DNA from: Caldicellulosiruptor diazotrophicus
GTDB lineage: Bacteria > Bacillota > Thermoanaerobacteria > Caldicellulosiruptorales > Caldicellulosiruptoraceae
Reading direction: 5' to 3'
Length of the DNA: 64,000 bases
Assembly (NCBI RefSeq): GCF_017347585.1
Contig: NZ_AP024480.1
Coordinates: forward strand, 2,271,501 to 2,335,500
Shown here piece by piece: positions 1-64,000 of this stretch. Within the stretch, counting starts at the first letter, position 1. Each line of letters opens with the position of its first letter. The notes under the pieces are model-generated. The model was not told the DNA's origin, searched no databases, and saw only the letters and a program-made list of their open reading frames with translations. The position numbers were made by a program, and so were the translations under genes.

Positions 1-1397
1 ATGCCAGCGTCATAATAGTCCTTTACAATGTATCTAAAAATAGGAAGTATTACACCTCTTGTCCTGTAAAGTCTTGCACCGGTTATCTGGCAGCCTGTTT
101 CAATAGCTTTTCGAATAACACTGCTCCTTTCTGTGTAGTCATCACCAATTAAAATTCTTGCATTTCTATCAAATACAGAACCAATAGAATTCCCAAGTTT
201 TATTGCAAACTGGGGTGTTATCTCCTGATTAAAATCACCTGTAATTCCACGAACCCAGAATACACTTTTAATAACCTCTGTCCCCCAGTAGATGTTTTCA
301 TCTATTACTGTGCCAGACTCAATTGTTTTTTCTGGCCAAATTTTAGCTTCTGCCTTAACCTCAACAAAATCTTTCAAAAGGTTGTTCTCACCAACCACTG
401 CCTTTTCAGACACTCTTACATAGTCTTTCAAAATGGATTTGCTGCAGATGATACAGCTTTTGAGCTCACAGTTTTTACCAATAAAACTGCCACTCCAAAG
501 TATAGCCCTTTCCAGCTTAGTTCCTTTTGCAATCTTTACACCATCACCAATTACACAAAACTCGCCTATTTCAACATCGTCTTCTATCTCACACTCACTT
601 CCAATAAACACACTTTGGCTTATCTTAGCGTTTGGTGAAATATTAGAATACTTAGAAATTTTAGAACTTTTCAAATCAAGGTCAAGTATTCCACCAAGTC
701 TAAATACATCCCTGTGAGCTTTAATATAGCTTCCCACATCTCCAATATCACACCAGTAACCATCCATCTTAAACCCAAACATGGGCACTTTTTCTTTTAA
801 TAGTTTTGGAAATAAATCCTTGCTAAAATCAAATGGTTTGCCATCTTCTATAAAGTCGAGTATCTCTGGCTCAATTATATAAATACCTGTATTTGCAAGA
901 TTCGAAAAAACTTCACTCCATGAAGGCTTCTCAAAAAACCTTTGAATCCTTCCTTCTTCGTCTGTAAGAACAATACCATACTCTATTGGTATTTCAACCT
1001 CTTTTAATACAATTGTGACCTTGCTGCCCTTCTGCTTATGAAACTCTACAGCTCTTGTGAGGTCTGCATTTGTAATTCCATCCCCGCTCAAGACAACAAA
1101 AGTCTCATCTAAAAACCCTTTTGCATTCTTGACAGAACCTGCTGTGCCAAGAGGCCTGTCCTCAATAAAGTGTTGAATACAAACCCCCCACTTTTGCCCA
1201 TCCTCAAAATAGTTGATTATCTTGTCAGGATGATATTGAAGAGTTGTTGCTATTTCAAAAATACCATGGGTTTTGAAAAGTTTTATTGCATACTCCATAA
1301 CTGGTCTGCCAAAAAAAGGTATCATCGGCTTTGGAAGTGACACAGTCAATGGTCTGAGCCTTGTCCCAGACCCGCCTGCCATTATAATACCTTTCAT
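1..1397 (-). CDS. Sugar-phosphate nucleotidyltransferase fused to phosphomannomutase-like domain (3' end outside window)
   Basis: The protein starts at ATG 1397 behind an AGGAGG ribosome binding site and reads off the left window edge, so about 465 codons are visible. The N-terminus carries the nucleotidyltransferase signature GGSGTRLRPLT followed by PKPM and, further on, LSGDGI. A repetitive left-handed beta-helix stretch follows. The last visible residues (RGVILPIFRY region) look like the start of a phosphohexomutase domain. This layout matches the family annotated as mannose-1-phosphate guanylyltransferase/phosphomannomutase, which would make GDP- or ADP-activated sugars from sugar phosphates. 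The nucleotide and sugar specificity cannot be read from the sequence. It lies 38 bp downstream of the glycosyltransferase gene on the same strand, so the two probably form an operon making and using a nucleotide sugar. It is incomplete only because of the window boundary. Confidence 0.85.
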   Translation of the reverse strand, partial: MKGIIMAGGSGTRLRPLTVSLPKPMIPFFGRPVMEYAIKLFKTHGIFEIATTLQYHPDKIINYFEDGQKWGVCIQHFIEDRPLGTAGSVKNAKGFLDETFVVLSGDGITNADLTRAVEFHKQKGSKVTIVLKEVEIPIEYGIVLTDEEGRIQRFFEKPSWSEVFSNLANTGIYIIEPEILDFIEDGKPFDFSKDLFPKLLKEKVPMFGFKMDGYWCDIGDVGSYIKAHRDVFRLGGILDLDLKSSKISKYSNISPNAKISQSVFIGSECEIEDDVEIGEFCVIGDGVKIAKGTKLERAILWSGSFIGKNCELKSCIICSKSILKDYVRVSEKAVVGENNLLKDFVEVKAEAKIWPEKTIESGTVIDENIYWGTEVIKSVFWVRGITGDFNQEITPQFAIKLGNSIGSVFDRNARILIGDDYTERSSVIRKAIETGCQITGARLYRTRGVILPIFRYIVKDYYDAG

Positions 1398-1435
1398 ACT
1401 TTTTTAGACCTCCTCCTTCTGACTTAAAATTTTTT

Positions 1436-2629
1436 CTAATTTAGTGAAAACCAATTCATCTTTTTTGCTTCTGTAACAATCATCTGGTATAAATTTCTAA
1501 GTCTTTTCACTATCTCATCCCATGAATAAATTTCTTTTGCATCAGACTGTGCTTGTCTTGACAATTTCTGTCGAAGTATATCATCTTTCAAAGCAAGCAA
1601 AATCATATCAGCAAGCGAATTTGAATTTCCACAGAAAAAAGTAAGTCCATTGTGAAAGTGTTTAACAATCTCAGAAAAACCTCCTATGTCAGATACCACT
1701 GGTACACATCCTGATGCCATTGCTTCTAAAGCAACTATCCCAAAAGGCTCGTAAAGGCTTGGAAATACAGCAATATCAGAAGCTTTAAACAGTTTTTTCC
1801 TTTCTTCGTCAGAAATAAAGCCTGTAAATAACACTTTATTTGAAAGCCCTAAAAAGTGAGCTTTTGAATAAAGTTCACCTGTCATTGGACCATTGCCTGC
1901 GATTATTAGCTTTGCATCGTAGAAGTTATCAAGTACTTTTCTGAAAGCTTCTATCAAGATGTGAATTCCTTTTTCGTACACATGTCTTCCAATAAAAAAA
2001 ACTATTTTTTCATTGTCCAATGCATATTTTCTTCTGAATTCCAAATCAAACTCTACATTTGCAAACTCATCATAATCTATACCATTTGGAATTGTAATGC
2101 ATTTGTCTGGTGTTAAGCTGAAAATCCTTTCACATTCGTGTTTCATAAACTCAGAGTTCACAATTACTTTCCACGCTTCAAATGTCAGCCACCACTCAAC
2201 ATTGTGGATAAACTTCTGCATATCTGTATATATACCACCATTGCGTCCATGTTCTGTTGCGTGAATTGTTGCAACCAATGGAATTCGAAGAGCATGTTTT
2301 ACCATCCGCGCAGCGAATGCTACAAGCCAATCATGCGCATGAATTATGTCAAATCTGCCTTCACTTTGTGCAATATATATAGCCTTTTCAGCAAGTGCCA
2401 TGTTCATCATCATGACCCAGTCGATAAAGTTAAGGGAATTCAGTGGATACACTTGAACTCTAAATATCTTAAGATTCCCATGATCTTCTGTCCTTTCATA
2501 GTCTTCTGAGAGGGTAATAACATACACATTATCGTCCTTGGAAAGCTTTTGTGAGATGCTTCTTACTACCCTTGAGATGCCACCAACAATCCTTGGTGGA
2601 TATTCCCATGTAAGCTGCAGTATCCGCAA
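1436..2629 (-). CDS. GT4-type glycosyltransferase, glycogen-synthase-like
   Basis: This is a 397-aa GT-B fold glycosyltransferase. The N-terminal acceptor domain opens with a WEYPPRIVGGISR motif, the nucleotide-sugar loop typical of GT4/GT5 enzymes. HAHDWL follows near residue 98. The C-terminal donor domain contains FIGRHVYEKG, then FPSLYEPFGIVALEAMA with the two glutamates of the EX7E motif. The start is TTG 2629, eight bases after AAGGAG; the nearby ATGs are out of frame. The family transfers a sugar from a nucleotide donor to a growing glycan. Glycogen or maltodextrin synthesis is possible but the acceptor is unknown. The neighbouring sugar nucleotidyltransferase on the same strand supports an activated-sugar role. 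A plausible promoter lies immediately upstream. No signal peptide or membrane segment is visible. Confidence 0.85.
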   Translation of the reverse strand: MRILQLTWEYPPRIVGGISRVVRSISQKLSKDDNVYVITLSEDYERTEDHGNLKIFRVQVYPLNSLNFIDWVMMMNMALAEKAIYIAQSEGRFDIIHAHDWLVAFAARMVKHALRIPLVATIHATEHGRNGGIYTDMQKFIHNVEWWLTFEAWKVIVNSEFMKHECERIFSLTPDKCITIPNGIDYDEFANVEFDLEFRRKYALDNEKIVFFIGRHVYEKGIHILIEAFRKVLDNFYDAKLIIAGNGPMTGELYSKAHFLGLSNKVLFTGFISDEERKKLFKASDIAVFPSLYEPFGIVALEAMASGCVPVVSDIGGFSEIVKHFHNGLTFFCGNSNSLADMILLALKDDILRQKLSRQAQSDAKEIYSWDEIVKRLRNLYQMIVTEAKKMNWFSLN

Positions 2630-2676
2630 CCATTCATCTCCTTTCTTTTAGTAATTTTTTAAGAGGGTTTATATAA

Positions 2677-2706
2677 TTTATACCACTTTGTGTATAGTAT
2701 TAACAA
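2677..2706 (-). promoter_or_regulatory. Candidate sigma-A promoter for the glycosyltransferase operon
   Basis: On the minus strand TTGTTA (2706-2701) and TATAAA (2682-2677) are separated by 18 bases. The -10 box lies about 50 bases before the TTG start at 2629. The assignment is by eye only. Confidence 0.45.
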
Positions 2707-2923
2707 AAATTTTTCTATATTTTTAATTTCTTTTTCTAATATTATCTTCTCCAATTTATAATACTTTAAGTTTGCAAATCTTTTCCTCAGAACTCTTTTT
2801 GCAAATTATGTAACTTGCATAAATATTTTATCAAAATTTTAACATTATTTACGTTGCTTTTTTATGGTATATTTAAAATATCATCTTAATTTCTAAAATA
2901 CAACTTTAGAGGGGTTATGTAGA

Positions 2924-3286
2924 ATGCAGGTATATGTTGTAAGAAAAATTCCTATACAGGAATTGAAAGAGTTTGGAGGCAGAGTTTTAAATGGTGTGAA
3001 AGAAGGCGTCAAAGAAATCATAAATGATATAGAAAGAACAGCAATAGCTTCAGGTTTGGAAAATGGCATTAAAGGCGGTATTAGTGGCTACAAACAAAAC
3101 AGAGAATTTAATGCTGTAATGAAAAATGGATATACATTAAGAGGAATAGGACAAGCTGGCATGTCTGGAGCTGTAAGTGGTTTTGCAAAAGGAGTAATTA
3201 AATCACCTGGAATTGTCGGATGGATATCAATAGGTTGGTCATTTGGAGAAGGTTTCGTTAGAGGTTGGAGAGAGTATGGAAAATAA
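2924..3286 (+). CDS. Small glycine-rich protein, unknown (bacteriocin-like composition)
   Basis: This 120-aa protein starts at ATG 2924, nine bases after AGAGGGG. I do not recognise the family. The N-terminal third is charged and probably helical. From about residue 47 it becomes rich in glycine with repeated small-xxx-small spacing (GIKGGISGY, then GAVSGFAKG), ending in an amphipathic aromatic tail (GWSFGEGFVRGWREYGK). Such glycine-zipper segments occur in membrane-inserting peptides, including some bacteriocins and holins. There is no clear signal peptide. A Gly-Gly pair at residues 18-19 is preceded by IQELKEF but does not match the double-glycine leader spacing. The downstream membrane-protein gene overlaps its last 11 bases, so the two are translationally coupled. 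A degenerate copy of its C-terminal half lies at 3845-4013, in the same position before the second membrane protein. Confidence 0.6.
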   Translation: MQVYVVRKIPIQELKEFGGRVLNGVKEGVKEIINDIERTAIASGLENGIKGGISGYKQNREFNAVMKNGYTLRGIGQAGMSGAVSGFAKGVIKSPGIVGWISIGWSFGEGFVRGWREYGK

Positions 3287-3824
3287 AAAAAGTTATTTTA
3301 GTTGGATCGTAGCTGGATGCATTACTTCTACACTGCTCGTTTATGCTGTTTACTACTTAAAAGACTCTTCTTACTTTAAAGAAAATCCTTTAAACAGAAT
3401 TATTCAATTGTTGATTGTAGTTGGAATAGTAGTCAGTGCAATAATTGATGCTAAATGTATTGAAAATTCTAACAAAGTACATCTTAGAATTTTATTAAAT
3501 AACTTTCTGTTATTTTTAGTTTTCTTTTTTCTACCCCTAAACATTGGTCTTTTAGTTTTAAAAATAATACCAAGCATAAAAGACTTGGGAGCTTTTATCT
3601 TGCTCGAAATTTTTTTCACATATTCTGTTCTGCGTTCTAATTACTTATATATTCTTAAATTTAAGAATTACAAAAATTATACAAAAATTATTATATTATC
3701 TGCTCTCTTGTTAGGAATTTTCTTGGGAATAATATTCCCTGAAATAGAAGGTATGTATAGATATTTATTAATTTTTGTTTTTGTTACAATACTTTTCGAG
3801 GTATTAAATTTTACATTAAGATAA
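3276..3824 (+). CDS. Multi-spanning membrane protein, copy 1 of a tandem pair
   Basis: This is a 182-aa, very hydrophobic protein with about six predicted transmembrane segments. I placed the start at ATG 3276 (MENKKSYFSW), after GAGGTTGGAG. The longer ORF opening at 3243 has no ribosome binding site, and the paralogue at 4003 starts at the equivalent position. It overlaps the upstream glycine-rich gene by 11 bases. No known domain is recognised. It aligns along its length with the protein at 4003-4554; shared landmarks include NRIIQLLIVVG against NRIAQLFIVVG, and NIGLLVLKII against NIGILLLRII. The arrangement of a small glycine-rich peptide coupled to a membrane protein resembles a bacteriocin with its immunity protein, but that role is inference. 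Confidence 0.65.
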   Translation: MENKKSYFSWIVAGCITSTLLVYAVYYLKDSSYFKENPLNRIIQLLIVVGIVVSAIIDAKCIENSNKVHLRILLNNFLLFLVFFFLPLNIGLLVLKIIPSIKDLGAFILLEIFFTYSVLRSNYLYILKFKNYKNYTKIIILSALLLGIFLGIIFPEIEGMYRYLLIFVFVTILFEVLNFTLR

Positions 3825-3844
3825 ATTTTTTTTGATTTAATATA

Positions 3845-4013
3845 ATGAGAAATGGATATATGTTTAAGGGGAGTAGAACAAGATAGTTTGTCCAGTGCTG
3901 CAAGTGCTTTTGCAAAAGAGATAATTAAAATATTTGAATATGGAGAATATTTTACAACTGGTATATCTTTTGTAAAAGGATTTGTCCGAGGTTGGAATGA
4001 ATATGGCAAATAA
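3845..4013 (+). pseudogene. Degenerate C-terminal fragment of a second glycine-rich gene
   Basis: The DNA from ATG 3845 matches the second half of the gene at 2924-3286. The opening MRNGY corresponds to MKNGY, and the end VKGFVRGWNEYGK matches GEGFVRGWREYGK. One extra base near 3860 shifts the frame: the opening frame stops at TAG after about 13 codons, while the frame beginning LRGVEQ runs to TAA 4011. The 5' half, with the first 60 or so codons, is absent. The fragment still overlaps the start of the second membrane-protein gene exactly as in the intact pair. This shows a tandem duplication of the two-gene unit followed by decay of one component. Confidence 0.7.
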
Positions 4014-4554
4014 AACCAAACATCATTTTTTGAATTGGGCACTCAGTGGAATTATTTTATCACTCTTAGTATTGATTTTTTTTTACCTCAATAGAAACTT
4101 ACCAATCTTAAAAGGAAATGTAGCAAATAGAATTGCACAACTTTTTATAGTAGTTGGAGTAGTAGTTGATAGCATATTAGATTTGTCAGTAGAACAAAAT
4201 CTAAATGGTTACTCAAAGAAAATTTTAATAAAACCTGCGGTATTTTTTATCACTTTTTCTTGTGTGTTTAATATTGGTATACTTCTGCTTAGGATAATAT
4301 CTTCACTAAAACTTCTTGTAATGTTAATAATATTTGAATTTTTGTTTTCACTTTTTACTATTCGCTTTTTTCATTTAGAAAAAGTTAAATTTTATAAATA
4401 TAAGAATTTTAGTAAAATAGTGGTCTTCTTTATACTTGCGGCAATAATACTCTTGGTAATATTTGCTCCATCTTTAGAAGGTATTGGTTTGTATATTGCA
4501 GTATGTATTCTAGGTATTGTTTTCTTTGAAATACTAAACTTGTTATTAAAATAA
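4003..4554 (+). CDS. Multi-spanning membrane protein, copy 2 of the tandem pair
   Basis: This is a 183-aa paralogue of the protein at 3276-3824, again with about six hydrophobic segments and no recognised domain. The start chosen is ATG 4003 (MANKTKHHF), seven bases after GAGGTTGGA. ATG 3997 and TTG 3982 are in-frame alternatives. Unlike its glycine-rich neighbour, which has decayed, this copy remains open throughout. That suggests it keeps a selected function on its own, as an orphan immunity protein might; this is inference. It overlaps the pseudogene by 11 bases. Confidence 0.65.
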   Translation: MANKTKHHFLNWALSGIILSLLVLIFFYLNRNLPILKGNVANRIAQLFIVVGVVVDSILDLSVEQNLNGYSKKILIKPAVFFITFSCVFNIGILLLRIISSLKLLVMLIIFEFLFSLFTIRFFHLEKVKFYKYKNFSKIVVFFILAAIILLVIFAPSLEGIGLYIAVCILGIVFFEILNLLLK

Positions 4555-4640
4555 AAGAAATTATAGAATAGATTTCAGAATAGTAACTATTTAGTATAAA
4601 GACTATTTTGAAATAATTATAAAGTGCGAGGTAAACGTTA

Positions 4641-5240
4641 ATGAATCTTTACCTTCCTTTAGATACATTTCAAGAAATAAAAATCATAACAGAAAACAAT
4701 ATCATTGAATGTGAGAGAAATAGTGATTTTATTAATATTTCAACTTTCTTAAAAGAAAATGAAGCTTTTATTATTGCTTGTAACGAACAATTAATAATTT
4801 TTGCAACTATTGAAAAACTAAAAAAACTAAAAAAAGAGTTAAAAATAGAAAAAGTAAAAATTGGTTTGGAAACGTTTAAAACTGAAGATGGGTTTTTAAA
4901 ATTATTACATGAAACCCATGTTCTTTTTGGCAATGATAAAAAGTTTGTAATATATATTGAACTAATTAACCCTGTTGATACATGCCCTATTATTATCGAG
5001 ATAAAAAAGAATTCTGAAAAATGTTATTTTTCCTTAGCTAATATTCCACCAGGAGAAAAAACTAATAATTACTTTATAAAATATGCAGAACATATCATTC
5101 TTGACTTTTCTCAACTAGAAAAAGCAATATACGATGTGGAAATAAAATTTATTGATGGCGAAATAATTGGAAAAACAACCTTTAAATGTCAACCTTTAAA
5201 AAAGAGATTGGAGAAATATTTACCTTATAATCCTGTGTAA
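4641..5240 (+). CDS. Hypothetical protein, 199 aa
   Basis: I do not recognise this protein. It starts at ATG 4641 after GAGGT with eight-base spacing. The sequence alternates beta-rich and helical stretches and has a lysine-rich helix at about residues 58-75. It shows no signal peptide, no transmembrane segment and no obvious catalytic motif. It follows the tandem membrane-protein unit on the same strand after an 86-base AT-rich gap and ends just before a strong terminator. It may therefore be the last gene of that small island. Its AT content is at the high end for the window, as in the preceding genes, which is compatible with horizontal acquisition. Confidence 0.55.
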   Translation: MNLYLPLDTFQEIKIITENNIIECERNSDFINISTFLKENEAFIIACNEQLIIFATIEKLKKLKKELKIEKVKIGLETFKTEDGFLKLLHETHVLFGNDKKFVIYIELINPVDTCPIIIEIKKNSEKCYFSLANIPPGEKTNNYFIKYAEHIILDFSQLEKAIYDVEIKFIDGEIIGKTTFKCQPLKKRLEKYLPYNPV

Positions 5241-5250
5241 TAATAAAACT

Positions 5251-5296
5251 AAAAGACCAGCTTTGTTTAAAACAAACAAGCTGGTCTTTATTTTTA
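5251..5296. terminator. Bidirectional rho-independent terminator
   Basis: The stem AAAGACCAGCTT pairs with AAGCTGGTCTTT across a loop of about 15 bases. T-rich tracts follow on both strands. It sits between the convergent ends of the 199-aa gene (plus) and the GH15 gene (minus), so it can serve both. Confidence 0.8.
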
Positions 5297-5304
5297 TTAT
5301 TAAT

Positions 5305-7140
5305 TTATTCATAAAGATACAGCACATACATTGCATGGGACCATGCTAAAGGTACAACCCAAGCAGGCTTGCCAGTGAGCTTGTCAACCTGCTCTGGTAA
5401 AAGTCCGTTTTGCAAACTGTGCGCTTTTGCCCACTCAAAAAGTTTTTCTGCCCTGTCAATCTGACCAGTTTTTTTGTAGTAAATTGCAAGCCAGAGTGTT
5501 GTCAGTATCCATGGATTTCCACCAATGTACCTGTCATCAAAGTATCTCTTGTAGCCCCCGACAATTGAATTTTGACACTCCCTTTCAATAGCCAAAATGG
5601 TTGCTTTGAAAGCCTTATCGCTGCTATCTACCATTTCAAAAGGATAATAAATGCCAAGCATTGAAATGTCAACAACTTCATCTTGCTTTTTGAAATAATA
5701 GGTTATCTCATATCTCTCATCTTTTTGCATGTACCTGTTCTCTTCAGGAAGCTTTAAAAATTCCTCATGTGAAATTCTAACATCTGTTGACCTTACATAC
5801 CGGGAAAGTTTAGGACTGTAAAACCTTGTTGCCACCTGATTTTTTATTGCCTTCAGCTTATTTTCAATTTCATTTTCAAGAACAGGAAAATATTTTTTTG
5901 CTTTTTTCAGCGCAGCATAAATGCTTGCATTTGAGTAAAGATGAATTCCTTCTCTTTCTTCCCACAGGTCAAAGCTTCTAAAAATAACTCCCTTTTCGCT
6001 ATCCACAGCAGCTATCAAAAACAGCAGTGCTTTTTTGAGCTGTTCTTTATGCAAATCAATCAAATGCAAGGAATTTTGTCTTTCGCAGTAGCTGAGAAAT
6101 CCCCACACAACAGAAGCTGTCTCATCAATCTGAACTCCCCAGCTTGGAGCTAAGTTGCCATCTGTATAATATCTCTGGTCCCAGAATCCTTCCTTTTCCT
6201 GACAAGAAAATTTGAATTCAAAAAACCTTTCAACCTCCCTTGAGAGTCCAAGCGCATCCATTGCAGATACTATAAACGCAGCGTCTCTTCCCCATACAAA
6301 ACCATACCCGCCACAGTGGAAAAACTTCTCGTCAACCTCAGATGCAGCTAAAATTCCACCTGTTTTGGAATTTTGCAGAGTATAAAATACATAGGCACTT
6401 CTTTTTTGAAGCTCTATGTTTTTGGGATCTTCTGTACAAATGATCTTTACTTTTGAAAATTTCTTTTTCCAAAAGGTTTTGTTTTGCCTGTAAATTTCAT
6501 CATACCCTTTTTGTTTTAAGTAAGAAAGTTTTTGGTATATCTCATTTTTTGAATTTCCAAAAGCAAGAAAACATACAACCTTTCCTGTATTCTCAAGTTT
6601 TACAGCAATTTGTGGGTTTGTAGCTTCATTCCAGCCTTCCAGCTGATTATCGTTTGCATCATCAATTCCGTTTTTAACTGTAAAGCTTTTTATCTTATTC
6701 TCAAAAGCAAGACCTATATATGTCCCTTTAAAATATGCATAGATTATTTCATTTTCCTTATCAACCTTTGCAGCATTAAAAAGGCTTGAAGAATTTATCA
6801 TAGGTTCTAAAAAGACATAGAAGTCTTCGAAGCCAGTTTCCCATAAACGAACCAAGCTGTCTGTTTCAAAGTCAACAAAGTCAAGCTGAAAAATTGTTCT
6901 GTCTGCAATTTTATATTCAAAAAAGTACGCAAAGTCATCCACAAATCCACTTCTTATCTTGAAATTTTCATCCTCGAAAAATACAAGCCCATCCAAAAAA
7001 ACGGCTGATAAAAAGAGTTTCACCTGCTGATAATAATCTACTGCAGGCCAATAAAACCTTTGCAATATGCCATTTGAATCAAGCTGCCCTAAAACCTTTG
7101 TGTTCCCTATTATAGCTTCTATAAGATATGGTTTTTTCAA
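5305..7140 (-). CDS. GH15 family glucoamylase-like glycoside hydrolase
   Basis: This is a 611-aa intracellular glycoside hydrolase with no signal peptide. The N-terminal beta-sandwich region (about 1-230) is followed by an (alpha/alpha)6 barrel. Barrel landmarks are WGRDAAF (283-289), the GVQIDE segment (335-340), DLWEER (391-396) with the likely general acid, GGNPWILTTLWLA, and LLPEQ (580-584) with the likely general base. These match GH15 enzymes that release glucose from alpha-glucans or act on related disaccharides such as trehalose. The substrate is not determined here. The start is TTG 7140 after AGAGGG. It is the last gene of a minus-strand series behind an ABC importer and a beta-mannosidase, but a terminator at 7272-7319 separates it from the latter. 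Confidence 0.87.
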   Translation of the reverse strand: MKKPYLIEAIIGNTKVLGQLDSNGILQRFYWPAVDYYQQVKLFLSAVFLDGLVFFEDENFKIRSGFVDDFAYFFEYKIADRTIFQLDFVDFETDSLVRLWETGFEDFYVFLEPMINSSSLFNAAKVDKENEIIYAYFKGTYIGLAFENKIKSFTVKNGIDDANDNQLEGWNEATNPQIAVKLENTGKVVCFLAFGNSKNEIYQKLSYLKQKGYDEIYRQNKTFWKKKFSKVKIICTEDPKNIELQKRSAYVFYTLQNSKTGGILAASEVDEKFFHCGGYGFVWGRDAAFIVSAMDALGLSREVERFFEFKFSCQEKEGFWDQRYYTDGNLAPSWGVQIDETASVVWGFLSYCERQNSLHLIDLHKEQLKKALLFLIAAVDSEKGVIFRSFDLWEEREGIHLYSNASIYAALKKAKKYFPVLENEIENKLKAIKNQVATRFYSPKLSRYVRSTDVRISHEEFLKLPEENRYMQKDERYEITYYFKKQDEVVDISMLGIYYPFEMVDSSDKAFKATILAIERECQNSIVGGYKRYFDDRYIGGNPWILTTLWLAIYYKKTGQIDRAEKLFEWAKAHSLQNGLLPEQVDKLTGKPAWVVPLAWSHAMYVLYLYE

Positions 7141-7271
7141 ACTAATCCCTCTTTCTTTGAAAACTTTTATTTAAATCTTGTGCAAACATTTGCAGTAATC
7201 TTATTATAGCAGATTTTCAGCAGTTTGTGGATTCAGCAATTTTACTAATTTTATTTTACCCCTTCTGTGCC

Positions 7272-7319
7272 AAAAAAATCCTCTCCGGCAAAGTTTATTG
7301 TAATGCCAGAGAGGATTTT
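7272..7319 (-). terminator. Rho-independent terminator after the GH2 beta-mannosidase gene
   Basis: On the minus strand ATCCTCTCTGGC pairs with GCCGGAGAGGAT (one G-T pair) and is followed by a run of seven T. It lies 34 bp past the mannosidase stop codon. Confidence 0.8.
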
Positions 7320-7352
7320 ATCTTAGAGCTTTTTTTTTAGTAGTTTTATTTT

Positions 7353-9794
7353 TCATCGCTCAATCAAATCTAACAAATCACAAACCTTTCTAACCTGTCC
7401 TCCATTTAGATTAATCTTATACTCTTTTTCAGGTCTTGCAAAAATGAAGTTGTCTTCTACATCCTTGTCAGCTTCAATTATAAGGCAAATTGCGGGAGTT
7501 TTGGGTTTTATTACAATATAGTCATCTTTTATTTCATATTCAAACTGGCAGGGTTTTAGCTCGAGGTTTATTGGCTTTTCAAATACAAAGTAGTTTTCGT
7601 ATTCCACTCTATCGACAAAAAGGCTTACAAAAACTATGCTTTCCAAAAGTCCTCTGTCTATCTTATCTCCAATTACAGCCGTTTCAACATGTTTGGGTAT
7701 ATATAACCACTCACCCTTCAAAATATTCAAGTTTTCTACTTTTTCAGAAAATGCCTCAACCACACCATTTTCAGGAATTTCAACAGTCAGGTTTTTCTCG
7801 TATAACTTCTGCCCGTCAAAATTCCAGATTGTAATATTGATTTGGCCCTGTTTTGACTCTAGTTCATCGCTTACAACATATACCTTTAGCTTTCCATTCT
7901 CATACTCAACCACTGGCAAAAACTTTGCAAATATCCTTTTTGACTCATAGTAAAGCGCCTTTCTCCTTTTTAGATAGTCAATTGACGACCATGAGATGAC
8001 AGGCCAGCAATCATTCAGCTGCCAGTAAAGTGCTCCTGCTGTCCTGAACTTATTCTTCCTGTAGTGCTCAACCGCAAGCTTTATAGCCTCTTTTTGAACA
8101 AACTGTGACAAATACACAAAAGAGTCAAAGTCTTTTGGTAGACCAATTGAGCCTGCCATATACCTTATAAGCCTTTCTAAACCTTCTTCCTGCTTTTCGT
8201 GCATTCTCAAGGTCTTTGAAAAGATTGTCTGGTCTTTTAGAGGAATATATTTTTTCATTGTGTCAATATGCGCTGCTGCTTGAAAACCAAACTCGCTCAC
8301 AAACCTTGCATTATCGTGTTTGTAGTAAATATAGTCTTTCCAGCCAGCCCAGATATCCCATGTGTGCTTGTCACCAGCAGTGCTGCTATTTGGATGCTCT
8401 CCACCATACGGGCTTGAGATGTGGTACGGTCTTGTTGGGTCAAGCTCTGATAGAATCTGTGGCAAAACCTTCTTGTAAATTCTATTTCCCAAAAATTCTG
8501 GGTCGCCAATGTGCCACCAGTCTCTAAAACCCCAGTTGTTTTCGTTATTTCCACACCAAAGCACTATACACGGATGGTTTCTCAGTCGTTTTATCTGGTA
8601 CTCTGCCTCTTTTTTGAAATTCTCAACGAAAAAGTCAAACTCATCAGGGTAGATTGCGCATGCAAACATGAAATCCTGCCACACCATTATACCATTTTTG
8701 TCACACTCGCTATAGAACCAGTCATACTCATAAATTCCGCCGCCCCAGACTCTGAGCATGTTCATGTTTGCATCTTTTGCCATTTTGATTAAAGCTTTGT
8801 AGTCATCTTCTTTTAGCCTTGGCAGGATGGAATCAGCAGGTATCCAGTTTGCACCCTTTGCAAAAACCTTCTTGCCATTTATTTCAAAGATAAAACTTTC
8901 ACCATATTCATCCTTTTCCTTTATTACTCTTACAGTCCTGAGCCCTGTTGTGACCTTCTTTTCTTGAGCTTCATTCGAACTCTTTGCAGTTATTTTAAAC
9001 TCATACAAAGAGGGCTCCCCATACCCGTTTGGCCACCAAAGTTTTGGGTTTTCTATCTCAATCCTTTCATCAATAAAATACCCCTCTTTTGATTTATAAA
9101 CCTCTGGAAAAATTTTCATAGAAAAGCTACCATCAAATACCCCTATCTCAACTTCGGATGGTTTTTCAAAACAGTTTATCTTTGCAAACACTCTTACAAT
9201 GGCAAGCTCATCTGAGATACTTTCCACTTTTACAAACTCATCTTGAATTTCAAGCCCATTGTGAAGCTCTAAATACACGCTCTTCCAGATTCCTATCTGG
9301 AGAATTCTTGGCCCCCAGTCCCAGCCGTACGAATACTGCGACTTTCTTATCCAGCTTCTTTGCGGATAGCTGTAGCTTGACTGGTAAATGCTTTTGAGCC
9401 TTTCTGCCTCTTTTATTGGTGAAAGAAGGATCACCTTTAAAATGTTTTTCCCTTTTTTAAGTGCAAGACTCACATCAAATTCATACTTCAAAAACATGTT
9501 GTCGGTCTTACCCAAATAATGGTCATTTAAATAAATCTCAGATACCGTATCAATTCCTTCGAATACAAGCTTTTTGACCTGAAAATCGACATTATCAACA
9601 TCAAACTCTTTTACATACTCAAAATCTTTCTCTTCCAGATCATAAAACAAAACCTCGTTTGTAGCATAAAAAGGGTCGGGAAGCTTTCCAAGGTTAATCA
9701 AATCAAGCTGGACACACCCTGGCACGCTTGCCTCGTAGTACTCATTTTGACCAACTTCTCTGAACTTCCATTTTCCGTCAAGATTTATTCTCAC
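7353..9794 (-). CDS. GH2 beta-mannosidase
   Basis: This is an 813-aa GH2 enzyme. The start is placed at GTG 9794, nine bases behind AGGAGG; the open frame continues to 9851 but without a ribosome binding site there. The N-terminal sugar-binding beta domain has the VPGCVQLDL motif seen in beta-mannosidases. It is followed by the immunoglobulin-like domain and the TIM barrel, with AKGANWIPAD, the acid/base glutamate in WCGNNENNW (Glu418) and the nucleophile in SEFGFQA (Glu501). The C-terminus is a further beta domain. With no signal peptide, it should act in the cytosol, removing terminal beta-mannose from imported oligosaccharides. The importer genes lie directly upstream on the same strand, which supports a mannan or glucomannan utilisation role. 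Confidence 0.88.
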   Translation of the reverse strand: MRINLDGKWKFREVGQNEYYEASVPGCVQLDLINLGKLPDPFYATNEVLFYDLEEKDFEYVKEFDVDNVDFQVKKLVFEGIDTVSEIYLNDHYLGKTDNMFLKYEFDVSLALKKGKNILKVILLSPIKEAERLKSIYQSSYSYPQRSWIRKSQYSYGWDWGPRILQIGIWKSVYLELHNGLEIQDEFVKVESISDELAIVRVFAKINCFEKPSEVEIGVFDGSFSMKIFPEVYKSKEGYFIDERIEIENPKLWWPNGYGEPSLYEFKITAKSSNEAQEKKVTTGLRTVRVIKEKDEYGESFIFEINGKKVFAKGANWIPADSILPRLKEDDYKALIKMAKDANMNMLRVWGGGIYEYDWFYSECDKNGIMVWQDFMFACAIYPDEFDFFVENFKKEAEYQIKRLRNHPCIVLWCGNNENNWGFRDWWHIGDPEFLGNRIYKKVLPQILSELDPTRPYHISSPYGGEHPNSSTAGDKHTWDIWAGWKDYIYYKHDNARFVSEFGFQAAAHIDTMKKYIPLKDQTIFSKTLRMHEKQEEGLERLIRYMAGSIGLPKDFDSFVYLSQFVQKEAIKLAVEHYRKNKFRTAGALYWQLNDCWPVISWSSIDYLKRRKALYYESKRIFAKFLPVVEYENGKLKVYVVSDELESKQGQINITIWNFDGQKLYEKNLTVEIPENGVVEAFSEKVENLNILKGEWLYIPKHVETAVIGDKIDRGLLESIVFVSLFVDRVEYENYFVFEKPINLELKPCQFEYEIKDDYIVIKPKTPAICLIIEADKDVEDNFIFARPEKEYKINLNGGQVRKVCDLLDLIER

Positions 9795-9897
9795 AGTTTC
9801 TGCCCTCCTGTGTTTGTTTAGTCTTTTAGAATTTATTATAATACTTCTCACAGCAAGTTTTTCTTTCTTTATTTTCAGTCTTTATCTCATTTTTTAA

Positions 9898-9936
9898 GAA
9901 AAAAATAAAAGGGTAAAAATCTTCATATCACCCTTT
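9898..9936 (-). terminator. Probable weak terminator after the permease genes
   Basis: On the minus strand AAAGGGT, overlapping the permease stop codon, pairs with ACCCTTT across about 15 bases. It is followed by TATTTTTTTC. The stem is only seven pairs, so partial readthrough into the mannosidase gene is likely. Confidence 0.5.
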
Positions 9937-10767
9937 GACAGCGCCTGCAACAAGTCCCTGGATTACTTTTTTGTTGAATATCAGATATACCACAATCACA
10001 GGAAGTATTGCAATTGTGATTGCTGCCATAAGCTGGGTGTATTTTACTGTGTACTGAGAAGTGAAATTTGTAAGACCAACAGGCAAAGTCTTCAAAGCAT
10101 CACTTTTTATCAAAACAAGGGCAAACGAAAACTCGTTCCATGAAGACAAACTGCTTAGAATCACAACTGTTGAAATAATCGGCTTGCAAATGGGAAGAAT
10201 GATCCTAAAAAGAGTTGTAGTGAGTGTCGCTCCATCAATGTACGCAGCTTCTTCAATCTCATGCGGAATATCTTTTATAAAGTTTTCCATCAAAAATATT
10301 GCCATTGGAAGTCCAAGCCCTACATATGGCAAAATCAGCGTTATTCTTTTGTCCAAAAGTCCAAGCACTTTGAACTCAACAAACATCGGAACAAGCAGAG
10401 CATGGATTGGTATTAGCATCCCCGCCAAAAACATTGTGTAAAGAAGATTTCTCCCTGTGAACCTGTATCTTGCAAAGAAGTACCCAACCACGAAGCTAAA
10501 TAAAACAATCAAGATGACAGAGACAACTGTTGTAAATAGGCTGTTGAAAAAGTATATGTGCATCTTTGCAGTTTTGATGGCATTTATATAATTTTCAAAG
10601 GTTGGATGTGCTGGCAGCGCGGCAATGTTTAGTGCAAATTCTCTTTCTGTCTTCAGTGATGAATAAATAAGCCAGACAATTGGGAAAATAGATGAAAGTG
10701 AAAGCAACATCACAAAAGCGTTTATAATCAAAGCTCCTATTCTTGATAGTATCCTTTTGAGCGTCAT
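9928..10767 (-). CDS. Sugar ABC transporter permease, MalG/LacG type
   Basis: This is a 279-aa inner-membrane permease of the CUT1 carbohydrate ABC family, with about six transmembrane segments. The cytoplasmic coupling loop EEAAYIDGATLTTTLFRIILP matches the EAA motif that contacts the ATPase, and the C-terminus has the usual GLVAGAVKG ending. It overlaps the other permease gene by four bases (ATGA), showing translational coupling. With the partner permease and the lipoprotein binding protein it should import an oligosaccharide, probably mannoside-containing given the next gene. No ATPase is encoded in the cluster, so a shared MsmK-type ATPase elsewhere is expected. Confidence 0.92.
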   Translation of the reverse strand: MTLKRILSRIGALIINAFVMLLSLSSIFPIVWLIYSSLKTEREFALNIAALPAHPTFENYINAIKTAKMHIYFFNSLFTTVVSVILIVLFSFVVGYFFARYRFTGRNLLYTMFLAGMLIPIHALLVPMFVEFKVLGLLDKRITLILPYVGLGLPMAIFLMENFIKDIPHEIEEAAYIDGATLTTTLFRIILPICKPIISTVVILSSLSSWNEFSFALVLIKSDALKTLPVGLTNFTSQYTVKYTQLMAAITIAILPVIVVYLIFNKKVIQGLVAGAVKG

Positions 10768-11648
10768 TGTCTCTTTCCCCCCATTAGTTTTCGCGAAAGC
10801 AAAATTATTGCAAGGCTCAATACAAGTATTCCAACAGAGATTGTAGAACCATAACCGAGCTTGAACATTATAAACGAATTATTGTAAGCATACTGGGCCA
10901 TGACCATTGAACTTTTGCCAGGACCACCGCCTGTCATGACATATATATGGTCAAACACTTTCATATTTCCTGCAATACAGAGCATCACAGAAACCTTTAA
11001 AGTATCTGCCAAAAGAGGCAATATGATATAAATTGTTCTTTTAAAACCGTCTGCACCGTCTATCTCGGCTGCCTCAAATATTTCTTTCGGAATAGACTGA
11101 AGCGACGCCATTAAAATTACAAGATAAAACCCGATGTACTGCCATATAAGTGGCACAGAAACAGAGTAGATAACTATCTTTGGGTCGTCAAGCCATGGCT
11201 TTATCAAGCTTTCAAGACCAATTGCTCTTAAAATCCAGTTTAAAATTCCTATCTGCTGGTTATACATGAGCGTCCAGATAAAGCCTATTACAACTGCAGA
11301 TAGAACCACAGGCAAAAATATTACTGTGCGGTGAAACTCTTTGAATTTTAAAACCCTTGTTGTCATAAGGGCAGCCAAAATAAAGGCAATGCCAATCTGC
11401 CCAACAATGCAAAGTAAGGTGATTATGATATTGTTTTTAAACGACAGCCAAAAATCTGTATCTTTTATAAGCTCTGCATAGTTTGAAAGTCCAACAAATC
11501 TCATTCTTGGCCCGCCAGACCAGTCATAAAGACTGTAGTTGAAGGCCAAAATGAGCGGCATGACAACAACAAATACATACCATAAAACCGGCAAAACCAA
11601 ATACCCAATGAAAACTCTTGATTTTGGTTTAAAAAGACCCCTTTCCAT
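10764..11648 (-). CDS. Sugar ABC transporter permease, MalF type
   Basis: This is a 294-aa CUT1 permease with about six transmembrane segments. The EAA loop reads FEAAEIDGADGFKRTIYIILP. The conserved GGGPGKSSMVMAQYAY region follows, as in MalF/UgpA-type proteins. It lies between the binding-protein gene (120 bp upstream, with a stem-loop in between) and the second permease, which overlaps by four bases. It forms the heterodimeric membrane channel with that second permease. Confidence 0.92.
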   Translation of the reverse strand: MERGLFKPKSRVFIGYLVLPVLWYVFVVVMPLILAFNYSLYDWSGGPRMRFVGLSNYAELIKDTDFWLSFKNNIIITLLCIVGQIGIAFILAALMTTRVLKFKEFHRTVIFLPVVLSAVVIGFIWTLMYNQQIGILNWILRAIGLESLIKPWLDDPKIVIYSVSVPLIWQYIGFYLVILMASLQSIPKEIFEAAEIDGADGFKRTIYIILPLLADTLKVSVMLCIAGNMKVFDHIYVMTGGGPGKSSMVMAQYAYNNSFIMFKLGYGSTISVGILVLSLAIILLSRKLMGGKRQ

Positions 11649-11700
11649 AGAAGTATACTCACCTCTGAAAAATTTTTCTAAATTTATACTTTCTAACTAA

Positions 11701-11731
11701 AAGAGGAGGGCAAACTCTTCCCTCCCCTTTC
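11701..11731 (-). terminator. Intercistronic stem-loop after the binding-protein gene
   Basis: A GC-rich hairpin (GGGGAGGG pairing with CCCTCCTC, short loop) sits between the binding-protein stop and the permease start. Its T-tract is short. It probably acts as a partial terminator or an mRNA 3'-end stabiliser, giving more binding protein than permease. Confidence 0.55.
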
Positions 11732-11768
11732 TGTTTATTGGTGAAAATTTAAAAGTAAACCATCTTCT

Positions 11769-13121
11769 TTATTTAGAAGCCTCTCTTTCGTACTCCTGCT
11801 GAATCTTTTGAGCAAGCTTTTCGGGTGTAATTGTGCCTATTATCATGTCTTGAAGACCACTGTTCATAACTTCAATCACACCAGGTGATAGCTGAACATC
11901 ATACACAGGCACATATTTTATATTCTTTGCAAGCTGCTGGTATTTCTTTGCAAGAGTAGAAAGCTTACTTTCATCATAATTTGTAACTTTTGTTGCAGGA
12001 AAACCACCCTTTTCAAGCATAGGCCTTGAATACGCATAGCTTGAGAGCGCTTTTAAAAGTTCCAGAGCAGCATTTTTCTTGCTCCCATCAAGTTTTGCAT
12101 TTATTTGAAATGCCCAGCCAGCACCGCCTGAAACTGTGTTAGGTTTGCCCTTACCACCTGGCACAGGGGGAATTATAGCAAGCTCTGTTGCATCCAAAAC
12201 ATCCTTTGGAGCTTCATTTGTCACAAGTGAAATTGCCCAGCCACCTTCAAAGAACATTGCAGCTTTTTTGTTATAATAAAGAGTCCTCTGCTGGTTGTTG
12301 TCAAGCGAGTTGATATCGGTGTTAAACGCCTTCATTTTAACAAGCTCATCAATTGCCCTGAGCGCATTTACAAACTCTGGGTCGGTAAACTTTGAACCTT
12401 TTCTATCTCTTATAGACACAAACCACTCTGTCCCTGTGAACCTGTCACCAAGAGTGCTCAGAATACATGACTCAACAAGCCATTTTCCTTTGTTTCCTGC
12501 AGTGATTGGAATATACCCTTTTGATCTAAGTTTTTTGACAGCATCTTTAAACTCATTCCAGTCCTTTGGAAACTCATTTATGCCTGCTTCTTTAAAAATC
12601 TGTTTGTTATAGAAAATTAGGGATGTTGGCTGAACCTGGATTGGTATTCCTAAGATTTTGTCACCTCTTTTGAAATCGTCAAACGCACCCTCAACAAAGC
12701 TATTTTTCCATGCCATGTCACTGTCAAGCGCATCATTCAAAGGTACAATCTGATTGTTGTTGTAAAATGGGTCAACCATTGAGCCTTTTATAACAAACAC
12801 ATCTGGAAGTTCCCCACCGGCAGCAAGTGTTTTTATCTTTGTCTCATAAGTGTCATGCGACAAAGCTTCCTGCTTTATTGTGACATTTGGATGTGATTTT
12901 TTATACTCATTTAGTGCATTGTAAAAACCAGTGCTTATTGCACTTCCGTCGTTTGTAAACATGTGAGTAAACGTTAAAGTAATTTTTTCTTCGATATTTT
13001 TGTTCTGGCTGCTCTGCTGCGGCTGCTGAGCTGCCTTTTTCTTGCAGGCAGCAAGCGAAAGCATAAGTCCAAAAACCACTAAAATAGCCAAAACTCTTTT
13101 CACAAATCTTGGGTTTTTCAT
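11769..13121 (-). CDS. Sugar ABC transporter substrate-binding lipoprotein
   Basis: This is a 450-aa extracellular solute-binding protein (family 1). The start chosen is ATG 13121 (MKNPRFVKR), preceded by GGGAGG. The longer ORF to 13187 adds a charged stretch with no ribosome binding site. A lipoprotein signal peptide ends in LSLAAC, so the mature protein should be lipid-anchored outside the cell, followed by a Q/S-rich linker. The ETKIKTLAAGGELPDVFVI segment is typical of the family. It is the first gene of the importer operon and is transcribed divergently from the YesM/YesN pair, which probably controls it. The ligand is not readable from sequence; the downstream beta-mannosidase suggests manno-oligosaccharides. 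Confidence 0.9.
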   Translation of the reverse strand: MKNPRFVKRVLAILVVFGLMLSLAACKKKAAQQPQQSSQNKNIEEKITLTFTHMFTNDGSAISTGFYNALNEYKKSHPNVTIKQEALSHDTYETKIKTLAAGGELPDVFVIKGSMVDPFYNNNQIVPLNDALDSDMAWKNSFVEGAFDDFKRGDKILGIPIQVQPTSLIFYNKQIFKEAGINEFPKDWNEFKDAVKKLRSKGYIPITAGNKGKWLVESCILSTLGDRFTGTEWFVSIRDRKGSKFTDPEFVNALRAIDELVKMKAFNTDINSLDNNQQRTLYYNKKAAMFFEGGWAISLVTNEAPKDVLDATELAIIPPVPGGKGKPNTVSGGAGWAFQINAKLDGSKKNAALELLKALSSYAYSRPMLEKGGFPATKVTNYDESKLSTLAKKYQQLAKNIKYVPVYDVQLSPGVIEVMNSGLQDMIIGTITPEKLAQKIQQEYEREASK

Positions 13122-13385
13122 AGATTTTGCCTCCCTCTCATTTTTTATTTCATTTCTACTGTCAATTATATAAATTTGATTATGCAATTTGTAGGTAATA
13201 ATCTTATTAAAACTTCTATTATTTTAACACATTTGCTGTTTCATTATTCATTTAAGATTTTTTCCAAACAAATATTCGAATATTATAAATTTTTATCATT
13301 TTGGAATCTTTCACCCTTGTTATTTAAGCATTTTCTGTGCTATTTTATTCTCAAAATATTTTATAATTAGAAAGGAATCGGTAAA

Positions 13386-15116
13386 GTGAAAAAGATATCA
13401 GGTAGTCTCCAGTTCAAAATTATGGTATGTGCAATTTTTCTGATTATTCTTTCAAGCTTCCCGATTGGAATAACCTCATATATAAAATCTGTCAAAATAG
13501 TAGAAAACAAATTTGCATTTTCACATCTTCATACTGTAAAACAGATTGCAAGCTCTCTTGAGCTTATTACAAATGATATAAAAGAAGCTTCGCTTTATTT
13601 TATTCAAAGCGGCGATTTGAGGCAGCTTTTGAAATCTGACTTTAAAACTGACTTGTATGAACTTGAAAAGGCAAGGGTACATGTAAACGACTTTTTAACA
13701 TACCTTGTTGGTGAAAAACCATATATCCATTCCATCTATATAATGGGTAAAAATAATACTATATTTGATACATATGGAATAAAAGAACAAACTTTGAATC
13801 TTTCAAATATCAACGTCCAGAGCTACGAATGGTACCCAAACGTTATAACAAGCAGGGCAGGAATATTAACTTATGTAATTTCCCTTGTTCGCCCTATAAG
13901 AGATATTAATAACCTCAAAAACCTAATCGGATATTTAGAGATAAACATTGATGAAAAAAGCTTGTTTGAAGAGGTGATACACTTGAGTTCAAATTTTTCT
14001 GAAAACTTTGTCATCTGTAACCAAAACTACTTTATCCTCAGCTCAATAGACAAGACTTTAATTGGAAAGAACCTTGCCAAGATGATTTCGACAAAACCTA
14101 TGGAAAATTTTGAGCAAGGCTTTTTTTACACAAAACTGTCTGGCAAAACCTTTCTTATCACATACTCTACCATAAAACCTCTTGGGTGGAAGGTTGTAAG
14201 TTTTGTAGAAAAGGAGGGTCTTGTTGCTGAAAACAGAGCTATACAAAGTTATCTTTTTATTACTATCCTTCTTGCCTTTTTCGCTGCATCTATTTTTCTT
14301 GTTTTCATTCAAAATCGTATTCTCTTTCCTCTCAAACAGCTGAGAATCCTTATTGATCACATTTCAAATCAGAACTTTGATGTATATATGCAGCCAAAAG
14401 GAAATGATGAGGTGTCAAAGCTAATTCAAGCATTCAACAGTATGTCTGCAAAACTCAATGAGCTTATGAACCAGGTTTACATTGCAACAATAAAGCAAAA
14501 AGAGGCAGAGTTAAAAGCACTGCAAGAAAGAATTAATCCTCATTTTCTTTACAACACACTTGATACAATATACTGGACAGCTCGGCTTGAAGGTGCAAAT
14601 AAAGCATGCATCCTTGTTGAGGCGCTCTCGAAACTTTTCAGGTCAATATTAGCAAACAAAAGTAACATCATAACTGTAAAAGAAGAGATAGAACATCTCA
14701 GCAGTTATATCCTCATACAAAATCTCAGGTATCAGGACTTGATAGAATTTTCGTTAAACGTTCAAAGCCAAGCCCTATGCTATAAAACAGTAAAGCTTGT
14801 TTTGCAGCCAATTGTAGAAAATGCAATTTATCATGGTATAGAAAAAAGCGGAAAAAGGGGGAAAATAAGTATTGAAGTGTTTACAAAAGACGAAAAGCTG
14901 TATTTTATTGTAACCGACACAGGAGCTGGTGCTCCAAAAGAGGTATTTGAAAGTACTCTGAAGAATGATACAAATGGCAAAATAGGACTTAAAAATGTCA
15001 ATGACAGAATAAAACTTGCGTTCGGAAATGAATACGGCATAGAAATCGAAAGCACACCAGGGCTTGGAACAAAGGTGACGGTTGTACAACCAGCTTTAAA
15101 AGAAGGGGTGATTTGA
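13386..15116 (+). CDS. YesM-type sensor histidine kinase
   Basis: This is a 576-aa membrane sensor starting at GTG 13386 after AAAGGA. One transmembrane segment lies near residues 11-30, an extracytoplasmic sensing domain covers about 35-285, and a second transmembrane segment lies at about 287-309. A HAMP domain (about 310-365) follows. The His_kinase motif ERINPHFLYNTLDTIYW has the phospho-acceptor His386. The C-terminal ATPase domain shows LQPIVENAIYHG (N box) and VTDTGAG (G1). It overlaps in function with the response regulator that begins two bases after its stop. Such pairs control neighbouring sugar importers, here probably the divergent binding-protein operon. Confidence 0.92.
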   Translation: MKKISGSLQFKIMVCAIFLIILSSFPIGITSYIKSVKIVENKFAFSHLHTVKQIASSLELITNDIKEASLYFIQSGDLRQLLKSDFKTDLYELEKARVHVNDFLTYLVGEKPYIHSIYIMGKNNTIFDTYGIKEQTLNLSNINVQSYEWYPNVITSRAGILTYVISLVRPIRDINNLKNLIGYLEINIDEKSLFEEVIHLSSNFSENFVICNQNYFILSSIDKTLIGKNLAKMISTKPMENFEQGFFYTKLSGKTFLITYSTIKPLGWKVVSFVEKEGLVAENRAIQSYLFITILLAFFAASIFLVFIQNRILFPLKQLRILIDHISNQNFDVYMQPKGNDEVSKLIQAFNSMSAKLNELMNQVYIATIKQKEAELKALQERINPHFLYNTLDTIYWTARLEGANKACILVEALSKLFRSILANKSNIITVKEEIEHLSSYILIQNLRYQDLIEFSLNVQSQALCYKTVKLVLQPIVENAIYHGIEKSGKRGKISIEVFTKDEKLYFIVTDTGAGAPKEVFESTLKNDTNGKIGLKNVNDRIKLAFGNEYGIEIESTPGLGTKVTVVQPALKEGVI

Positions 15117-15117
15117 A

Positions 15118-16644
15118 ATGATTAAAATGGTTGTTGCTGATGATGAAAGGATAATCCGAAAAGGAATAATATCTTCAATTGACTGGACGTCGTACGGAAT
15201 TGAAATAGTAGGAGAAGCATCAAATGGCCAGGAAGCAGCACAGCTTTGCTTTTCAAAACAGCCAGACATTGTCCTTTTGGACATTAGAATGCCCATTTTG
15301 GACGGACTTGAAGCTGCAAAGATTATAAAACAGAGCCTGCCGAACATAAAGATTGTGTTTCTCACAGGTTATGACGATGTGGACTACTTAAAGACTGCTC
15401 TCAAACTCCGTGCATCTGATTATCTTCTTAAGCCTGTGAGCGCAGATGAGCTAATCAAGGTAGTTATCGGGTTAAAGGAATCTATAATTGAGGAGCTGAA
15501 AAAGTCTTTTGAGACTATGCTTTATAAGAACATTGTGGAAGAGAACATATATGTTTTGAGGTCCACATTTTTAAAAACTCTGTTTGCAAATCCCGAAATA
15601 GTCCTTGACCCTGTAAAAGAAAGGCTTTTGAAAATCTCCTTAGAAGGTCCTTACTTTCAGGTAATTTTGGTTGTAGTTGAAGATATTTTTATGTTAATGG
15701 AATCTTCTGTGTTAAAGAACAAAGAATTTGTGCTAAATCTACTTGCAAACATAATCGAAGAAGATATCCAGGAAAAGTATCGTGGATTTGTATTTTACGG
15801 CAACTTTGGTGAAAACATCTTGATTTTGATACTAAACTTGAATGAACCAAAAGAAATAGATGAAAAGCTTCTAAATCAAATAAAATTCAATGCCAAGAAG
15901 TATCTTAACGTTAAGATCTCATTTTCAAAAGGAATTGTTGTTCCAAGCAAAAAGGAACTACATTTATCTTTAAAAAGTGCATCAGATAGTAAGTTCCTTC
16001 TATCTCAGCTGACTGAAGATGAGGTCGAGCTTTTGAACGCTTTTATGTCTCTTGATAAGGAAAAGACAACTTTGTTATTAAATAAGATTTTTGAAAAACT
16101 GGAAGATCAAAATGATAAAAGTTCTTTAGAAAATACTTATAAGAAGCTTTCTGACCTTATTTTCACAAAGGCAAAAGAAATCTGCCCTGTTTTAAAAGAT
16201 GAGTTTGTCAAAAGCGCAGCCTTTTCTTTTAAAAAGCAGGAACATGAAAATATGAAAAAAAGCCTAATAGACTTTGTCATCTCTTGCATTGACAAGATTC
16301 AGAATGTAAAAGAAAGTAGGCACAGGAAAATTATAAAAGATGCCATAAGTTACATTGAGAAAAACTATGCAACCCAAATTTTACTGTCTGATATTGCTGA
16401 GGTTTGTAGAATTTCTCCAAACTATTTTTGTAAAATATTCAAAGAAGAAACTGGTAAAAGTTTTGTGGACTTTTTGAATGAACTCAGGATAAACAAAGCA
16501 AAAGAGTTTCTCCTTTCTACAAACCTAAAATCTTATGAGGTTGCCGAAAAGGTTGGATTTAGCGACTATAAATATTTTTCGATGATATTTAAAAAATACA
16601 CAGGAACGTCTCCTAGGAAGTTCAAAGAGGAAAGACAAAAATAA
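15118..16644 (+). CDS. YesN-type response regulator with AraC DNA-binding domain
   Basis: This is a 508-aa protein. The receiver domain occupies residues 1-120 with acidic residues Asp8/Asp9, phospho-acceptor Asp55 in LLDIRMP and Lys105 in LLKPVSADE. A long middle region of unassigned function follows. The C-terminal 100 residues form an AraC-type double helix-turn-helix (SPNYFCKIFKEETGKSF, then VAEKVGFSDYKYFSMIFKK). The ATG start lies one base past the kinase stop codon, so the two are co-translated. It is the likely transcriptional activator of the divergent sugar-import genes. Confidence 0.92.
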   Translation: MIKMVVADDERIIRKGIISSIDWTSYGIEIVGEASNGQEAAQLCFSKQPDIVLLDIRMPILDGLEAAKIIKQSLPNIKIVFLTGYDDVDYLKTALKLRASDYLLKPVSADELIKVVIGLKESIIEELKKSFETMLYKNIVEENIYVLRSTFLKTLFANPEIVLDPVKERLLKISLEGPYFQVILVVVEDIFMLMESSVLKNKEFVLNLLANIIEEDIQEKYRGFVFYGNFGENILILILNLNEPKEIDEKLLNQIKFNAKKYLNVKISFSKGIVVPSKKELHLSLKSASDSKFLLSQLTEDEVELLNAFMSLDKEKTTLLLNKIFEKLEDQNDKSSLENTYKKLSDLIFTKAKEICPVLKDEFVKSAAFSFKKQEHENMKKSLIDFVISCIDKIQNVKESRHRKIIKDAISYIEKNYATQILLSDIAEVCRISPNYFCKIFKEETGKSFVDFLNELRINKAKEFLLSTNLKSYEVAEKVGFSDYKYFSMIFKKYTGTSPRKFKEERQK

Positions 16645-16664
16645 AAGCGTTTTTTCCTTTTTTG

Positions 16665-16673
16665 TGATATAAT
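16665..16673 (+). promoter_or_regulatory. Candidate extended -10 promoter
   Basis: TGATATAAT is a perfect extended -10 element 39 bases before the nucleotidyltransferase start. No convincing -35 box is visible. Confidence 0.4.
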
Positions 16674-16711
16674 TTTATGAAAGAGTTTGAAAAAAGCCGT
16701 GTGGATGTGTT

Positions 16712-17158
16712 ATGGAACAAAAAAAATTTATAGACCTGGCAAGGGAGTTTATTGAGAGGATAAGCAAAGAATGTGCAATAAAGTTTGCATATTTGTTCGG
16801 ATCATTTGCAACAGGAACATTTAACAATATGAGCGATGTTGACATTGCAGTTATGTTTGAAGAAGATTTACTTGCGATGAATGAAGCAATCTTGAGAGGT
16901 CTTTTGATGGAAGAGGGAAAAGCTCTATTTAAAAGAGATGTTGATATTGTCAACCTGAAAAATGCTAATATTTTTCTTAAGTACAGCATAATCAAGGATG
17001 GGATAATTCTAAAAGACCATGAAGAAAGAAGCTTATTTGAAGTAAGTGTCCTCAGAGAGTACTTTGATTTTAGCTATTATTCTGAAATATACAATCAAAA
17101 GATTCTTGAAAGTATAAAAAATAAAGAATTTTTTAAAAAAGACCAGAAGGATATTTAG
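16712..17158 (+). CDS. MNT-type minimal nucleotidyltransferase (MntA-like)
   Basis: This is a 148-aa protein with the polymerase-beta superfamily signature GS-x10-DxD in YLFGSFATG...SDVDIAV, and a third acidic position in RDVDIVNL. These are the features of MntA antitoxins, which AMPylate HEPN toxins, and of related minimal nucleotidyltransferases. The usual partner, a HEPN (DUF86) protein with an RxxxxxY/H motif, is not encoded on either side: the upstream gene is the response regulator and the downstream one is NAD synthetase, whose start is only about 20 bp away. The C-terminal 40 residues are helical with FDFSYYSEIYNQKI but lack a clear HEPN motif. It is either a toxin-antitoxin remnant or has another substrate. 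Confidence 0.75.
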   Translation: MEQKKFIDLAREFIERISKECAIKFAYLFGSFATGTFNNMSDVDIAVMFEEDLLAMNEAILRGLLMEEGKALFKRDVDIVNLKNANIFLKYSIIKDGIILKDHEERSLFEVSVLREYFDFSYYSEIYNQKILESIKNKEFFKKDQKDI

Positions 17159-17177
17159 CACAAAGAAGGTGGAGAAT

Positions 17178-18800
17178 GTGAAGGTTTTGCTTTGCCAGAT
17201 AAATCCTATTGTTGGAGACATTGAAGGCAACACAAAAAAGATAATAAGAATTATAAAATCCCACAGAGACGCAAAAATTCTTATATTTCCGGAACTTGCA
17301 ATCTGCGGATATCCTCCAAAAGACCTCTTGTTTCAAAAAGACTTTATAGAGGCTGCTTATAATGCAATAGAAAAAATTGCAAAAGAAGTGGAAGACAGTT
17401 TTGTTATTGTCGGTAGCCCAACAAAGAGTCATCATGTTTCGAAACTTTTCAATAGTGCTGTTATCTTCCATCAAGGCAGGATTGAAAAGATTATACACAA
17501 AACTCTTTTACCCTCTTATGATGTTTTTGACGAAAACAGATATTTTATACCAAGCCCTGCAAGAGAGGTTGTGACTATTGAAGGGATAAACTTCGGCATA
17601 AGCATATGTGAGGATATTTGGAATATAAACAACGATGAAAATGCAATGTACGACATAAACGTGCTCGATGAGCTTTGTCAAAAGGGTGCAAAGGTGTTTA
17701 TAAACCTTTCAGCATCACCTTATCACTACACAAAACTTGAAACTCAGAGGCTAAAAGTTTTGAAAGAGGCTGCAACAAAGTATGGCACTGCAGTTATATA
17801 TGTGAATCAGGTTGGTGGAAACGATGAGCTGATTTTTGATGGAAACAGCGTTGTTATAAGTTCAGATGGCAAGCTTGTTGCAAAAGCAAAAGAATTTGAA
17901 GAGGACATATTGGAAATTGAGCTTGAAAAGATTGATGAGATGCCTGGAATTAAAATACACGAAGACATCTCGTGGATTAAAAAAGCGCTGGTGCTTGGAA
18001 TAAGAGATTATTTTGAAAAGACAGGAATAACCAAGAAGGCAGTAGTGGGTCTTTCTGGAGGAATTGACTCGTCAGTTGTTTGCTGTTTGGCAGTTGAGGC
18101 ACTGGGAAGAGAAAATGTGCTTGGTGTTGCCATGCCATCGAGATATTCTTCAGAGCACAGTTTAAAAGATGCAAAAAGCTTAGCAGAAAACCTCGGCATA
18201 GAATTTAGAGTTTACTCAATTGAAGAGCCGTTTAAAAGCTATCTTAAAATGTTCAATGGGAGCGAAGTTGCTCTGCAGGACTTGGCAGAAGAAAATATCC
18301 AAGCGCGAATTCGCGGAAATATCCTCATGTTTATATCAAACAGGGAAAACCGGCTTGTTCTGACAACAGGGAACAAGTCAGAGCTTGCAGTTGGATACTG
18401 CACGCTTTACGGTGATATGGCAGGCGGGCTTGCAGTTATATCAGATTTGCCAAAAATGCTTGTGTATGAGCTTGCAAGGTATATAAACAGAGAAAGAGAA
18501 ATAATACCTCACAACGTTTTAGTAAAACCACCATCTGCAGAGCTCAGACCCAACCAAAAAGACCAGGATACTCTCCCACCGTATGAGGTGCTTGATCCAA
18601 TACTTATTGCATATATAGAAGAGCAAAAGAGCATAGAAGAAATTGTAGAAATGGGATACCCAAAAGATCTTGTACTTAAAGTAATAAAGATGGTGGAAAG
18701 AGCAGAATATAAGCGAAAACAGGCAGCACCAGGCCTGAAAGTAACATCAAAAGCGTTTGGTTTTGGCAGGCGCATGCCAATTGTCCAAAGGTGGGTGTAG
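17178..18800 (+). CDS. nadE: Glutamine-dependent NAD(+) synthetase
   Basis: This is a 540-aa two-domain enzyme. The N-terminal nitrilase-like glutaminase has the catalytic triad Glu in IFPELAICGY, Lys in IHKTLLPSYDVFDE and Cys in GISICEDIWN. The C-terminal synthetase has the ATP pyrophosphatase loop VVGLSGGIDSS, and later TTGNKSELAVGYCTLYGD. It converts deamido-NAD to NAD with ammonia channelled from glutamine, the last step of NAD synthesis. I prefer GTG 17178 as start, after AAGGTGG with five-base spacing; GTG 17169 is an in-frame alternative. Length and motif order are normal for the family. Confidence 0.95.
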   Translation: MKVLLCQINPIVGDIEGNTKKIIRIIKSHRDAKILIFPELAICGYPPKDLLFQKDFIEAAYNAIEKIAKEVEDSFVIVGSPTKSHHVSKLFNSAVIFHQGRIEKIIHKTLLPSYDVFDENRYFIPSPAREVVTIEGINFGISICEDIWNINNDENAMYDINVLDELCQKGAKVFINLSASPYHYTKLETQRLKVLKEAATKYGTAVIYVNQVGGNDELIFDGNSVVISSDGKLVAKAKEFEEDILEIELEKIDEMPGIKIHEDISWIKKALVLGIRDYFEKTGITKKAVVGLSGGIDSSVVCCLAVEALGRENVLGVAMPSRYSSEHSLKDAKSLAENLGIEFRVYSIEEPFKSYLKMFNGSEVALQDLAEENIQARIRGNILMFISNRENRLVLTTGNKSELAVGYCTLYGDMAGGLAVISDLPKMLVYELARYINREREIIPHNVLVKPPSAELRPNQKDQDTLPPYEVLDPILIAYIEEQKSIEEIVEMGYPKDLVLKVIKMVERAEYKRKQAAPGLKVTSKAFGFGRRMPIVQRWV

Positions 18801-18845
18801 ATGATATAAATATAATGTTATTTGTTATGTAAATAATCTTTGATA

Positions 18846-18874
18846 TTGACATTTTTCTTTTTTTTTAATATTAT
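18846..18874 (+). promoter_or_regulatory. Strong sigma-A promoter
   Basis: TTGACA (18846-18851) and TATTAT (18869-18874) are separated by exactly 17 bases. The -10 box lies 42 bases upstream of the SurA-N-like gene. Confidence 0.7.
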
Positions 18875-18915
18875 CAAAGGAGAGGAAATTAGTACAAAGT
18901 TGGAGATTGATAATA

Positions 18916-19629
18916 ATGAAAAGAAAAAGTATCAATATATTGGTATTTGTGGTTTTAATAATAACAATTGCTGGTGGAATTTTGCTAAAAAAAACTGTTC
19001 TTTCAGGTGAAGACAGTCTAAGCTATACAGTTAAAAAAACATTGGAAATAGAAAAGAGTAATAATAGCGACATTATTGCTAAGGTTGATGGTATTCCTAT
19101 TTATAAAAAGGATCTTGAAATTGCTGAACTGTATGAAAAGCTTCGATTTGATAATCTGGCAAAATTAGGAGCTATAACTAAACAAAATACTTTAGTTACT
19201 CCTTATCAAAAAACTAAAAAAGAACTTCTCAATGAACTCATCGAAAGAAAAGCCTTAATGGAATCTGCAAAGAAAGAAGGATATTTAGTATCAAAGGAAG
19301 AAGCTGAAGCCTACTTTAATAATGTGAAAAAAACAATAGATGATGTTTTAAATGGGAAGATAAAAGGTGATATTGAAAATGCTAAGCAAGCTAAAGAAGT
19401 GTTAGATATGTACAAAACACAGCTTTCTGAAAATGAATTTAATGAAAAAGTCATCAGTGCTTATCAGGAAATATTAACTATAAGCAAATATTTAAATGCA
19501 AAAGTTGATGAATATGTAAAGGAACATCCTAATGCAACACCTGACGAAGTAAAGAAATTCATAAATGATCTTAAAAAGAAAGTTAAATCAAATTCAAAAA
19601 TTGAAATTATAATTTCTGAATTGCAATAA
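18916..19629 (+). CDS. SurA-N-domain-like membrane-anchored chaperone
   Basis: This is a 237-aa protein with an N-terminal signal anchor (about residues 5-24). The following segment, AKVDGIPIYKKDLE, then KELLNELIERKALMESAKKEGYLVS, matches the N-terminal chaperone domain of SurA/PrsA-type proteins. The rest is charged and helical. No parvulin peptidyl-prolyl isomerase domain is present, so it would bind rather than isomerise extracytoplasmic clients. The start chosen is ATG 18916, after GGAG; TTG 18907 is in frame but too close to the site. It has its own promoter and terminator, so it is monocistronic. Confidence 0.75.
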   Translation: MKRKSINILVFVVLIITIAGGILLKKTVLSGEDSLSYTVKKTLEIEKSNNSDIIAKVDGIPIYKKDLEIAELYEKLRFDNLAKLGAITKQNTLVTPYQKTKKELLNELIERKALMESAKKEGYLVSKEEAEAYFNNVKKTIDDVLNGKIKGDIENAKQAKEVLDMYKTQLSENEFNEKVISAYQEILTISKYLNAKVDEYVKEHPNATPDEVKKFINDLKKKVKSNSKIEIIISELQ

Positions 19630-19674
19630 ACATTTTTCCTTTACCTTTTTTTGAAATACAGTCAAAAATAACAG

Positions 19675-19720
19675 AGGGGCCGTCCAAAAAGATATTTGGA
19701 TGACCCCTTTAATTTAACAA
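19675..19720 (+). terminator. Rho-independent terminator after the SurA-N-like gene
   Basis: AGGGGCCGTCCAAA pairs with TTTGGATGACCCCT with one mismatch and one G-T pair, and is followed by TTAATTT. It marks the boundary before the IS607 element. Confidence 0.65.
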
Positions 19721-19836
19721 TATATGGGTTTTCAGTATCACCTACATATTGTAAGATAAAATTTTTAAAACTTTGTTTTTTGACTGCCCTTTTAAAATAT
19801 TTTCTATGCTTATCCCATCAGTAATTTTTAGGTTAT

Positions 19837-19888
19837 GAATAGTGTTTAAAGTATTAAAAACTATTTAAAATTTTGCTAAACACTATTC
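19837..19888 (-). repeat. 12-bp perfect inverted repeat downstream of tnpB
   Basis: GAATAGTGTTTA (19837-19848) is the exact complement of TAAACACTATTC (19877-19888), with a 28-base AT-rich loop. It begins five bases past the tnpB stop codon. It may be part of the right-end guide-RNA (omega RNA) scaffold or a terminator for tnpB. Confidence 0.6.
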
Positions 19889-19892
19889 TTTG

Positions 19893-21098
19893 TTAGGCTA
19901 CATTCAACCTAACTGGGTGTAACCCCACACCCTCTATCCCCTCAGCAAATGCTTCGGGGAATACTTTTCTTATAATGTTATACGCACTGTTTACATCCGC
20001 ATTTATTAATATCCCTTTGTTGCTCCTAAATAAGCCTCTCTTTATTCTTCGACGTGGATTATAATTTATTTCTTTGATTTCTTCTCCATCTAAAAAACTG
20101 CAGCCACTTGTGTAGCTCTCCTCTGTAATTATTACACTAATCCCTTCTTCTTCACACTTATACTTGAGCATATTTACAAACTGATTAAATGGTATAGAAA
20201 CAAAATTTTGATTATTTACTTTGCCAAGCTCTATCTCCTGCTTCCAGTTTGGATTATAACCAACAACAAGGGTGTCTATTTCGTGTTGCTTACACCAGTT
20301 GACTATAAAACGGCTTGCTTTGTGCATAAAATCCTTAATCCTGTTGTTCCTCTTTAAAGTCAACTTCTCTATTCTTTTGCTACTTCCTCTATTGCCTACA
20401 TAACTCATAAGCTGTGCTCTTTTCTTGTTGTAATATTGATTTATTGACTTAATAACTTTGCCATTAATAACAATAGGCTTTATGCCTATGTTATTTACTA
20501 AAGTTACAAAGTTATTAAGCCCTAAATCTATTCCTGCTATCCTCTTTGGTGGTCTTTTTACCTTGGCTATTTCTTTCTCATAAACTATTTCAACTACATA
20601 AATGCTTCCTTTTGGTATTATCCTGACTTCTTTTAATTTGTCTGTTATCCTTGTCTTTAGCTTTAATTCTGTCTTCGGAAAAGTCAAATAACCATTTTTA
20701 ATCTTGCACTGCTGATTTGTAAAAATAGAAATAGCCCTGCCGTCTTTTTTCTTATACTTTGGTAATTTAGGTCTACCCAAAAATTTACTTTTATCTTTGC
20801 CCCATTCTTTCATTGCTTTAAAAAATGACTTCCAGTTTTTATCAAGAAGTCTTAGCACTTGCTGTGAAGTCTGAGCTGGCAGGCTCTTATAACTCTCATG
20901 GTCTTTTAACATTTTGTCAAGTTCTCTGTATCTTATCCACCTGCCACTTTTTATAAATTCCTGTCTTACAGTGTAGTTTGCAAAGTTGTATAAATTCTTT
21001 GCTGCAAAACACACTTTATCACAATAATTCCATAACTCATGGTTCTTGTTTATCTGTATTTGCTCTGTCCTCTTGAGTATTATCTTCAAACACCTCAC
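19893..21098 (-). CDS. tnpB: TnpB, RNA-guided nuclease-type protein of IS607
   Basis: This is a 401-aa OrfB/TnpB protein with an intact reading frame. The split RuvC nuclease has Asp191 in GIDLGLNN, Glu326 or Glu327 in IITEESYTSG and Asp368 in LINADVNSAYNI. The N-terminal helical region precedes it. The four-cysteine zinc finger normally between the last two RuvC motifs is absent: only one Cys (333) is present and the segment reads RRRIKRGLFRSNKG. A zinc-less TnpB subtype with this RIKRGLFRS type of insert is known among clostridial elements. TnpB proteins are RNA-guided DNA nucleases that help maintain their element. The start overlaps the end of the tnpA remnant by about 60 bases. The exact start codon is uncertain (GTG 21098 assumed). 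Confidence 0.88.
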   Translation of the reverse strand: MRCLKIILKRTEQIQINKNHELWNYCDKVCFAAKNLYNFANYTVRQEFIKSGRWIRYRELDKMLKDHESYKSLPAQTSQQVLRLLDKNWKSFFKAMKEWGKDKSKFLGRPKLPKYKKKDGRAISIFTNQQCKIKNGYLTFPKTELKLKTRITDKLKEVRIIPKGSIYVVEIVYEKEIAKVKRPPKRIAGIDLGLNNFVTLVNNIGIKPIVINGKVIKSINQYYNKKRAQLMSYVGNRGSSKRIEKLTLKRNNRIKDFMHKASRFIVNWCKQHEIDTLVVGYNPNWKQEIELGKVNNQNFVSIPFNQFVNMLKYKCEEEGISVIITEESYTSGCSFLDGEEIKEINYNPRRRIKRGLFRSNKGILINADVNSAYNIIRKVFPEAFAEGIEGVGLHPVRLNVA

Positions 21099-21647
21099 TT
21101 TCTAAAAGCTTTCTTATTTTTTGAATTTTTCTTTTGCTATAAAATTTCATACTGTAACAGTAGAGCAAACTTATAATTTCTTCAATTATTTCCTGAGAAT
21201 CAAGCTTCTTGCTTCCAACTTCCGATGCAACTACTATTTCAGTGTTAAATTTTCTAAATAAGCGTTTAAACAATTCAAATCCCACTCTGCTCAACCTATC
21301 TTTATAGGCTATAACAACCCTTTGTACCTTACCTGCAAGAATATCTATCGGGCATTTTAAAAAATTCATTTCTTTTTTCAAAGCTAATTCCCCATGCTTG
21401 TTCAGAGAATACTCCGTGTATTTTATAGCCACTATTAAAACAAAACTGTTTTAATAATTCAATTTGATTTTCTAAATCCCTCTTTTGTTTTGGAGTTGAA
21501 ACCCTTGCATAAATAGTTGTAATCATAAAATCCATTTGGCATAACCGTTACTTTTATTTTCCCTTCTTTTACATACTTAGTTAGGGTTGGTCTTGATATT
21601 TTTAATAATTCCAGAACTTCTTTTGCTTTCATATTTATATCATCCAT
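21037..21647 (-). pseudogene. tnpA: IS607 TnpA serine recombinase, frameshifted and internally deleted
   Basis: Three frames together encode the family. From 21647, a MerR-like helix-turn-helix (KAKEVLELLKISRPTLTKYV) runs to about 21530. From about 21535 in another frame comes the resolvase core with YARVSTPKQ, carrying the catalytic Ser, and LENQIELLKQF. A third frame from about 21375 continues with VQRVVIAYKDRLSRVGFELF and FNTEIVVASE. The linker between HTH and catalytic core is shorter than in intact relatives, implying a small deletion, and a one-base indel near 21345-21355 causes the second shift. The protein cannot be made intact. TnpB directly follows and overlaps. Confidence 0.85.
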
Positions 21648-21720
21648 AAATACTATAGCACAATTTAGAAGCCAGGCAAATATATTTTATCTAAAATTTT
21701 AATATGTTTAAAACCGTTTA

Positions 21721-22659
21721 TTAATTTTTGCTACCATATATTCTCACAAAACCTTTTAGGCTTGTTATCTCAATAGTATTTCCCCCTGAATCAAGGTCTA
21801 TATAGTAGCTGTTTCCTGTTTTTGTAAGATCAAAGTCAGATTTCACTTTCCCTTTTGCCAATATCTTAACCTTTGCTTTAACATCTTTCCCAACAGCAAA
21901 ATTAATGTCTCCTTCACCCACATTCAAAAAAGATGAATTGGCATATCCACTTACCTTCTCTATCTTAGCTATAACATTTCCTTTTGTTGTTGAAACTTTG
22001 AAACTACCCGTTTTTTCAATTTTAAGATTTATGTTTCCTTTGCCATTGTTAATTGTAAAATCTCCACTGACATAGTCAAGTTTTATATTACCTTCACCAT
22101 TTTTAATGTCAAGCACTGTTTCTGTATTTGTCACTTCAATATCTCCCACACCATTTACTATGTAAAAAGAGCCACCTTTAACATCTGAGATACTTACACT
22201 TCCACTGTTGTTTTGAACGACTACTTTGCATTCCTGCGGCAAAAAAATCTCAAATTTAAATTCCTTCTTTGGATTTGAAACTTTGTTTGCTAACACTGCT
22301 TCAGAAGTTGCATATGCTCTTGCTTTTATATATACCCTGTCTATCTCATTTTCTATGCTTAAATCCATGTCATCAAAAATCTTTTGCAGTTGAGTTTTAT
22401 CAAGGTCTTTGACATTATTGCCACTTTCATTATATCTCCATATCACTTTTTTGATATATCTAATAGCAATATCAGACGTAGCCTTCCCCCTGATAACAAT
22501 AAAAGAGCTGTCACAGTCAATGACAAAAGCTTTTCCTCTATAACCTAAAACCTTCCACCTTCCTTCCTGGGAATACTCTTTCGTCTTTGTTTTTTGAGGT
22601 GCGCAAGCAACCAGCATCAAAAGAATTGCCAAAAAAACGATTGCGAGTTTTAACTTCAT
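21721..22659 (-). CDS. DUF4097 (adhesin-like beta-repeat) lipoprotein
   Basis: This is a 312-aa lipoprotein with a signal peptide ending in LMLVAC. Residues from about 60 onward form a repetitive beta structure, with recurring motifs such as GSVSISDV, GDIEVTNTE, GNIKLDYVSG and GNINLKIEKTG, each about 20 residues apart. This is the pattern of DUF4097 proteins, which fold as right-handed beta-solenoids on the cell surface. The function is unknown in the family; roles in envelope-stress signalling have been suggested because of frequent linkage to PspC-type genes. Here a PspA gene lies about 5 kb away rather than adjacent. It abuts the IS607 element at its 3' end. Confidence 0.75.
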   Translation of the reverse strand: MKLKLAIVFLAILLMLVACAPQKTKTKEYSQEGRWKVLGYRGKAFVIDCDSSFIVIRGKATSDIAIRYIKKVIWRYNESGNNVKDLDKTQLQKIFDDMDLSIENEIDRVYIKARAYATSEAVLANKVSNPKKEFKFEIFLPQECKVVVQNNSGSVSISDVKGGSFYIVNGVGDIEVTNTETVLDIKNGEGNIKLDYVSGDFTINNGKGNINLKIEKTGSFKVSTTKGNVIAKIEKVSGYANSSFLNVGEGDINFAVGKDVKAKVKILAKGKVKSDFDLTKTGNSYYIDLDSGGNTIEITSLKGFVRIYGSKN

Positions 22660-22795
22660 AAAAATCCCCCTTGAGTTTTCGAAAAAAGAGAAGATCTAAA
22701 AACAATTTTTATATAGAAATTTTATAATAAATACATCTTTTTGTATACTACCCAAAAGCCAAATTTGTAAAGGTTGTTTAAAATCTCAAGGGGTT

Positions 22796-23401
22796 CTATT
22801 GTGAAATCTCTACAGTCCATGCACATTCTTCTTTTCTGTTAATAAACACATAAAGTTTATTACCATCTCTTTCTACAACCTGTGCACTGAAATCAGTATT
22901 TTGAAGGCAAAGCTTTGTAAAATAGTCCACAATAATATGTTTTGCCACATTTGTATTTTGAAAAATTTTCTCTACAAGACAATCAATATATATCTGGTCA
23001 TTTTGAAAGAGAATTTTATCACACAGACCTATTTGATCTTTTACATCTACTATATTCTCTTTATTAATAGAAGACATAATCAAAACCTCTGGACTTCTAT
23101 ACTGTCCAAACCTGTATTTTTTTGTATTCACAATAGATGTTATGTACATTTTATTGAAGACTTCATTTTTCGAAAGCTTGTAAGCAAGCCAAAGGTCATG
23201 GTTTGCAATGTATGTTTTTTGAGTATCCACACTTACCGCAATCCAGTCTGCTGCTATATGCTCAGGTGTCAAAAATCCTGATATGCACTTGACATATACG
23301 CCCCACATTCCGATTTTCTTGTTATAATCCTTTTCTATATTTATCCCATTTTCAAGTATCATCTTTTTCTTGTTCGGTTCTACTGGTATATAGACAATCA
23401 C
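22796..23401 (-). CDS. Hypothetical protein, 201 aa
   Basis: I do not recognise this protein. The start is set at GTG 23401 (MIVYIPVEPNKKK), eight bases after GGAGGG; the open frame extends upstream inside the previous gene without support. It then overlaps the end of the upstream gene by 50 bases, so translation is likely coupled. The sequence is soluble, mixed alpha/beta, with an HDLWLAYKLSKNE segment and several isolated cysteines. No catalytic motif is clear. The overlap with the DHPS-N-like gene suggests the two products act together. Confidence 0.6.
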   Translation of the reverse strand: MIVYIPVEPNKKKMILENGINIEKDYNKKIGMWGVYVKCISGFLTPEHIAADWIAVSVDTQKTYIANHDLWLAYKLSKNEVFNKMYITSIVNTKKYRFGQYRSPEVLIMSSINKENIVDVKDQIGLCDKILFQNDQIYIDCLVEKIFQNTNVAKHIIVDYFTKLCLQNTDFSAQVVERDGNKLYVFINRKEECAWTVEISQ

Positions 23402-23753
23402 GTTCAAATCCCTCCACAATCTTTTGTATTTTGTCTGAAAGTTCCTTAAGTTTAAAAGGCTGTTTTTTAAGCTTTTCACAAAGCATTTTAAGCTGCAGAA
23501 CATTCCCAAACACCAAACAGTCACTTTTTTGGACTGAGTGGTCTATAGAACCTTTGTTGACAACAGCGTCTGAACCAATGGAAAGCATTGTCTGTTTTAT
23601 TATATTTGCCTGTGTAGGTGTCAGGTCCTCTATGTATATGTGAAGATATATCATTTTCCTAAGAAGATATTCTTTAGCATATCTGTCAGGCCCAACTTTT
23701 TCAATATACTTTTTTAACTTTTCAATATTATTTTCCACTAAATAACAGTTCAA
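23352..23753 (-). CDS. Free-standing homologue of the clostridial DHPS N-terminal domain
   Basis: This is a 133-aa protein starting at TTG 23753 after AAAGGAG. The segment QANIIKQTMLSIGSDAVVNKG, then SDCLVFGNVLQLKMLCEKLK with QPFKLKEL, closely resembles the N-terminal extension found before the catalytic barrel in many clostridial dihydropteroate synthases. I recall that extension as containing NILKQEMLS-GG-AAV and LLMGT...L..KLK.QPFGLKE. Here it stands alone with no FolP barrel. The window's real folP (31532-32662) carries its own, more divergent version. The next gene overlaps it by 50 bases. The role is unknown; it is a candidate regulatory or ligand-binding module. Confidence 0.6.
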   Translation of the reverse strand: MNCYLVENNIEKLKKYIEKVGPDRYAKEYLLRKMIYLHIYIEDLTPTQANIIKQTMLSIGSDAVVNKGSIDHSVQKSDCLVFGNVLQLKMLCEKLKKQPFKLKELSDKIQKIVEGFERDCLYTSRTEQEKDDT

Positions 23754-23793
23754 GGTAAATTTCTCCTTTCTAAAATTTGCACTATATTTTCTA

Positions 23794-24882
23794 CTACTTA
23801 TATTTTAACCTACAAATCTTAACATTTTGATAGTAATAAAGAAGAATTTGTTTATAATTTTTCCCTTGGCGAGCAAGGTAATTTGCTCCCCACTGGCTCA
23901 TTCCAAGGCCATGTCCATATCCTCTTGTTTTGATTCTCAACCCTCTGTTATCAGGGTAAACCCAAAATTCTGTAGAATAAAGTCCAAAGATACTCCTAAA
24001 TTGATCTCCACTCAAAATTATATTTCCAATTTTAATAGATTTTACTCTTTGTGTAGGTGTCCTTTCAACAACCTTTATCTGGGTAGATTTATTTTGTGTG
24101 TCTACCATCAATCCGGGAAAATATTTTTTTAATCTTTTCAGCAACTCGTTATAGGTAAAATAAAATTCACCGGAAAATTTAGGACAACCTTCTTCACCGC
24201 GGCTTACAACACTTTTCAAGTACGGAATTTCTTCTTTAAACACCTCTTTGGCATCTTCAGTCTTCCCACCAGATGCAGCATGATATAGGCTATCGATAAT
24301 TTCACCTCTGTACACAAGTACCTGTCCTTTTGTTTCTTCTACTGCTTTGCGTATTTTGTTGTAGTACTTTTCAAAATTTTTGCCCCACCTTTGTTTCATC
24401 TCACCTTTATCAATATATGCTTGGCAGTGAGAAAAATCATCGCAAAGGTAAACTTTTTTATTTTCATATCCTTTGTGAAAAGCTTTGGTTACAATTTTCT
24501 TTGCAGCATATGTCCTCGAAGCAACTGCTTGGGCTTTCAAAGCCTCTATGTTAAAGTCGGCAGGCATCTCTGCTGCTACAACGCCTATAACATATTCTTC
24601 AAGAGAAATTTTTTCTATTTTGTTTTTATTTTTTCTAAGAAGATTTATATAAATATTATCTTTTTGGTTTTTGGGTTTCATGTTTGAATATACAATTTGA
24701 TTATCTCTTTCTTGCACAATATCATACTTTTCCTTCTGTACACTTTTAAAGTCATTGAGTTTTACCTCTGTAACAATATTTATAATCAATAGAATAGCCA
24801 ATGCCATCAGCATTAGAATTGTATCCAGACAAAAGAAATTATGTTTTTTCTTACTCACCTTTTTTTTCAAGTTCACCCCCAA
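23794..24882 (-). CDS. spoIID: SpoIID/LytB-domain protein (stage II sporulation protein D)
   Basis: This is a protein of about 362 aa with one N-terminal membrane anchor (about residues 21-40) and an extracytoplasmic SpoIID domain. Family landmarks are VVAAEMPADFNIEALKAQAVASRTYA, the DFSHCQAYID segment, YHAASGGKTEDAKEVF, SRGEEGCP and the C-terminal GYGHGLGMSQWGAN. SpoIID is a lytic transglycosylase that strips peptidoglycan during engulfment of the forespore. The start is uncertain: TTG 24882, GTG 24876 and GTG 24858 are in frame, all overlapping or abutting the end of spoIIE. It is co-transcribed with spoIIE. Confidence 0.88.
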   Translation of the reverse strand: MGVNLKKKVSKKKHNFFCLDTILMLMALAILLIINIVTEVKLNDFKSVQKEKYDIVQERDNQIVYSNMKPKNQKDNIYINLLRKNKNKIEKISLEEYVIGVVAAEMPADFNIEALKAQAVASRTYAAKKIVTKAFHKGYENKKVYLCDDFSHCQAYIDKGEMKQRWGKNFEKYYNKIRKAVEETKGQVLVYRGEIIDSLYHAASGGKTEDAKEVFKEEIPYLKSVVSRGEEGCPKFSGEFYFTYNELLKRLKKYFPGLMVDTQNKSTQIKVVERTPTQRVKSIKIGNIILSGDQFRSIFGLYSTEFWVYPDNRGLRIKTRGYGHGLGMSQWGANYLARQGKNYKQILLYYYQNVKICRLKYK

Positions 24883-27145
24883 CTCTCAAAACAATTATGG
24901 TTACATCATCTTTTATCAAAAAAGAATTAGAAATTGCCCACTCAAAAATCTGTTTGGCACTGCTCTGGGTTGAGACAAATTGGTTTTTGGCAATAAACTC
25001 TTTCAAAATCTTGTCACCATCCTCACCTAAAATTTCAAAAAGTCCATCTGAAAACATAAATATCATATCACCCTTTTGAAGTTTGAAAGTTGAAAAATCA
25101 AACTGGCTTTCGGCTTCTATGCCAACTGGAAGAGAATCTGACTCGATTGTTAAAACCTCATTTCCTCTTTTTATGTAGGTGGGCATTGCCCCAGCTTTTA
25201 AAAACTCACATAAAAGTGTATATCTATCTATACATACCACATCAACAGATGCAAATTCTTCATCATTTTTTATGCTGAGAAGTGAGTTTATAAATCTTAT
25301 TGCAACTTTTCTGTCAAACCCAAGTGATGAAAATTTTTTGAGTGCATCTATAACAATAAAGCTGTTTTCTGAAGCTGTTTTACCTGTTCCCATACCATCT
25401 GAAATGCAAGCCAAAAACTTCCCGTTTTTGAGTTGTAAAAAACATACCCTGTCACCGTTTATATTTTCTTTGCTCTTTGAATATATGGAATAATCTATCT
25501 GTACGTTTGGCTTTTTTATTATAGAAATTGTATATCCACCAGAAATTTTTGGCACCTCCGAAATAATTTCTACACTACAGCCTACAACACCTTTTATAAT
25601 CTCTTCTATCTCAAGTTTTTTGGGAGCTTTGAATCCGTCTTTTAGCTCTATATCTATCTGGAAATAATTGTCATATGATAAATACTCAACTTTTTCAACT
25701 TCATACCCAAACCGTGCCAGTTCAAGTTCAATCTCTCTTGATGTCCCTATGTCTTTTTTTGCATCATCTTCAGCCATTTTTGCAACATTAATTACAATAT
25801 CTTTTAAAACCTCCATATGTGTTTTGAACAAATTATCTTTGGTGCTTGATGCCTTTTGAACAAGCTTTGAATATTTCAAAGATTCTAAAAAACTATTTAT
25901 AACTATTTCAAACTCTTTATATTTTCCACACAAAAATTTAAATTCTTTGAAATCATCTTGAGAAAGTTTTCCTTTTTTCAATATTATATTTTTTATCTCG
26001 TTTAAGCTCTGATTGGTTCTATGATAATTTATGTTCCAACAGACATTTGAATTTTCGCAATCTAAACAAAGTTTTTGACAAGCACTTTGAACAATATTTT
26101 TTGCCTCGTCCTTGCAAATCAAAACTGCTGGTTTGTTGTAAACATTCTGCTGGATATTTTCAATTATAGACGCAACCCCAAAAATCTTTTCTTTTATCAT
26201 CCTCTGTACCTCCCTCTCCTCAGCACTCTGCATCCTTATAATTTTTCCCAATGGAAATAAACAAAAAATTACAGTTGCTAATAAAATCTCTCGTATTCTT
26301 ATTACTGGGTTTGAAGATATATAAAATATGGATATGATATACCCACAAAATCCACCAAGAGCAACTCCAAGTTTCCCAAACCCTTTAAAAAGTCCTGCAA
26401 CAAGGCTTGAAAATGCAAATGCACACGAAACCTCTAAACTTGTTCTTTCATATACACTCTCTAAGACTCCAACAATAAACCCCATTGCAGTTGCTATTGT
26501 CATCCCATGAAAAAACGATATTGAAAAAATTAGAATGAAAAATAGTACATATCTTACAGCAAGCACCGAATCAAAACCATTTGAAAGACCCAAAAAACTT
26601 AAAGTCAGAACTACCACCATAATTATTGTCTGGTCAGTCGAATATACTTTTTTTGAAAAAACTGAGTCCAAAAATCTATCAAACATAACTACTGCCCAAA
26701 AACAACCAATCATCTCAAGTACAAGATACAAAAATTCTACAGGCGGTTTTGAATACAGGAAAATAGAAATACTGCCACTACTACCTACACTAAGAGCACA
26801 AAGTAGCGCCCTTGAATAAAGGTTCAGACTTAGAAAATGATTTATTGTAATTATCAAAAGAATAGAAAGAACATATTTTAATACCAAACTTTTATCTGAG
26901 CATGATATTATTCCGAAAATAGAAAAAAGTGAAGCTAAATAATATAAGTAATCTTTCTTTTTAAAACTTGCTACGTATGCACTTGAAAAAAAACTTTTTG
27001 AAAACAGGTTGCATCTTCCAAGCAAAAATGCCAACATTAAAACAAAAATCTCATGTGCACTGAAAACTAAGAACCTATCTGATATGTTATCTCCTGAATT
27101 TTTTGTTTGCTGTCTTTTAAACTGCAAAACTTCCAGTCTTTCCAA
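24851..27145 (-). CDS. spoIIE: Stage II sporulation protein E, PP2C-type serine phosphatase
   Basis: This is a protein of about 764 aa. The N-terminal third has roughly ten hydrophobic segments. A central cytoplasmic region with a cysteine cluster (CQKLCLDCENSNVCW) follows. The C-terminal PP2C phosphatase has the metal-binding motifs ISDGMGTGKTASENS, MFSDGLFE and DDVTIIVLRVGG. SpoIIE dephosphorylates the anti-anti-sigma factor SpoIIAA to release sigma-F and also acts at the polar septum. I chose TTG 27145 after AAAGGAG; the frame is open to GTG 27205. The key aspartates are intact, so it looks functional, which is notable because the genus I infer is described as non-sporulating. Confidence 0.9.
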   Translation of the reverse strand: MERLEVLQFKRQQTKNSGDNISDRFLVFSAHEIFVLMLAFLLGRCNLFSKSFFSSAYVASFKKKDYLYYLASLFSIFGIISCSDKSLVLKYVLSILLIITINHFLSLNLYSRALLCALSVGSSGSISIFLYSKPPVEFLYLVLEMIGCFWAVVMFDRFLDSVFSKKVYSTDQTIIMVVVLTLSFLGLSNGFDSVLAVRYVLFFILIFSISFFHGMTIATAMGFIVGVLESVYERTSLEVSCAFAFSSLVAGLFKGFGKLGVALGGFCGYIISIFYISSNPVIRIREILLATVIFCLFPLGKIIRMQSAEEREVQRMIKEKIFGVASIIENIQQNVYNKPAVLICKDEAKNIVQSACQKLCLDCENSNVCWNINYHRTNQSLNEIKNIILKKGKLSQDDFKEFKFLCGKYKEFEIVINSFLESLKYSKLVQKASSTKDNLFKTHMEVLKDIVINVAKMAEDDAKKDIGTSREIELELARFGYEVEKVEYLSYDNYFQIDIELKDGFKAPKKLEIEEIIKGVVGCSVEIISEVPKISGGYTISIIKKPNVQIDYSIYSKSKENINGDRVCFLQLKNGKFLACISDGMGTGKTASENSFIVIDALKKFSSLGFDRKVAIRFINSLLSIKNDEEFASVDVVCIDRYTLLCEFLKAGAMPTYIKRGNEVLTIESDSLPVGIEAESQFDFSTFKLQKGDMIFMFSDGLFEILGEDGDKILKEFIAKNQFVSTQSSAKQIFEWAISNSFLIKDDVTIIVLRVGGELEKKGE

Positions 27146-27277
27146 GGCAAAATCATCTCCTTTTGTATGAATTCTAAAAATCTTTTGTAATCCAAATACC
27201 TGCACAATTTATTCTACTTACCCATTTGAGTATTTTTTGTTGTAAATAGTAATATGACTATAAAATTTTTTGCGACA

Positions 27278-27322
27278 AAAAATAAAAAAGGGTGCAAAGG
27301 TCTAAAACACCTTTTTGCACCC
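27278..27322 (-). terminator. Rho-independent terminator after the PspA gene
   Basis: On the minus strand GGGTGCAAA and GGT pair with ACC and TTTGCACCC, followed by TTTTTTATTTT. It lies about 40 bp past the PspA stop. Confidence 0.8.
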
Positions 27323-27360
27323 GATATAAAAAGTTTGCTTGCTCACACAAATTTTTCTTT

Positions 27361-28029
27361 TTACTTTCCCATTTTCTCTTTTAGTCTTTGAAGCTCATCC
27401 AAAATGTCCTCATCACTGTTTTCAAGTTCTTTAAATCTGTCTTCAAGTGTTTTTGAAACATTTAAAAGCTCTTCATGCGCCTGAGCTCTTGCTTCTTTCT
27501 GTTCAATCTTCTGCGCGTACTTTTCAAACGACTCAAACGCAGAAGTGTCTGTTAGCTTGCTCATGGTCTGTGTGATTGTTACCTGGGCATCAGCCCTTTT
27601 AGATTTAGCAATGAGCAAATCTCTTCTTCTTTTTGCCTCTTCAATCTTGTCTTCCAGCATCTTAAGCCCGCTTTTTAGCTTTTCTACAGCCTCGTGCTGT
27701 GCCTCATACTGTTTCTGATACTCATCTGCAAGTCGTTCAAATTCTCTTTTTCGTTTGAGTGCTTCTACAGCAAGTTCATCCTCACCTTTTGTGATTGCAA
27801 GTTCAGCCTTTTTCTGCCAATCTTCAGCAGCCTTTTTATTTTCTTCAACCTTCTTTTGCAAAATCTTTTCATCTGCAAGAGCGTTTGCCACTTCAACCCT
27901 TGCTTTTTGCAGCTGGTCTTCCATGTCTTCAATCAGCTGATTGAGCATCTTTTCAGGATCGGCTGCCTTTTCAATAAGGTCGTTTATGTTCGCCTTTAGA
28001 AGCTGAGCAATCTTTTGAAATACCCCCAT
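27361..28029 (-). CDS. PspA/IM30 family protein
   Basis: This is a 222-aa, almost wholly helical protein. It opens with MGVFQKIAQLLKANINDLIEKA, the amphipathic membrane-binding helix of PspA/Vipp1, and continues with DPEKMLNQLIEDMEDQL and long coiled coils. These proteins polymerise on the inner leaflet of stressed membranes and protect them (ESCRT-III superfamily). The downstream end is a normal terminator. The upstream gene, 36 bp away, encodes a membrane-anchored coiled-coil protein likely to be co-expressed. No PspF or PspC gene is adjacent. Confidence 0.92.
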   Translation of the reverse strand: MGVFQKIAQLLKANINDLIEKAADPEKMLNQLIEDMEDQLQKARVEVANALADEKILQKKVEENKKAAEDWQKKAELAITKGEDELAVEALKRKREFERLADEYQKQYEAQHEAVEKLKSGLKMLEDKIEEAKRRRDLLIAKSKRADAQVTITQTMSKLTDTSAFESFEKYAQKIEQKEARAQAHEELLNVSKTLEDRFKELENSDEDILDELQRLKEKMGK

Positions 28030-28065
28030 AACAATAAAACCTCCCGAAAATGTAATATTTTATTT

Positions 28066-29400
28066 TTATCCAAAAAACTCATCAAAAAGGTCTTTTATGA
28101 CCTTTTTAATTGTATCGCTTGAACCAGTTGAAAATGAAGACGACTTTAAAAGCATATCTGAGATGGCACTCTGGTATTCTATATAGTGTTTTTTGAACTC
28201 ATCAAAGTTACTACTGAACAAAAATTCTTTTAAGTTTTCGTAATATGAGCTAAAAAGATTAAATGACATACTCACATTTAACCTTTTTTTTGCTTCTTTT
28301 AAAAATTTCTCAAAGTTTTCAAGAAGCTTTTTGCACTCTGAAAACTCACGTATAAAGGTTAAAATTTTTCTTTCTAATTCAGATACCTCTTTTTCTAACT
28401 TTTGGATATCAGTACAGCTTTCAAGCAAATTTTTCACTCGATCAATCTCAAGGTCTATTTTATAAAATTTAAAGCCAACCTTGTCGTAAACTGATACAAT
28501 TTCTTCAAACTTGTCGACAAGCTCTTTTTTGTTTTTCATCATTTCATGAACATTTTGTATTAATTCATTTTCAACCTGTACAAGCTTTTCAAAAAAATCT
28601 TCTGCCAGAACAATTTTTTCTACATCGCTTGATACCTGAAGTTTTAAAAGCAAACTATCATACATCTTTTGAAGTTCCCAAGCTTTGTCAGGTAATTTTG
28701 ACAGAACAACAGGATATTTTTCTTCAAATCTTTCGGTCAAAAGTTGTATCATTGAATTTATATATTCACTTCTCTTATTATCATTAAGACTTTTAAAATA
28801 CTCTATTGTCTCATCAATTCTTTTTATACCCTCAACTTCCCTTTTCAAATCATCATCAGAAAGTCTTTTTGCAAGCAAATTATCTATCTTTTGCTTTAAA
28901 ACCTCCTTATTTTTAACCTCACCTACAGCTTTTTCTACCTTTTCAATGTACTCTAATTCTTTTTGAAGCATTTTTTCAGAATCTTTTAAAACATTTTCCA
29001 GAAAATCTAAATCAGTTTTGAGTATGTTGTAAATTGTCAAAAAGGTTTTAAACTCCCCCTCTGAATAACTCTTTTTTATCCCTTCATAATAGTCTTTTAG
29101 GTTTTTGAAATTTATTGTAACCTCTTCGAACTTGTTCTCATGGTTTTTCCCATCATCAAGTAACTTGAAAAATTTTACTTTATCCTCTAAATTTAAAATT
29201 CTATTTGAAATTTCTTCAAAATATTCTTCCACTGTTTGTAGGTTTTTAAGCCTTCTGAATTTTTCAGCCCTTTTTCTTCTTATCAATACAACTAATACAA
29301 TAAAGGCAATTGCAATGAGAAGTCCAAGAAAAATCCAAAAAAACTGTATCCACAAAAGTCTTGAAAAGTCTATCTCAATCTTGTAAAACCCACCCCACAT
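28066..29400 (-). CDS. Membrane-anchored coiled-coil protein, EzrA-like topology
   Basis: This is a 444-aa protein. One transmembrane helix lies at about residues 14-39, followed by basic RRKRAEKFRR, then about 400 residues of charged, heptad-like helix with almost no glycine or proline. The topology (short outside N-terminus, one helix, long cytoplasmic coiled coil) is that of EzrA, the negative regulator of FtsZ rings, but I see no definite EzrA signature and it is shorter than the usual 560 residues or so. Similar coiled-coil proteins occur next to PspA genes. It is probably an envelope-associated partner of PspA; the family assignment is uncertain. Confidence 0.65.
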   Translation of the reverse strand: MWGGFYKIEIDFSRLLWIQFFWIFLGLLIAIAFIVLVVLIRRKRAEKFRRLKNLQTVEEYFEEISNRILNLEDKVKFFKLLDDGKNHENKFEEVTINFKNLKDYYEGIKKSYSEGEFKTFLTIYNILKTDLDFLENVLKDSEKMLQKELEYIEKVEKAVGEVKNKEVLKQKIDNLLAKRLSDDDLKREVEGIKRIDETIEYFKSLNDNKRSEYINSMIQLLTERFEEKYPVVLSKLPDKAWELQKMYDSLLLKLQVSSDVEKIVLAEDFFEKLVQVENELIQNVHEMMKNKKELVDKFEEIVSVYDKVGFKFYKIDLEIDRVKNLLESCTDIQKLEKEVSELERKILTFIREFSECKKLLENFEKFLKEAKKRLNVSMSFNLFSSYYENLKEFLFSSNFDEFKKHYIEYQSAISDMLLKSSSFSTGSSDTIKKVIKDLFDEFFG

Positions 29401-29426
29401 ATTTTTAAGCCTCTCTTTTTTATTTT

Positions 29427-29984
29427 TTAAAAATTGAACACATTCTCTATGTCAAATTCTAAGTTCTCAAATACAGCTGACTTTACAATCCCTTTTTGAG
29501 ACAGTGCAGCATATTCTATATATACTCCATTATCTAAAACGAAAACCTGGACAGATTTGTTACGCGGATTTACAATCCAGTACTCACAAACACCAAAGTA
29601 GCTGTAAAGCTGCATCTTTTTTATATAGTCAACAGAAGCACTTGATGGTGAGAGCACCTCAACAATCAGTTTTGGCACACCTTTGTATCCTTTTTCTGTG
29701 ATGAATTTCTTGTTGCATATTACCACAATGTCCGACTGTATAACGTGAATGTCTCCTGTCTTTTCATCTTCAAAAATCACATCAAACGGAGAGATTACAG
29801 GGATGCACTCTTTCCCCTCAAAATATCTCATAAACTCAAGGTTCAGCTTCGATATTGTCATCTGGTGCTCAAACGAAGGCGACGCTAAAAGATAGATACT
29901 TCCGTCTATAAACTCTGCTCTTTTTTCCTGCGAAATTTTTAAAAACTCCTCATATGTTGCTCTTTTCTTTTCAGGAATCATCAC
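29427..29984 (-). CDS. Uma2 family (DUF820) PD-(D/E)XK endonuclease-like protein
   Basis: This is a 185-aa protein. RATYEEFLKIS and the EFIDGSIYLLASPS segment open the fold. The nuclease core is IQSDIVVICN, then GVPKLIVEVLSPSSASVDYIKK, with Asp, Glu and Lys in positions typical of the superfamily, and EYWIVNPRNKSVQVF. Uma2 proteins are common in multi-copy in cyanobacteria and thermophilic Firmicutes. Their biological role is not settled. It is 26 bp from the SDR gene and on the same strand. Confidence 0.85.
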   Translation of the reverse strand: MMIPEKKRATYEEFLKISQEKRAEFIDGSIYLLASPSFEHQMTISKLNLEFMRYFEGKECIPVISPFDVIFEDEKTGDIHVIQSDIVVICNKKFITEKGYKGVPKLIVEVLSPSSASVDYIKKMQLYSYFGVCEYWIVNPRNKSVQVFVLDNGVYIEYAALSQKGIVKSAVFENLEFDIENVFNF

Positions 29985-30009
29985 TGTTTACCTACCTTTT
30001 TGATATTTT

Positions 30010-30804
30010 TTACTCCTCATAAATCATCTTAACTGTCATACCACCGTCAACAATTAGATTTGTGCCTGTGATAAATGAGCTTTTCTCAGATGACAAAAAC
30101 AATATGGCGTTTGCAATGTCTTCGGGCATACCCACCCTTCCTGCCGGATGCTGAAGATGATCAATGCTTCTGAGCTCAGATTCACGACGATATTTTCTTT
30201 TTTTGTACTTTGATGTTTCTATCCAACCGGGACTTATCGCGTTTACTCTTATTTTTTTGTGTGAAAGTGACACTGCTAAAGAGTGTGTAAGTGCAAGTAT
30301 ACCACCTTTTGACGCTGAATACGGCTCTGTGTTTGGCTCTGACATCAAAGCTCTTGTTGATGCTATGTTTACAACACAAGCACCTTCTTTTAAATACGGC
30401 AGGAGAAATTTTACCATTAAGTATGGTGCTCTCAAGTTAACATTTATCACTTCATCCCACTCATCAACGCTTCTTTCTTCAATCCACTTTGTTGAGCCTA
30501 TACCTGCATTGTTGACAAGAACATCTATTTTGCCAGCAACATCACCAATCTTGAGGCAGACAAGCTCAATCTCTTTTGGATTTGCTAAGTCACACTCAAA
30601 AAAGGTTATCCTGTCTTTGAACTTATCAAAAAAGTCGAAAGTAGCATCTTCAATTGCTTCTCTGTCATTGTCAATGGCAAACACTTTTGCACCATTTTCC
30701 AAAAAAGAAAGTGCTGTGACAAGTCCAATTCCCTGGGCAGCACCTGTTATAACCACATTTTTGCCTTCAAACTCGGCTATCGAAAGAAAAGGTGAATTCC
30801 CCAT
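30010..30804 (-). CDS. Short-chain dehydrogenase/reductase
   Basis: This is a 264-aa SDR enzyme with the Rossmann glycine motif TGAAQGIG, NNAGIG, and the catalytic serine (NIAST region) with YSASK giving Tyr and Lys. The cofactor loop has FAIDND after beta-2, whose Asp suggests NAD(H) preference. The C-terminus FITGTNLIVDGGMTV is typical of classical SDRs related to FabG. The substrate is unknown. It starts seven bases after the folK stop, so it belongs to the folate-gene transcript by position. Confidence 0.9.
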   Translation of the reverse strand: MGNSPFLSIAEFEGKNVVITGAAQGIGLVTALSFLENGAKVFAIDNDREAIEDATFDFFDKFKDRITFFECDLANPKEIELVCLKIGDVAGKIDVLVNNAGIGSTKWIEERSVDEWDEVINVNLRAPYLMVKFLLPYLKEGACVVNIASTRALMSEPNTEPYSASKGGILALTHSLAVSLSHKKIRVNAISPGWIETSKYKKRKYRRESELRSIDHLQHPAGRVGMPEDIANAILFLSSEKSSFITGTNLIVDGGMTVKMIYEE

Positions 30805-30811
30805 TTTCTAT

Positions 30812-31285
30812 TCATTCCTTTCTTGAAGAGATTAGCTGAGTGTAAAGCTCATACACGCTTTTTTTCAGCACAGGATGGATAAAATCTTTTTCAATTTCGC
30901 AAAGAGGCTCAAGTACAAACAGTCTTTTGTGAAGTTCTGGATGGGGGATTTTGAGCTTCTCTGTGTCTATGACACAGTCATCATAAAAAAGAATGTCAAT
31001 ATCGATGTTCCTCGGTCCCCATTTAAAAAGCCTTATTCTGCCCATTTTATTTTCTATCTCAAGCACAAACTCAAGAAGCTCAAATGGCAAAAGTAATGTT
31101 GTGCCTTTCAAAACACAGTTTAAAAACTTTGGCTGATCTACAAATCCGTAAGGCTGCGTCTCAATTATGCTCGAAACCTTTTCAATTCTTACCTTATCTT
31201 TCAAATGCTCAATTGCTTTTTGTATATTCTTATGTCTGTTCCCAAGATTACTTCCAAGCCCCAAAAATACAATATGCCTATCCAT
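30812..31285 (-). CDS. folK: 2-amino-4-hydroxy-6-hydroxymethyldihydropteridine pyrophosphokinase
   Basis: This is a 157-aa enzyme that transfers pyrophosphate from ATP to 6-hydroxymethyl-dihydropterin in folate synthesis. Motifs are LGLGSNLGNR at the N-terminus, the QPYGFVDQPKFLNCV substrate segment, RLFKWGPRNIDIDILFYDD with the metal-binding aspartates, and IPHPELHKRLFVLEPL. Length is standard. It lies downstream of folP with one small gene between, the expected folate cluster; folB is not seen. Confidence 0.95.
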   Translation of the reverse strand: MDRHIVFLGLGSNLGNRHKNIQKAIEHLKDKVRIEKVSSIIETQPYGFVDQPKFLNCVLKGTTLLLPFELLEFVLEIENKMGRIRLFKWGPRNIDIDILFYDDCVIDTEKLKIPHPELHKRLFVLEPLCEIEKDFIHPVLKKSVYELYTQLISSRKE

Positions 31286-31289
31286 CTTT

Positions 31290-31505
31290 TTACTTTCCGC
31301 CTTCCCCTTTTAAGCTCTCAAAAAGATCTTTTATTCTTTGTTCTCTCTCTTGAGTACTCTGCACATCTGTTGATATAATAAGAACATCACCCTCTTTTGC
31401 ATCTTCTGGAACAATTTCTATGGGGACTGCTACCATTTTTCTTCCTTCAAGCTCAACTATTGCAAAGTTACCTTCAAACCTATCAATGACTACTTTTTTT
31501 ACCAT
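31290..31505 (-). CDS. DUF3006 family small protein
   Basis: This is a 71-aa protein. ATG 31505 (MVKKVVIDRFEG) is preferred because AGAGGT lies upstream at good spacing. The sequence VIDRFEGNFAIVELEG with VPIEIVPEDAKEGDVL is the signature of DUF3006, a small beta-barrel-like domain of unknown function. It is wedged between folP and folK, with four bases to folK. Confidence 0.8.
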   Translation of the reverse strand: MVKKVVIDRFEGNFAIVELEGRKMVAVPIEIVPEDAKEGDVLIISTDVQSTQEREQRIKDLFESLKGEGGK

Positions 31506-31531
31506 AAAATGCACACCTCTTTTTTTAAAAT

Positions 31532-32662
31532 TTAAACTCCATCGAAGATAGCCTGTGTCATCAAGATGGCTCTTTTATTTTCTTTTACATCATGCACCCT
31601 TACAAATTCAATCTTTTTCTGAGCACATATTACAGAGATTGCCAAAGTTCCTTCAAGCCTTTCTTCAGGTAAAAGATTGCCCAGCACATGACCAATCACC
31701 GATTTTCTGGATGCCCCAATCAAAATTGGCCTACCTAAAACCTTGAACTCTTCACATCTTCGCAATATCTCCAAGTTGTCTTCAACCCTTTTCCCAAAGC
31801 CAATACCAGGGTCTAAGATGATGTTTTCAAGTTTCACACCTGCTTTTTGTGCCTGTTCAATCCTTTGTTCAAAAAACTGCAAAATCTCTTCTATAACATC
31901 TTCATAGTAAGGGTTTTTCTGCATATCCTTTGGTGTACCTTTGATGTGCATGATTATGATAGGAACATTATACTGCGCTGCCACGTAAAACATATCTTTG
32001 TCAAACGTCCCGCCGCTGATATCATTTATAATGTCAGCACCGGCTTCTATTGCTTTTTGAGCTACTTTGCTCTTGTATGTATCAATAGAAATTGGAATAT
32101 TCTTATCAACTTCTCTTATAGCTTTAATTGCAGGAACTACTCTTTTTAGCTCTTCCTCTTCCTCAACTGGTTCTGAAAAAGGTCTTGTAGACTCACCGCC
32201 AATGTCCAGAACATCTGCACCATCTTGAATCATCTGGAGTGCTCTTTGGGTTACCTTTTCAACTTGAACTCTTGAACTTTCATAAAACGAGTCTGGTGTG
32301 ACATTTATAATCCCCATCACGTTTGTCTTCAAAAGGCTTATTTGCTTATCTTTTGCCAGCAAGTACCTTTGCAAAATGTTAAAATCTGTATCAAAACTGC
32401 ACTCTATCCCTTCCTCTGCAAGAACACATCTTGTCTTTTCAAAGTTGTAAAGTGATGTTGTTGCAAAGCACATATTGCCGTTTGAAATTGTAAAATAACC
32501 GAGGTTTGAAAGAAGCTGGACAAACTCTGAAAGATTTTTTATGTTATCAAATCTCAGGATTATTGAGTTTGCTTTTTTCTCAAATTCCAAAATATCTTTC
32601 TCATCAAAACCTTTTTGATACAAAATCCTCTTTATATTCGCATCTTTTGATATAAGCCTCAA
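31532..32662 (-). CDS. folP: Dihydropteroate synthase with N-terminal extension
   Basis: This is a 376-aa protein starting at TTG 32662 after AAGGAG. Residues about 1-112 are the N-terminal extension seen in clostridial enzymes. The TIM barrel follows with GIINVTPDSFYE, DIGGESTRPFSEPV, SIDTYKSKVA, NDISGG, LDPGIGFGKRVEDN and GASRKSVIG. It condenses p-aminobenzoate with the pterin pyrophosphate made by FolK. The mobile loops and pABA-site residues appear normal. Confidence 0.95.
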   Translation of the reverse strand: MRLISKDANIKRILYQKGFDEKDILEFEKKANSIILRFDNIKNLSEFVQLLSNLGYFTISNGNMCFATTSLYNFEKTRCVLAEEGIECSFDTDFNILQRYLLAKDKQISLLKTNVMGIINVTPDSFYESSRVQVEKVTQRALQMIQDGADVLDIGGESTRPFSEPVEEEEELKRVVPAIKAIREVDKNIPISIDTYKSKVAQKAIEAGADIINDISGGTFDKDMFYVAAQYNVPIIIMHIKGTPKDMQKNPYYEDVIEEILQFFEQRIEQAQKAGVKLENIILDPGIGFGKRVEDNLEILRRCEEFKVLGRPILIGASRKSVIGHVLGNLLPEERLEGTLAISVICAQKKIEFVRVHDVKENKRAILMTQAIFDGV

Positions 32663-32679
32663 GCTTTACCATCTCCTTT

Positions 32680-33624
32680 TTAAAATCTTATTGTAACCTC
32701 ACCGCTTGAAATCTCTATTATTTTCCCATCCTTTTCACATACAAGCTCACCATTTTCGCCAATGTCCCTGCAAAGCATCCTCTCACCGTTTATCAAAATC
32801 TCTTTTCCAAGATTTATGCAAAAGCTTTTATACTCATCCCTGAAATATGAAAAACCATATTTATCAAAGTTTGAAAGATCTCTTTCAAATTCAATTAAAA
32901 TGTCAATAATTAGTCTTGTCCTGTCAAAATCTTGCGATGTTTCAGCTTTCAAGGTTGTTGCGATGTCTTTTATATCCTCTGGCACGCTTTTTGCATTGAC
33001 GTTGATTCCTATACCAATTATAATACTGCCAAGACCTTCAACTTCACCTGACAGCTCTGACAAAATACCACAAATCTTTTTGCCATTTAAGTATATGTCA
33101 TTTGACCATTTTATAAAAGAGTTAACTCCATATTTTCTTAAAACCCTGTTTATCACAAGTCCTGTGAAAAGTGTAAGTGGTATAATCTTTTCTAAATCCA
33201 GTAAAAGAAGTTTCAATAATATGGACATCTTTATACCCTTTTCAAGGTCCACCCACCTGCGTGAAAGCCTACCTCTTCCTTGAGTTTGCCTCTCAGCATA
33301 TACAACTGTAGCATTTTTAAAATGCTGCTGGTTCTGTTTTACATATGTATTTGTTGAGTCCACCTCATCAATGTATATAAACTCTTTGAAAAGGTTTGAA
33401 GATTGGATGTAGTCTCTTATTTCCCAGACTCTTATTATATCTTTGTCAGAAAGCTCATATCCTTTTTTCTTGGTAGACTCTATCTTGTAACCCAAATCTT
33501 TAAGCGACTTTATTCTCTTATTTATTGCCATCCTGCTAATATTCAAATAAGAGGCAAGCTCTTCACCAGAGATATACTCATTTTCATATAACTTTCTTAA
33601 TATAAAAATGTCCTTTTCATCCAT
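32680..33624 (-). CDS. birA: Bifunctional biotin protein ligase / biotin operon repressor
   Basis: This is a 314-aa protein. The N-terminal winged helix-turn-helix (EYISGEELASYLNISRMAINKRIKSL) precedes the ligase domain with ERQTQGRGRLSRRW (ATP and biotin binding), KWSNDIYLNGKKICGIL and IIGIGINVNAK. The C-terminal SH3-like domain follows. It makes biotinyl-AMP, biotinylates carboxylase carrier proteins and represses biotin genes. The start is ATG 33624, overlapping the DUF1284 stop by eight bases; the longer frame to 33684 lies inside that gene. Confidence 0.94.
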   Translation of the reverse strand: MDEKDIFILRKLYENEYISGEELASYLNISRMAINKRIKSLKDLGYKIESTKKKGYELSDKDIIRVWEIRDYIQSSNLFKEFIYIDEVDSTNTYVKQNQQHFKNATVVYAERQTQGRGRLSRRWVDLEKGIKMSILLKLLLLDLEKIIPLTLFTGLVINRVLRKYGVNSFIKWSNDIYLNGKKICGILSELSGEVEGLGSIIIGIGINVNAKSVPEDIKDIATTLKAETSQDFDRTRLIIDILIEFERDLSNFDKYGFSYFRDEYKSFCINLGKEILINGERMLCRDIGENGELVCEKDGKIIEISSGEVTIRF

Positions 33625-34030
33625 TTTTCCACAAGTCCTTTCTATGAAAGCTTTCTCTGCAAAAGCCAAGGACAAACCATTCACATGTTCGGCAGATACT
33701 CTCGAGCTGCTGTGGCAAAGCTTGTTTCAAAGCGCTGTAAGCTTCAGATGGCAGCACATCTTCTAAATCAGAAATCCCATAGAACTTTAAAAGCTCAATT
33801 ACTTTTTCATCATACATTCTGACCTTCTGTTCAAACCTGCACTCTGCAGCATTCAAGTTTGGGCAGTACATGCAAATTTCGTCAGGAAAAGATACAATCT
33901 TTATAGGTAAATTTTCAAGATAAACACTTTTATATACCCTCTCAAAATTTTCAACAAATTCTTTATTGTACCCTGCTCCTATAAAACCCAGAAAGCATAA
34001 AAGATGATGTGCTCTGAGTATAATTGGCAT
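33617..34030 (-). CDS. DUF1284 family cysteine-rich protein
   Basis: This is a 137-aa protein with the family opening ILRAHHLLCFLGFIGAGYN, then EICMYCPNLNAAECRF and a C-terminal CRTCEWFVLGFC. The paired cysteines could bind iron-sulfur or zinc. The function of the family is not established. It is translationally coupled to birA by an eight-base overlap, so it may be expressed with biotin metabolism. Confidence 0.8.
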   Translation of the reverse strand: MPIILRAHHLLCFLGFIGAGYNKEFVENFERVYKSVYLENLPIKIVSFPDEICMYCPNLNAAECRFEQKVRMYDEKVIELLKFYGISDLEDVLPSEAYSALKQALPQQLESICRTCEWFVLGFCRESFHRKDLWKNG

Positions 34031-34118
34031 TTTTCTGCTGCCTATTCCCCTTTATCAAACTAAACTTTTTACTTTAATTATACCACAATTTTCAGCAGCG
34101 TAAGATAAAAACCCATTT

Positions 34119-35363
34119 TTATACTCTTTTTATTTTCCCACCAAGACTTGCGATATTTTTCTCAAATTCAAAATACCCCCTGTCAATGTGAAATGCACTT
34201 TCAACTTCACTCACACCCTCTGCACAGAGCGCTGCCAAAACGAGTGCAGCACCACCGCGCAGATCCTTTGCTTCAACCTTTGCACCTTTTAGCTTTTTAA
34301 CACCTTCAACCACTGCTACTCTTCCTTCCACTTTTATATTCGCGCCCATTTTGACAAGCTCTCCAACATGTAAGAATCTGTTTTCAAATATTGTCTCAAT
34401 GACAACGCTTGTTCCTTTTGCTATGCTTAGCATACTCATCATTGGTGCTTGCATATCTGTCGGAAAACCAGGATAAGGCAAGGTTTTTATGTCTGTTGCT
34501 AAAATCTTATCCGGTGCCTCAACGCGCACAGCATTTTCCCCTTCATAGACCTTCACACCGCTCTCCTTGAACTTGGCAATAATAGGTCTTATATGCTCAC
34601 AAATAACATTTGTAAGTTCAAGCTCACCGCCACACATCGCAGCCATTGCCATGTACGTTCCCGCCTCAATCCTATCTGGAATTGGCACAAATGAGCAGCC
34701 AGAAAGCTTTTTCACTCCCAAAACCCTGATGGTATCAGTGCCGGCACCCATCACTTTTGCTCCCATTGAATTCAAAAAATTTGCCAAACATACAACCTCA
34801 GGTTCTGTTGCAGCATTTTCTATTATTGTTTCACCCTCTGCTAAAACGGCTGCTATCATGATATTTTCTGTTGCTCCAACAGATGGAAAGTCTAAATATA
34901 CCTTGGCACCTTTTAGTTTTTTAACTTTTGCTTCAATGTACCCTTGATTGAGTTTAATCTCTGCGCCAAGCTGGGAAAGCCCTTTTATGTGAAGGTCAAT
35001 TGGTCGTGTGCCGATGTTACACCCGCCCGGCATACCCAGCACAACCTTTTTCCCACGTGCAAGAAGGCTTCCTAAAAGAAGTATTGAAGCTCTGAGTTTG
35101 TTCACCCCATCTACGTTTATATCACCGTTTTTGATATCAGGAGTGATTTGCAGATTATTGTTTTCAATTTTCACATCACAACCACAGTAGGCAAGAAGCT
35201 GTAAAAGTATTTTAATATCCTCCAAAAGCGGAACATCCAGAATTTCAACCTTGTTATTTGACAACAAGGACGCTGCCAAAAGTGGCAATATCGCATTTTT
35301 TGAGCTGTGAACTTTTATCGAACCAGAAATTTTATTTGCACCTTCTATTACAAATTTCGACAT
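34119..35363 (-). CDS. murA: UDP-N-acetylglucosamine 1-carboxyvinyltransferase
   Basis: This is a 414-aa enzyme that catalyses the first committed step of peptidoglycan synthesis, adding enolpyruvate to UDP-GlcNAc. Motifs are SSKNAILPLLAAS with the substrate Lys near the N-terminus, the catalytic Cys115 in GMPGGCNIGTRP, the DRIEAGTYMA segment and LRGGAALVLAAL. Cys115 is the fosfomycin target. Both lobes and length are normal. It is transcribed on its own, divergent from the chemoreceptor gene. Confidence 0.96.
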   Translation of the reverse strand: MSKFVIEGANKISGSIKVHSSKNAILPLLAASLLSNNKVEILDVPLLEDIKILLQLLAYCGCDVKIENNNLQITPDIKNGDINVDGVNKLRASILLLGSLLARGKKVVLGMPGGCNIGTRPIDLHIKGLSQLGAEIKLNQGYIEAKVKKLKGAKVYLDFPSVGATENIMIAAVLAEGETIIENAATEPEVVCLANFLNSMGAKVMGAGTDTIRVLGVKKLSGCSFVPIPDRIEAGTYMAMAAMCGGELELTNVICEHIRPIIAKFKESGVKVYEGENAVRVEAPDKILATDIKTLPYPGFPTDMQAPMMSMLSIAKGTSVVIETIFENRFLHVGELVKMGANIKVEGRVAVVEGVKKLKGAKVEAKDLRGGAALVLAALCAEGVSEVESAFHIDRGYFEFEKNIASLGGKIKRV

Positions 35364-35549
35364 TTATTTCTCTTCCCTATCTTAAAGTTCTGTTTATTAT
35401 AGTAGTATTGAAATCTTTTTATAGCTTTAGACAAAAAGTTATATATAATTTTTAGATACTATTCTGAAAAGAAATATTAGCAAAAAGGACACATCTTGTA
35501 TTATAATAGAAATAACAAGAGAAATTTTTGGGTTAAAGGAGTGAACTAA

Positions 35550-36827
35550 ATGCCACCAAAAAATGACCAAAATGGCACTGTGAAAAAAGGAGTTATGAGT
35601 CTTACATATGTCGCCTTAGCTTTTATTATTGTACTTGACATCATACTTGGTATTATAATGCCAACAGCTAAATTAAAACTCTATTCTATCTTAGTTGCAA
35701 CAGTTACATTTTTACTGACACTTGCGCTGACTGCTTTTATGATTCGCTATGAGATGAACAAAATGATTTCCAAGCTTGAAGATGTCCTTGAAAAAATCAA
35801 AAACGGTGATTACAGCAGGCTAATCTCATCAAAAGAGTTCGGCAACATCCAGAGAGTAGCATCGAGTGTAAACATTGTTCTTTCGGATATAAAAACACTG
35901 ATTGAGAGCTTTTTTGACCTGTCAAACGCAATCGTCGGTGCATCTAAAAAGGTTACAAAGACATCTGAAGAAGCAGCTGCTGCAATTGAAGAGATAGCAA
36001 AGACAGTTGAAGAGATTGCAAAAGGTGCATCCCAGCAAGCTGAAGAAGCACAGCACGGTGTTTTGCTTGTAAATAACCTCTCTGAACAGATAAATGCTGT
36101 ATCTGAAAGCTATAATGGTGTGATTGATGAAGCAAATAAGATTGATATTCTCAACAAAGAGGGAATTGAAAAGATGAGTGCCCTTAGAGAAAAGAGCGAA
36201 ATTGCAGTGTCAACAGCTGAAAAAGTAATTGACACTATCATCTCTTTTATAGAGAGAATCAAAAATATCTCCAACTTTGTTGAGGTTATCAACACAATTG
36301 CTGAACAAACAAACCTTTTAGCTTTGAATGCTGCAATTGAGGCAGCAAGGGCAGGTGAGGCAGGAAGAGGATTTGCAGTTGTTGCGGATGAGGTCAGAAA
36401 ACTTGCTGACCAGAGCAAAAAGGCAGCAGATGAGATAAATTCTATTGTCGATGTTATTTTGGGTGAGACAGAAAATACAATTAAGATAATAGATGAAATA
36501 AAAGAAGCAGCGTTGGGTCAGAAAGATGCAGTTGTGGAATCGCAGCAGTCTTTTGCCAAAATTTCTGATGAGATAAATGCAATTGTAGAAAAGACATATG
36601 TTGTAAAAGAAGCGCTAAGCAGAATGGAAGAAGCAAGAAATGCGGTTATTCGGGCAATAGAGAGTATATCTTCTGTATCTGAAGAGACAGCTGCAGCATC
36701 TGAGGAGGTTGCAGCAACTGTTGAAAATCAGTTAAACTCAATAAACGAAATGAAATACTCTGCACAGTCGCTTCAAAAGCTTGTTGATGAGCTCGAAAAG
36801 AGGCTTAAGAAGTATAAGATACGATAA
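35550..36827 (+). CDS. Methyl-accepting chemotaxis-type protein without ligand domain
   Basis: This is a 425-aa protein. Two transmembrane helices (about 16-37 and 43-66) are joined by a loop of only a few residues, so there is no extracytoplasmic sensing domain. A HAMP-like stretch (about 67-120) leads into a long coiled coil with the hairpin tip [24 protein letters not shown], the CheA/CheW contact. It could sense membrane state or signal from the cytoplasmic side. Flanking genes are not chemotaxis genes. The start is ATG 35550 after AAAGGAG. Confidence 0.9.
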
Positions 36828-36880
36828 AAACAAGGGGTTGTCCTTCAAACTTTTCTAAAAGGCCAACCCCTTGTTTTTGC
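36827..36880. terminator. Bidirectional terminator between the chemoreceptor gene and the phosphate operon
   Basis: AACAAGGGGTTG pairs with CAACCCCTTGTT through an imperfect upper stem (CCTT/AAGG). T-rich tracts follow on both strands. It ends both convergent transcripts. Confidence 0.8.
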
Positions 36881-36881
36881 T

Positions 36882-37250
36882 CTATTTTTGTGTATACTCT
36901 TTAGTATCAGACAGCCGGGAATGAATACAATAAACGTTATCTAATAGGAGATTAACAAGATTTTCAAGCTTTTCTATTTTACAATCAAGTTCTTTTTGAA
37001 GTTCTTTATGCTGTTTTTCGTTTCTCCATTTCAGAAGTTCTTGATGAACTCTTCCCAGAATCTCAATTTTTAAAAATGCTTTTTCGTTTATTTTATAGTT
37101 CTCATCCAACAAAAGCTTTAAATTTTCTATACTCGAACATAAAGAAAACATTTGCTGGTTAAGCGCCCAAACAACTTGTGTTAGATTTTTAACTTCTTTT
37201 TTTAAATCTTCCATCTCCAAAGCAAATTTATTTTCACTGTTCATTTTCAC
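36882..37250 (-). CDS. Coiled-coil hypothetical protein
   Basis: This is a 122-aa soluble protein, almost entirely predicted helix with leucine-spaced heptads (LKKEVKNLTQVVWALNQQ, then LQKELDCKIEKLENLVNLLL). No family is recognised. It is the last gene of the pstB-phoU operon, 11 bp after the HD gene, and ends at the bidirectional terminator. It may be an oligomerisation or adaptor partner of the preceding enzymes. Confidence 0.6.
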   Translation of the reverse strand: MKMNSENKFALEMEDLKKEVKNLTQVVWALNQQMFSLCSSIENLKLLLDENYKINEKAFLKIEILGRVHQELLKWRNEKQHKELQKELDCKIEKLENLVNLLLDNVYCIHSRLSDTKEYTQK

Positions 37251-37261
37251 ATGCCTCCTTT

Positions 37262-37849
37262 TTAGCTTACCCTTACCTTGTTTTCAATTTCAATCTTTTG
37301 CAACTCAAATAGATACAAAAACAGTTCTCCTTTTTTTTCCACTCGGCGAAGAAGAGTAGGTGTTATTATTCCATCAACAACAATCCTTAAAAAATCATTC
37401 TCAATTTTTATTCCCTTTATTTGTATCTCTTCGCCCGAATAATCAAAGCTGTCTGCAAGTCTTAAAATTGCACTCAATATAAGTGTCAGATTTTTGTCTT
37501 TAGTTTTTAGTTTAAACGTTTTCGACTTAATTTTTTTTCTGTGGTTATAGCACACCAAAGCTAAAATCTTTTTTACTTCTTTTGGATACTCCTTTAAGGC
37601 AAGGTCATTTTTAATTAGGTAATATGAATGTTTGTGATGTTTTTTCTCATTAATAAATGTTCCAATATCATGCAGTATGCAAGCATGTTCCAAAAGCTTT
37701 CTATCAGAATCTGACAAGTTATGATAATTTATAGTGCTGTCAAACAAAAATAGTGCTTGTTCTTTTACAAAATTTGCATGTCGCGGATCATATCCATATT
37801 TTTGAGCAAGTTGAAGCACGTTATGGTCAAACAGTTCTAACTGATTCAT
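37262..37849 (-). CDS. Stand-alone HD-domain phosphohydrolase, relative of the Ppx/GppA C-terminal domain
   Basis: This is a 195-aa protein. The metal-binding HD motif is CILHDIGTFINEKKHHKHSYYLI. It parallels LLHDIGTYLSFYQHAQHSAYVI in the C-terminal half of the Ppx/GppA protein encoded in the same operon, and a later DSFDYSGE replaces the EILDKRENG segment. It therefore looks like a detached paralogue of that HD domain. Candidate substrates are nucleotides or (p)ppGpp-like molecules, but this is inference. The start ATG overlaps the upstream kinase-like gene by 23 bases with GAGGAGG inside that gene. Confidence 0.78.
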   Translation of the reverse strand: MNQLELFDHNVLQLAQKYGYDPRHANFVKEQALFLFDSTINYHNLSDSDRKLLEHACILHDIGTFINEKKHHKHSYYLIKNDLALKEYPKEVKKILALVCYNHRKKIKSKTFKLKTKDKNLTLILSAILRLADSFDYSGEEIQIKGIKIENDFLRIVVDGIITPTLLRRVEKKGELFLYLFELQKIEIENKVRVS

Positions 37850-38549
37850 TTTTATCCTCCTCTTGTAGTATTTTTAATATTTCTTCCCTAATTCTCTTTT
37901 GTATTATGCCTACGCCCTGATTACCATCAACGACTACAAAATTGTATTCCTTTGCCATTTCCTCATATTCTTTTTTGAGCAAAAAATGATATTTTTTAAA
38001 ACTTTCGAACATGTCAGCCGAAAGCTGAATATCCATACCAGATTCCCAGTAATCAAGATGTCCATATTTCTGAAATGTTCTGGTAAGTAAAATATCAATG
38101 CTAACATCAAGATATATTATTAGGTCAGGAACTACAGCAAAACCTAAAAGTTTTTTAAGCCATTCTTTATCTGCTCCTCTGACAATATCACGAGCCATAA
38201 GAGTAAAGATATACCTATCCGCAAGGACAATAAAACCTGCAGAGAGAGCAGGGATTATTTGATTTTCAAGCTGGTCAGCAAAATCACAACAGTAAAGAAG
38301 ACTTAAAGTAGTCTTTCCAAGTATATTGCCCTTTTTGGCTCTTTGTATAACATCACCTACTAGTCTAGATCTTTTTAATCCAGTATTTAAAACTGCATAA
38401 CCGCTTGCTTCAAGCCATTCTTTCAAAAGCTCTATCTGTGTTGACCTTCCAGAACAATCCGGTCCTTCTATTACAACCAACTTTCCACGCTTTTGTAATA
38501 ATTCGAAATTGGGAAGTCCAAATCCATAAAATTTCATTTCAGTTGCCAT
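37827..38549 (-). CDS. Thymidylate-kinase-like P-loop NTPase, copy 2
   Basis: This is a 240-aa protein. Walker A is EGPDCSGRSTQ (Arg replaces the usual Lys), and the second motif is LADRYIFTLMARDIVRG. It has the thymidylate kinase fold, but the nucleobase-pocket stretch that in true dTMP kinases reads DRY..S..AYQG is replaced by ARDIVRG. It is a diverged paralogue of the adjacent copy 1. The genes overlap by 16 bases. The GKS-to-GRS change in the P-loop suggests weakened or altered phosphotransfer. A heterodimer with copy 1 is plausible. See finding. Confidence 0.78.
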   Translation of the reverse strand: MATEMKFYGFGLPNFELLQKRGKLVVIEGPDCSGRSTQIELLKEWLEASGYAVLNTGLKRSRLVGDVIQRAKKGNILGKTTLSLLYCCDFADQLENQIIPALSAGFIVLADRYIFTLMARDIVRGADKEWLKKLLGFAVVPDLIIYLDVSIDILLTRTFQKYGHLDYWESGMDIQLSADMFESFKKYHFLLKKEYEEMAKEYNFVVVDGNQGVGIIQKRIREEILKILQEEDKNESVRTV

Positions 38550-39283
38550 TTAGCTTCACCTTCCTTATTATAAGTACTCAATATCCACTTTTGAGTAGGT
38601 GGTTTGTAATCATGAAGATATCTTTGAACAATCTCTCTGACCATCTTTTGCTGTTGTCTTATAGAAAGAGTCCCATCAATTGTAATGAACCCTTCCTGTT
38701 CAGCAAGCATGTCGTACATCTGAATAATCTTTGACTGATAAAGTTTAAAACTTTCTGTAGTATCAGTACTCAAACCCAAATCCATCCCTGCTTCATAGTA
38801 CTTTATTTGTGTTCGACCCATTAAAATCCTGTCAATTGCTATATCTACAGGCACTTTGAAATAAAATGTTACAGTTGGCCTCACTGCAAAATCATATACT
38901 GTCTTGACCCAGTCAGGATTGCAGCCTCTTGCGATGTCCCGTGCATAAGCTGTGTAGATATATCTGTCGCACAATACTATATATCCTGCTCGCAAATGAG
39001 GAAGTATAAGCCTTTCATACCTATCAGCAAAATCACAAGCATGCAAAAGAGAAAAAGTAGTCGGAGTTAATAGATTTTTCTTTTTTGCCTTTTTTGTAGC
39101 ATTCTTTACTAAATCAGATGAATTCCATTCAGTAAAAAATACTGTATATCCCAAAAATTCTAACCACTTTTTTAAAAGATGAACTTGAGTAGATTTACCA
39201 GAACCGTCACATCCCTCTACAACAAATAATCTTCCTTCATATGTTTTGGTAAGTCCCAAACCTCTTATTTCTTTAAACATCAT
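38534..39283 (-). CDS. Thymidylate-kinase-like P-loop NTPase, copy 1
   Basis: This is a 249-aa protein with a perfect Walker A (EGCDGSGKSTQ) and the LCDRYIYTAYARDIARGC motif. The overall fold matches thymidylate kinase, but the TMP-contacting YQG is replaced by RDIARG, as in copy 2, so the acceptor may not be dTMP. The two copies align over their length, with shared LLHACDFADRYE against LLYCCDFADQLE and YYEAGMDLGLS against YWESGMDIQLS. It lies 19 bp after the Ppx/GppA gene, so its substrate may relate to polyphosphate or nucleotides. Confidence 0.8.
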   Translation of the reverse strand: MMFKEIRGLGLTKTYEGRLFVVEGCDGSGKSTQVHLLKKWLEFLGYTVFFTEWNSSDLVKNATKKAKKKNLLTPTTFSLLHACDFADRYERLILPHLRAGYIVLCDRYIYTAYARDIARGCNPDWVKTVYDFAVRPTVTFYFKVPVDIAIDRILMGRTQIKYYEAGMDLGLSTDTTESFKLYQSKIIQMYDMLAEQEGFITIDGTLSIRQQQKMVREIVQRYLHDYKPPTQKWILSTYNKEGEAKWQLK

Positions 39284-39302
39284 TGGAATATTTCATCTCC
39301 TT

Positions 39303-40829
39303 TTACATATTGTTTTTTATAATAAGCTGTTTGCCAAATATCTTCTCAAATTGAGGTTTTAATCTTTCTGCGAGAGATATTTCAATTCCAAGATTCGACT
39401 TTGAATATATTCTTAAAACTACTTTTTCGCATTCTTCACTACATCTTATAGAGGTAACAAGTCCATTTTCTCTTTTATCAAGTATCTCAGCCAGTTTTAA
39501 TATAAATGCAAGTGGCTTTATCTTTTTTATCTTGTCATGACTTAATAAATTAATATACCTTGTCAAAAAAGGTGCTTTTGATTTTGAATTTTCATGAAAA
39601 GATATAATCTCTGCAGTAAGTATAATATCTTGATGTGAAATTCCAAATAACGGGAGATTCAAAATTACATAAGCTGAATGCTGAGCATGTTGATAAAAAC
39701 TTAGATAAGTTCCTATATCATGAAGCAAAGCAGCCGTTTTTAAAATAATTCTATCTTCTTTGGTAAAATAATTCGGAAAAATAGGTAATAGCTGGTCAAA
39801 TAACATAGTAGCATATCTGCACACATTTTTGGCATGTTTTTTGCTAAAGCTGAAGAAATTCAAATAATTATTTATGCTATACTCTAATAGTATTTCAGAG
39901 GAAAAAGCCGTTGAATTTGCATCTTTGAATAAGCTTTCAAACAATATACCCTCGCGAAGTCCGTATGAACTGACATAAATTTGCTGAGCTTTTATTCTTT
40001 CAATCAGCACTTTCAATATCAAAAAAGCTCCTAAAATAATATCAGACCTTTTCTCAGAAAGTCCTGGAATACTTTTTCGTTTTTCAACTTCTAAACTCTG
40101 AAGCATGTTATAAACCTCAATAAATTCTTGATATGAAATTGCAAAATTGTGTAAGGTAGTAATAGGATAACCTTTTTTGTGTTGAATAATTCTTCCGAGA
40201 TTCCTTATACTTCCACCAATTCCTATCAGGTTTACATTATTTAATTCTTCCATCCATCTATATTTTTCAAAAATCAACTTTACTTCGCTTTCTATTTCAT
40301 TCAATGATAAAGAAGACTCCATAATCATTTTTGAACAATTTACAGCACCGAGCCTGATTGAACCCCAGTACTTTAAGTTTTTATCTTTGAAATAAACAAA
40401 CTCTGTACTTCCACCGCCAATGTCAACCAAAAGTCCATCTTGATAGTTTAAAGAACATTTTATTGCCCACAGGTTATAGTTTGCCTCTTCAAATTCTGAA
40501 AGTACTTTAACTTCTAATTCTGTAGATTTTTTTATATTCTCCAAAACTTCCATCTTATTGCTTGCATCTCTAATAGCAGCGGTAGCAACTACCAATATAT
40601 CCTGTTTTGCAACTCCATTCATCTTGCAAAGCGCTTTAAAAAAATTGAGTACTTCAACTAAAAGCGAAATCTTATAAGAAGGTATCTGGTTGTTTTCTCC
40701 ATATTCTGCAAGTCTTACTACTATGCTTTCATCTTCGATTAATCTAAAAAATATTCCTTTATCAACCTCATACACTACAACCCTTACGGTATTCGAACCG
40801 ATATCGATTATTCCTATTCTTCTTTTCAT
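39303..40829 (-). CDS. Ppx/GppA family exopolyphosphatase / pppGpp phosphatase with HD domain
   Basis: This is a 508-aa protein. The N-terminal actin-like phosphatase has IGIIDIGSNTVRVVVYEV, LLVDIGGGSTEFVYF and an intermediate IGIGGSIRNLG. The C-terminal HD domain has LKTAALLHDIGTYLSFYQHAQHSAYV. This is the Ppx2/GppA layout, which hydrolyses polyphosphate or converts pppGpp to ppGpp. Its ATG overlaps the stop of the upstream EAL-like/GGDDF gene by four bases. Which substrate it prefers cannot be seen; the genomic link to PhoU and PstB favours a phosphate role. Confidence 0.9.
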   Translation of the reverse strand: MKRRIGIIDIGSNTVRVVVYEVDKGIFFRLIEDESIVVRLAEYGENNQIPSYKISLLVEVLNFFKALCKMNGVAKQDILVVATAAIRDASNKMEVLENIKKSTELEVKVLSEFEEANYNLWAIKCSLNYQDGLLVDIGGGSTEFVYFKDKNLKYWGSIRLGAVNCSKMIMESSLSLNEIESEVKLIFEKYRWMEELNNVNLIGIGGSIRNLGRIIQHKKGYPITTLHNFAISYQEFIEVYNMLQSLEVEKRKSIPGLSEKRSDIILGAFLILKVLIERIKAQQIYVSSYGLREGILFESLFKDANSTAFSSEILLEYSINNYLNFFSFSKKHAKNVCRYATMLFDQLLPIFPNYFTKEDRIILKTAALLHDIGTYLSFYQHAQHSAYVILNLPLFGISHQDIILTAEIISFHENSKSKAPFLTRYINLLSHDKIKKIKPLAFILKLAEILDKRENGLVTSIRCSEECEKVVLRIYSKSNLGIEISLAERLKPQFEKIFGKQLIIKNNM

Positions 40830-42601
40830 GTTTCACCTTCCCATATTATATAGCAGCTGGTATTCTTCTGTTTGCAAAATTTTTTAACATCCGAAAGACA
40901 ATTTGAAATTTCTTCAACGTTTGAAAACATTCCAGGTACAACTTTAACACAAGCCACTGATAAACTCATAAGCCCAAACTTTTCCACCTCTCCTTTTCTG
41001 TTTTTAGATTCTATATAGCCCCTACTAAGGTCATAGTTGTCGTAAAAATATGGAATTGAAGAATCAAATTCTTCAATTATTTTTTTAGCAATTTTCTCAA
41101 CTTCTGCTTTGTCATAAACAATTACAATAAAATCGTCACCGCCAACATGCCCAACAAAAATTTTTTCTTGCCAGTCCATTTGTATTTGTTTTAATATAGA
41201 TGCAAGTTGTAATATAACCTTATCACCTTTTTCAAATCCATAATAGTCGTTGAATGGCTTAAAATTATCAATATCAACATAAAAGACATAAAATTCTTTC
41301 TCATTTTCTAAGGCGTTACTTATTTCTTTCTCAATCAATAAATTACCTGGTAAGTTGGTAAGCGGATTTAAATGCTTTGCAAAACTTATTTCAAGCTGTG
41401 TCGACTTTTTCAACAAATCTTTTATTGTAACCACACCTTCATACATCCCATTTTTGGTTACAATTATGTAATCATGAATATCCTCATTCTCCCTTGCAGA
41501 AAGTTCTCTGACTACATCGTCTAATGAAGCATTGTATTCTACGACCAATGGGTTTGAATCCATCAAAAGTGCCACAGGTCTTTTTGAGTACACTGCAAAG
41601 CCATACATCGTAGATAAATTAAGTAAAAATTTTTCCCTTTTTATAAGTCCTTTAACTTTTCCATCTTTTGTTACAACAAGCCCATGTAGTTTTGGATTTT
41701 TTTCTAAAATCTCAAGAGCTTTCTCACACGATACATTGGGTTCAACATAAGGTATCTTTATACAAAGCGTTCCTATGCAAATTTTTGAAGTTTTAAAAAG
41801 ATAATATCTCCTTTGGTTTTCTATAGTTTCCAATAAAAGCTCTTTTATATCATTAGAGACCGTGTGTTTTAGTTCTATATTAGGAGGCATTATAAAATAT
41901 CCTTGCAAATATTCAATCCCAATTTCCAGTAAACTTAGTAGTTCTTCTATCTTTTCAATCATTGTAGCGATAACTTTTATTTGACTTTCGTCACAGAATT
42001 CTATAAAAGAGTGCAAGTATTTACTTTTTATAGAATCCATGGCTATATCGCGATATACCTCCCTACCAATTTTGACATAGGTGGGTTTTGAGATAGATAT
42101 GAAATCAAGAAAAAAATAAAGTGAGCCTATATTTTCTGCAGAAAATGTAAATCCTTGTTTTTTAAGGACTTTTATTGAATAGTGCAAATCATTAACAGAC
42201 AAATTCTCACATGATTTTATACTTATTTCAAATACAATATTTTTTGTTATCATAGGATTGGTAGAAAGAATACTTGCTATAAATGTAGTAAAATCATTAT
42301 TCATAAGAGATATTGGTGAGATATTTACAAAAAATTTTCTATTTTCTATATTATTTTTATTATTGATTAAAACATCCACAATCTTTTTAAAAATAATTTT
42401 GTCAATCTTAATAATAAGTTCATTTTCTTTCATGATATCAAACAAAAGTTTTAAATCAATATAACCAGTTTCATATGGGTTTATAAGAAACACTTCCCAG
42501 CCAATTACCTGAGCAGATGTTGCAAACACAACTGGTTGAAATGAAAGGTCAATATTTTGTCTTTCAATTAAAAAGTTTAAATAATCAAGTTTACTTGACA
42601 T
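40826..42601 (-). CDS. EAL-like/CBS/GGDEF-type protein with degenerate EAL and GGDDF motif
   Basis: This is a 591-aa protein. The N-terminal 250 residues follow the EAL fold (QPVVFATSAQVIGWEVFLI, FVNISPISL, LQGYFIMPP). The motif is EVF, and the catalytic DDFG and KID-type positions read SAENIG and YVKIGRE, so phosphodiesterase activity is unlikely. Two CBS repeats cover about 285-400. The C-terminal GGDEF domain has LTNLPGNLLIEKEI, YVDIDNFKPFNDYYGFEKGD and the signature GHVGGDDF, with Asp in place of Glu, which may still permit cyclase activity. It is likely to bind c-di-GMP or to make it under CBS control. The start is ATG 42601, overlapping phoU by 11 bases and the Ppx gene by four. Confidence 0.88.
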   Translation of the reverse strand: MSSKLDYLNFLIERQNIDLSFQPVVFATSAQVIGWEVFLINPYETGYIDLKLLFDIMKENELIIKIDKIIFKKIVDVLINNKNNIENRKFFVNISPISLMNNDFTTFIASILSTNPMITKNIVFEISIKSCENLSVNDLHYSIKVLKKQGFTFSAENIGSLYFFLDFISISKPTYVKIGREVYRDIAMDSIKSKYLHSFIEFCDESQIKVIATMIEKIEELLSLLEIGIEYLQGYFIMPPNIELKHTVSNDIKELLLETIENQRRYYLFKTSKICIGTLCIKIPYVEPNVSCEKALEILEKNPKLHGLVVTKDGKVKGLIKREKFLLNLSTMYGFAVYSKRPVALLMDSNPLVVEYNASLDDVVRELSARENEDIHDYIIVTKNGMYEGVVTIKDLLKKSTQLEISFAKHLNPLTNLPGNLLIEKEISNALENEKEFYVFYVDIDNFKPFNDYYGFEKGDKVILQLASILKQIQMDWQEKIFVGHVGGDDFIVIVYDKAEVEKIAKKIIEEFDSSIPYFYDNYDLSRGYIESKNRKGEVEKFGLMSLSVACVKVVPGMFSNVEEISNCLSDVKKFCKQKNTSCYIIWEGET

Positions 42602-43334
42602 CTTCTTCTTCACCATTTTGTTTATTTTTTTCTCTTTTATCCATAATTATGTTATTTGTTTCAGTAGCTGCATCATTAAATTCCCACTCATGTTTTAGAA
42701 GCCCTGTAAGTTTATATACAATCCACTCTGCTATATTCGTTGCGTGGTCAGCTATTCTTTCAATATATTTAACAATTAATATAAGCAAAATACATTGAGA
42801 TGTGAACTCTGGCTTTTCCTTAATTGTCTTTTCTATATTTTCAAGAAGAAACCTAAACATCTGGTCAACTTTACAATCCATAGCTTTTACTTTTTTGGCC
42901 ATTTCTATATCAGAAAGCATATACGCTTCCATTACATCTTTAAACATCATTCTTGCAAGTTCTGACATATAGGGTATTTCATTCCCAATTTCAACGAGTT
43001 GTTGACCTTCAAGCTTTAACACAAGTTTAGAAATATCAGAAGCATGGTCTGCTATTCTTTCTATATCATTTGCTATTCTTGTAGCAGCTACTAAAAGTCT
43101 TAAATCGCTTGCCATAGGCTGCTGAGTTGCTATAACAATAGTACTCTTTTTCTCTAATTCCTCTATCATATTGTCTATGTCAGTATCGTTTTTGATAACT
43201 TCAGTGGCTAAACTTACATCCTGTTTTATAAAAGCCTCCATAGCTTTTTCAATTGCTTCAAGTGCAAGACTTGCAATTTTGTAAACTTCAAAGTTTATTT
43301 CTTTAAGCTCTCTTAAAAAAGTCGAACGTATCAT
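42591..43334 (-). CDS. phoU: PhoU phosphate-signalling regulator
   Basis: This is a 247-aa protein with two PhoU helical repeats. Each has the metal-binding run: TRIANDIERIADHASDISKL and VKYIERIADHATNIAEWIVYKLTG. The C-terminal tail (about 215-247) is charged and longer than usual. PhoU links the Pst transporter state to phosphate signalling and prevents excessive phosphate uptake. It follows pstB by 37 bp and overlaps the next gene. Confidence 0.95.
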   Translation of the reverse strand: MIRSTFLRELKEINFEVYKIASLALEAIEKAMEAFIKQDVSLATEVIKNDTDIDNMIEELEKKSTIVIATQQPMASDLRLLVAATRIANDIERIADHASDISKLVLKLEGQQLVEIGNEIPYMSELARMMFKDVMEAYMLSDIEMAKKVKAMDCKVDQMFRFLLENIEKTIKEKPEFTSQCILLILIVKYIERIADHATNIAEWIVYKLTGLLKHEWEFNDAATETNNIIMDKREKNKQNGEEEDVK

Positions 43335-43371
43335 TTTTACCTACCTCGTTCTCAAAGTTATTTTTTGGGCA

Positions 43372-44127
43372 TTAGCCAAACCTTCCAGATATGTAATCAT
43401 CTGTTCTTTTGTCTTTGGGTGCATGGAAGATATCTATTGTTTTACCAAACTCAATAAGCTCACCATTTAAGAAAAAACCTGTCCAGTCAGAAATTCTTGC
43501 TGCCTGTTGCATATTGTGAGTAACTATTACTATAGTGTAATACTCTTTCAGTTCTATCAGAAGTTCTTCGATACGAAGGGTGGAAAGGGGGTCAAGTGCT
43601 GAAGTTGGCTCATCTAAGAGAAGAATTTGTGGTTCTACTGCCAGAGCCCGCGCAATACAAAGTCTTTGTTGTTGTCCACCAGAAAGCGAAAAAGCACTTT
43701 TTGAAAGCCTATCTTTTACCTCTTGCCAAAGTCCTGCCCTTATAAGACATCTTTCGACAATTTCATCCAAATTTTTCTTATCTTTTACTCCATGAATCCT
43801 TGGACCATAAGCAACATTTTCGTATATACTCATAGGAAAAGGATTTGGATGTTGAAAAATCATTCCCACTTTTTTGCGAAGTTCTATAAGGTTTATACTA
43901 TCTGCATAAATGTCAGTACCATCAATAAATACTTTTCCCCAAATCTTTACTCCTTCTATTAAGTCATTCATTCTGTTCAAGGTCCTTAAAAAAGTAGACT
44001 TGCCACATCCAGATGGTCCTATTAAAGCTGTGATTGCTTTTTCTGGAATTGAAATATTTACATTTTTGAGAGCTTGTTCATTTCCATAAAAAAGGTTTAA
44101 ATCAATGGTCTCTATTTTTGACTCCAT
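43372..44127 (-). CDS. pstB: Phosphate ABC transporter ATP-binding protein
   Basis: This is a 251-aa ATPase of the phosphate importer. Walker A is [19 protein letters not shown], the Q-loop is [21 protein letters not shown] (typical PstB), the signature is [16 protein letters not shown], Walker [13 protein letters not shown], and the H-loop IVTHNMQQA. The NRMNDL and PFPMSIY sequences distinguish PstB from other ATPases. The genes pstS, pstC and pstA are not upstream: the next gene upstream is an unrelated exporter. It begins the phosphate operon. Confidence 0.95.
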
Positions 44128-44230
44128 AATCCATACAATCCCCTTTACTACTTAACCCAACAATTTAAATTATTTTTCTTTTTTTTTCAACAGTATAATA
44201 CCATCTTAAGTTTAAATTCATTTTATATCT

Positions 44231-44257
44231 ATGTTAAAAATTCTTTAAAAGTTAATA
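44231..44257 (-). promoter_or_regulatory. Possible Pho-box-like repeat upstream of pstB
   Basis: On the minus strand ATTAACTTTTAAAG and TTTTTAACAT contain TTAACT and TTAACA about 17 bases apart, reminiscent of the TTAACA-like direct repeats bound by PhoP in Bacillus. It lies about 105-130 bases before the pstB start in the 190-bp intergenic region. The region is AT-rich, so chance is a real alternative. Confidence 0.25.
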
Positions 44258-44267
44258 TCAAACTAAT

Positions 44268-44311
44268 ATAAAAATTCCTCCCCCAAAAATTACTTAAATG
44301 GAGGAGGAATT
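44268..44311 (-). terminator. Rho-independent terminator after the ABC exporter operon
   Basis: On the minus strand ATTCCTCCTCC pairs with GGGGAGGAAT across an AT-rich loop and ends in TTTTTATATT. It follows the exporter stop at 44321. Confidence 0.75.
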
Positions 44312-44320
44312 AATTTTTCT

Positions 44321-46204
44321 TTAGACCACTTCTTCTTCCTTTTCGAACTGGCTGTAGTAAAGCTGAGCATAAAATCCGCCTTTTTGCAAAAGTTCTTTGT
44401 GTGTACCTTGTTCGACAATGTCGCCATGGTCCATAACCAAGATGAGGTCTGCGTTTCTTATTGTTGATAACCTGTGGGCTATTATGAAAGATGTTCTTCC
44501 TTTCATGAGATTGTCCATTGCCTTTTGTATCTGCAGTTCTGTCAAGGTATCAACAGAGCTTGTTGCCTCGTCAAGTATCAAAATTTTTGGGTCTTTGAGG
44601 ATTGCCCTTGCAATTGTCAAAAGCTGTTTTTGACCTTGAGAAATATTTGTTGTTTCTTCATTGAGCACTGTATCGTAACCCTGTGGCAATGTTCTTATAA
44701 AATGGTCTGCATGTGCAAGCTTTGCAGCTCTTATCACTTCATCATCTGTTGCATCTGGCTTGCCATAGCGGATGTTATCTTTTATTGTGCCATTGTAAAG
44801 CCATGTGTCTTGCAATACCATGCCAAAAAACGACCTCAAATCTTCACGTTTGAACTCTCTTATATCGTGGCCATCTATCAAAATCGCACCATCATTCACA
44901 TCGTAATACCTCATCAAAAGCTTTACAATAGTGGTTTTACCTGCACCTGTCGGACCTACAATTGCTATTTTTTGACCAGCTTTTATATCTGCAGAAAAGT
45001 TGTTTATAACAATCTTATCTGGCTTGTAACCAAATCTGACGTTTCTGAATTCTACATTGCCTTTTATGTTTTCAAGATCAATCTCTGGATTTGGTGTATC
45101 TGGCACCTCTTCCTCTTCTTCTAAAAACTCAAACACTCTCTCGCTACAAGCTGCTGTTTGCTGAAGAATGTTTGAAATATTTGCAATCTGGGCAATTGGC
45201 TGTGTAAACGACCTTATATACTGGACAAAAGCCTGAATATCGCCAACCTCGATGGTCCTCTTTATAGTAAGATAGCTACCCATAACTGTTACAACAACAT
45301 AACCAAGATTGCCTATTATGTTCATAAGCGGCATCATAACACCTGTCAAAAACTGTGATTTCCAAGCAGCATCATATAGTTTGTTGTTGAAAAAGTTAAA
45401 CTTGTCTATCGTCTTCTTTTCAGCGTTGAAAGCTTTGATGACAACATGCCCCCCGTATGCTTCTTCAACTTGACCGTTTACATGTCCTAAATATTCCTGC
45501 TGTTGCATAAAAAACTTTTGTGACTTACCAATTATCAGCGCAACAACAGAAAAAGAAATTGGAATTATCAGCAGAGCAACTACTGTCATCAAGACATTTA
45601 TGCTCAGCATCATTACAAGCGCACCGATGACCATCGTAGTTGAAGTTATTATCTGTGTAAGGCTTTGATTCAAAGTCTGTGTGAGTGTGTCAACATCGTT
45701 TGTAATTCTTGAAAGTATCTCACCTTGGTTTGTGCTCTCAAAGTATTTCAAGGGAAGTCTATTTATCTTTTGTGAGATTTCTTTTCTGAGCCTGTATGTT
45801 AACTTCATTGAAACACCAGACATTATCCAGCCCTGAATATAGCCAAATAAAGCACTAACAATATAAAGTCCTAACAAAATTAAAATGATTTTACCAACAT
45901 ACTCAAAATCAATACCATTGCTTGAACCGCTTATCTTACTCATAAGTCCTTCGAATATCTTTGTAATTGCTTTGCTGAGAATTTTGGGACCCGCAATTGA
46001 AAATGCAGCAGATAACATTGCAAGAACAATTACTGCTATAATTGAAAATTTATAAGCAGACAAATACTTTATAAGCTTTTTCATAGCAGTCTTAAAATCC
46101 TTTGGTTTTTCACCGACAAATCCTGGTCCCATAGGTCCACCAGGACCGCGTCTTCTCATTCTTTGCATATGTGGTCTGTACGATGCTGTCTGTCTTTCGC
46201 TCAT
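44321..46204 (-). CDS. ABC-type multidrug exporter subunit (canonical ATPase half)
   Basis: This is a 627-aa half transporter: a glycine/arginine-rich N-terminal tail, six transmembrane segments (about 50-340) and an ATPase. Walker A is GPTGAGKTTIVKLLMR, the signature-like motif is NISQGQKQLLTIAR, Walker B is LILDEATSSVD with catalytic Glu, and the H-loop is IIAHRLSTI. It starts with a four-base overlap on the preceding half transporter. The two form a heterodimeric exporter of the TM287/288 or BmrCD type, with one canonical and one degenerate ATP site. MarR regulation suggests drug or toxin export. Confidence 0.92.
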   Translation of the reverse strand: MSERQTASYRPHMQRMRRRGPGGPMGPGFVGEKPKDFKTAMKKLIKYLSAYKFSIIAVIVLAMLSAAFSIAGPKILSKAITKIFEGLMSKISGSSNGIDFEYVGKIILILLGLYIVSALFGYIQGWIMSGVSMKLTYRLRKEISQKINRLPLKYFESTNQGEILSRITNDVDTLTQTLNQSLTQIITSTTMVIGALVMMLSINVLMTVVALLIIPISFSVVALIIGKSQKFFMQQQEYLGHVNGQVEEAYGGHVVIKAFNAEKKTIDKFNFFNNKLYDAAWKSQFLTGVMMPLMNIIGNLGYVVVTVMGSYLTIKRTIEVGDIQAFVQYIRSFTQPIAQIANISNILQQTAACSERVFEFLEEEEEVPDTPNPEIDLENIKGNVEFRNVRFGYKPDKIVINNFSADIKAGQKIAIVGPTGAGKTTIVKLLMRYYDVNDGAILIDGHDIREFKREDLRSFFGMVLQDTWLYNGTIKDNIRYGKPDATDDEVIRAAKLAHADHFIRTLPQGYDTVLNEETTNISQGQKQLLTIARAILKDPKILILDEATSSVDTLTELQIQKAMDNLMKGRTSFIIAHRLSTIRNADLILVMDHGDIVEQGTHKELLQKGGFYAQLYYSQFEKEEEVV

Positions 46205-48429
46205 GCCAGCAATTCCTCCTCTGGAAGCTGTGAAATAGCAATCTCACGATAAGTCTCACAGCTTCTTAAAAGTTCTTCATGTTTGCCAATACCACTTATT
46301 TTCCCATCTTCAAGAACTATTATCTGGTCTGCATGAAGTAATGTCGCAATCCTCTGTGATACTATTATCACTGTTTTGTCCTTTAGCTTTTCTTTTAAAG
46401 CTTTTCTGAGTTTTAGTTCAGTTCTAAAATCAAGTGCTGAAAAGCTTTCATCAAATATATAAATATCAGGATTTTTTACAAGCGCACGTGCAATTGAAAG
46501 TCTCTGCTTTTGTCCACCTGATACGTTAGTACCACCCTGTGAAATCTCTGTATCAAACTTTTGAGGTTTTTCTTCTATGAACTCAAGTGCCTGCGCAATC
46601 TCAGCAGCCTGTCTTAAATCCTCATCTGTTGCATTGTCGTTGCCAATCTTGAGGTTTGATTTGATAGTACCGCTAAAAAGCCAGCTCTTTTGAGGAACAT
46701 ACCCTATTTTTGACCTTAAATCTTCAAGATTTACTCTTTTCACATCAACCCCGTTTACTAAAACCTCACCTTCTGTTGCATCATAAAATCTCATAATGAG
46801 ATTTACAAGCGTGCTTTTACCACTTCCTGTTCTGCCAATTATTCCAACTGTCTGGCCTGGTAAGATTTTGAAATTTATATTTTGAAGAACATACTCTTCT
46901 GCACCCGGATATTTGAATGATACATTTCTAAACTCTACCATACCCTTCATATCTTCTCTGAACTTTTCAGGCTTTTCAGGATTCTTAATTGTAGGTTCTG
47001 TTGAAAGAACCTCTTCAATACGTCTTGCAGAAACAGCGGCCCTTGGTACAAGGATAAAGAGCATTGAAAGCATCAAAAATGAAAAGATTATCTGTATAGA
47101 ATACTGCATAAACGCAAGCATATCACCAACTTGCATACTTGAATTTTCAATATAATGTGCACCACCCCAAACAATCAAAAGAGTTGTACCATTCATTATA
47201 AACATCATCGACGGAAATAGCACTGCCATTGCCCTGTTGATAAAAAGTCCAACCCTTGTGAGGTCTTTGTTTGCCTCATCAAATCTTTGTTCTTCAAATT
47301 CTTGAGCATTGAATGCACGGACAACCATTATTCCAGACAAATTCTCTCTTGCAACAAGGTTAAGCCTGTCTATCAATTTTTGCATAAGCATAAATCTTGG
47401 CATTGCAATAGCATACAAAACCATTATAAGTCCAAGAAGAACTATCACAGAAAGAGCAATTATCCAAGACATCGAATGACTCTTAGACAAAGCTTTGAAT
47501 ACACCGCCAATCCCCATCACAGGTGCAAAAAATAGCATTCTAATTCCAATTACTAAAAGCATCTGAATTTGCATGATGTCGTTTGTTGTTCTTGTAATAA
47601 GTGAAGCTGTCGAAAATTTATCAAACTCCTCAATAGAAAAGCTTTCAACCTTAGAAAATACATCTTTTCTCAAGTCCCTTGCAACGCCTGCTGCAGATTT
47701 TGCAGCAAAATATGCAACTAAAATTGTTGAGATAGCTGAAATCAATGTTAAAAGAAGCATAAGTAAACCCATCCTGATAATATACATAGTTTGCTTTTTC
47801 CCTATGTCTATACCAATTTTTTTATACTCATCTTTTATTACAGAGGCTGCAGCTTGAACTATCATACTGTCACCAAGCGACGAAAACTTTTTGTTTATTT
47901 CTTCTTGAATTTGGTTTACCTGCTGCTGTGGAAGCTGTTTTAATAAGGCAAAAAGGTCAATACTTGCAGGTATTTGCCTGCCGTTAAAGTTAATAACACC
48001 ATTTTTTGCCTCTTTCTTTATCTTTTCTATTCCAGCAACAGCCAAAATTGCTTTGCCTAAATCAACATTTACCTTATCAATCTTGTCTTTTTCTTTTGTA
48101 TTTAATACATATATATCTTCATTTGATAAGATAGGATATTTTTTTAGATACTTACTGTAATCAATAGAAGTTTTTGTCACATGATCATACATACTCAAAA
48201 TATCATCTTTTTTATCTTGCGGGACAAATAAAAGCACCTTTTCCATGGTAGAACTTCTTATAACCTCAGGTACTGCATTTTCGATACCGCTTTGCTGTAT
48301 CCCAACATTTACTATCTTTGACATATAATCAGGTAATGTGAGTTCACTCATAGCTTGAATAAACACAAACAAAATTGCTGCTAATACAAGCAGAGTATAA
48401 GGTTTTAGGTATTTGAGTACTTTTTTCAA
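46201..48429 (-). CDS. ABC-type multidrug exporter subunit (degenerate H-loop, large external insert)
   Basis: This is a 742-aa half transporter starting at TTG 48429 after AAAGGGTGA; the ORF to 48507 runs into the MarR gene. The transmembrane domain has an unusually long loop of about 170 residues between its first two helices (about 45-215), predicted to be outside. The ATPase has Walker A GRTGSGKSTLVNLIMR, signature NVSGGQKQRLSIARAL, Walker B YIFDESFSALD, and VSQRIATL where the H-loop His is replaced by Gln. That substitution marks the non-catalytic partner in heterodimeric exporters. The insert may bind a substrate or an envelope partner. Confidence 0.9.
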   Translation of the reverse strand: MKKVLKYLKPYTLLVLAAILFVFIQAMSELTLPDYMSKIVNVGIQQSGIENAVPEVIRSSTMEKVLLFVPQDKKDDILSMYDHVTKTSIDYSKYLKKYPILSNEDIYVLNTKEKDKIDKVNVDLGKAILAVAGIEKIKKEAKNGVINFNGRQIPASIDLFALLKQLPQQQVNQIQEEINKKFSSLGDSMIVQAAASVIKDEYKKIGIDIGKKQTMYIIRMGLLMLLLTLISAISTILVAYFAAKSAAGVARDLRKDVFSKVESFSIEEFDKFSTASLITRTTNDIMQIQMLLVIGIRMLFFAPVMGIGGVFKALSKSHSMSWIIALSVIVLLGLIMVLYAIAMPRFMLMQKLIDRLNLVARENLSGIMVVRAFNAQEFEEQRFDEANKDLTRVGLFINRAMAVLFPSMMFIMNGTTLLIVWGGAHYIENSSMQVGDMLAFMQYSIQIIFSFLMLSMLFILVPRAAVSARRIEEVLSTEPTIKNPEKPEKFREDMKGMVEFRNVSFKYPGAEEYVLQNINFKILPGQTVGIIGRTGSGKSTLVNLIMRFYDATEGEVLVNGVDVKRVNLEDLRSKIGYVPQKSWLFSGTIKSNLKIGNDNATDEDLRQAAEIAQALEFIEEKPQKFDTEISQGGTNVSGGQKQRLSIARALVKNPDIYIFDESFSALDFRTELKLRKALKEKLKDKTVIIVSQRIATLLHADQIIVLEDGKISGIGKHEELLRSCETYREIAISQLPEEELLA

Positions 48430-48466
48430 CTTTCTATCACCCTTTTTGCTATTATATTTTGAGTTT

Positions 48467-48910
48467 TTATCTTTCCAAGATTCTTTTGAGCGTTTCAAAG
48501 CCCTCAAGCACTTTGTCTATCTCATCCTCTGTTGCTTTGCTGAGTAAATTTTCAAACTGCTTTTCTGCCTCTTTGAAGTGCTCGTAGAGGCATTCTTTGA
48601 ACTTTTGAGTTGTTTGCACCCAAACAACTCTCCTGTCTTCATTACTTCTAATTCTTTCAATAAACCCCTGTTCTTCCAACTTATCTAATATTCCTGACAC
48701 TGTGCTGTTTGAAAGACCAATCTTTTCGCTCAAATCACCCACCTTCATTTTGCCGTTTTCATCAAGCATCGCCATTATCATCCAATGAGGTGCAGGTATT
48801 TCAAATTCATCCCTTTTATACTTTAGCGCCTCTTTTATTTTGACTGACACTTCTTTTAGTAACCTTAAAAGCCTTATTTTCTTTTCTCTTAATTCCATTT
48901 GCACCACCAT
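48467..48910 (-). CDS. MarR family transcriptional regulator
   Basis: This is a 147-aa winged-helix repressor with the DNA-binding helix KVGDLSEKIGLSNSTVSGILDKLEEQGFIERI and the wing SNEDRRVVWVQTT. It is the first gene of the exporter operon, 37 bp upstream of the 742-aa subunit. It probably represses its own operon by binding the dyad in the upstream intergenic region and is released by a small-molecule ligand. Confidence 0.93.
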   Translation of the reverse strand: MVVQMELREKKIRLLRLLKEVSVKIKEALKYKRDEFEIPAPHWMIMAMLDENGKMKVGDLSEKIGLSNSTVSGILDKLEEQGFIERIRSNEDRRVVWVQTTQKFKECLYEHFKEAEKQFENLLSKATEDEIDKVLEGFETLKRILER

Positions 48911-48922
48911 ATAATAAATTAT

Positions 48923-48963
48923 TTCGTATCGAATATTTCGAATATAAATATTTTTGATACGAA
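48923..48963. promoter_or_regulatory. Candidate MarR operator dyad in the divergent exporter/queE promoter region
   Basis: TTCGTATC (48923-48930) is the exact inverted complement of GATACGAA (48956-48963), centred over a further near-palindrome TCGAATATTTCGA (48929-48941). The site lies 12-53 bases upstream of the MarR start and 76-117 bases upstream of the queE start, so it may act on both divergent genes. Confidence 0.55.
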
Positions 48964-49039
48964 TTAAATTTTACTCTTTGAATAGAAAGTTGTCAATATG
49001 TTAAAATTAAAGAAGATTTCAAAAAGGGTGATGGTATCA

Positions 49040-49717
49040 TTGTCGGCTCAAACCATTAAGAACGAAAATACTATCAAATTTAATGTAGTGGAAAAATTTG
49101 TAAGTATCGAAGGGGAAGGCATAAGAAGTGGATATCCTGCCGTGTTTGTGCGGTTTGCAGGATGTAATCTCAGTTGTTCTTGGTGTGATACAAAGTACGC
49201 AAATGAAAATCCAGAATATGAAGAAATTGATGTTGATAATCTCATGAACTTTATTGCTTCAACAGAAATTAAAAAAGTTACGCTCACTGGTGGAGAGCCT
49301 CTTATACAACCTTATATTTACTTATTAATAGATAGATTAATAAGTGAAGGGTTTGAGGTCAACGTCGAAACAAACGGTTCTGTCAGCATAAAGCATGTGC
49401 CGAGAGATGCTATTATCACCATGGACTACAAATGCCCGTCAAGTGGTATGGAAGACAGGATGATTGTTGACAATATCAACTTTCTTGGTAAAAAAGATGT
49501 GCTCAAGTTTGTTGTTGGCACATATGAAGATTTAAAAAGTGCGGAAAGAATAATAAAGACCTTCAAGCCAAGGTGCAATATCTTTTTCAGCCCTGTTTTT
49601 GGAATGATAAAACCAGCTGAAATTGTAAAATTTCTTATTGAAAACAAGCTTTTTGATACAAGAGTGCAGCTTCAGATACATAAAATTATATGGTCTGATA
49701 AAATCAAAGGTGTTTAA
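49040..49717 (+). CDS. queE: 7-carboxy-7-deazaguanine synthase (radical SAM)
   Basis: This is a 225-aa enzyme. The radical-SAM cluster motif is CNLSCSWCDT, giving the CxxxCxxC that binds the 4Fe-4S cluster, preceded by SIEGEGIRSGYPAVFVRFAG. TLTGGEPLIQP and ETNGS follow. It makes 7-carboxy-7-deazaguanine from CPH4 in queuosine synthesis. TTG 49040 has the best ribosome binding site (AAAGGGTG, nine bases); ATG 49031 and ATG 48998 are in-frame alternatives. The partner QueC is about 10 kb away; no queD is visible. Confidence 0.9.
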   Translation: MSAQTIKNENTIKFNVVEKFVSIEGEGIRSGYPAVFVRFAGCNLSCSWCDTKYANENPEYEEIDVDNLMNFIASTEIKKVTLTGGEPLIQPYIYLLIDRLISEGFEVNVETNGSVSIKHVPRDAIITMDYKCPSSGMEDRMIVDNINFLGKKDVLKFVVGTYEDLKSAERIIKTFKPRCNIFFSPVFGMIKPAEIVKFLIENKLFDTRVQLQIHKIIWSDKIKGV

Positions 49718-49745
49718 ATATTTTTATGTTTTATATAATATTTGA

Positions 49746-49783
49746 CCCTATGCGACGATTAATTTAATACTCATCGCATAGGG
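49746..49783. terminator. Bidirectional terminator between queE and the GH2 gene
   Basis: CCCTATGCGACGA pairs with TCATCGCATAGGG around a 14-base AT loop; a T-rich stretch follows at about 49790-49796 on the plus strand. Confidence 0.75.
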
Positions 49784-49799
49784 ACTTATATTTTTAACC

Positions 49800-51491
49800 T
49801 TACTTTTGGCTAAAAAATCTTTTCACGATGTCATAAGCTATTTTTGGACGGCGATACTCATCAAACACACCTTTATTATTCTTTGTTCTGGCACGTCCTA
49901 AAAAGACTTTTCCTTCTTCAGTTACTTTACAATCACAAAACTGCCAAATTAATGCTCCTGATATTTCTTCTCTGTTTAAGTATACTATTAGATTGTCTTC
50001 TAATATATCAGCTTGTCTTTCTTCAGACCACTTAACTCTTGAAAAGGGATCTCTAAAACCATAAAGCCCTTCTGCTCCAAATTCGCTAATAATAATCGGT
50101 TTTCCTGCCCCACCTGCTTGTTGAATCCAAGAATATAATTTATCAAAAAATTCATTTGTGTCTCTATCTTCATACCATCCCGAATACACATTCATAGAAA
50201 CAATATCAACAAGGTCCAAACACAAATCTGAAAAATGCATACAGCTTGCAAAAGTTATTGGTCTTGTTTTATCCATTCCCTTAATTTGTTCGATTTGTTT
50301 TTTATATTTTTCTCTTCCTTCGGGAGTTTGACTCGCACATTCATTTAAAATACCCCAAATAACAATTGATGGATGATTGTAATGATTCAAAACCATTTCT
50401 CTATTACAATTTTCACATTGAATATCGAAATTTGGATTTTGCATATGCTGCAAAGTTAATCCTCTTGCATGATTTTCTTCCCAAACATAGATTCCAAATT
50501 CATCACATAAATCTAAAAATCTTTCATCATTCGGATAATGACTTGTTCTTATCATGTTAGCACCACTTTGTTTTATGAGCATTATATCTTTTACCATTAT
50601 TTGCAACGGGAGTGCACACCCATAGTCTGGATGATCTTCATGACGATTAAATCCTTTAAAAAAAACAGGTTTGCCATTTAAGTAAATCCTATTTGATTTT
50701 ATTTTTACCTCTCTGAATCCAACTCTTTCGATCAAATCATCTATACATTTGTCATCTTCATTCCATAATCTTACATTCAATAAATAAAGGTGGGGATTTT
50801 CCGAGCTCCAAACTTTTACATCATTAAATTCAAATCTTTTTGTTATCTTAATCAATTGATTTTCTCTAACATTCCAGATACCAAAATCTAATTCATAATC
50901 ATCTAAATTACCCTTTACTTTTATAGTAAACTCTTTACTCGAAACATTTCTTACGTAAATAGAAATTTCTGCAGCCCATGTATTATCTTTAATCCATGTA
51001 GGTGAAAATTCTAATCTTTCGATAAATATATCTTCTATTTCTTCCATTACTACTGGCCGGATTATTCCACCATATGTAAAATAATCATTAGGAATATGAA
51101 GAACTGAATCATTTGAAAATGAATTATCAACCAATACAAGTAGTTCATGCTTACCTTTTTCCACATTTTTTATGATTGTGTCAAATTGAGTATAAGCATT
51201 ATAATGATTTGCAACTTTAATATTATCAAAATAAACTTCTGCTGTATGACTCACACCTTTAAAAATAAGCCTTAAATTTGTATTATTATCGCATTCTATT
51301 ATAGTTTTGTACAAAGCTTTTCCTCTATAGTTAGAAAATTCAGGATATGTCTCCCAACATCCCGGTACCCACATTTTGTGCGTAAAACTTTTATTAAATA
51401 TATTTTCTCTGTCTTCTAATATAGCAAAATCCCAAAATCCTTCTAACTCTTTTTGTCTTCTAATTTTATGTTGAGTAAATAATCTAACCAT
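49800..51491 (-). CDS. GH2 beta-glucuronidase
   Basis: This is a 563-aa cytosolic GH2 enzyme. ATG 51491 (MVRLFTQHK) follows GAAGGTG; the frame to 51551 is not supported. Landmarks are VPGCWETYPEF, FFKGFNRHEDHPDYG, IRTSHYP, the acid/base Glu in WGILNECAS and the nucleophile in IISEFGAEG. The NNKGVFDEYRRPK segment provides the Asn-x-Lys pair that binds the glucuronate carboxylate in beta-glucuronidases, which separates it from beta-galactosidases. It would cleave glucuronides or related acidic oligosaccharides. It is the last gene of the binding-protein/permease operon. Confidence 0.85.
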   Translation of the reverse strand: MVRLFTQHKIRRQKELEGFWDFAILEDRENIFNKSFTHKMWVPGCWETYPEFSNYRGKALYKTIIECDNNTNLRLIFKGVSHTAEVYFDNIKVANHYNAYTQFDTIIKNVEKGKHELLVLVDNSFSNDSVLHIPNDYFTYGGIIRPVVMEEIEDIFIERLEFSPTWIKDNTWAAEISIYVRNVSSKEFTIKVKGNLDDYELDFGIWNVRENQLIKITKRFEFNDVKVWSSENPHLYLLNVRLWNEDDKCIDDLIERVGFREVKIKSNRIYLNGKPVFFKGFNRHEDHPDYGCALPLQIMVKDIMLIKQSGANMIRTSHYPNDERFLDLCDEFGIYVWEENHARGLTLQHMQNPNFDIQCENCNREMVLNHYNHPSIVIWGILNECASQTPEGREKYKKQIEQIKGMDKTRPITFASCMHFSDLCLDLVDIVSMNVYSGWYEDRDTNEFFDKLYSWIQQAGGAGKPIIISEFGAEGLYGFRDPFSRVKWSEERQADILEDNLIVYLNREEISGALIWQFCDCKVTEEGKVFLGRARTKNNKGVFDEYRRPKIAYDIVKRFFSQK

Positions 51492-51531
51492 AGTTTTCAC
51501 CTTTCCTTCACTATAATACAAGTTTATTTTA

Positions 51532-52413
51532 TTATTCTTTGATTGCACCAATTAAGACTCCTTTAACAAAGTATTTTTGCAGAAATGGGTACAGACACAA
51601 TATAGGAACTGTAGAAACTACTATCGCTGCGTATTTAATAAGTCTTGTTAACGCTAATCTATCTTCTGCATCAGATACTCCTGTTTGCATATACATAGTA
51701 TCACTCATAATTAAAATCTCTCTTAGGACAAGCTGCAGAGGATAAAGTTCTCTTTTTCTTAAATATAATATAGCATTAAAAAAAGAGTTCCAATGTCCTA
51801 CGGCATAAAAAAGTATCATAACAGCAATTGTTGGCATAGTAAGTGGAATCATAATTTTAAAAAGTATAACCCAATCATTTGCCCCATCTATCCTTGCTGA
51901 TTCTTCTAAACTTTCAGGTACAGTTTGGAAACCAGTTCTCATTATTATCAAGTTCATTGTAGAGACTGCTCCTGGTAATATCATTGCCCATATTGTGTCA
52001 ACTAAACCTAAAGATTCTATTACTACATATGTTGGTATCATACCACCGCTAAAATACATTGTAAACACAATAAAAAACATTATTGGATTTTTTAGTTTTA
52101 AATTTTTTCTTGAAAGAACATATCCGCCTATTGTAGTGAGCAACATATTAATAGTAGTTCCCAATACAACGTATATAATAGTGTTTCTATATCCTATCCA
52201 AATCATTGGATAATCCAAGAGAAGTTTGTAAGCTTTTAAAGAAAAATCAATTGGCTTTAAAAGCGGTCCTCTATATGCCATAATTTTTATAGGATCACTT
52301 AAAGAAGCGAATATTACATATATCATTGGATATAGCATAGAAAAACATAAAACTCCCAAAAACATATAATTCATTATATCAAATAATGCTTCACTAATAC
52401 TCCTTTTTTTCAT
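51532..52413 (-). CDS. Carbohydrate ABC permease, LplC/YteP type
   Basis: This is a 293-aa permease with about six transmembrane segments. The EAA loop reads LEESARIDGANDWVILFKIMIPLTMP. The C-terminal LQKYFVKGVLIGAIKE ending is typical of LplC-type proteins. It forms the importer with the LplB-like permease 29 bp upstream. No ATPase is present, as is usual for this subfamily, which shares MsmX. Confidence 0.92.
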   Translation of the reverse strand: MKKRSISEALFDIMNYMFLGVLCFSMLYPMIYVIFASLSDPIKIMAYRGPLLKPIDFSLKAYKLLLDYPMIWIGYRNTIIYVVLGTTINMLLTTIGGYVLSRKNLKLKNPIMFFIVFTMYFSGGMIPTYVVIESLGLVDTIWAMILPGAVSTMNLIIMRTGFQTVPESLEESARIDGANDWVILFKIMIPLTMPTIAVMILFYAVGHWNSFFNAILYLRKRELYPLQLVLREILIMSDTMYMQTGVSDAEDRLALTRLIKYAAIVVSTVPILCLYPFLQKYFVKGVLIGAIKE

Positions 52414-52442
52414 AATTTACTCTCTTCCCTCCATTTCAATTA

Positions 52443-53387
52443 TTACCATAACGAGGTTTCTGTAAATTTTCTACTGATATAGTTTGTCAAAATTACAAAT
52501 CCAAAATTTACAACTGAATTGAAAAGACCTACCGCTGCACCATAACCATAGTCCATTTCTAAAAGACCTTTTCGATAAACATATGTAGAAATGACATCAG
52601 CTGTTTCATAGACCAACGGATTATACATTAAAAATACTTTTTCAAAACCTACATTCATAATGCTACCCACTCTCAAAATAAACATTATGATTATTGTAGG
52701 CATTATTCCCGGCAATGTAATATACAATGCTTGTTTTAATCTGCCAGCACCATCAATAATTGCTGCTTCATAGAGCTGAGAGTCAATATTAGAAATTGCT
52801 GCTAAATAAATTATTGAACCCCATCCAAGATTTTGCCATATCCCAGAACCAACATATAATGGTCTGAACCACCCTGGCTCTGACATAAAAGCAATTGGTT
52901 CTTTGACTATTCCTAAGGTCTTTAAAATATAATTTACCAGTCCGTCTCTTGAAAAAAAGTCTAAGATAATACCAACTATTACAACTGTCGATATAAAATG
53001 AGGCATATAACTAATAGTTTGAAGCGTCCTTTTGTAAAAACTATTTTTTATTTCGTTCAATAACAACGCAAAAATGATTGGCGCCGGAAAACCAAAAACA
53101 ATGTCATACACGTTTATTAAAATTGTATTTCGAATAATCCTCCAAACATAGAAACTATCATACACAAAAAACTCTTTGAATTTTTCTAATCCTACCCATG
53201 GACTTCCTATTATGCCTTTTGCAGGTGAAAAATCTTTAAAAGCTATTTGGAGACCATACATTGGAATATAATGAAATACCAAATAGTACAAAAGTATAGG
53301 CAAAATCATAAAATAAAGATTTTTGTTTCGTTTCAAATCTTTTATAAAATCATAAAAATTTACTTTTGTTTTGTTTGATATCTTCAT
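52443..53387 (-). CDS. Carbohydrate ABC permease, LplB type
   Basis: This is a 314-aa permease. ATG 53387 (MKISNKTK) follows AAGGAGG; the frame runs on to 53417 without support. About six transmembrane helices and the coupling loop LYEAAIIDGAGRLKQALYITLPG are seen. The family motif YIPMYGLQIAFKDFSPAKGI lies near the N-terminus. It pairs with the LplC-type permease. Confidence 0.92.
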   Translation of the reverse strand: MKISNKTKVNFYDFIKDLKRNKNLYFMILPILLYYLVFHYIPMYGLQIAFKDFSPAKGIIGSPWVGLEKFKEFFVYDSFYVWRIIRNTILINVYDIVFGFPAPIIFALLLNEIKNSFYKRTLQTISYMPHFISTVVIVGIILDFFSRDGLVNYILKTLGIVKEPIAFMSEPGWFRPLYVGSGIWQNLGWGSIIYLAAISNIDSQLYEAAIIDGAGRLKQALYITLPGIMPTIIIMFILRVGSIMNVGFEKVFLMYNPLVYETADVISTYVYRKGLLEMDYGYGAAVGLFNSVVNFGFVILTNYISRKFTETSLW

Positions 53388-53445
53388 AATATCTATTTCC
53401 TCCTTGGCAATTTGCATTGTCTAAAAACAGAACAATATTTTGTTT

Positions 53446-53481
53446 CACCACAGGCCACCTTTCTTAGGTAAGCCTGTGGTG
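53446..53481 (-). terminator. Intercistronic hairpin between binding protein and permease genes
   Basis: CACCACAGGC pairs perfectly with GCCTGTGGTG on either side of a 16-base loop, with only a weak A/T tail. It probably attenuates or stabilises the transcript, as at 11701-11731. Confidence 0.6.
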
Positions 53482-53489
53482 CATTAAAT

Positions 53490-55082
53490 TTATCTTTTAA
53501 CATATCTGTCATAAGCTATTTGATATATTTTTATTGCTTCCTCTATTCGCATTTTCTTAAGTGTTTTCACCAAACCTTGTATGTCATTTGACTTACCTGT
53601 AATTAGTTTTGAAAACGTCTCATCATAATAGGTGTTAATTGTATTCATTATGTTACTTAACTTTTGTGCCTCATCTGTTGTCAACGAAAGAGGAGGAAGC
53701 CATTTATCATTTTTAGACTTTGCATAATTTTGGGCTGCCTCTACTTGTTGTGGAAGACGAGTTTGTTCGACAAATTCCTTAGCCTGAATAAAAGGACCAT
53801 CTACTTGAGAACGTGTATATTTAGATATTGCAGAAACAGGACCTTGTGAATCTCTTAAGATAAGGTCTGTATAGTATATCTTGCCTTTTATGATGTTATA
53901 TGTTTTCCCAAGAATGCCATAGTTATATGCCATATGTCCTTCCTTGCTATAAGCCCAATCTAAGATTTTCATTGCTAAAGGAATATTTTTACATGCGGTT
54001 GTTATTGCAGCTCCGTAGTTTCTATAATAAAAATCCATTTGACTAAATTCAGGTGTTTGTCCTCTTTTAAGAACAGGGTATGGTACACCTATTAAATCAA
54101 ATTCAGTTCCTTTCTTGTTTGCTAAGAATGTCCCCATATTCCCACCAATGAGACCAAGGAAAGAAGCAACTTGATTATTTAAAATCTTTGCTTCTATACC
54201 GGAGTTATTCGTTGTTATTATGTCTGGATCGATTAATCCTTCTCTCCACCATTTTTGCAATACAGCAATGAAATCCTTAAAATTTGGATGCAATGCACCG
54301 AATTTAACTTTACCATTTTCAACATAAAAATCTGTCTTGAAGCCCCAAGCACCTACTAAAAATCCACAATAATCAAACGTACGACGTGGATTACCATTAT
54401 TTGTTCCATATGCTAATATACTAAATGGATAAAAAGGTGTTTTTACACCTGGCAGTTTATTTTTATTGTTCTTAAACGTCACCAACATTTTATACCAATC
54501 ATCTACTGTTTCTGGAACTTGAAGATTGAGCTTTTTCAACCAATCCCTTCTTATCATTGGTCCGTAAAAAATACAGAGTATTCTATCGCCACGGATAAAT
54601 GGAAAGTTATACACAGTTCCATCATCTAAAGTCATCATCTTTTTTATATCTGGTCTTGAATCCAAAAATTTTTTAAGATTGGGCGCGTATTTTTCTAAAT
54701 AAGGATTGAGTTTAATTATTATTCTGTCCTCAATAGCTTTGTAAACTCCTCCAGGATATCCTTCCCAAGAAGCTTCCATAATATCTGGAAGTTGCCTTGT
54801 TGCTATTATCAAATTAAATTGCTCAGTTTCACCGCCTTGAGGTGGATGCAGAAATTGAATATTGACATTAAATTTTTTCATTATCATTTGATACAAAGGC
54901 AATTGAGAATAATTCTGATAGTGTGCCCCTATTCGCCCACTTAAATTAACCCAATAAGTTAATGTTGGCTTAGTACTTTTTGTGGCACCTAAGGCTGACA
55001 AATTAGGTAAAGTGTTTAATAAAATTAAGCTTAACAATAAAATTAACATTACAGTTTTTGAAATCATTTTGTGTCTTTTCAT
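53490..55082 (-). CDS. Extracellular sugar-binding protein, LplA type, without lipobox
   Basis: This is a 530-aa binding protein. The start is ATG 55082, after AAGGAGTGG. An N-terminal hydrophobic signal (about 8-31) ends in LSALGA with no cysteine, so it looks like a secretory rather than lipoprotein signal. The mature sequence has NLSGRIGAHYQNYSQLPLYQ and LIIATRQLPDIMEAS, typical of LplA/YtcQ-type binding proteins, and PFYPFSILAYGTNNG. The expected ligand is an oligosaccharide, perhaps acidic given the downstream glucuronidase. The lack of a lipid anchor in this lineage is unusual. See finding. Confidence 0.88.
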   Translation of the reverse strand: MKRHKMISKTVMLILLLSLILLNTLPNLSALGATKSTKPTLTYWVNLSGRIGAHYQNYSQLPLYQMIMKKFNVNIQFLHPPQGGETEQFNLIIATRQLPDIMEASWEGYPGGVYKAIEDRIIIKLNPYLEKYAPNLKKFLDSRPDIKKMMTLDDGTVYNFPFIRGDRILCIFYGPMIRRDWLKKLNLQVPETVDDWYKMLVTFKNNKNKLPGVKTPFYPFSILAYGTNNGNPRRTFDYCGFLVGAWGFKTDFYVENGKVKFGALHPNFKDFIAVLQKWWREGLIDPDIITTNNSGIEAKILNNQVASFLGLIGGNMGTFLANKKGTEFDLIGVPYPVLKRGQTPEFSQMDFYYRNYGAAITTACKNIPLAMKILDWAYSKEGHMAYNYGILGKTYNIIKGKIYYTDLILRDSQGPVSAISKYTRSQVDGPFIQAKEFVEQTRLPQQVEAAQNYAKSKNDKWLPPLSLTTDEAQKLSNIMNTINTYYDETFSKLITGKSNDIQGLVKTLKKMRIEEAIKIYQIAYDRYVKR

Positions 55083-55125
55083 TTAAAAACCACTCCTTTT
55101 TTGTTTTTATGTTTTTCACTAATTA

Positions 55126-55154
55126 ACTTTAGTTTGAACATTAACTTTTGTCAA
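55126..55154 (-). promoter_or_regulatory. Promoter with overlapping direct repeats for the second sugar operon
   Basis: On the minus strand TTGACA (55154-55149) and TAAAGT (55131-55126) are 17 bases apart. Two exact AAAGTTAAT repeats (55148-55140 and 55130-55122) lie on them, 18 bases start to start. AraC-type activators bind direct repeats, and the divergent AraC gene is the likely regulator. Confidence 0.5.
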
Positions 55155-55259
55155 TTATGAATAATTAAACTTTCATATTTTAGTTGCTGTTTTCTAACAA
55201 TTATTCCCTTATTAATTTTTCGCTTTGCTTATGAATTTTTAATATTTCTTAGTAGATTA

Positions 55260-55288
55260 TTGTGGATAGATACTTTTCACTGTATTAT
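55260..55288 (+). promoter_or_regulatory. Candidate promoter for the membrane AraC regulator
   Basis: TTGTGG (55260-55265) and TATTAT (55283-55288) are separated by 17 bases, with the -10 box 36 bases before the ATG at 55324. Confidence 0.5.
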
Positions 55289-55323
55289 AGTAAATATAGA
55301 AAACAAAGAGGTGACGTTTATAA

Positions 55324-57675
55324 ATGTTTAATAGATTATTTAGCAAAGACATTTATGTAAGAATAGTAATTTCATACATAATTATCTTTACTATTATTTT
55401 CTTAGCAGGAATTTATACATACTTCATAACTTATAAAGTTTCTGAAAAAAACCTATACAATTATACTGAATCTTTATTAAACCAACTCCCTTTGAGAATA
55501 TATGATGAGATAATTAAACCTTTGGATTTAATCCAACAATCAATTAATCGAAGTCCTTTTTATCTTTCAATTTTTCTAAATTCAAAACCATTAGAAAACA
55601 AGGATAAAATAATATTCGAAATTCGTGATTTTTGTAACGAATTGAAATTCCATTATACAAATCCATTTTTAATTGAAATTGGTATATATTTGCCTCGTGA
55701 CAAAATTGTAATTACACCTAACTTCTTCGAATCTGTAGAACTATTTTTTAATTACTTTGCCGAACCAATTAGTATTAAACGTAACTTATGGTTTAAATTA
55801 CTTTCAAGTAACAATTACAACTATTTTTCTAAACCCATATTCTTTAATTTCAATAAATATTTAGGTAATAAAAAGAAATCCTGCATAGTTTACCTTCATA
55901 CTCTGGATAACTGGCAATTTGATAAATCTAAAGCTACACTTTTTGTTCTTTTAGATTACGACAAGCTGGTAAATTTTCTTAAAGATATTTCTATATACAA
56001 GCAGAATAACATTTTTATAATAAACTCAAATGGAGATATAATAGTTAGCTATAATAACAATCCAAATTTGTTACCTATAGTTTATCATCTAAATTTTCCT
56101 GTAAATAATATTAACAATATTACCCAAATCAAATATAATGGGAAAATTTGGAAATGTTTTTATGTTGTTGATAAGCATTATTGGAAATATATAATATTTA
56201 TACCTTCTAATATCTTTTTCAGAGAACTTTCTTTTTTCAGATTTTATTTTTTGCTTTTTATCTTTGTATCGATTATAACTGGGATTCCGCTTATAGTAAT
56301 ACTTAGCCAAAAAAGTTATCATCCTGTTAGTGAAATAAAAGATATACTATTTAGAAAGCTAAATGTTTATAAAAATATACAATTATTGAAGAAAAAAGAA
56401 TCTCTCATGCTTAAAGAGATTGCCCAAATGTTAGTTAAGGAAGAGGAAGTCCTTAAACGTCAATTAAATGATATCTTACCTATAATTCAATATTCTTTTA
56501 TAGAAAATCTTCTAAAAGGCAACATACTAATGATAGATAAAAATGAATATAAAAGATATCAACTCAATTTTATCTCAGAATATTTTTGTGTAATACTAAT
56601 AGAGGTAAATAATATAAATGAACTATCAACAAAGATATCTTTGAACCATGAACTTTTGCGATTTATAGTTTTTAACGTTTTTGGTGAGATACTTTCCACA
56701 AACAGCAATAAATGTTTTAATATCATTTTATCGTCTGATTTGTTTGCAATAGTTTTAAACCTGACAAATGATAAATCTGAAATCTCTGAAATATTAAGAA
56801 TGCTTGAACATGCAAAGTTCTTTTTAGAACAAAACTTTAATATGCACATAACTATAGGTGTTAGCTCAATTAAATCTGGTATTAATTCAATTTCTGACTG
56901 TTACAAAGAAGCTGAAGCTGCTCTAAAATATAAGTTTGTTGCAGGCAATTTTAAAATATATTCATTTGATAATCTTCCTAAACATCACTACCTGAAGAAA
57001 AATATATTTATTTCATCTGAAATTGAAAATAAGATTTATGATGCAGTGTTAAAAGGTGATAAATTAGCTGTTGAGAATCTTTTAGAATTGATATATGAAA
57101 AAATTATTCAAAAAACCGAGCTTACACCAATTGAAGCGAAGGTTTTGTGCATACAGATAGTAATCATATTTGAAAATGCTTGTAAACTAATTAATTACGA
57201 CCCCTCAGAAAATTTAAAAGATTACTTAGAAGAAAAAGTTATTTCACAAACAAATAATGAAACAATTCAGAATTTTTTTTACAAAATAAAACAAATGTTT
57301 GGACAGATAACCGAATATGTTGAAAAGTACAACCTCACGTTAAGTCGGAAAATTTCTGTAGAAAAAATAATCGAATATATAAATGAAAACTATTCAAATC
57401 CTAATCTATCTTTAACTTCAATAGCTGAGGAATTTCAAATTTCTCCCCAGTATCTTTCTTCAGTCTTTAAAGAAGCTACTGGTCAAAAGTTAAGTGAATA
57501 TATAATTAATATTCGAATTGAAAAAGCTAAATATTTATTATTAAACTCAAACTTATCAATAAATGAAATAGCTCAAAAGGTAGGCTATTATTACCCAACA
57601 AACTTTATTAATGCTTTTAAAAAAAGAGTGGGAATTTCTCCTGCAAAATTTAGAATTATCTCTAATAAAAAGTAA
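55324..57675 (+). CDS. Membrane-bound AraC family transcriptional regulator
   Basis: This is a 783-aa protein starting at ATG 55324 after GAGGTGACG. Two transmembrane segments (about 13-33 and 297-320) flank an extracytoplasmic sensing domain of about 260 residues. A cytoplasmic middle region (about 330-670) follows. The C-terminal AraC helix-turn-helix is SLTSIAEEFQISPQYLSSVF with KVGYYYPTNFINAFKKRVG. It couples sensing outside the cell directly to DNA binding, without a separate kinase. It is divergent from the binding-protein operon and probably controls it. The middle region holds a degenerate GGDEF/PucR-like stretch (ITIGVSSIKSGINSISDCYKEAEAAL), as in YesN-like regulators. Confidence 0.88.
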   Translation: MFNRLFSKDIYVRIVISYIIIFTIIFLAGIYTYFITYKVSEKNLYNYTESLLNQLPLRIYDEIIKPLDLIQQSINRSPFYLSIFLNSKPLENKDKIIFEIRDFCNELKFHYTNPFLIEIGIYLPRDKIVITPNFFESVELFFNYFAEPISIKRNLWFKLLSSNNYNYFSKPIFFNFNKYLGNKKKSCIVYLHTLDNWQFDKSKATLFVLLDYDKLVNFLKDISIYKQNNIFIINSNGDIIVSYNNNPNLLPIVYHLNFPVNNINNITQIKYNGKIWKCFYVVDKHYWKYIIFIPSNIFFRELSFFRFYFLLFIFVSIITGIPLIVILSQKSYHPVSEIKDILFRKLNVYKNIQLLKKKESLMLKEIAQMLVKEEEVLKRQLNDILPIIQYSFIENLLKGNILMIDKNEYKRYQLNFISEYFCVILIEVNNINELSTKISLNHELLRFIVFNVFGEILSTNSNKCFNIILSSDLFAIVLNLTNDKSEISEILRMLEHAKFFLEQNFNMHITIGVSSIKSGINSISDCYKEAEAALKYKFVAGNFKIYSFDNLPKHHYLKKNIFISSEIENKIYDAVLKGDKLAVENLLELIYEKIIQKTELTPIEAKVLCIQIVIIFENACKLINYDPSENLKDYLEEKVISQTNNETIQNFFYKIKQMFGQITEYVEKYNLTLSRKISVEKIIEYINENYSNPNLSLTSIAEEFQISPQYLSSVFKEATGQKLSEYIINIRIEKAKYLLLNSNLSINEIAQKVGYYYPTNFINAFKKRVGISPAKFRIISNKK

Positions 57676-57698
57676 TCTTGGTACTGTTTAAAAAACAA

Positions 57699-57740
57699 AA
57701 AGAGGGGATAGGTATTGTTATTTATCCCCTCTTTTATTAT
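57699..57740. terminator. Rho-independent terminator after the AraC regulator gene
   Basis: AAAGAGGGGATA pairs with TATCCCCTCTTT, followed by TATTATC on the plus strand; the minus side has TTTGTTTTTT. Confidence 0.8.
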
Positions 57741-57862
57741 CATTAACAACTACTCCATACAATATGATACTTGTAGTATAAATCGACTTCTGCCTAAGTT
57801 TTGTCCCCTTTACGCTCTTATTTCTTATCTGCACTAAATAAATTTCCACTTTAATCTTTCAA

Positions 57863-58774
57863 TTAAACCTCTTTATTTTGCTTTAAAATCTGAGCAAATC
57901 TGCAGAATGAACATATTTCTGTTGTTGTAACTTGTCCGCAGCTGATGCACTCTTTAAGTTCAATCTTTTCATAGACATCTTGAAAATGCTTCCTGCCCTT
58001 TTCTAAAAAGCTTGTGATAAAACGCTGTTTTGTCCCTGGACTTTCTTCTTCAAGCCTGTTCAAAACCTCTTTGTACAGAATTGACCTTGCACCAGTTGCG
58101 TGCGGACATTCATCGTGCAAAAATTCAATTTTGTTTATAAGAACATAAAACAAGTTTTCACGCTCTGTAAGAGTATAAAGCGGCTTTACTTTTTTTACAA
58201 GCTTTTGATGAGTAGACTCGAGCACAGGCGACTGTCTTGCAAGATATCCTTCTTCCCATGAAAGAACGTTTCCTAAAAGCGTTGCTGCTTCATCGTCAAG
58301 GTTGTGACCTGTTGCAACAACTGAAAACCCGCCATCATATGCTACTTTATTAAAGAGGTATCTTTTTATTGAACCGCAAATGGAACATGTGCTTCTTTTT
58401 AAAAGCTTTGAAAGTTTGTATATGTCAAGCCCATACTCTTTTTTAATATCTTTTACAATAAGCTCAAGACCGCTTTTTTGTGCAAAGCTTTCTACAACCT
58501 GCTGCGATTTGTCAGAATACTGGCCAATTCCAAGGTTTATATACATTCCTGTAACACTGTACCCTTCATTTGCCAACACATGCCATAGAGCCATGCTGTC
58601 TTTCCCGCCGGAAATTACCACCAAAATCTTATCCTTTTTGTCAAACATCTTGTACCTTTTTATATTTTTCTTTACCTGATTTTTGTAGTAATATAAAAAA
58701 CAATCCTGGCAAAAAGCTGCATTGTGGCGTTTGAGATAAATTATGCCTTTTGCTTTACATCTTACACACTTCAA
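57863..58774 (-). CDS. ttuA: TtuA-type tRNA 2-thiolation enzyme
   Basis: This is a 303-aa ATP-pyrophosphatase-type enzyme. An N-terminal zinc finger (CVRCKAKG, then FCQDC) and a C-terminal one (CISCGQ, then CSFC) flank the catalytic domain with the PP-loop VISGGKDSMALWH. Cysteines in STCSICG and DECPHA match the three-cysteine iron-sulfur site of TtuA. With the sulfur carrier TtuB it should thiolate ribothymidine 54 of tRNA (s2T54), which stabilises tRNA at high temperature. The ttuB-like gene is 27 bp upstream. The TtcA/Ncs6 alternative is less likely given the partner and the zinc fingers. Confidence 0.85.
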   Translation of the reverse strand: MKCVRCKAKGIIYLKRHNAAFCQDCFLYYYKNQVKKNIKRYKMFDKKDKILVVISGGKDSMALWHVLANEGYSVTGMYINLGIGQYSDKSQQVVESFAQKSGLELIVKDIKKEYGLDIYKLSKLLKRSTCSICGSIKRYLFNKVAYDGGFSVVATGHNLDDEAATLLGNVLSWEEGYLARQSPVLESTHQKLVKKVKPLYTLTERENLFYVLINKIEFLHDECPHATGARSILYKEVLNRLEEESPGTKQRFITSFLEKGRKHFQDVYEKIELKECISCGQVTTTEICSFCRFAQILKQNKEV

Positions 58775-58801
58775 AACCTTTTTCAGCTCCTTTCAAAACT
58801 C

Positions 58802-58996
58802 CTAACCACCTGAAACAGCTGAGATAACCTCAATTGTGTCTTCATCATTTAAAATATCATCAGGTGCAACTATCTCACCATTTCTGATAAGCACGTTTGC
58901 CTCCAAGGTTATATTAAGTTCTTTAGCTAAATTTATTACTGTCTTTGGCCCTTTTAGTTCAAGTTCTTTATTTTTACCCACAAATACTACCTTCAC
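58802..58996 (-). CDS. ttuB: TtuB/MoaD-type ubiquitin-like sulfur carrier
   Basis: This is a 64-aa protein. GTG 58996 is chosen because it follows AAGGATGGTG at nine bases and gives the normal family length; the ORF extends to 59077 without support. The fold is beta-grasp and the protein ends in SAVSGG, the Gly-Gly C-terminus that is adenylated and thiocarboxylated. It should hand sulfur to TtuA. Membership is by sequence pattern and neighbourhood; ThiS/MoaD are alternatives. Confidence 0.8.
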   Translation of the reverse strand: MKVVFVGKNKELELKGPKTVINLAKELNITLEANVLIRNGEIVAPDDILNDEDTIEVISAVSGG

Positions 58997-59137
58997 CTTT
59001 GCATTCACCATCCTTACAAATCTTGATGTGCACTTTATAAGTTGCAATAAAATTATATCACAAATCTTTAAAATCAAAACCTAAAATGATAAAATACAAA
59101 AAGAGTAATGTTTTATGAGGAGCTGGATATATTAAGA

Positions 59138-59539
59138 ATGTTTTTTATAGGTATATTTGGCATTGAAGAGAAAGCAAAAGCTATACGGCAGATAGATGTG
59201 ACAGTTTGCCCTTTTTGCACAAGAAAAGGAAACCATACTTTGCTTAAAGTTTATAATTATTTTCATTTTTTCTTTATCCCACTTTTCAGGTGGAATGTTA
59301 GGTATTTTTTGCAAACAAGCTGCTGTAATCGAATTTATATAATTACAAATCAGCGGCTTGCTAAAGACCTTGAACGTGGAATTGACACCCCAATCACTCT
59401 TGCCGACGTTGAACTCTTTAGAAAATTTGAACCTTCGTATGGATTTGAGGATGAAAGGTTTGATTTTTGTCCAAACTGTCAAAGAAGAGTTTCAAAGACT
59501 TTTTTGTACTGTCCTTATTGTGGCAACAAACTTGAATAA
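59138..59539 (+). CDS. Zinc-ribbon protein
   Basis: This is a 133-aa protein with MFFIGIFGIEEKAK at the start (ATG 59138; ATG 59108 is an in-frame alternative). Two cysteine pairs (VCPFC near the front and FCPNC, then YCPYCGNKLE at the end) form zinc-binding sites, and a hydrophobic stretch FHFFFIPLF lies between. The family is a small zinc-ribbon protein of unknown role. It is convergent with nothing and precedes ridA by about 24 bases, so it may be co-transcribed. Confidence 0.7.
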   Translation: MFFIGIFGIEEKAKAIRQIDVTVCPFCTRKGNHTLLKVYNYFHFFFIPLFRWNVRYFLQTSCCNRIYIITNQRLAKDLERGIDTPITLADVELFRKFEPSYGFEDERFDFCPNCQRRVSKTFLYCPYCGNKLE

Positions 59540-59563
59540 ATTTTTCAAGGAGAGTGATTTATA

Positions 59564-59941
59564 ATGAAAAAATATATAGTTTCAAATGATGCTCCAAAAC
59601 CTGTTGGACCGTATTCGCATGCTGTGCAGGTTGGAAATCTTCTTTTTGTCTCAGGACAGCTTGCCATAAACCCAATGTCTGGAAAAATAGAGGGTGACGA
59701 TATTAAAATTCAAACACAGCTTGTTTTTAAGAACATTGAAGCTATTTTGAAAGATGCTGGATTTTCTTTTGAAGATGTTGTCAAAGTAAATGTATACTTG
59801 TCCTCACTTGAGGATTTTGCAAAGTTTAACGAAGTTTACTCCACAATCTTTACGCAGAATTTCCCTGCAAGAACAACCATTGAGGCAAAGCTTTTGCCAG
59901 GTGCTCTTATAGAAGTCGATGTTATCGCTGCAAAGGAGTGA
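59564..59941 (+). CDS. ridA: RidA family enamine/imine deaminase
   Basis: This is a 125-aa trimeric enzyme that hydrolyses reactive 2-aminoacrylate and related enamines. Motifs include DAPKPVGPYSHAV near the N-terminus, the FVSGQLAINP segment and the active-site Arg in FPARTTIEAKLLPGALIEVDVIA. The length is typical. It lies 12 bp before queC. Confidence 0.95.
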   Translation: MKKYIVSNDAPKPVGPYSHAVQVGNLLFVSGQLAINPMSGKIEGDDIKIQTQLVFKNIEAILKDAGFSFEDVVKVNVYLSSLEDFAKFNEVYSTIFTQNFPARTTIEAKLLPGALIEVDVIAAKE

Positions 59942-59953
59942 AAAACTTTAAAA

Positions 59954-60619
59954 ATGAAAGCAGTTGTAGTGTTATCTGGCGGAATGGACTCTACAACACT
60001 TCTTTATGATGTTAAAAGTCAAGGCTATGAAGTCTTTGCAATAAGTTTTTTGTACGGACAAAAACATTCAAAAGAGCTTGAGTTTGCAAAAAAGACATGC
60101 AGTCTTTTATCCATCCATCACAAGATTGTTGATATCTCATTTTTTGCAGATCTTGCACCATCTGCACTCACAACGCCTGACTGGGATGTGCCAGAGGGAT
60201 ATTACACCGACAGCACCATGAAACAGACAGTTGTTCCAAACAGGAACATGGTTTTGCTTTCTATTTCTGCAGCATATGCTATATCGCTTGGGGCAAAAAA
60301 GCTGTTTTATGGCGCACATGCAGGTGATCATCCTATATACCCTGACTGTCGCAAAGAGTTTGTTGAGGCAATGAAAAATGCACTATATCTTGCTGACTAT
60401 ATAGGCCTTGAGCTTGAAGCACCTTATGTTGATATGAAAAAAGAGGATATTCTAAAAAGAGGACTTGAACTTGGGGTAGATTACAGTTTAACCTGGTCAT
60501 GTTACAAAGGTGGTCAAAAAGCCTGTGGCAGGTGCGGAACATGCACAGAGCGAATTGAAGCTTTCAAAAAAGTGGGCGTGAAAGACCCAATTGAATATAA
60601 AATTGAAATTGACTGGTAA
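59954..60619 (+). CDS. queC: 7-cyano-7-deazaguanine synthase
   Basis: This is a 221-aa enzyme that makes preQ0 from 7-carboxy-7-deazaguanine using ammonia and ATP, the step after QueE. The PP-loop is VLSGGMDSTTLL. The C-terminus has the zinc site CYKGGQKACGRCGTC. GAHAGDHPIYPDCR is a family motif. Its QueE partner lies 10 kb upstream in this window on the same strand. Reading frame and length are normal. Confidence 0.95.
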   Translation: MKAVVVLSGGMDSTTLLYDVKSQGYEVFAISFLYGQKHSKELEFAKKTCSLLSIHHKIVDISFFADLAPSALTTPDWDVPEGYYTDSTMKQTVVPNRNMVLLSISAAYAISLGAKKLFYGAHAGDHPIYPDCRKEFVEAMKNALYLADYIGLELEAPYVDMKKEDILKRGLELGVDYSLTWSCYKGGQKACGRCGTCTERIEAFKKVGVKDPIEYKIEIDW

Positions 60620-60624
60620 AAATA

Positions 60625-60672
60625 AAAGGCTGGTTTGTCGCTTTTTTGAAGCATCAACCAGCCTTTTTTTTA
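60625..60672. terminator. Bidirectional terminator between queC and the M23 peptidase gene
   Basis: AAAGGCTGGTT pairs with AACCAGCCTTT, followed by a T run on the plus strand; the minus side has TTTTATTTTT after the stem. Confidence 0.8.
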
Positions 60673-60695
60673 TACTTGTACTTGAAATTCCTTTA

Positions 60696-62498
60696 TTAGC
60701 GCAGATACATAAGCGGATTTTGTGGTACGCCATTTTTCCTCACCTCAAAATGAAGATGAGGACCTGTACTTCTACCGGTTGACCCGCTTTTGGCAATAAG
60801 CTGCCCTTTTGCAACTTTCTGTCCTGGGCTTACCAAAAACCTGCTAAGATGACCGTAGTATGTCTTGTATCCATTTTGATGATTTATTATAATCAGCTTG
60901 CCATAGCCACCAAGCCATCCAACAAATTCAACAATACCACCGTCTGCTGCATATACATTTGACCCCCACGGAACAGCAATGTCTATCCCCTCATGAAATT
61001 CTCTTCCTCTGTAGCCAAATCGTGAAGTCAGCACACCCCATGTTGGAAATGAAAATCTTCCTGTTGCAAAATATCTCGGTGGCTTTTTAGTCCCAATAAC
61101 TACAATTCTATCCACAGGTTTTTCAAGCACCTGCTGAGAAATTATCTGTCTATCATACTCAAGTCCATTTAAATATACAATCTTTGCTTTTATTTTTGCT
61201 TTGCCGTTTTTACCTTCCTGTTTTACTATAGTTTGTGTAGTGTAGTATTTATCTGATTTTATTGTTTTAACTTCTTTTGGCAGAGTATCTACAAACTCAA
61301 CTTCTTTTTCAAGAACAACATTTACAAGTGGTGTCATTTGAGAAAGTTTTATCCTTTGCCCTGGCATTATCTTTTCGGTAAGTCCTGGGTTTGATGCAAA
61401 AATATCATCAACAGAGATATTGTATTTTCTTGCTAAATCCCAGAGTGTATCCCCTTCTTTGATTGTATATTCAATGACTTCATCTTTGCCAAACATTATT
61501 TTATTTAACGCCTGGTCCTCTGTTACAACCTTAATATCTGTTTTAACATAAACAGGTTTTATCTCCACTTTTTCTAAGAACTTTGCATACTTTGCATCCT
61601 TTTTATAGTAAATAATTTTTAGCTTATTCAAAATATTCTGAGGAACATTCGGATTGTCAAAGATTAAATAAGCTTTTGAATTTACAAACAGCGCATACCT
61701 TTTTACAAGAACAACACCTTTTTCTATTATAGTGTTTTTGAGACTATCTAAACTCGTATTTTTGTACAGACCGGGCGGAATTTCCTTAAGCTGTGGCTTG
61801 TTTTGAAAAACAAACTCATCTGTCCCATGTTTTATTGAGATTTCTTCTTTCAAACTACCAAAAAGCCTTTGCACTTCCATTTTGTCCTTTACGTACCCTA
61901 CAATACTTCCATTGAGTATAACTGCATAAGCTTTTTGATAAGTTGTTGGCATTCTGTTTATTATAAATACCATAAGAAACATCAAAGCTAAGGTCGAAAA
62001 TATTTTAAGTTTCAGCATGTTTTCTTTTGATTGTCTGATATTGCCAATGTATTTAAGTCCAATAATAAGTCTTACTATCTCTTCAAAAAGCTCTTTTAAT
62101 GGACTTTTTCTGTACTTATAAGATAAAAAGATAAATTCATCTTGAACATTGGACTTTAAAGGTTTCTGACTTTTTTGAACAGATTTAAATATTCTTGCTC
62201 GTATATTGTCTTTTATCAATTTTAATTTCTGTACAAACTTTGATTTAATTTGTTTAGTTAAATCGACAAATGATATATGTAAACTTTGACTGTTTTTTTC
62301 AACTTTAATAGTCTTTTTCTCATTATGTTTTTCTTCATCTGCCAGTCCAATTTTTTTATTCGCCCATTTGTTCGTTTGATTGTCTTTCTGTTTACTGCTC
62401 AAATTATCTTCAATTATTTTAGGGACAAACTTAGCTTTTTTCTGGTCTAAAACGGTGGCTGTGGCAGATGTCTTAGATTTTGTATGGTTCTTGGCCAC
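60696..62498 (-). CDS. LysM-G5-M23 peptidoglycan endopeptidase with long cytoplasmic tail
   Basis: This is a 600-aa protein starting at GTG 62498 after AGGGGGTG. A basic, disordered N-terminal tail of about 165 residues precedes one transmembrane segment (about 169-182). Outside are a spacer domain, a LysM domain (YTIKEGDTLWDLARKYNISV, then IMPGQRIKL, about 345-390), a G5-type domain (about 390-470) and the M23 peptidase with FHEGIDIAV and GPHLHFEV, supplying the His/Asp zinc ligands and catalytic His. It should cut peptide cross-links in peptidoglycan. The long lysine-rich cytoplasmic tail is unusual for the family. Confidence 0.88.
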   Translation of the reverse strand: MAKNHTKSKTSATATVLDQKKAKFVPKIIEDNLSSKQKDNQTNKWANKKIGLADEEKHNEKKTIKVEKNSQSLHISFVDLTKQIKSKFVQKLKLIKDNIRARIFKSVQKSQKPLKSNVQDEFIFLSYKYRKSPLKELFEEIVRLIIGLKYIGNIRQSKENMLKLKIFSTLALMFLMVFIINRMPTTYQKAYAVILNGSIVGYVKDKMEVQRLFGSLKEEISIKHGTDEFVFQNKPQLKEIPPGLYKNTSLDSLKNTIIEKGVVLVKRYALFVNSKAYLIFDNPNVPQNILNKLKIIYYKKDAKYAKFLEKVEIKPVYVKTDIKVVTEDQALNKIMFGKDEVIEYTIKEGDTLWDLARKYNISVDDIFASNPGLTEKIMPGQRIKLSQMTPLVNVVLEKEVEFVDTLPKEVKTIKSDKYYTTQTIVKQEGKNGKAKIKAKIVYLNGLEYDRQIISQQVLEKPVDRIVVIGTKKPPRYFATGRFSFPTWGVLTSRFGYRGREFHEGIDIAVPWGSNVYAADGGIVEFVGWLGGYGKLIIINHQNGYKTYYGHLSRFLVSPGQKVAKGQLIAKSGSTGRSTGPHLHFEVRKNGVPQNPLMYLR

Positions 62499-62521
62499 AA
62501 GAACACCCCCTAATTAACAAA

Positions 62522-62548
62522 AAATAAAAGGGTATTTAAATTACCCTT
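62522..62548 (-). terminator. Terminator-like hairpin between the GH39 and M23 peptidase genes
   Basis: On the minus strand AAGGGTA pairs with TACCCTT across a seven-base loop, followed by TTATTTTTT. It should end the GH39 transcript. Confidence 0.65.
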
Positions 62549-62675
62549 CTATATAATTTATACTATGTTGAATATGCAAAATACTATACTTTTATTTTAA
62601 TTGACATTGTTTGAGATGTCAAAACCAAAAATTGAAAGAAACATGCAAAATTGCTTTACTCGACTGACATTTTTA

Positions 62676-64000
62676 CTAACCATTCTTAATTGTAACAGCC
62701 ACAACTGAGTGAGGTAAGACAATCAAATCAAATGTAACTTCATTATTATTTACAGTCCCCCACGAAATTTTCTCTTTTTTCAGTTCTGATGCTTTTGTCA
62801 ACTCCTCAATCTGTTCTCTATTGAGATACGCAGGACTGCCCATTTCAAGCCATACTCTTTTTGGATTGGTATTATGTTCATCTATTCTCTCAACAAAAAC
62901 TTCTCGGCAATCCTTAATACCTTTTAAAACAACTTTTATATTTTCGGTATCAATAGGAGACAACGGAACATTATGGTTTGAGATCACGAGTACTATCTCT
63001 CTGTCATTCTGGACAGCTATACAATCAATGGTTGGACTTTTATCTTCAAACTCTATCTCAATCCTCTCTCCGCTCAATTTATTTAAAATTTGAAATGCTC
63101 TATAGGATGGTTTTGGTATACCATGAATATTTAGAAGCCCGAATCCCCCATGAAAAGGTAATGAACTCTGTCCACATTCTTCAAAAATATCTGTAAATGT
63201 CCAATAAGAATAACACCCAAGTGGTAAATCTATAATGTCAATTATTGTTTTTACAATAAAAGCAGCATCGTAAGGTATGTCGTGATATGAATCTCGAGGA
63301 CTTGGAGAGTTATTCCATTCAGTGTAGTAAACAGGCAATGGATATGCTTCCTCTAAAGCCTTTTTTACCCTCTCTGCTAATTCACCTCTCTTTGCTTTTG
63401 CCATAGCCTCTTCCATATTTGAACTTGTACTAAATGCTAAATCTGTTGGATATTGATGCGTTGAAATAAAATCTATTGGAACACCATTTTTTGTACAAAA
63501 ATTTTTTAGTTCAGGTATCCATGCATCGATTGCAGTAGCTGGTCCACCAACCTTTAGTTCGGAGTCCACTTTCTTTATTGCAAAAGCAGCATATTTGTAA
63601 AGTTCAAAATATTCTTCCATTGTTCCTGCCCAGAAGAAATCCTTTAGATTTGGTTCGTTCCATACCTCAAAAAACCATTCTCTTACTTCATTTTTCCCAT
63701 ATCTGCTAATAAGATGCCTTGCTAACTCCGCAATAAGCTGACCCCATTCTTCATAAGATTTCGGCGGCGTTATATTTCCTTTGTAATGGAAAACTGTCTT
63801 TGTACCTGATGCTAACGCTTCTGGCATAAAGCTTAGTTCAATAAATGGTTTCATACCTATCTCCAAAAGAAAATCAATTATAGAATCTATGTTGAAGAAT
63901 GAAAATGAAAGTAGCCCATCATCATTCCTAAAACAAACACTCATATCATCATTCAACCAACCGTGAAATCGAACATACTCAAAACCAAGTTCATCACGAC
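62676..64000 (-). CDS. GH39 beta-xylosidase (5' end outside window)
   Basis: The reading frame is open to the right edge; upstream of MNDDMSVCF the frame reads GFEYVRFHGWLNDD, so the N-terminus is cut off and about 441 codons are visible. The (beta/alpha)8 barrel has FEVWNEPNLKDFF with the acid/base Glu and VYYTEWNNSPS with the nucleophile, both as in GH39 beta-xylosidases. THQYPTD and the C-terminal beta-sandwich follow. It should release xylose from xylo-oligosaccharides in the cytosol. Full length in the family is about 500 aa. Confidence 0.9.
   Translation of the reverse strand, partial: RDELGFEYVRFHGWLNDDMSVCFRNDDGLLSFSFFNIDSIIDFLLEIGMKPFIELSFMPEALASGTKTVFHYKGNITPPKSYEEWGQLIAELARHLISRYGKNEVREWFFEVWNEPNLKDFFWAGTMEEYFELYKYAAFAIKKVDSELKVGGPATAIDAWIPELKNFCTKNGVPIDFISTHQYPTDLAFSTSSNMEEAMAKAKRGELAERVKKALEEAYPLPVYYTEWNNSPSPRDSYHDIPYDAAFIVKTIIDIIDLPLGCYSYWTFTDIFEECGQSSLPFHGGFGLLNIHGIPKPSYRAFQILNKLSGERIEIEFEDKSPTIDCIAVQNDREIVLVISNHNVPLSPIDTENIKVVLKGIKDCREVFVERIDEHNTNPKRVWLEMGSPAYLNREQIEELTKASELKKEKISWGTVNNNEVTFDLIVLPHSVVAVTIKNG

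What the first reader, a model, noticed from the sequence alone, without database searches (positions are those of the whole stretch)
2924..4554. Tandem duplication of a glycine-rich protein/membrane protein unit with decay of only the glycine-rich copy
The unit (glycine-rich ORF overlapping a 6-TM ORF by 11 bases) is present twice. In copy 2 the glycine-rich part is 5'-truncated and frameshifted, but the overlap and the membrane-protein frame are preserved. Loss of the small protein with retention of the membrane protein is the pattern expected when the latter protects against the former, as in bacteriocin/immunity pairs. No such family is recognised here.
Basis: partly seen in the sequence, partly recalled or inferred. 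Interest (0 to 1): 0.65.

Follow-up and report, generated by a model that had tools for sequence, protein, structure and literature searches.

The report
Swapped toxin-like gene and membrane guardian
Next to a starch gene in a heat-loving bacterium sits a swappable gene cassette that pairs a small glycine-rich protein with a membrane protein, and related cassettes in distant bacteria repeatedly lose the small protein but keep the membrane protein, as expected if the second protects against the first; that role has not been tested.

Summary
The anatomy is confirmed. Gly1 (2924-3286) overlaps a 6-TM gene, TM1 (3276-3824), by 11 bases. A 5'-truncated, frameshifted Gly2 stump (about 3845-4013) overlaps TM2 (4003-4554) by 11 bases. 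TM1 and TM2 share 35% identity, so this is not a recent duplication. A third gene, ORF5 (4641-5240), belongs to the module.

'Duplication, then decay' is better read as cassette displacement. Among five species, about 2950-3990 is 97.5-99.2% identical while pooled flanks are 83-93% (Fisher p 1e-14 to 1e-40). A sister species carries an intact Gly2-like gene plus TM2 at the same site, without TM1.

Distant relatives reveal an unnamed three-gene family (ORF5, Gly, membrane protein) in several bacterial classes and on Ammonifex degensii plasmid pADEG01. In about five separate events Gly was broken while the adjacent membrane gene stayed intact; the reverse was not seen.

Most likely this is a mobile effector/immunity-type pair, with TM2 an orphan immunity gene. 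Toxicity, export and protection are untested. No Pfam, NCBIfam, PHROG or PADLOC family matches, and the export features that define known bacteriocin or polymorphic-toxin classes were not found.

The parts
2924..3286 (+). Gly1: intact 120-aa glycine-rich, cationic (+7), predicted helical protein; proposed effector
   Evidence: ORF and translation; 96-98% identical in G002, G003, G004, G009 and 66% in G007; distant relatives
3276..3824 (+). TM1: 182-aa protein with six hydrophobic segments; proposed cognate immunity protein
3276..3286 (+). 11-base overlap of Gly1 stop and TM1 start
   Evidence: sequence
3845..4013 (+). Gly2 stump: 3' part of a second Gly gene, 5'-truncated with one frameshift; an open 53-codon frame runs 3852-4013
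   Evidence: one stop in G009
4003..4554 (+). TM2: 183-aa paralogue of TM1 (35% identity), six hydrophobic segments; proposed orphan immunity gene
   Evidence: start overlaps the Gly2 stump at 4003-4013
4641..5240 (+). ORF5: 199-aa predicted soluble beta-sandwich protein, third gene of the module
   Evidence: homologues beside Gly genes in G184, genus g274, G121, G277, a second locus of this genome and the Ammonifex plasmid; structure model pLDDT 84
2950..3990 (.). Block exchanged between species: Gly1, TM1 and the Gly2 stump
   Evidence: 97.5-99.2% identity against diverged flanks in nine pairs, Fisher p 3e-14 to 4e-40; low dS
2714..5250 (.). Whole insertion relative to G005 and G010, which lack it between the GlgA-like and GH15-like genes (boundaries approximate)
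   Evidence: blastn of the empty sites

Best explanation
The locus is a small mobile effector/immunity-type module. Gly is a short cationic helical protein proposed to act on membranes. The membrane protein encoded right after it is proposed to be its specific immunity protein. ORF5, a predicted soluble beta-sandwich, is proposed to be a dispensable accessory (chaperone, adaptor or regulator). In this genus, alleles of the Gly-TM pair move between species by recombination in the conserved 5' end of Gly and near the Gly/TM boundary. Here an incoming Gly1-TM1 pair replaced most of a resident Gly2 and left its 3' stump and TM2, which now stands as an orphan immunity gene against Gly2-type effectors. 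Shown: gene anatomy, block transfer, the alternative allele in G007, the conserved three-gene module, the one-way pattern of loss. Inferred: membrane activity, immunity, export and the role of ORF5.
For: Block 2950-3990 is far more alike between species than its flanks. G007 has an intact Gly2-like gene with TM2 and ORF5 over 99% identical to those of G003, and no TM1. ORF5-Gly-membrane protein modules recur in G184, genus g274, G121, G277, a second locus of this genome and on plasmid pADEG01. About five separate events broke Gly and kept the membrane gene, none the reverse. Membrane genes alone are duplicated in tandem in G426 and pADEG01. The membrane partners of different groups are not alignable by profile although the Gly proteins are, as is usual for immunity proteins. 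The site is a variable one; in G011 it holds genes that read like polymorphic toxins. A published precedent exists for orphan immunity genes left by recombination (PMC10539506).
Against: No toxicity or protection test. No signal peptide or adjacent dedicated exporter was recognised. A QELKEFGG stretch in Gly1 loosely resembles a double-glycine leader but is absent from the distant Gly proteins. Enrichment of GxxxG is weak and not family-wide. The purifying pattern in TM2 (dN/dS mostly 0.18-0.30) largely predates loss of Gly2, because TM2 is more diverged than the transferred block, so it does not prove retention after the loss. TM2 is broken in G004. A six-pass neighbour of the glycine-zipper toxin TelE does not protect (PMC10434224).
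Confidence: 0.5

Rival explanations
1. Intracellular toxin-antitoxin or addiction pair: Gly damages the producer's own membrane unless the membrane protein is present; the pair maintains the element or responds to phage. Nothing is exported.
For: No export signal or exporter recognised. Genes overlap and are probably co-translated. The plasmid copy sits among annotated toxin-antitoxin genes.
Against: An addiction model does not by itself predict exchange of alleles between species or a kept TM2 with no partner; no PADLOC match.
Confidence: 0.2
2. The membrane protein is the working part (for example a transporter or a phage-exclusion protein) and Gly is a small helper or regulator that can be lost without harm.
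For: Membrane genes survive loss of Gly and are duplicated alone. ORF5 is lost too while others stay.
Against: The TM1/TM2-type gene was found in no genome of the genus without the cassette and in no other genus of 399 genomes searched. The membrane protein changes between groups (three or six TM segments, not alignable) while Gly and ORF5 are the conserved parts, which is odd for the working part.
Confidence: 0.2
3. Neutral history: an old duplication in which one Gly copy decayed by chance; the Gly2 tail is kept only because the start and ribosome-binding site of TM2 lie in it.
For: The tail overlaps the TM2 start. The asymmetry statistic is modest (five events, one-sided p about 0.03).
Against: The interspecies identity block and the intact alternative allele in G007 are not explained. 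The G121 and G015 stumps are not overlapped by the next gene, yet show the same pattern.
Confidence: 0.1

Closest known systems
Cdz contact-dependent glycine-zipper system of Caulobacter (CdzC, CdzD, CdzI; PMC5380434)
   Same: Small glycine-rich proteins encoded with a small membrane protein; there the membrane protein is the demonstrated immunity protein
   Different: Cdz has two such proteins of 84-86 aa and its own type I secretion genes cdzAB. No such exporter was recognised next to the present locus, and there is an extra beta-sandwich gene
CDI ionophore toxins with CdiI immunity (PMC11630599)
   Same: Helical membrane-acting domains, highly variable small hydrophobic immunity proteins, exchange between strains
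   Different: There the toxin is the C-terminal part of a giant CdiA protein and CdiI are two-helix proteins of 72-100 aa; Gly is a free-standing protein of 105-140 aa
Rhs effectors with orphan immunity genes in Serratia (PMC10539506)
   Same: Cassette exchange by recombination with an orphan immunity gene left downstream
   Different: Large type VI-delivered NADase effectors, soluble immunity proteins
TelE/TipE, T7SSb LXG toxin with glycine zipper (PMC10434224)
   Same: Glycine-zipper membrane toxin of a Firmicute with a six-pass membrane gene next to it
   Different: That six-pass protein does not protect; TipE, without TM segments, does. Gly has no LXG domain match
DUF6941 protein of Anoxybacillus phage A403 (fold of ORF5 only)
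   Same: ORF5 model resembles the predicted fold of this phage protein (TM-score 0.71 by target length; the 134-aa gene product identified by length and Pfam match)
   Different: No sequence similarity; the phage neighbours differ

Membership tests
Double-glycine-leader bacteriocins, including Cdz-like | Conserved double-glycine leader | tested here: not met
   A QELKEFGG stretch in Gly1 and the G007 Gly only; absent from the distant Gly proteins
Double-glycine-leader bacteriocins, including Cdz-like | Adjacent dedicated exporter (C39 ABC or type I) | tested here: not met
   Neighbours in the window are GlgA-, GH15- and GH2-like genes and sugar-type ABC permeases, by reading the ORF list; the rest of the genome was not searched for exporters
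Double-glycine-leader bacteriocins, including Cdz-like | Small membrane protein encoded directly downstream | tested here: met
   In every intact module examined
Double-glycine-leader bacteriocins, including Cdz-like | Glycine zipper (GxxxG repeats) | tested here: inconclusive
   Gly1 8 against 4.1 expected, p=0.03; not enriched in most relatives
Polymorphic toxin systems (CDI, Rhs, LXG) | Large conserved N-terminal delivery domain | tested here: not met
   Gly is 105-140 aa with no Pfam or NCBIfam domain
Polymorphic toxin systems (CDI, Rhs, LXG) | Cassette exchange of effector plus downstream immunity gene, with orphan immunity genes left behind | tested here: met
   Anatomy and exchange only, not function:
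Polymorphic toxin systems (CDI, Rhs, LXG) | Toxicity relieved by the partner | not testable with these tools
   Needs expression experiments
Toxin-antitoxin systems | Match to a known toxin or antitoxin family, or toxicity in the producing cell | tested here: inconclusive
   No family match; toxicity not testable here
Phage holin or phage-borne exclusion gene | Phage family match or phage context | tested here: not met
   No PHROG match of note; no relatives in phage or viral contig searches

The most novel reading that the evidence does not exclude
A previously undescribed family of mobile, polymorphic, membrane-directed effector/immunity modules (ORF5-Gly-membrane protein) spread through several classes of one bacterial phylum and at least one plasmid. 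It would use no recognised export route, have a cytosolic beta-sandwich protein as dedicated partner, and build up orphan immunity genes when new alleles displace old effectors.
Probability: 0.35. Interest if true: 0.75.

Novelty: new variant of a known kind. Interest (0 to 1): 0.6.

Why it matters
If true, it adds an unnamed competition system to thermophilic anaerobes of interest for biomass conversion. It also gives a natural experiment on how orphan immunity genes arise: transferred block, breakpoints, displaced effector stump and surviving membrane gene can all be read in living species, and G007 still holds the displaced type of pair intact, so protection by TM2 can be tested directly.

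Tried and rejected
Rejected as chance or artefact: the G039 hit (L011) lies inside a GNAT gene; the G304 hit lies among GNAT genes; weak A7 hits in G094, G063 and G146 (the G094 one is a ribosomal protein S20-like frame, and the A11 profile also picks up S20 in PDB). Searches that found nothing: genome-contig scans; viral contigs; phage and plasmid tblastn with most members (only chance-level phage hits in 104 and 105). The A11 viral scan could not run. The Gly structure model was too poor to search. PDB matches of ORF5 to PDE-delta and UNC119 have TM-scores of about 0.3-0.45 and are treated as generic beta-sandwich resemblance. The type-3 cluster of G006 (L135) resembles the module in layout, but hhalign does not support homology of its Gly-like protein, so it is not counted. 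Promoter-like matches are no more than shuffles give. A paper search for earlier descriptions found none naming this locus, which is weak evidence because only open papers are held.

Full report
Observation. Gly1 (2924-3286) and TM1 (3276-3824) overlap by 11 bases. The second glycine-rich frame ends at 4013 and overlaps TM2 (start 4003) by 11 bases. TM1 and TM2 are 35% identical (E=3e-28) and each has six hydrophobic segments. The stump matches only the last 50 residues of Gly1 (50%, E=4e-9). A DNA alignment shows its homology starting at about 3845, with one extra base shifting the frame.

Setting. Twelve genomes of the host's genus are held here. The locus lies between a GlgA-like and a GH15-like gene. 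It is present in 8 of 12 genomes and absent from G001, G005, G006 and G010. Against G005 and G010 it is an insertion of about 2.5 kb, from about 2714 to about 5250. In G001 and G006 the same site holds an ATPase-like gene, and in G011 about 16 kb with genes that read like polymorphic toxins, so the site is variable.

Displacement rather than duplication. Between G000, G002, G003, G004 and G009 the stretch 2950-3990 (Gly1, TM1, Gly2 stump) is 97.5-99.2% identical in the nine pairs tested. Pooled flanks are 83.4-93.4% identical (Fisher p from 3e-14 to 4e-40; profile). Synonymous divergence among these five is 0.01-0.08 in Gly1 and TM1, against 0.26-1.2 in the GlgA-like gene. In the pair G000-G004 the similar stretch runs on through TM2. 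G007 carries another allele at the same site: an intact 120-aa Gly whose end (ISFIKGFIRGWNEYGK) matches the stump, followed by TM2 and ORF5 that are over 99% identical to those of G003, and no TM1. The first 70 or so bases of Gly and the region upstream are nearly the same in both alleles; divergence from G007 starts at about 2995. The simplest reading is that a Gly1-TM1 pair came in by recombination at the conserved start of Gly and near the Gly/TM boundary, and left the 3' end of a resident Gly2 with its TM2. The stump itself travels with the block, so the first displacement happened before the latest transfers.

A three-gene family. Profile searches reached other classes. G184 has ORF5 (frameshifted), Gly and a 75-aa membrane protein. 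Five genomes of genus g274 have Gly and a three-segment membrane protein of about 80 aa, with ORF5 where the contig reaches it. G121 and G277 have ORF5, Gly and membrane proteins of 222-230 aa. A second locus of this genome has ORF5, Gly and an 86-aa membrane protein. The Ammonifex degensii KC4 plasmid pADEG01 carries ADEG_RS10975, RS10970, RS10965 and RS10960 in the order ORF5-Gly-TM-TM, all annotated hypothetical. Gly profiles align between most groups at E 4e-8 to 4e-5, and several ORF5 profiles likewise, but the membrane proteins do not. No Pfam, NCBIfam, PHROG or PADLOC model matches the module's proteins above cut-off.

One-way loss. Broken Gly with an intact membrane gene: unit 2 of this genus, G008 Gly1 (frameshift), G011 Gly1 (two stops), G121 unit 2 (a C-terminal tail TFKTGFIRGWQTY before the second membrane gene) and G015 (tail DIYHIGCGFIKGWNNYGY before a 98-aa membrane gene). 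An intact Gly without an intact neighbour was not seen. Counting five separate events, a one-sided sign test gives p about 0.03, which is suggestive only. ORF5, in contrast, is broken beside intact Gly and membrane genes in G009, G184, G277 and the G004 copy of the second locus. G004 shows that the orphan can decay too: TM2 is frameshifted and a transposase-bearing insertion lies at its end. The low dN/dS of TM2 mostly reflects time before Gly2 was lost, so it is not used as proof of retention.

Mechanism. Gly proteins are cationic (+6 to +14), show no signal peptide by inspection, and are predicted helical at low confidence (pLDDT 46). ORF5 is predicted with good confidence as a beta-sandwich (pLDDT 84). 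Among its best fold matches is a protein of phage A403, whose 134-aa candidate gene product matches Pfam DUF6941, without sequence similarity. The reading I favour is a membrane-acting effector, a membrane immunity protein and a soluble accessory protein. Published parallels for parts of this are Cdz (PMC5380434), CDI ionophores (PMC11630599) and Rhs orphan immunity (PMC10539506). A caution: in the TelE system the six-pass neighbour did not protect (PMC10434224). Toxicity, export and protection remain untested.

Verdict. The duplication story is replaced by cassette displacement (about 0.8 by my estimate). An effector/immunity role is the best-supported function (0.5). The family is unnamed, but the way it is proposed to work is of a known kind.

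Noticed in passing
L058:2590-16516 (G011): The same GlgA-GH15 interval holds about 16 kb with genes that read like a VWA/repeat protein with a nuclease-like end, Fic/Doc-like and other conflict-type genes; not checked with family searches.
   Followed up: no
L056:3190-4581 and L057:3087-4478 (G001, G006): The same interval holds a 463-aa ATPase-like gene in place of the cassette.
   Followed up: no
L099:5333-6569 (same genome as the window): A second ORF5-Gly-small membrane protein module; ABC transporter-like genes lie upstream at 8753-10178.
   Followed up: partly
L076:2810-3019, L081:11193-11417, L085:2334-2540 (genus g274): A 68-74-aa protein with a signal-peptide-like start and conserved end CPIEVPGS lies upstream of ORF5.
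   Followed up: no
L135:4621-5680 (G006): A glycine-rich 125-aa frame, an 83-aa membrane frame and a weak ORF5-like match in the order Gly-TM-ORF5; related frames in other genomes of the genus. Homology of the Gly-like protein not supported.
   Followed up: partly
L019 (G004) at the end of TM2 and L017 (G002) between ORF5 and the GH15-like gene: Insertions of about 1.1 and 1.4 kb that encode transposase-like proteins.
   Followed up: partly
window 5252-5289: A terminator-like inverted repeat (AAAGACCAGC...GCTGGTCTTT) that is also seen at the sites without the cassette in G005 and G010 (sequence).
   Followed up: no
L140:35864-36822 (Anoxybacillus phage A403): A DUF6941 protein next to a coiled-coil protein with a C-terminal hydrophobic segment, just before the integrase gene.
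   Followed up: partly

Follow-up and report, generated by a model that had tools for sequence, protein, structure and literature searches.

A free-standing FolP N-terminal-type domain in Caldicellulosiruptor diazotrophicus as a candidate flavin-dependent dihydrofolate reductase

We report that a small gene of Caldicellulosiruptor diazotrophicus (ORF 23352..23753 in Table 1) encodes, judged from its sequence, a free copy of the domain found ahead of the catalytic barrel in many dihydropteroate synthases (FolP). The encoded protein is likely to be a stand-alone flavin-dependent dihydrofolate/dihydropteroate reductase, with predicted flavin binding, substrate and catalysis, and is probably the otherwise missing enzyme by which this organism obtains active folate. 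This assignment draws on homology, selection, gene-content and gene-neighbour patterns, and fold prediction. The FolP-fused reductase is already known, and what is new here is the free-standing form.

In the excerpts of PMC1971073 on which we rely here and below, a FolP fusion of Helicobacter pylori is characterised as a flavin-dependent dihydropteroate reductase, many ThyX-using bacteria are noted to lack a recognisable dihydrofolate reductase, the gene for which was yet to be identified, and thymidylate synthesis by ThyX, a folate- and flavin-dependent enzyme, is said not to need a high capacity for dihydrofolate reduction. The same source gives TGxxxRxG as the motif of FolM-type short-chain dehydrogenases (SDRs). 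Excerpts of PMC2474590 draw the same inference as PMC1971073 for Methylacidiphilum, and a haloarchaeal FolC-Prd-FolP fusion is named in those of PMC3403918. No description of the free-standing form was met in a literature search that included the excerpts of these three papers and of PMC4790348 and PMC10593804.

Results

The features discussed below lie in the window, the whole stretch of 64,000 nucleotides of contig NZ_AP024480.1 that was analysed (Table 1). The ORF that a preliminary description of this DNA had marked is a real gene, with a recognisable ribosome-binding site ahead of its start codon. The gene was also said to be separate from any catalytic barrel, and indeed the frame ends at its own stop codon and the pterin-binding barrel is absent according to Pfam and NCBIfam. 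The description of the gene as far from folP is relative: folP lies 7.8 kb off on the same strand (the starts of folP and of the domain match are 7.0 to 10.4 kb apart in the 11 other genomes of the genus). The protein matches no Pfam family at E <= 10, hence neither PF00186 (FolA) nor PF02511 (ThyX), and its sole NCBIfam match, at E 0.03 and far under the cut-off, is to an unrelated family. The gene is present in 12/12 genomes of the genus, including its own, with at least 74% identity (74-93%), and the mean dN/dS against the 11 others is 0.10. The single member of the family outside the genus has a match at 53% identity. In the genome of the window, this gene is the only match to the domain.

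Table 1. Features of the window
Feature	Positions	Strand	Description or evidence
IS605/TnpB-like transposase	19893..21647	-	PF01385, Cas12f1-like TNB domain
Lipoprotein-like DUF4097 protein	21721..22659	-	PF13349
Overlapping downstream gene (partner)	22796..23401	-	about 201 aa; GTG 23401 start; 50-bp overlap; no Pfam or NCBIfam match
Free-standing FolP N-terminal-type domain gene	23352..23753	-	133 aa, TTG start; homology, fold model, purifying selection, gene content
Ribosome-binding site AAGGAG	23763..23768	-	9 bases 5' of TTG start; sequence
spoIID, gene upstream of ORF 23352..23753	23794..24882	-	TIGR02870, 375 bits; no evident folate link
SDR, directly after folK	30010..30804	-	TGAAQGIG, an ordinary TGxxxGxG, not FolM-type TGxxxRxG
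folK	30812..31285	-	TIGR01498, 155 bits
DUF3006 gene between folP and folK	31290..31514	-	74 aa; PF11213
folP, dihydropteroate synthase	31532..32662	-	TIGR01496, 341.7 bits, residues 115-371
N-terminal extension of own FolP, residues 1-114	32321..32662	-	without conserved motif; probably a degenerate copy

The overlap of 50 bp with the next gene had been given correctly, with GTG 23401 as the likely start (ATG in the relatives L009, L011 and L012). This partner gene had been called unfamiliar, in agreement with the lack of any match in Pfam or NCBIfam. It occurs in 13/13 genomes of the family, and in 28 relatives outside the family only two weak matches were found (E 9e-4 and 0.02), neither of them at this locus. 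Its identities of 55-85% (in the 10 further genomes of the genus where it matches over its full length) against 74-93% for the domain mark it as the faster evolving of the two. In one genome (G006), the partner frame is cut short at about 68 aa, and a tail resembling its normal C-terminus follows the stop codon immediately, indicating an internal deletion; the domain is intact there. The two genes had been suggested to form a functional pair; since the partner is confined to the family and is disrupted in G006 beside a whole domain, we consider an obligate pair unlikely and dropped it from consideration; the partner is possibly a helpful but dispensable local one. The DUF4097 protein encoded downstream of the partner has a lipoprotein-like counterpart in the same place in another relative (L013), and the ORFs adjoining the nearby transposase resemble, by eye, pieces of a serine recombinase.

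The likeness to FolP N-termini goes far beyond chance. With the window protein alone as query, a FolP-fused copy in G038 (407-aa open frame, 34% identity) was matched at E 1.3e-17, and further FolP-fused copies were matched at 1e-13 to 1e-16. At E <= 1, something was matched in 40 of the 41 genomes searched (own plus 40 relatives); G035 gave no match, G013 was at chance level only (E 0.2) and G037 reached 1.3e-4. Two kinds make up most of the more distant relatives, namely free genes of about 121 aa in a family (f3) that, from its sequences, we take to be Thermoanaerobacter-like, and the N-termini of frames of about 400 aa that run on into the dihydropteroate synthase (DHPS) barrel (L014, L022, L023, L028 and L030).

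The profile comparison with FolP N-termini that had been proposed was carried out with a domain profile of 19 rows and 12 invariant columns; at E <= 0.001, it detected the domain in 221 of the 398 Bacillota genomes searched. Among the matches listed, most domain sites in these genomes sit in open frames near 400 aa, and in at least 32 of the 221 domain-bearing genomes the match falls in an open frame shorter than 200 aa. When the collection of species genomes was scanned, at least 593 stretches were obtained, at least 499 of them relatives, and the best 80 loci were taken; these come from Bacillota, records labelled Deltaproteobacteria, Omnitrophota, Margulisiibacteriota, archaea and a few others, and they include two free genes of 113-114 aa in DPANN archaea (L112 and L133, Woesearchaeota and Nanoarchaeota). 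Thirty-two of these 80 loci, put in a full-length alignment, match the FolP of the window's genome at 34-44%. At one locus (L160:7989-8762), the domain is joined to the dihydroneopterin aldolase FolB (PF02152) rather than to the FolP barrel, and the following gene resembles folK by eye. Among viral contigs, 91 stretches fit a pattern, and none encodes a relative of the domain (tblastn).

The window protein aligns along the entire domain with the N-terminal extensions of FolP from, for example, Bacillota, Thermodesulfobacteriota, Omnitrophota and Thermoplasmatota, with seven columns invariant across 43 sequences; those extensions continue into a barrel of about 260 aa, which the window protein lacks. 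All seven of the residues invariant in this 43-row alignment are kept in the window protein, and three of 13 near-invariant ones are changed (M30L, E55T and A64V). K53, Q54 and G60 are among the conserved residues.

The FolP of the same genome has an N-terminal extension of its own, and the claim that the free protein matches clostridial FolP extensions better than this one does was right: BLASTP does not align the extension with the free protein, and the probability returned by hhalign is 2.4%. It has none of the motif of the free domain, although it is conserved at 65-93% identity to that of the window across 12 members of the genus. Its low-confidence model (block means of pLDDT 45-72 over residues 1-100) shows the order strand-helix-helix-strand-helix-strand-strand-helix over residues 2-83; the model of the free domain shares this order of elements, with an added short helix before the last strand and a long C-terminal helix. 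Given that hhalign against the domain family is not significant, the kinship of the extension rests on its position and the order of its secondary structure. The mean dN/dS is 0.18 for the extension (10 pairs, one pair with saturated dS having been dropped), against 0.09 for the FolP barrel and 0.10 for the free gene (11 pairs each). We infer that the extension is probably a degenerate copy, the job of which has passed to the free gene. A PDB search with the whole FolP returned 44 distinct sequences, all aligned from query residue 97 or later, and none showed the extension. In another genome (G036:C14:37332-38080), the FolP match is divided between two open frames of 189 and 96 aa.

An independent function of the domain, which the preliminary description had proposed without naming one, is borne out by several kinds of evidence. 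The domain is found as a free copy in several families as well as in two DPANN archaea; it is present without a FolP match in 11 of the 398 Bacillota genomes, two of them with FolA; and in G027 (L190:5469-6320; also L015) the FolP barrel is a fragment covering positions 137-202 of the 244 of PF00809, with the N-terminal domain intact. No FolP over the cut-off was found in G027, where a sequencing error is possible. The G027 locus adjoins genes that by eye resemble those for methylmalonyl-CoA mutase.

The neighbours of the free copies were surveyed among the matches listed for 18 copies outside families f1 and f3 (L171-L188; 20 regions taken). A folate-family ECF transporter S component (TIGR04518, over the cut-off) adjoins 11 of the 18 (L172-L176, L178, L179, L181 and L185-L187), and the gene for formate-tetrahydrofolate ligase (FTHFS, PF01268) lies just upstream in seven (L171, L172, L175-L177, L184 and L188), so that 15/18 have one or both; by eye, neither is among the neighbours shown for L180, L182 and L183. 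In family f3, in which the genomes examined have a FolP without an extension, the FTHFS motif adjoins the gene in 13 of the 16 loci scanned (it is absent from L021, L027 and L076), and the FTHFS neighbour in L016 was confirmed with Pfam. Around the archaeal genes L112 and L133, the neighbours tested encode a membrane-type protein that matches nothing in NCBIfam and a transporter for a queuosine precursor. In the genus of the window, the free gene is not adjacent to folate genes.

Across the 398 Bacillota genomes, FolA (PF00186, E <= 1e-5) was found in 72, ThyX (PF02511, E <= 1e-5) in 332 and FolP (TIGR01496, E <= 1e-20) in 299; the genome of the window has ThyX and no FolA (PF00186) candidate. 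The domain and FolA occur together in nine genomes, the domain only in 212, FolA only in 63 and neither in 114 (Fisher p 8e-17), and within the 299 FolP-bearing genomes the corresponding counts are 7, 203, 44 and 45 (p 1.4e-20). ThyX accompanies the domain in 199/212 domain-only genomes and is present in 20/63 FolA-only genomes (p 2e-23). These p-values at the level of genomes are too small because the genomes are related, and at the level of families (about 141: both 11, domain only 64, FolA only 23, neither 43) the exclusion is weaker (p 0.006). The mutual exclusion with FolA, together with the tie to ThyX, points to the replacement of an enzyme. The genomes with neither gene imply that further reductases must exist, and a different folate reductase probably awaits discovery in the 45 of 299 that bear FolP. 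In each of the f3 genomes G014-G020, ThyX matches in two pieces, perhaps reflecting an intein or another insertion.

A phylogeny had been suggested to see whether the free form is ancestral, and this was not supported. The tree comprises 127 rows and 127 columns, 21 of the 148 rows collected having been dropped (near-copies, repeat copies of one gene, and L131 and L096, the ends of which are uncertain); at an earlier stage, the set had already been cleared of further near-copies from L061-L074 and the FolP loci L031-L060. On this tree, in which many forks are unresolved, the free label needs five changes (mean of shuffled labels 28.7), and the free genes fall into the groups f1; f3; f37 and f38; f70, f13, f104, f55 and f33; and the DPANN archaea. 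Five changes fit several separations, and the strictly supported branches force only one, such that repeated splitting from fused ancestors is the simpler reading but not a proven one.

The structure model of the free domain is confident (pLDDT 92, pTM 0.82). Sequence and profile searches of the PDB with the domain gave matches at chance level only, and Foldseek returned nothing under E 0.001 against the PDB or against viral models. In a structure comparison the top match was the GrpU shell protein at Z 7.4 (81 residues, rmsd 2.7), within the Z 7-8 that is typical when there is no true match; ThyX 4fzb followed below it and within the same range (Z 7.1, 96 residues, rmsd 4.3), and other ThyX entries were also below Z 8 (2cfa at 6.9; 4kar, 3ah5 and 3n3y at 5.9). 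The resemblance to ThyX (Z 5.9-7.1 over 87-96 residues) is attractive because ThyX uses flavin and folate. It has no counterpart in profile comparison, hhalign of the domain against the longest ORFs of 20 ThyX regions giving 0.3%, with the qualification that L194 and L204 among these may not be ThyX or show the motif region. ThyX also recurs among the weak Foldseek matches to the PDB and to viral models alike, which is suggestive only.

A bridge to the characterised phylum is offered by Sulfurovum mangrovi (Campylobacterota), the folP of which carries the domain and is the sole record found in the plasmid collection by tblastn (E 2e-9 when the window protein was the query, 4e-15 for the locus L097 as query). 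Over 97 aa, its 381-aa FolP is 34% identical to the window protein, and it has A in place of the otherwise invariant M56, a departure that leaves the bridge loose. The gene comes after those for aspartate kinase, HobA (hobA) and DNA polymerase III delta', presumably the same order as in H. pylori.

Discussion

In the mechanism that we propose, the free domain would bind flavin together with 7,8-dihydrofolate (or dihydropteroate), and reducing equivalents would pass from the reduced flavin to yield the tetrahydro form. The domain would thereby replace FolA, which was not found in the genome of the window. A low capacity may suffice because these genomes make thymidylate with ThyX (according to the excerpts of PMC1971073). 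In the genus of the window, the FolP-attached copy would have degenerated and the activity would be carried by the free one, and in folate-scavenging relatives the free domain may reduce imported folate.

The closest characterised comparison is DHFR2, the FolP-fused reductase of H. pylori. The window domain is homologous to a FolP of Campylobacterota, that of Sulfurovum, from the same phylum as the characterised enzyme, and it follows the same genomic logic, being found where FolA is mostly missing (as in the excerpts of PMC1971073). In contrast, DHFR2 is fused to the DHPS barrel, whereas the window protein stands alone and the extension of its own FolP has lost the motif; in addition, the free form is spread over several lineages, and some of its bearers have no FolP match. 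Lacking a DHPS barrel, the window protein is therefore classed as a variant of DHFR2 and not as a plain member. With FolA (PF00186) it would share the proposed reaction, but there is no sequence match between the two, and FolA largely excludes the domain across genomes.

Several other explanations have to be weighed against a reductase. The domain could be a non-catalytic folate- or pterin-binding module (a carrier, store or regulator) that aids folate enzymes, whether attached to FolP or free. The folate-family transporter and FTHFS neighbours would suit any folate-binding role, and no close solved relative was found; however, the exclusion of FolA and the tie to ThyX point to the replacement of an enzyme, and the excerpts of PMC1971073 present the H. 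pylori fusion as a reductase, so we consider a pure binding role unlikely. We give still less credence to a lineage-specific, non-folate job carried out with the overlapping partner, in which case folate reduction would fall to another enzyme, for example the SDR encoded beside folK. Such a job would fit the location beside spoIID, the presence of the partner throughout the family and the three changed near-invariant residues, and an SDR gene adjoins folK in the window, with a similar one located downstream of folP in G012. Against it, all seven invariant residues are kept, the domain is intact in G006 where the partner is broken, and the SDR has the ordinary glycine-rich motif and reaches no NCBIfam cut-off among the matches listed (25 of 233 families); it is a possible pteridine-related reductase and a rival candidate for folate reduction. 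As for a chance frame or the remnant of a decaying gene, the TTG start and the lack of a Pfam family are what one would expect of it, but the occurrence of the gene in every genome of the genus, its low dN/dS and the confident fold model have already refuted this reading, which retains practically no probability.

We retain the flavin-dependent reductase as the preferred reading of the window protein. The broader generalisation, for which we see roughly even chances, is that stand-alone flavin-dependent dihydrofolate reductases of about 115-140 residues, with a fold related to that of ThyX and split off from FolP more than once, supply tetrahydrofolate in many anaerobic Bacillota and some DPANN archaea, including FolP-less folate scavengers that keep the gene beside a folate transporter. 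The putative reductase domain would then persist without the enzyme to which it is normally fused. The gene in the window and its relatives are a concrete candidate for the dihydrofolate reductase that had not been found in many ThyX users (in the excerpts of PMC1971073), and, if they are reductases, they would help to settle how many anaerobes finish making folate.

Follow-up and report, generated by a model that had tools for sequence, protein, structure and literature searches.

A block of eight minus-strand ORFs occupies positions 36882-44127 of the 64,000-nucleotide stretch of Caldicellulosiruptor diazotrophicus DNA analyzed here (the window). The initial annotation assigned its genes (Table 1) to PstB, PhoU, an EAL/CBS/GGDDF protein, Ppx/GppA, two thymidylate kinase (TMK)-like proteins and a solo HD protein. 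These domain assignments hold, and so does the close packing of the genes: the intergenic gaps measure 11, 19 and 37 bp and the overlaps range from 4 to 26 bp, varying with the choice of start. Transcription of the eight genes as a single unit, as had been proposed, is plausible. The number of promoter-like sites across the operon stretch is at chance level and terminator-like sites are barely above it (5 versus 3.2 +/- 1.9 by chance), so that a division of the operon by internal promoters or terminators was rejected.

Table 1. Genes of the operon, in order of transcription.
Gene or product	Position	Strand	Characteristics
pstB, phosphate ABC transporter ATP-binding protein	43372..44127	(-)	First gene of the operon; TIGR00972 409.8 bits (cut-off 343.2); conserved in 2 congeneric genomes
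phoU	42591..43334	(-)	TIGR02135 193.9 bits (cut-off 130.25); PF01895 twice
EAL-CBS-CBS-GGDDF protein	40826..42616	(-)	Pfam EAL, CBS and GGDEF; EAL catalytically degenerate by sequence
Ppx/GppA phosphatase with C-terminal HD-type domain III	39303..40829	(-)	PF02541 E=6.7e-48; PF21447 E=9.1e-22
TMKa, thymidylate-kinase-fold protein	38534..39283	(-)	Intact P-loop GCDGSGKST; family-specific motifs WNSS, DFADRYE, TAxARDxARG, EAGMD
TMKb, TMKa paralogue	37827..38549	(-)	P-loop Lys replaced (GPDCSGRST); lid motif ESGMD
Solo HD protein, a stand-alone Ppx-GppA domain III	37262..37849	(-)	PF21447 E=1.5e-24; HD motif intact
122-aa coiled-coil-like protein	36882..37250	(-)	Last gene of the operon, separated from the HD gene by 11 bp

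The Ppx/GppA protein combines PF02541 with domain III, which places it in that family, and is the sole Ppx/GppA match of this genome. The solo HD protein has HDIG at residue 60. The 122-aa protein gave no Pfam or NCBIfam match above cut-off and is 90-96% identical in two congeneric genomes. A second pstB-phoU pair is present elsewhere in the genome; pstSCA, noted in the initial annotation as absent from the window, are not found beside that pair either. The TMK-like pair is the most informative part of the operon and had been left without explanation in the model first put forward.

Conservation of the operon and its core

The same eight genes, with the same order and flanks, are found in two congeneric genomes (82-98% protein identity), the operon and its flanks being kept in 3 of the 12 genomes of the genus. 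These three genomes share the operon by common descent and were counted as one event. Among the loci examined, only those of the genus have all eight genes, a lineage-specific assembly; the conserved core is TMKa-TMKb-Ppx/GppA, often joined by a solo Ppx-type HD protein. Conservation of gene order, on which the initial annotation had staked its model, thus gives a divided answer: the core recurs in distant phyla, the complete set in the genus only.

TMKa and TMKb lie side by side in all 61 loci collected, which span Bacillota, Chloroflexota, Acidobacteriota, Verrucomicrobiota, Geobacter and Thermoplasmatota. Among the 56 loci tallied, the pair is neighboured by Ppx/GppA in 43 and by a Ppx-type HD protein in 35, all of these matches being found at most 3 kb from it. 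The gene order around the fixed pair depends on the lineage (Ppx-TMKa-TMKb-HD, TMKa-TMKb-HD-Ppx or TMKa-TMKb-Ppx-SixA), which argues for function over mere shared descent. CHAD is found near the pair in 12 loci and is fused to the HD protein in Acidobacteriota. SixA is among the neighbours in some lineages, and in Acidobacteriota and Geobacter both CHAD and SixA accompany TMKa-TMKb-Ppx. CYTH and PstB adjoin the pair in Thermoplasmatota, PhoU lies near the cassette in Chloroflexota, and high-GC Bacillota have PPK2 nearby as a separate gene. PstB or PhoU joins the core outside the genus in few lineages only; the "PstB" neighbours first counted outside Thermoplasmatota proved to be ABC transporters of a generic kind and were dropped. 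This recurrence of the TMK pair, Ppx/GppA and solo HD protein with PPK2, CHAD, SixA, CYTH, PhoU or PstB nearby bears out the phosphate/polyphosphate theme of the initial annotation. Ordinary, unrelated functions, its stated alternative, are refuted for the core but could still apply to the 122-aa protein and the EAL-CBS-GGDDF protein. Both accompany the core only in the genus of the window, the latter having no match at the other core loci examined.

Sequence and fold of the kinase pair

TMKa keeps the ATP P-loop, including its Lys, in all copies; at this Lys position TMKb has Arg (91% of copies) or Cys (8%). A lid motif is common to both proteins (EAGMD in TMKa, ESGMD in TMKb). The reference for comparison was a set of 27 canonical TMKs of the class, in which the compared motifs are invariant or nearly so. 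No TMKa or TMKb retains the REPGGT loop, the base-side Arg (10 residues before a conserved Pro) or SSxVYQG, and the residues substituting for these motifs in TMKa are themselves 100% conserved. TMKa, TMKb and canonical TMK are separate in the phylogenetic tree, where Sulfolobus tokodaii ST1543 falls inside TMKa (SH-aLRT 100). The predicted models of TMKa (pLDDT 91.2) and TMKb (pLDDT 92.8) have 5h70/2plr and 2plr, respectively, as closest folds. The nearest solved structure to the pair is ST1543 (PDB 2plr, 4nzy, 4rzx, 5h70), the only solved member of the family, deposited as a dTMP kinase with ADP bound in one entry. ST1543 was reportedly published as a thymidylate kinase in two 2017 papers, and we know of no test of this protein with polyphosphate (polyP). 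If dTMP kinase activity was measured for it, polyP would not have to be a substrate of TMKa.

The genome carries a canonical tmk at another site (C1:2024376), and a role of the pair as housekeeping thymidylate kinase was rejected for this reason. On our preferred reading, TMKa and TMKb are probably no longer thymidylate kinases. Assignment to a defence system was also discarded, PADLOC returning just weak generic HD and P-loop matches. We consider it fairly unlikely that TMKa and TMKb are NMP kinases of altered specificity, which would phosphorylate dTMP or a different NMP from ATP or polyP, their proximity to Ppx then reflecting polyP-charged nucleotides or nucleotide balance under phosphate stress. 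Such activity would suit the fold, the sequence family, the NCBIfam dTMP kinase scores (TIGR00041, 92.8 bits for TMKb and 89.2 for TMKa, both above the cut-off of 83.25) and the deposition of ST1543, but it sits poorly with a canonical TMK encoded elsewhere, with the loss of motifs invariant in canonical TMKs and with neighbours that are polyP rather than nucleotide genes.

The pair and polyphosphate

No match above cut-off to PPK1 (PF02503) or PPK2 (PF03976) was found in the genome of the window or in any of the 37 genomes of its class. Within the genus, the genomes with Ppx/GppA are precisely the three that bear the pair; the nine others have none. Many genomes of the class carry Ppx/GppA without PPK and without the pair, so Ppx alone is no proof of polyP synthesis. 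Among 50 pair-bearing genomes, 5 have PPK1 and 16 have PPK2. The PPK1 deficit is pronounced relative to its presence in 5273 of 8282 reference proteomes (PMC6686919; p about 5e-15). It is weak against an evenly drawn Bacillota background (1/33 with the pair versus 59/399, p=0.04), and all four Verrucomicrobiota with the pair have PPK1; the displacement statistic was therefore given little weight. Neither TMKa nor TMKb matches PF03976. Profile comparison with PPK2 aligns the P-loop alone and canonical TMK matches in like manner, so that PPK2 ancestry was rejected on this basis. In the Dali table of Francisella tularensis PPK2 the closest non-PPK2 structures are 4NZY and 2PLR (PMC4748334). Both are entries of ST1543.

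The link of the TMK pair to polyP is strong. The pair is conserved beside polyP genes across many unrelated bacteria and in some archaea, the majority of which lack the usual polyP-making enzyme, and is thus a testable candidate for an enzyme making or using polyP in these organisms. We propose that the operon core is a polyP cassette whose TMKa-TMKb heteropair would move phosphate between ATP and polyP, a reading to which we give an even chance. It draws on the constant adjacency of the two genes and their Ppx/GppA and HD company, on the additional polyP or phosphate genes found nearby in different lineages, and on the lack of PPK1 and PPK2 in the class together with the restriction of Ppx/GppA to pair-bearing genomes of the genus. 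The replaced TMK motifs, the separate branches in the tree and the Dali neighbours of PPK2 point the same way. So do the accumulation of polyP by Sulfolobales, which lack PPK1 and PPK2 (PMC7831078, PMC6864096), and the SixA-PPX-dTMP kinase-CHAD cluster described there (PMC10892726). Passing of the dTMP kinase cut-off by both proteins, a PPK2 resemblance limited to the P-loop, and the presence of PPK2 in 16/50 pair genomes and of PPK1 in the pair-bearing Verrucomicrobiota speak against it.

ATP-polyP phosphotransfer as the reaction of the pair is suggested by genomic company only. Heteromer formation, polyP as substrate, the direction of the reaction and the roles of the HD and sensor proteins we infer as follows. 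The two proteins would most likely assemble as a heteromer. TMKa would bind ATP/ADP in it, and its altered partner TMKb, in which Arg or Cys takes the place of the P-loop Lys, would bind or position the second substrate. The pair would most likely make polyP in cells without PPK1 and PPK2; the neighbouring Ppx/GppA would hydrolyse it, and this turnover would be tuned by the solo Ppx-type HD protein. In the genus, the joining of the cassette to pstB-phoU and to a putatively catalytically dead EAL/GGDDF sensor may let its expression or activity track phosphate status. More tentatively, and with some doubt on our part, TMKa and TMKb might be the two subunits of a third class of polyphosphate kinase that has no sequence relation to PPK1 and PPK2 beyond the P-loop and would be the missing polyP synthase of Sulfolobales and PPK-less bacteria, hidden as dTMP kinase.

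It is distinctly unlikely that the pair phosphorylates a different target connected with phosphate sensing or polyP granules, be it a phosphohistidine on a protein, an inositol phosphate or some other small molecule, with SixA, CHAD and CYTH taking part in that chemistry. SixA-like and CYTH proteins, found near the pair in some lineages, can use substrates other than polyP, but Ppx/GppA is the most constant partner of the pair. CHAD, moreover, is a specific polyP-binding domain (PMC6537752).

A relay in which the GGDDF protein passes PhoU state on to a Ppx/GppA that acts on pppGpp, forming the nucleotide signalling unit of the initial annotation, appears very improbable. The pppGpp nucleotide is a possible substrate of Ppx/GppA proteins, most Ppx/GppA genomes of the class lack PPK, and the PhoU, EAL-CBS-GGDDF and Ppx/GppA genes adjoin in the window and in the two congeneric genomes; adjacency is all that speaks for the step from PhoU to the GGDDF protein. 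The degenerate EAL domain noted earlier is confirmed. It reads FEISI, AENIG, VKIG and VIATM where the usual motifs are expected, with substitutions at the usual second Glu, at the DD pair, at the Asp of KID and at the Glu of AEG, and judged by these residues it lacks the metal-binding ligands of an active c-di-GMP phosphodiesterase. The GGDEF motif is GGDDF, versus GG(D/E)EF in active diguanylate cyclases. Outside the genus, none of the lineages examined has the GGDDF protein with the core, and a relay leaves the TMK pair, the CHAD and PPK2 company and the CHAD-HD fusion unaccounted for. That ordinary genes with nothing in common came to share one transcript by coincidence is hardly credible, for although the complete set was found in the genus alone among the loci examined, the core recurs in at least five phyla and in several gene orders.

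The TMK pair in polyP operons was previously unrecognised. Crenarchaeota accumulate polyP though no polyphosphate kinase was found there, and many bacteria may make polyP by unknown routes (PMC7831078, PMC6864096). With a conserved polyP-linked kinase pair and a solved homologue, ST1543, the question of the missing synthase can be reduced to a few simple assays. If the polyP cassette is real, a widespread dTMP kinase annotation would be corrected and Ppx operons in PPK-less genomes would be explained.

Comparison with known systems

The canonical bacterial dTMP kinase (Tmk) resembles TMKa in fold and P-loop, whereas the pair lacks REPGGT, SSxVYQG and the base-side Arg and includes a constant partner gene, TMKb, with the P-loop Lys replaced. 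PPK2 enzymes are likewise P-loop kinases of the thymidylate kinase superfamily and published Dali neighbours of ST1543 (PMC4748334), but the sequence relation of the pair to them is limited to the P-loop and PPK2 is a separate gene near the pair in some genomes. PPK1-Ppx operons are similar in that one operon joins Ppx to a candidate polyP synthase; the genome of the window and its class, in contrast, are without PPK1. ST1543, within the TMKa clade, has 50-53% identity to TMKa in structural alignment and shares the WNSS, DFxDRYE, TAYARD and EAG motifs.

The earlier remark that no known system combines exactly these genes needs a qualifier because a SixA-PPX-dTMP kinase-CHAD cluster has been published in Sulfolobales (PMC10892726). 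That cluster was published for CHAD, and the available text does not discuss its kinase as a polyP enzyme; this "dTMP kinase" may be of the TMKa type and may have a TMKb partner. The operon of the window has PPX and a TMK-fold kinase but neither CHAD nor SixA. The resemblance lies in PPX adjoining a "dTMP kinase", and it extends to SixA and CHAD in the Acidobacteriota versions of the pair locus.

The operon in the window and its genus

The initial annotation described eight minus-strand genes as almost certainly one transcript, with a working model in which the PhoU state is relayed through the GGDDF protein to polyphosphate (polyP) or nucleotide turnover. The genes are pstB, phoU, EAL-CBS-CBS-GGDDF, Ppx/GppA, the thymidylate-kinase-like TMKa and TMKb, a solo HD gene corresponding to Ppx-GppA domain III, and a 122-aa ORF. 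The ORFs, their small gaps and overlaps and their domain assignments were confirmed, as was the degeneracy of the EAL domain, from which the metal ligands are gone. In place of GGDEF the protein has GGDDF. No promoter signals above chance level were detected inside the operon, where terminator-like sites are barely over chance. The operon is real, yet patchy within the genus. All eight genes and both flanks are kept in two congeneric genomes; nine other genomes of the genus lack the TMK-like pair, and the same nine lack Ppx/GppA of any kind.

Further features of these genomes were noted (table). The chemotaxis-type gene is transcribed towards the 3′ end of the operon, and the two congeneric genomes retain both. 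One congeneric TMKa reads GCDVSGKST; in no other copy is the second Gly of the P-loop altered. The second pstB-phoU pair (77% and 54% identity to the window copies) is transcribed divergently from a Pit-type transporter that has a DUF47-like partner. A PhoB/PhoR-like two-component system is close by, with no pstSCA adjoining.

Coordinates of the operon and related features
Feature	Location	Coordinates
Eight-gene operon	window, minus strand	36882-44127
TMKa	window	38534-39283
TMKb	window	37827-38549
Methyl-accepting chemotaxis-type gene	window	35550-36827
Congeneric TMKa	locus L043	7420-8094
Second pstB-phoU pair	C. diazotrophicus (G000:C1)	1098521-1101815 (L040 8521-11816)

The TMKa-TMKb pair

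TMKa was used as query against the class, a phylum sample and a collection of ~85,000 species genomes. The widely distributed unit is the pair of thymidylate-kinase-fold genes, found in Bacillota, Chloroflexota, Acidobacteriota, Verrucomicrobiota, a Geobacter and Thermoplasmatota. The two genes are adjacent in 61/61 loci examined, many from metagenome-assembled genomes and those of one lineage not independent; the collection was scanned with two peptide patterns from TMKa and its counts are too low. Ppx/GppA lies within 3 kb of the pair in 43 of the 56 loci tallied and a Ppx-type HD, stand-alone or CHAD-fused, in 35; three Clostridia and four Verrucomicrobiota have no such partners nearby. Gene order varies among lineages: Ppx-TMKa-TMKb-HD in most Bacillota, TMKa-TMKb-HD-Ppx with PPK2 nearby in high-GC Bacillota, TMKa-TMKb-Ppx-SixA with a convergent CHAD-HD fusion gene in Acidobacteriota (L082, L083, L084, L087, L088, L105, L108), CHAD-Ppx-TMKa-TMKb with PhoU in Chloroflexota, and PstB-TMKa-TMKb-CYTH in Thermoplasmatota. 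Conservation across distant phyla holds for the TMKa-TMKb-Ppx/GppA core and not for the full set; the EAL-CBS-GGDDF and 122-aa genes accompany that core in no genus but the window's.

A canonical tmk is present elsewhere in the C. diazotrophicus genome. A set of 27 canonical TMKs from the class served for comparison. At positions that vary little or not at all among these enzymes, TMKa has xWNSS for the REPGGT loop, Phe for the base-side Arg and TAxARD for SSxVYQG, and the replacements are invariant within TMKa. The canonical enzymes contact thymidylate, their substrate, through these positions. The P-loop Lys is kept in every TMKa copy and is Arg (91%) or Cys (8%) in TMKb. High-confidence models give both proteins a thymidylate kinase fold (pLDDT 91.2 for TMKa, 92.8 for TMKb), and both pass the NCBIfam dTMP kinase cut-off, so databases will label them as such. 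The nearest solved structure of each, by a wide margin, is the Sulfolobus tokodaii "thymidylate kinase" ST1543, which branches within the TMKa group (SH-aLRT 100) on a long branch.

Relation to polyphosphate

The simplest reading, which we hold to be very probable, is a polyP cassette. TMKa-TMKb would handle phosphate transfer with ATP, Ppx would degrade the polymer and the HD protein would modulate its turnover. Chances appear even that polyP is a substrate of the pair; that the pair makes polyP is a more tentative proposal. In C. diazotrophicus the cassette is joined to pstB-phoU, which makes its control by phosphate plausible.

CHAD is described as binding polyP specifically (PMC6537752). 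Its fusion partner in Acidobacteriota is the HD domain that the window's operon encodes as a separate protein. ST1543 structures were the nearest non-PPK2 neighbours in a Dali search of PPK2 (PMC4748334); in sequence, the pair resembles PPK2 in the P-loop only. PPK1 and PPK2 are each absent from the class (0/37 genomes). Among 50 genomes carrying the pair, PPK2 occurs in 16 and PPK1 in 5, which is rare, yet only mildly so relative to Bacillota as a whole. Verrucomicrobiota with the pair (L085, L089, L103, L106) do carry PPK1, located elsewhere, and have no Ppx beside the pair, contrary to most other groups. Many genomes of the class have Ppx/GppA and no PPK, so that Ppx alone is no proof of polyP synthesis. 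Most other families of the class (G013-G036) have a short (~305-aa) Ppx/GppA without PPK1 or PPK2; these genomes also lack the pair, except G015.

A full-text search of the open-access literature found no paper proposing this kinase as a polyP enzyme. Sulfolobales accumulate polyP and possess PPX and no PPK (PMC7831078, PMC6864096), and their conserved cluster comprises SixA, PPX, dTMP kinase and CHAD (PMC10892726). The kinase of this cluster may be of the TMKa type, which ST1543 shows to occur in a Sulfolobus.
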